6,266 nucleotides of DNA from an uncultured candidate division Zixibacteria bacterium (GTDB taxonomy: Bacteria > Zixibacteria > MSB-5A5 > GN15 > FEB-12). How positions within the stretch are numbered: position 1 is the stretch's first letter; each line of letters begins with the position of its first letter. The notes beneath the pieces are model-generated. The model ran no database searches. It saw only the letters and a program-made list of their open reading frames with translations, and was not told where the DNA came from. A program made the translations under genes and the position numbers. The stretch is taken from the NCBI GenBank assembly GCA_913009765.1, contig CAJVYT010000267.1, positions 1-6,266 of the forward strand. The letters are read 5' to 3'. Shown one piece after another: positions 1-6,266 of this stretch.

Positions 1-82
1 TATGTTTTTTTTTTTTCAAGCAGAAGACGGCATACGAGATATATCAGTGTGACTGGAGTTCAGACGTGTGCTCTTCCGATCT
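1..82. other. Illumina P7/TruSeq adapter, not genomic
   Basis: Positions 17-40 are the 24-base Illumina P7 flow-cell sequence. Positions 41-48 (ATATCAGT) are an index, and 49-82 are the 34-base TruSeq read-2 adapter ending in CTTCCGATCT. Read in the opposite orientation the index is ACTGATAT, which fits TruSeq index 25 (ACTGAT plus AT) as I remember it. The 12 T residues at 5-16 match the A-run that Illumina reads show after reading off the end of the P7 adapter. Genomic sequence therefore begins at about 83. An open frame with a GTG at 66 runs from the adapter into the next gene, but its first codons are adapter-encoded. Confidence 0.98.
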
Positions 83-83
83 G

Positions 84-383
84 GTTATTGTTAATATTAT
101 CGCCGTATTTAATCCCCAGATCGTTATTGTTAATTGTTCTTATCTGCCGAACCCCGATGCCTTTTTAACCCTGGTGAAAAAGAGGGTTGCCGAATATTTA
201 CCTGCAAAACCGCATCGGACAATAAATATAGTTAATTCAAAACTGGATGATAAAACAGAAGTTGTGGGCGCTGCTGCAGCAATTATCAATCACAGCAGAT
301 TCCATTTTGTTATTCATGAAGATGTTCCCGCATTTTTCAATCAACAGAGTTTGTTAAAAACTGATTCTAATCCATATGTCTAA
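84..383 (+). CDS. ROK-family protein, C-terminal fragment
   Basis: The last 99 codons of a ROK (repressor, ORF, kinase) protein; the family contains sugar kinases and sugar-responsive repressors of the NagC/XylR type. The visible part starts at VIVNIIAVFNPQIVIVN, matching the family segment in which an N-i-x-x-x-x-NP-e-x-I-v-i motif forms the core of the second ATPase-like lobe. It ends with KLDDKTEVVGAAAAII, matching the usual dagllGAA element near the C-terminus. The sugar and ATP sites, and any N-terminal winged helix, lie beyond the contig end, so kinase and repressor cannot be told apart. The usual GG after the I-V-I strand is replaced by NC (IVNCSYLP), which suggests a divergent member. 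A tail of about 25 residues follows the GAA motif. The fragment is open to a TAA stop; its 5' truncation is caused by the contig end and adapter, not by decay. Confidence 0.75.
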   Translation, partial: VIVNIIAVFNPQIVIVNCSYLPNPDAFLTLVKKRVAEYLPAKPHRTINIVNSKLDDKTEVVGAAAAIINHSRFHFVIHEDVPAFFNQQSLLKTDSNPYV

Positions 384-401
384 AATCGGTGTGTACCGAT
401 T
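384..401 (+). terminator. Short hairpin after the ROK gene
   Basis: A perfect 7-bp stem, AATCGGT / ACCGATT with loop GTGT, starts at the base after the ROK stop codon. It is followed by AAAATATTT, not by a clean T-run, so it is a weak intrinsic terminator at best. Its position suggests it ends or protects the ROK transcript. Confidence 0.35.
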
Positions 402-448
402 AAAATATTTGTAATAGTTCAGCCCCTTTTCGTGATTTTTGGATTTTA

Positions 449-478
449 TTTACACAAGATGCTTACGTTCGGTAGAAA
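449..478 (+). promoter_or_regulatory. Candidate promoter of the DruA-like gene
   Basis: TTTACA at 449-454 (5 of 6 to the sigma-70 -35 box) and TAGAAA at 473-478 (4 of 6 to the -10 box) are separated by 18 bp and lie just upstream of the ATG at 498. The implied leader is about 12 nt and no Shine-Dalgarno sequence is visible in it. The region is AT-rich, so chance matches are likely. Confidence 0.3.
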
Positions 479-497
479 TATATGATATTTATGGTTC

Positions 498-1376
498 ATG
501 CAGGAACTATTCAGTTATCGAGGTAAGATCTTAACAAAAGACGATGTAAGCTTTATTCGAAATCTTATTGCTGAGAATCCCGATGCGAGCCGTTGGGCTT
601 TATCAAAAAAACTCTGCATTGCCTGGGATTGGGTGCAGCCTAACGGTGCTTTGCGTGACATGGTGTGCAGATCTCTTATGCTTCGTCTTCAAGAAGCAGG
701 ACATATCAAACTACCAGCCAAGAAAAGGAACCCGGACAACCCCCTTGTAAATAGAAAGCACCCTGAAAAAGTAGAAATAAATCAAACACCGATAAATAAA
801 AGCTTATCAGAAATCCTGCCAATTGAAATAAGACAGGTTCGACGAACACCCTTCGAAAGAACGGCCAATAGCCTTATCGAGCATTACCACTATCCGGGCT
901 ATTCTCATCCGGTTGGCGAGCAGCTTAAGTATATAGTGTTTGCAAAAGGCAGACCGATAGCCTGTCTGAATTGGTCTTCGGCACCACGTCATATTGGTTG
1001 TCGGGACCGGTTTATTGGATGGGGGCCTGAATCCCGTAAAAAGAACCTTCATCTTATTGCCTATAACAGCAGGTTTCTGATATTACCATGGGTACACGTA
1101 AAATTTCTTGCTTCGCACTTATTGGGAAAAATGGCGAGGGTGCTTCCTGTTGACTGGCGGAGCGTGTATAATCACCCTCTGTATTATCTTGAGACTTTCA
1201 TCGACGGAGATCGGGGGTTTACCGGCAGCTGTTATCGTGCCGCTAATTGGATTGATGTTGGCTGCACAACCGGGCGAGGGAAAAATGATCAGACCAGAAA
1301 GGTTAATCGATCGCTTAAAACGGTTTTGGGCTACCCATTGTCAAAGCACTTTCGGGAGATCCTGCAACATGGATAA
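498..1376 (+). CDS. DUF4338 / DruA-like protein, mobile-element associated
   Basis: A 292-residue full-length DUF4338 protein, the family named for DruA of the Druantia anti-phage system. Residues 8-75 form a helical, probably DNA-binding, N-terminal part with the motif SRWALSKKLCIAWDWVQPNG. The conserved core follows: HYHYPGYSHPVGEQLKY (129-145), LNWSSAPRHIGCRDRFIGW (157-175), LIAYNSRFLILPWV (186-199), LETFID (231-236), CYRAANW (245-251) and GRGK (259-262). No frame break is seen, so it is probably functional. The biochemical activity of the family is not something I can state. The ATG at 498 is the only usable start: the frame has a TGA at 483, and no clear Shine-Dalgarno is present. The 3' end overlaps the IS66-type tnpC by 8 bp, so the two are probably translationally coupled. 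No DruB-E genes are nearby, which makes a transposon-accessory role likelier than a complete Druantia locus. Confidence 0.85.
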   Translation: MQELFSYRGKILTKDDVSFIRNLIAENPDASRWALSKKLCIAWDWVQPNGALRDMVCRSLMLRLQEAGHIKLPAKKRNPDNPLVNRKHPEKVEINQTPINKSLSEILPIEIRQVRRTPFERTANSLIEHYHYPGYSHPVGEQLKYIVFAKGRPIACLNWSSAPRHIGCRDRFIGWGPESRKKNLHLIAYNSRFLILPWVHVKFLASHLLGKMARVLPVDWRSVYNHPLYYLETFIDGDRGFTGSCYRAANWIDVGCTTGRGKNDQTRKVNRSLKTVLGYPLSKHFREILQHG

Positions 1377-2066
1377 AAATCAAGCCGAAGTGCTCTATGA
1401 TTCAGGGAAAATACCTACAGTAGAGAAACTGTTGGAATACGATAGAGAGAACAGAGAACTTAAAGAAAGAAACGCCAGACTTGAAAGTAATTCTCAAAAC
1501 TCGTCGAAACCACCATCGACCGACAACCCGCAGCAAAAAGAGCAAAGAAAACAAAACAGTACTAAAAAGAAAAGCGGTCGTAAGCCCGGCGGTCAGCCTG
1601 GTCATAAAGGTAACAATCGAGAATTGATCCCGGTTGAAGAAGTAAAAGAAGTCATTGCTTGCTATGCCGAAGAGTGCAAGAGCTGCAAGTGGTTCTCCGG
1701 ATGTAAGAAAAACCATGTGTTGAGCGAACCGCTGCGGTGGCAACACGTAGAAATACCGCCGATAGAGCCTGAGGTGACCGAATACCAGGTTTTCACTCTT
1801 TGTGGAAGATGCGGCAAAGCGCACCGCGGTTCCTTACCAACTGGAGTATCAATGTCAAATTTCGGACCGCGACTAACGGCTATGGTTGGTTATTTCACAG
1901 CTGTTCTGCATGTTTCTCGACGAATGGTGAAAGAATGTTTTGAAACACTACTTGGCGTACGCTTGGCATTAGGATCAATCCAGAATTTGCTGGAACAGAC
2001 ATCTAAGGCACTACACCCGATGGATAAAGAATTGAAGGAAGCATTACCAAAAGAAACAGTACTCGG
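498..2066 (+). mobile_element. Remnant of an IS66-like element with a DruA-like gene
   Basis: The DUF4338 gene and the IS66-type tnpC are overlapping and co-directional, and look like one transposable unit. The right part, including the whole catalytic domain of tnpC and the right terminal repeat, is absent because T1 begins at 2067. The left end is not defined because there is no second end to compare; it should lie between the ROK stop at 383 and 498, and the stretch at 411-430 is one place to test. IS66 elements normally carry tnpA, tnpB and tnpC; neither tnpA nor tnpB is visible, as in the tnpC-only ISBst12-like subgroup. Confidence 0.6.
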
Positions 2067-2085
2067 TGTAATTTCGCAAATTAAA
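2067..2085 (+). repeat. T1 left terminal inverted repeat
   Basis: TGTAATTTCGCAAATTAAA; its exact reverse complement is at 4968-4986. The IS66-type coding homology stops at this point, which fixes the element boundary at 2066/2067. Confidence 0.93.
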
Positions 2086-2138
2086 TTAACCAAACCGTTG
2101 CACGTTGAATTGGACAAATTGGAAAATTATTTTGATGT

Positions 2139-2165
2139 AAAGAAAACCCGTCCAAACTGGACGGG
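2139..2165 (-). terminator. Intrinsic terminator of the T1 operon
   Basis: Read on the minus strand, CCCGTCCA, a 3-base loop GTT and TGGACGGG form a perfect 8-bp GC-rich stem (2147-2165) followed by TTTTCTTT. It lies 9 bp beyond the TAA stop of the ATPase gene and about 60 bp inside the left inverted repeat. It should end the operon transcript before it leaves the transposon. The broken IS66 frame on the other strand runs through this hairpin and stops just beyond it. Confidence 0.85.
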
Positions 2166-2174
2166 CTAAGAAAA

Positions 2175-2978
2175 TTATAAAATCTCTGTGGAAGCAATAC
2201 GAACATGTTCCGGAGTGACCATATAACTTTCTTCCATAGCAGCAGCCATCATGGCAGTTTTAGCAAGGAAATTAGCCTTCCTCAATAATCCACCTGAGCT
2301 CTGATGTATAGCAAAAATCGAATCCTCTGAAAATATGTTTTTTGTAGATCCAGCAAGTTTTAGATGGTGTCCTAAATATTCAATCATGACTTCTTTTCTA
2401 AGTGCTTCCAGATGAGATCTCCCTAAAACACGGGAAGCAAGAGGTCTGGCACTATTGGCCATAAGATGATCCAGAAGAAGATCCTGTCCACAAAGAATTA
2501 CCGGCATTACAGGTTGTGAATCATATTCGAATTGTATCAAAGTATGAAGCTGAGTAAAAACATTCTGCTTCAGAAGATGTGCTTCATCAATAACAAGCAA
2601 AGGGACCATTTTTCGTGAAACTATTTCCAATAACAATTCTCTGATCTGCTTAATAATAACAGATATTTGGTAAGAGCGGAAATGAACACCAAAAGAGAGA
2701 AGGATTTGCCTATACAACTCCATAAGACTGTAAGCACCGCCGACAATTGGAATTTGATGATATTCACTGGAATGACATTTACTCATGACATATCGCAGGG
2801 AGGTAGATTTACCGGCACCTACATCCCCAGTGATAACAGAAATGGCTTTCTGTTCTATGGCAAAGAATACTCTTTTTTCAAGTGGTGCAAGGGAAGGGAG
2901 CGGATATAAATCTCTAACAGGAATGTTCTGAGGAAAGGGATCTTTTTTTAATCCGAAGAAATGTCTTAAATTATCCAT
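2175..2978 (-). CDS. AAA ATPase, TniB/IstB/ExeA-like transposition protein
   Basis: A 267-residue P-loop ATPase of the ExeA/TniB-like AAA group. It opens with the family signature FFGLKKDPFP (7-16), then Walker A GDVGAGKST (51-59), Walker B PLLVIDEAH (126-134), a sensor-1-like ILCGQ strand (161-165) and arginines around 183-187 that could serve as the finger. A C-terminal helical lid follows, with SGGLLRKANFLAK at 228-240. In related systems (MuB, TniB, IstB, TnsC) such ATPases load on target DNA, recruit the transposase and help avoid self-insertion; that role is inferred here from family and context. Its start overlaps the transposase stop in a TAATG, with AGGAGG six bases upstream (2985-2990), so translation is probably coupled and efficient. 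No defects are visible. Confidence 0.9.
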   Translation of the reverse strand: MDNLRHFFGLKKDPFPQNIPVRDLYPLPSLAPLEKRVFFAIEQKAISVITGDVGAGKSTSLRYVMSKCHSSEYHQIPIVGGAYSLMELYRQILLSFGVHFRSYQISVIIKQIRELLLEIVSRKMVPLLVIDEAHLLKQNVFTQLHTLIQFEYDSQPVMPVILCGQDLLLDHLMANSARPLASRVLGRSHLEALRKEVMIEYLGHHLKLAGSTKNIFSEDSIFAIHQSSGGLLRKANFLAKTAMMAAAMEESYMVTPEHVRIASTEIL

Positions 2979-4261
2979 TAGAATCCTCCTGCAATGGTAT
3001 TACTTTCAAATAGCCTTCCACCTGTAGGTTTTGGGTCATCCGGTTCTATCTTATCTCGCCTCATACGGCTGTTGATATGAGGATCCAGAGGTGATAAAAA
3101 TCCTTTAGATACCTCATCTACAAATACTTCGATTCTGTAATGATTTTCATAGCGAAGAGTTATTTTTTGGCCGACCAGACCAACAGGGGCTTCAAAAAGC
3201 AGGCCGTCGAGTTTTACAGTTCTATCCTTGTTTACAAGCCTTATTTCTTTTTTTCTAAAATATTCGGGAAGGTCATCCGGTGCTCTTCTAAGGTTTTGTC
3301 CATCCTTCAAATATCTCTCGATAGGAGTTTGACCGGTTGTTCCATGTATACGGGTATGGTAGGTATTCTCAACATAATTGGAAAATCTTTCATTTAATTC
3401 CGGGAGCGTAAGATTATCCGGTAATTCAGTCATAAATTGCCCCCTCACTGTCCTGAAATATCTTTCTATCTTTCCCTTACCCTGCGGCCTGTAGGGTCGT
3501 GCATAGCTTAGAGAGATACCTAAACCGGCACATCCCAATTGCAATCTGTGAGATCGGAACGACGGGCCGTTATCGACATAGAGCTTTCTGGGAACTCCTC
3601 TCTTTTTCATGGCTGTCCAGATACAGTTTAGGTAGTTATCTATATTTTCTGCCAGGTAAAACTGTCCATGAGTTATTAGACGGCTATGATCATCAATCAA
3701 AGCAAACAGATACGTTTTTCTAATTTTCCCTTCATGCATTACTGTTCCGCCGTGCATGCAGTCTGACTGCCACAGGTCATTCGACATCTGCACTTCAAAT
3801 TTACGCATGTCTTTTTGTTTTTTCTTTTTCTTTAATTTGTGTTGTTTCATAAACCTGTAGACTGTTGCCATGGAGACATCTTTCTCTCCAGGCAATAAAC
3901 CGGAGGAACGAGCTCTCTCCACCAGACGGCACACTGAAAGGTGTGGGTTGTCGGATCTTAAGGTGATAAGAGCATCCATGGCTTCATCATCTATACTACG
4001 GCTGTGCCCTCTATCACCTCGATCTTTTGGGTAAAGGGCTTCTATCTTCCGTCCTCCTTTTTCATAACATCCCAACCAGTTAAGAATTGTTGCGCGACTT
4101 ATGAAGGTTCTGTTTGAATATGGAATATTCCATTCTGTACTTACCAACTCTTTTAGAATACTCTCTTTTTCTCCCCAATGTTCATGTACATTACATTCAA
4201 CCAGTGGGAAGATAACTCCAAAACGGAAGATTGCTACTTTCTCTTTTTTTTCACTATCCAT
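2978..4261 (-). CDS. DDE transposase with rve and Mu-C-like domains
   Basis: A 427-residue transposase that should cut and join the T1 ends. Residues 30-140 are an N-terminal DNA-binding region with HTH-like helices (SRATILNWLGCYEKGG at 55-70; MATVYRFMKQHKL at 131-143), followed by a lysine-rich linker KLKKKKKQKD (142-151). The RNase H-like rve core carries D167 (WQSDCMHG), D230 (LYVDNGPSF) and E266 (GKGKIERYF), a DD(35)E spacing. HTRIHGTTGQTPIERY (302-317) and a beta-rich Mu-C-like domain (about 338-390) follow. The frame is open from 4291, but the ATG at 4261 is preferred because AGGAGG lies 7 bases upstream. The triad is intact, so the enzyme is probably active. It sits between the zinc-ribbon gene (47-bp gap) and the ATPase gene (1-bp overlap), like TniA/TniB or IstA/IstB pairs. 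Confidence 0.92.
   Translation of the reverse strand: MDSEKKEKVAIFRFGVIFPLVECNVHEHWGEKESILKELVSTEWNIPYSNRTFISRATILNWLGCYEKGGRKIEALYPKDRGDRGHSRSIDDEAMDALITLRSDNPHLSVCRLVERARSSGLLPGEKDVSMATVYRFMKQHKLKKKKKQKDMRKFEVQMSNDLWQSDCMHGGTVMHEGKIRKTYLFALIDDHSRLITHGQFYLAENIDNYLNCIWTAMKKRGVPRKLYVDNGPSFRSHRLQLGCAGLGISLSYARPYRPQGKGKIERYFRTVRGQFMTELPDNLTLPELNERFSNYVENTYHTRIHGTTGQTPIERYLKDGQNLRRAPDDLPEYFRKKEIRLVNKDRTVKLDGLLFEAPVGLVGQKITLRYENHYRIEVFVDEVSKGFLSPLDPHINSRMRRDKIEPDDPKPTGGRLFESNTIAGGF
2985..2990 (-). promoter_or_regulatory. Ribosome binding site of the ATPase gene
   Basis: AGGAGG on the minus strand, 6 bases before the ATG at 2978. It lies inside the last codons of the transposase gene, so the ATPase can be translated efficiently despite the TAATG overlap. 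Confidence 0.85.
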
Positions 4262-4268
4262 AAGGATA

Positions 4269-4274
4269 CCTCCT
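4269..4274 (-). promoter_or_regulatory. Ribosome binding site deciding the transposase start
   Basis: AGGAGG on the minus strand with 7 bases before the ATG at 4261. It selects MDSEKKEK as the N-terminus; the longer frame from 4291 would have this site inside its coding sequence. Confidence 0.88.
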
Positions 4275-4308
4275 GAAAAATTTATTCTCATTTAAAAATA
4301 AATCAGGA

Positions 4309-4857
4309 CTATCCTGCTGTCACCGCAAAAGGCAGGTAGGGCGGGTCACTGTCATGGTATATTCTGCGGTATTTCAACCTGAATGTTACCTGCTTTTGAC
4401 CACTCTTAATGAAGGTCATAAAAAACTCCATTGGGCTTAACCAGCTTTCCACCAGCTTACTCTGGAACTTAAATGCCTTCATCCAGTACTGTTGATTCTG
4501 ACGAGGAATATCTAAGACAAATGGATTTCCTTCCAATTTGGTTAACAGCGATCTGTTTATCATTTTTTTTGGATACTGAAAGCCTGCGGGATATTCACAA
4601 GGCTTTGTTGTGTGGACTGCTCCACAATCAGGACATCGCCACCTCTTCATCCAGATTCCAGATACATATTCGTAGAAATATCTAAGGACAAATCCATGAC
4701 CCCATAGGCGTATACTTTTACATGAAGGACAAACTTTTGGCTTTTCCCATGGATATTTCTTCCCAAGCTCTTGAATTCTTTGCAAATCTATCCGAAAAAG
4801 AAGTAACAGTGTATTCCTCCCTTTGGGAGAGGGGTTGTATTTGGGGCATGTGGTCAT
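4309..4857 (-). CDS. Zinc-ribbon protein of T1, DUF6431-like
   Basis: A 182-residue first gene of the T1 operon. It has a treble-clef or zinc-ribbon pattern: CPSC (C43, C46), then KSIRLWGHGF, then WRCPDCGAVHTTKP (C75, C78) and a FQYPKKMI-like segment. This C-x2-C / HG / R / C-P-x-C-G-x-x-H-x-x-x-P layout resembles DUF6431, a family I associate with transposon-linked proteins. The C-terminal 80 residues are basic and aromatic (QYWMKAFKF, RLKYRRIYHD). A DNA-binding or accessory role in transposition is inferred from the motif and operon position only. The ATG at 4857 has a GGAG 14 bases upstream, which is far. A GTG at 4869 in the same frame (186 residues) is the alternative, but its GGAG is only 2 bases away. 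The start is therefore uncertain by four codons. Confidence 0.75.
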   Translation of the reverse strand: MTTCPKYNPSPKGRNTLLLLFRIDLQRIQELGKKYPWEKPKVCPSCKSIRLWGHGFVLRYFYEYVSGIWMKRWRCPDCGAVHTTKPCEYPAGFQYPKKMINRSLLTKLEGNPFVLDIPRQNQQYWMKAFKFQSKLVESWLSPMEFFMTFIKSGQKQVTFRLKYRRIYHDSDPPYLPFAVTAG

Positions 4858-4888
4858 TTTCGTGGACACTGCTCCATTTTTTTATCTT

Positions 4889-4917
4889 CGGATATTAGGA
4901 TTTTTAATCTAAGTCAA
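4889..4917 (-). promoter_or_regulatory. Candidate promoter of the T1 operon
   Basis: On the minus strand, TTGACT (4917-4912; 5 of 6 to the -35 box) is followed after 17 bp by TATCCG (4894-4889), a weak -10; an overlapping CTAATATCC segment offers alternatives. It lies about 70 bp inside the right end and 30-60 bp before the first gene, where a transposase promoter is expected. Confidence 0.45.
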
Positions 4918-4967
4918 ATGATAATTTTTCTAACTCAATGTGAGAATTTTTAAGACAAATTTACTTT

Positions 4968-4986
4968 TTTAATTTGCGAAATTACA
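4968..4986 (-). repeat. T1 right terminal inverted repeat
   Basis: Reverse complement of the 19 bases at 2067-2085, with no mismatch. The match stops after TTAAA, and the tandem repeat of the Rpn-like gene begins at 4987. Confidence 0.93.
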
Positions 4987-5046
4987 TCTATTCCCTGTTC
5001 TATTCCCTGTTCTATTCCCTGTTCTATTCCTTGTTCTATTCCTTCC
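4987..5046 (-). repeat. Five 12-bp tandem repeats encoding EQGI
   Basis: Units TCTATTCCCTGT at 4987, 4999 and 5011 are identical, the one at 5023 has one change, and the one at 5035 has three. On the coding strand each reads GAACAGGGAATA (Glu-Gln-Gly-Ile). Such tails are common in Rpn-like proteins. T1 joins exactly at the edge of the first unit. Confidence 0.9.
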
Positions 5047-5402
5047 TGTCTTAACTTCATTGCAGTTGTCATAGCTATCTCTCCCCCTTCCGGTGATATC
5101 ATATTCAAACATTTTTCCATATATTTATTATCTATTTCGGTTATACTCATTATATAGATTATAAAGGTTATTATTACGCCGCTCTTCTCATTTGGGAAAA
5201 AGTCTTTTATTAGAGAAAAAATATCTTCCAGATGCATTTCTATATATTCTTCATCATTCATATGCTTAAAAAGCAATGCCATTACTTTATTAATATTACT
5301 ATTAAATTTCTCATTTATTATCACAGAATCCGGGATTTTTATCAAATCTGTAAGTATATATTTGAAATCAGGTATAAATTGTCTTAAGATTTCGTCAACC
5401 CC
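4987..5402 (-). pseudogene. Rpn/YhgA-like recombination-promoting nuclease, both ends lost
   Basis: A 416-bp in-frame remnant. The recognisable part starts at VDEILRQFIPDFKYILTDL, the conserved segment just after the PD-(D/E)XK nuclease core of Rpn-family proteins. It continues through the helical region to MTTAMKLRQEGIEQG and the GIEQ tandem tail typical of this family. The catalytic N-terminal half is absent because T2 starts at about 5403, and the natural C-terminus is absent because T1 begins at 4986. In the current sequence the frame stays open to 5447 (a TTG inside T2) and to a stop at 4950 inside T1, giving a 165-residue chimera ending VISQIKKVNLS. The lack of internal stops suggests recent truncation. 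With no nuclease motif it should be inactive. Confidence 0.75.
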
Positions 5403-5440
5403 TGTTACCTGCCAGCAACCATAGCCGCTGTTAAGCAAAC

Positions 5441-5490
5441 CCGACAAAAAAAATTGTAATTATCTGCCATCATAATTGCCGACAAAAAAA
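5441..5490 (+). repeat. Two direct repeats CCGACAAAAAAA near the T2 end
   Basis: CCGACAAAAAAA occurs at 5441 (followed by one further A) and again at 5479, a 38-bp spacing. Repeated subterminal motifs are the usual transposase binding sites in Mu, Tn7 and Tn5053-like elements, so these are candidate sites for the T2 transposase. Confidence 0.55.
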
Positions 5491-5506
5491 GAAGAGACCT
5501 TAAAAT
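5476..5506 (+). promoter_or_regulatory. Weak candidate promoter of the T2 operon
   Basis: TTGCCG at 5476-5481 (4 of 6) and TAAAAT at 5501-5506 (5 of 6) are separated by a long 19-bp spacer. CATAAT at 5471-5476 is another possible -10 with no good -35. If the first is right, transcription starts within about 10 bases of the ATG at 5522, giving an almost leaderless message. Confidence 0.25.
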
Positions 5507-5517
5507 CTCTCCTTTTT
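5486..5517 (+). promoter_or_regulatory. Leader hairpin before the first T2 gene
   Basis: A 12-bp stem with one mismatch (AAAAAGAAGAGA with TCTCTCCTTTTT) and an 8-base loop CCTTAAAA ends 4 bases before the ATG at 5522. The T-rich 3' arm could act as a terminator or mask the translation start in transcripts that enter from outside the element. No Shine-Dalgarno is visible apart from the stem. Confidence 0.5.
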
Positions 5518-5521
5518 GACT

Positions 5522-6205
5522 ATGAATGCTAGACTCATTTCAGCATCACAATATAATTCGGCAGATTATCTCACTTTCTTAAGGTTCTTTTTTAACTATC
5601 ATCCTTGTTTTCTCTGTGGAAAAGTACATGAGTTTCATAATCACGGTAAAATTATTAGACTGATCAGAAATAGAGAGTCCTATGAGAACGAGCCAATCTT
5701 TATTTTTATAGCGTATTGCCCAGACAGTGAAGAAGCGGGAAATCAATATACAAAACGGATTTTACCCCCATTTTTAATTCCTGAATGCAATATAACACTG
5801 GAAAACTGCATGACACTATTTTTTGAGTTCTCGGGAAAGTCTATCGATTATGACAGAGCCTGCCAGCTGCTTGGAACCTATAGTGAGCGAACTGTCAGAC
5901 GTCATTATGCCCGGATAAACATGGTTCTTCATGAAGCAATCAGCTGGATTATAGCCTGGCTTGCAGCTCATCCGATTGTAGGCATGCTTCCATCGGGAAA
6001 TCCAAAACAAACACTGTGTGAATACTATATGGAAATCTATAACACCCTGCTTGCTGCACAAAACAAGCTCCACGGAAACACTGGAAGAAAACCTGATCCC
6101 ATTCTCTTCCCGGCGTATGTGTTTACCCTGAAAAATACCAGAAATCCCTCCCCCCTACCATTTGATTTAGTATATCTGATTCGATTTTTCTTTGATACAA
6201 GTTAA
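5522..6205 (+). CDS. First protein of T2, zinc/HTH-like
   Basis: A 227-residue protein that I do not recognise as a named family. Near the N-terminus it has CFLC (C29, C32) followed by histidines H36, H39 and H41, then after a basic RLIRNRES stretch a lone CPDSE (C66) and KRILPPFLIP (79-87). This parallels the T1 zinc-ribbon protein (CxxC, HG, arginines, CP, then a proline-rich strand), but the second knuckle has lost one cysteine. Residues 109-131 (ACQLLGTYSERTVRRHYARI and neighbours) look like a helix-turn-helix. The C-terminal part is aromatic and helical. A DNA-binding accessory or regulator of transposition is inferred from position and motifs. The ATG at 5522 is preferred to the in-frame TTG at 5516, which falls in the leader hairpin. 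The next gene starts 26 bases after its stop. Confidence 0.7.
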   Translation: MNARLISASQYNSADYLTFLRFFFNYHPCFLCGKVHEFHNHGKIIRLIRNRESYENEPIFIFIAYCPDSEEAGNQYTKRILPPFLIPECNITLENCMTLFFEFSGKSIDYDRACQLLGTYSERTVRRHYARINMVLHEAISWIIAWLAAHPIVGMLPSGNPKQTLCEYYMEIYNTLLAAQNKLHGNTGRKPDPILFPAYVFTLKNTRNPSPLPFDLVYLIRFFFDTS

Positions 6206-6221
6206 TAATCACCGATTTAAC

Positions 6222-6227
6222 GGAGGT
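6222..6227 (+). promoter_or_regulatory. Ribosome binding site of the last gene
   Basis: GGAGGT, 4 bases before the ATG at 6232. It supports a real gene starting so close to the window edge. Confidence 0.75.
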
Positions 6228-6231
6228 TCTG

Positions 6232-6266
6232 ATGAATTATTACCAAAAAAACAAAAATAGTTCGAT
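6232..6266 (+). CDS. Start of a gene, probably the T2 transposase
   Basis: Eleven full codons (MNYYQKNKNSS) are visible, preceded by a good GGAGGT site. In T1 the gene after the zinc-ribbon protein is the DDE transposase, which also begins with a short polar lysine-rich stretch (MDSEKKEK). By position this should be the T2 transposase. The residues themselves are too few to identify it. Confidence 0.55.
   Translation, partial: MNYYQKNKNSS

Follow-up and report, generated by a model that had tools for sequence, protein, structure and literature searches.

An intact transposon, T1, lies between the broken remains of two unrelated genes, and its flanks probably come from two different places: we favour a normal insertion followed by a rearrangement at the element that replaced one of the flanks, which would make the junction seen here a real one. 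This kind of event is already known and is ordinary biology. With nothing but sequence to go on, the locus offers a worked example of an undamaged transposon coming to be flanked by broken genes that have nothing to do with each other; for a relative, the half of the target duplication that had gone missing turned up on an element remnant 21 kb off. T1 also gives a widespread and apparently unnamed group of three-gene transposons a part in genome reshaping. The window (the whole stretch of DNA that was analysed) is one entire contig of 6,266 bases, and its features are collected in Table 1.

Table 1. Features of the 6,266-base window.
Feature	Positions	Strand	Evidence and remarks
Sequencing artefact	1-82		Presumed Illumina P7 adapter read-through; homology begins at 83
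ROK-family regulator, C-terminal end, with ~27 bp downstream; host chromosome	83-410	+	Pfam ROK
IS66-type element, left part	411-2066	+	DruA-like gene and start of tnpC; site uninterrupted in G178
DruA-like gene (PF14236)	498-1376	+	In the IS66-type element
tnpC, N-terminal 233 codons	1369-2066	+	In the IS66-type element
T1, complete element	2067-4986		2,920 bp; three open genes between inverted ends that match 19/19
T1 left terminal inverted repeat	2067-2085	+	End comparison; boundary agrees with G088
T1 AAA ATPase	2175-2978	-	AAA_22; weak TniB-like match under cut-off
T1 DDE transposase	2978-4291	-	rve core; best NCBIfam match IS481, under cut-off; relatives suggest start codon at 4261
T1 zinc-ribbon protein	4309-4869	-	DUF6431-like, under cut-off; relatives suggest start at 4857
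T1 right terminal inverted repeat	4968-4986	-	End comparison; boundary agrees with G088
Rpn-family gene, internal fragment	4987-5402	-	C-terminal side cut by T1, N-terminal side by T2
T2, left part; distantly related second element	5403-6266	+	End homology in G178, contig C250
T2 zinc-protein ORF	5516-6205	+	Next gene begins at the contig end

Both ends of T1 carry the terminal sequence TGTAATTTCGCAAATTAAA, with a 19/19 match, and identity drops further inward. These boundaries have support from outside the window, because DNA of the genome G088, which belongs to the class of the Spirochaetia MAG carrying locus L001, aligns with positions 2067-3119 (91% nucleotide identity) and 4203-4986 (88%), and its homology ends exactly at the two outer bases; a wrong choice of element ends was rejected on this agreement. 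The flanking bases are CTCGG on the left and TCTAT on the right, with 0/5 in common position by position. The edges of T1 were searched for direct repeats of 2-16 bp and, with either edge moved by as much as 4 bp, of 5-6 bp; none turned up, and an overlooked target duplication was rejected on these searches. An earlier note on this DNA had described perfect ends, three undamaged genes and no target duplication, and had argued that simple insertion cannot give such an arrangement. We find the same: all three frames are open, and the flanks belong to unrelated cut genes and share none of their five bases.

On the left, matches to the window from the genomes G178 and G117 start exactly at 83, and nucleotide identity over the chromosomal segment that follows is 93% for G178, 89% for G117 and 79% for G202. 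The IS66-type element begins at 411 with GTAATAGTTCAGC, which also begins an element in G166, and its TnpC is cut by T1 after residue 233 of 472 (the length is that of the full-length protein P0233, 96% identical over the shared part). On the right, the Rpn-family fragment matches residues about 138-273 of a 318-residue relative in G160 with 64% identity; it therefore lost its C-terminal tail (~45 residues) at T1 and its N-terminal side (~137 residues) at 5403, where T2 begins with the TGT-started end TGTTACCTG, matching an end in G178. The earlier note had named the neighbours as the N-terminal part of an IS66 TnpC and the C-terminal tail of an Rpn-like gene. The first assignment is right and so is the Rpn identity of the second, which is an internal piece cut on both sides and not a tail. 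The missing halves of tnpC and of the Rpn gene are absent elsewhere in the window, in line with the statement that they do not lie on the opposite side of T1.

Simple insertion would again be conceivable if T1 had entered an existing junction of tnpC and the Rpn gene and its duplication had been mutated away afterwards. Both neighbours are mobile-element-type genes, often broken, which would suit such a junction, but 0/5 flank bases agree despite the perfect 19-bp ends and the three open genes. The earlier note had named natural adjacency of the two genes as an arrangement that would tell against its reading; a DNA search of 297 genomes of one class showed none, a weak result in that tnpC was hardly found in them, its matches spanning only ~40-50 bp, and that contig ends account for several of the other matches. 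In a protein search of six genomes, the Rpn fragment matched G202, G160 and G001, with no match in G178, G117 and G088, and the tnpC part matched only G001. We regard this scenario as scarcely credible.

To place the missing duplication in context, both ends were sought in 23 element copies and both were resolved in 15. Nine of these carry a 5-7 bp duplication and six, T1 among them, have none, so a duplication-less copy is common in the group, which we refer to by its genes as DUF6431-IS481-AAA. Insertion of elements of T1's clade normally duplicates 5 bp of target: AATGA in G088, CCCCT in G006 (contig C3), ACGAG in G032, and GCTCC and CCCTT in G297. For comparison, the rate of chance agreement of random 5-mers within the window is 0.0016. 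The G088 ends lie on two contigs and no open frame was found across the joined flanks, so its duplication stands on the 5-bp match itself. Against the 5 bp of T1's clade, four Bacillota copies, on plasmids of Sporosarcina, Geobacillus LC300, G. stearothermophilus and Metabacillus, duplicate 6-7 bp. Plasmid end candidates were ranked with a small duplication bonus, and in these four copies the chosen ends are also the best or joint-best inverted repeat among those listed. Copies without a duplication are, besides T1, those in G006 (contig C1), G200, L001 (an interrupted copy), G. thermodenitrificans and A. caldus. Two copies are ambiguous (Cupriavidus, with 4 bp, and G181, with weak ends), and one end was left unresolved in six (G049, G122, G031, G106, G037 and S. 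subrutilus).

One of the duplication-less copies could be traced to its origin. G006 holds two intact copies, one on the 0.99-Mb contig C3 and one on the 2.4-Mb contig C1; the C1 copy has the unequal flanks GCTGT (left) and TTCGG (right). A search of the genome with the C1 region recovered a 461-bp left-end remnant ~21 kb from this copy, on the opposite strand, and the outer flank of the remnant is TTCGG, the same 5 bp as the right flank of the C1 copy. When the two outer flanks are fused with a single TTCGG, they align unbroken to a third IS91-like copy of G006 that has no element in it, with identities of 188/220 on the left and 382/454 on the right; neither the C1 copy's left flank nor the remnant's inner side gave a match to that IS91-like copy. 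The seamless join with one TTCGG therefore indicates a split normal duplication rather than a duplication-less insertion. On these alignments, the element had inserted normally into an IS91-like gene, and this insertion was later divided between two inverted element copies. The partner junction, that is, the other copy of the duplication in the same genome, was thus found for one flank; no partner for GCTGT was found in G006, and under an inversion model it would have been lost along with the other end of the remnant.

Such a pattern would be expected if intramolecular replicative transposition had produced an inversion, or if inverted copies had recombined, and part of one copy had then been lost. 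G006 does not separate these two pathways, because a transpositional inversion and inverted-copy recombination leave the same pattern. The traced case does mean that such elements serve as rearrangement junctions. It also bears on the idea that T1 went in without making a duplication, for instance at a DNA break in the course of a rearrangement, a route put forward for some IS5 and IS481 events. PMC11708052 reports IS movements of this duplication-less kind in connection with two large rearrangements, a deletion and a duplication, an IS481 element going with the duplication. However, nine relatives of T1 have duplications, and the sole traced copy that lacked one turned out to be a normal duplication split over two copies; duplication-less insertion is accordingly very unlikely in our view.

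We return to rearrangement at a normally inserted element. Three lines of evidence support it: the 5-bp duplications in close relatives, the G006 case traced on one side, and the duplication-less copies in other members of the group. Ancestral T1 would have inserted either in tnpC, with CTCGG as the expected duplication, or in the Rpn gene, with TCTAT. Later, recombination with another T1 copy could have brought the second site up against the element's opposite end; alternatively, intramolecular (Shapiro-type) transposition could have done so through an adjacent deletion or inversion. By analogy, the event at the window was probably of the same kind as in G006, and either recombination between copies or a transposase-driven adjacent deletion or inversion may have acted. 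PMC2723962 describes the products of transposon-promoted adjacent deletions and replicative inversions for other transposons. Like T1, the adjacent deletions and replicative inversions of Mu, Tn3 and Tn5 leave an intact element with flanks from different places, and, like G006, they give an inverted pair with one duplication divided over two copies; they differ from the window in that two junctions are expected, one of which is at hand here.

A stronger version of the transpositional reading would be that DUF6431-IS481-AAA elements are an undescribed group of replicative transposons of the Mu-like copy-in type and that inversions and adjacent deletions are frequent results of their normal activity, the duplication-less copies being transposition products and not the outcome of later recombination. 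We consider this doubtful.

The earlier note had offered three options, namely adjacent deletion, recombination between T1 copies and assembly chimerism. This is the right set: G006 backs the two forms of rearrangement, and chimerism keeps its standing as a rival. On that reading the assembler would have collapsed two copies of T1, from the same or different cells, the first sitting in tnpC and the second in an Rpn gene, and then taken the wrong exit. At 2,920 bp, T1 exceeds short reads and the usual inserts. The first 82 bases, which we take to be poly-T, P7, an 8-nt index and adapter, mark the reads as untrimmed. Moreover, the ROK gene in G178 (after a 45-bp gap) and in G117 leads straight, by eye, to an apparent sugar ABC transporter operon and not to the Rpn gene. 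Among the 120 transposase relatives listed of 4,125, the longest contig is below 2.8 kb in 36, 2.8-3.25 kb in 46 and above 3.25 kb in 38; the 46 on element-sized contigs imply that the element typically breaks assemblies at both ends. The same figures also count the other way, since with 38 of the 120 on contigs above 3.25 kb passage through the element is not rare, and at such repeats assembler breaks are commoner than misjoins. Furthermore, an intact element with unequal flanks lies inside the 2.4-Mb G006 contig, where it was traced to a separated insertion. A chimera is possible, although we do not expect it to be the explanation, and contigs that run through such elements need long-read backing.

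T1 itself is unremarkable in kind, an autonomous DDE transposon with three genes and a new member of a widespread group. Between its TGT...ACA ends it encodes, in order, a zinc protein, a DDE transposase and an AAA ATPase, and the same three genes and ends are found in G006, G032, G297 and the plasmid copies other than that of Streptomyces, whose ends were not resolved. Genomes of the class to which G088 belongs have the trio in this order, and so do plasmids of three groups, Bacillota, Cupriavidus and Streptomyces; the plasmid annotations read DUF6431 for the first gene, IS481 or DDE transposase for the second, and AAA ATPase or ATP-binding protein for the third. The plasmid elements of Geobacillus (pGS18, pGeo12a), Metabacillus (pB218) and Cupriavidus (pBB2) share gene order, gene direction and TGT...ACA ends with T1, whereas their transposases are only 34-38% identical to that of T1. 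A few search terms found no description of the DUF6431-IS481-AAA combination in the open-licence literature, where one paper mentions DUF6431, and the group apparently lacks a name. No match to the T1 transposase was found among viral contigs, and a phylum-wide transposase search gave 2/392 at E <= 1e-60, both known beforehand.

The transposase has, by eye, a DD(35)E pattern (WQSD, YVDNG, KIER). IS481 is its best NCBIfam match, at 189.8 bits under a family cut-off of 224, and it scores 73.6 bits against the IS21 family cut-off of 160. IS481 elements are small, with one gene and about 1 kb, whereas T1 has two extra genes and 2.9 kb. IS481 duplications are mostly 6 bp according to PMC10045372. 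With the Tn552/Tn5053/Tn7/Mu superfamily, T1 shares an rve DDE transposase adjoining an AAA ATPase, TGT...ACA ends and, in its close relatives, a 5-bp duplication. The Tn552 ATPase is similar in size to the AAA ATPase of T1. However, that ATPase reaches 17.6 bits against Pfam TniB, under the cut-off of 22.4, and the zinc protein shows no TniQ match among the Pfam matches listed and no PDB match at E <= 0.001 for its predicted fold (model pLDDT 77.5). The zinc protein is tied to DUF6431 through its relatives, because its own score is under the Pfam cut-off (16.6 against 26.6 bits) and 24 of the 111 relatives listed carry a precomputed PF20020 (DUF6431) match.

The zinc-protein ORF of T2, the second element at the right edge of the window, matches 15 places, and for seven of them the contig carries a nearby rve transposase (G176:C12, G248:C78, G248:C189, G268:C515, G285:C354, G088:C208 and G287:C236).

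In G006, a relative genome that holds T1-type copies, 21 kb separates an intact T1-type copy (locus L038) from an inverted remnant (locus L100), and a single target duplication, TTCGG, is common to the two, across an IS91-like gene. Relatives in T1's class appear to make 5 bp duplications, as against an apparent 6-7 bp in the Bacillota relatives (L129-L132), all inside one transposase group.

Features of the window and of related loci
Feature	Location	Remarks
Adapter read-through	window 1-82	contig start; poly-T, P7, 8-nt index, adapter
12-bp tandem repeat	window 4987-5046	encodes GIEQ units; Rpn fragment end abutting T1
T2	window 5403-6266	TGT-ended element, distant relative of T1
T1-type end pair	L001 4343-8424	Spirochaetia MAG
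Intact T1-type copy	L038 6261-9172	G006
T1-type remnant, 461-bp	L100 2019-2479	G006; inverted relative to intact copy

Between the ends at L001 lie the zinc gene, a transposase that is broken and, in a row, what seem to be three tyrosine-recombinase-like ORFs, the middle one apparently with a frame break; judged by eye, this resembles a recombinase-trio element within a T1 copy. The edges of this copy are flanked by GGGGG and GTCGT, without a duplication.

The contig starts in Illumina P7 adapter read-through; genomic sequence abuts it without a gap from window 83. The repeat at the Rpn edge has short matches in 14 of the 297 class genomes, where the matched genes may not be Rpn. T2 and T1 face each other, with 416 bp of the Rpn gene in between.
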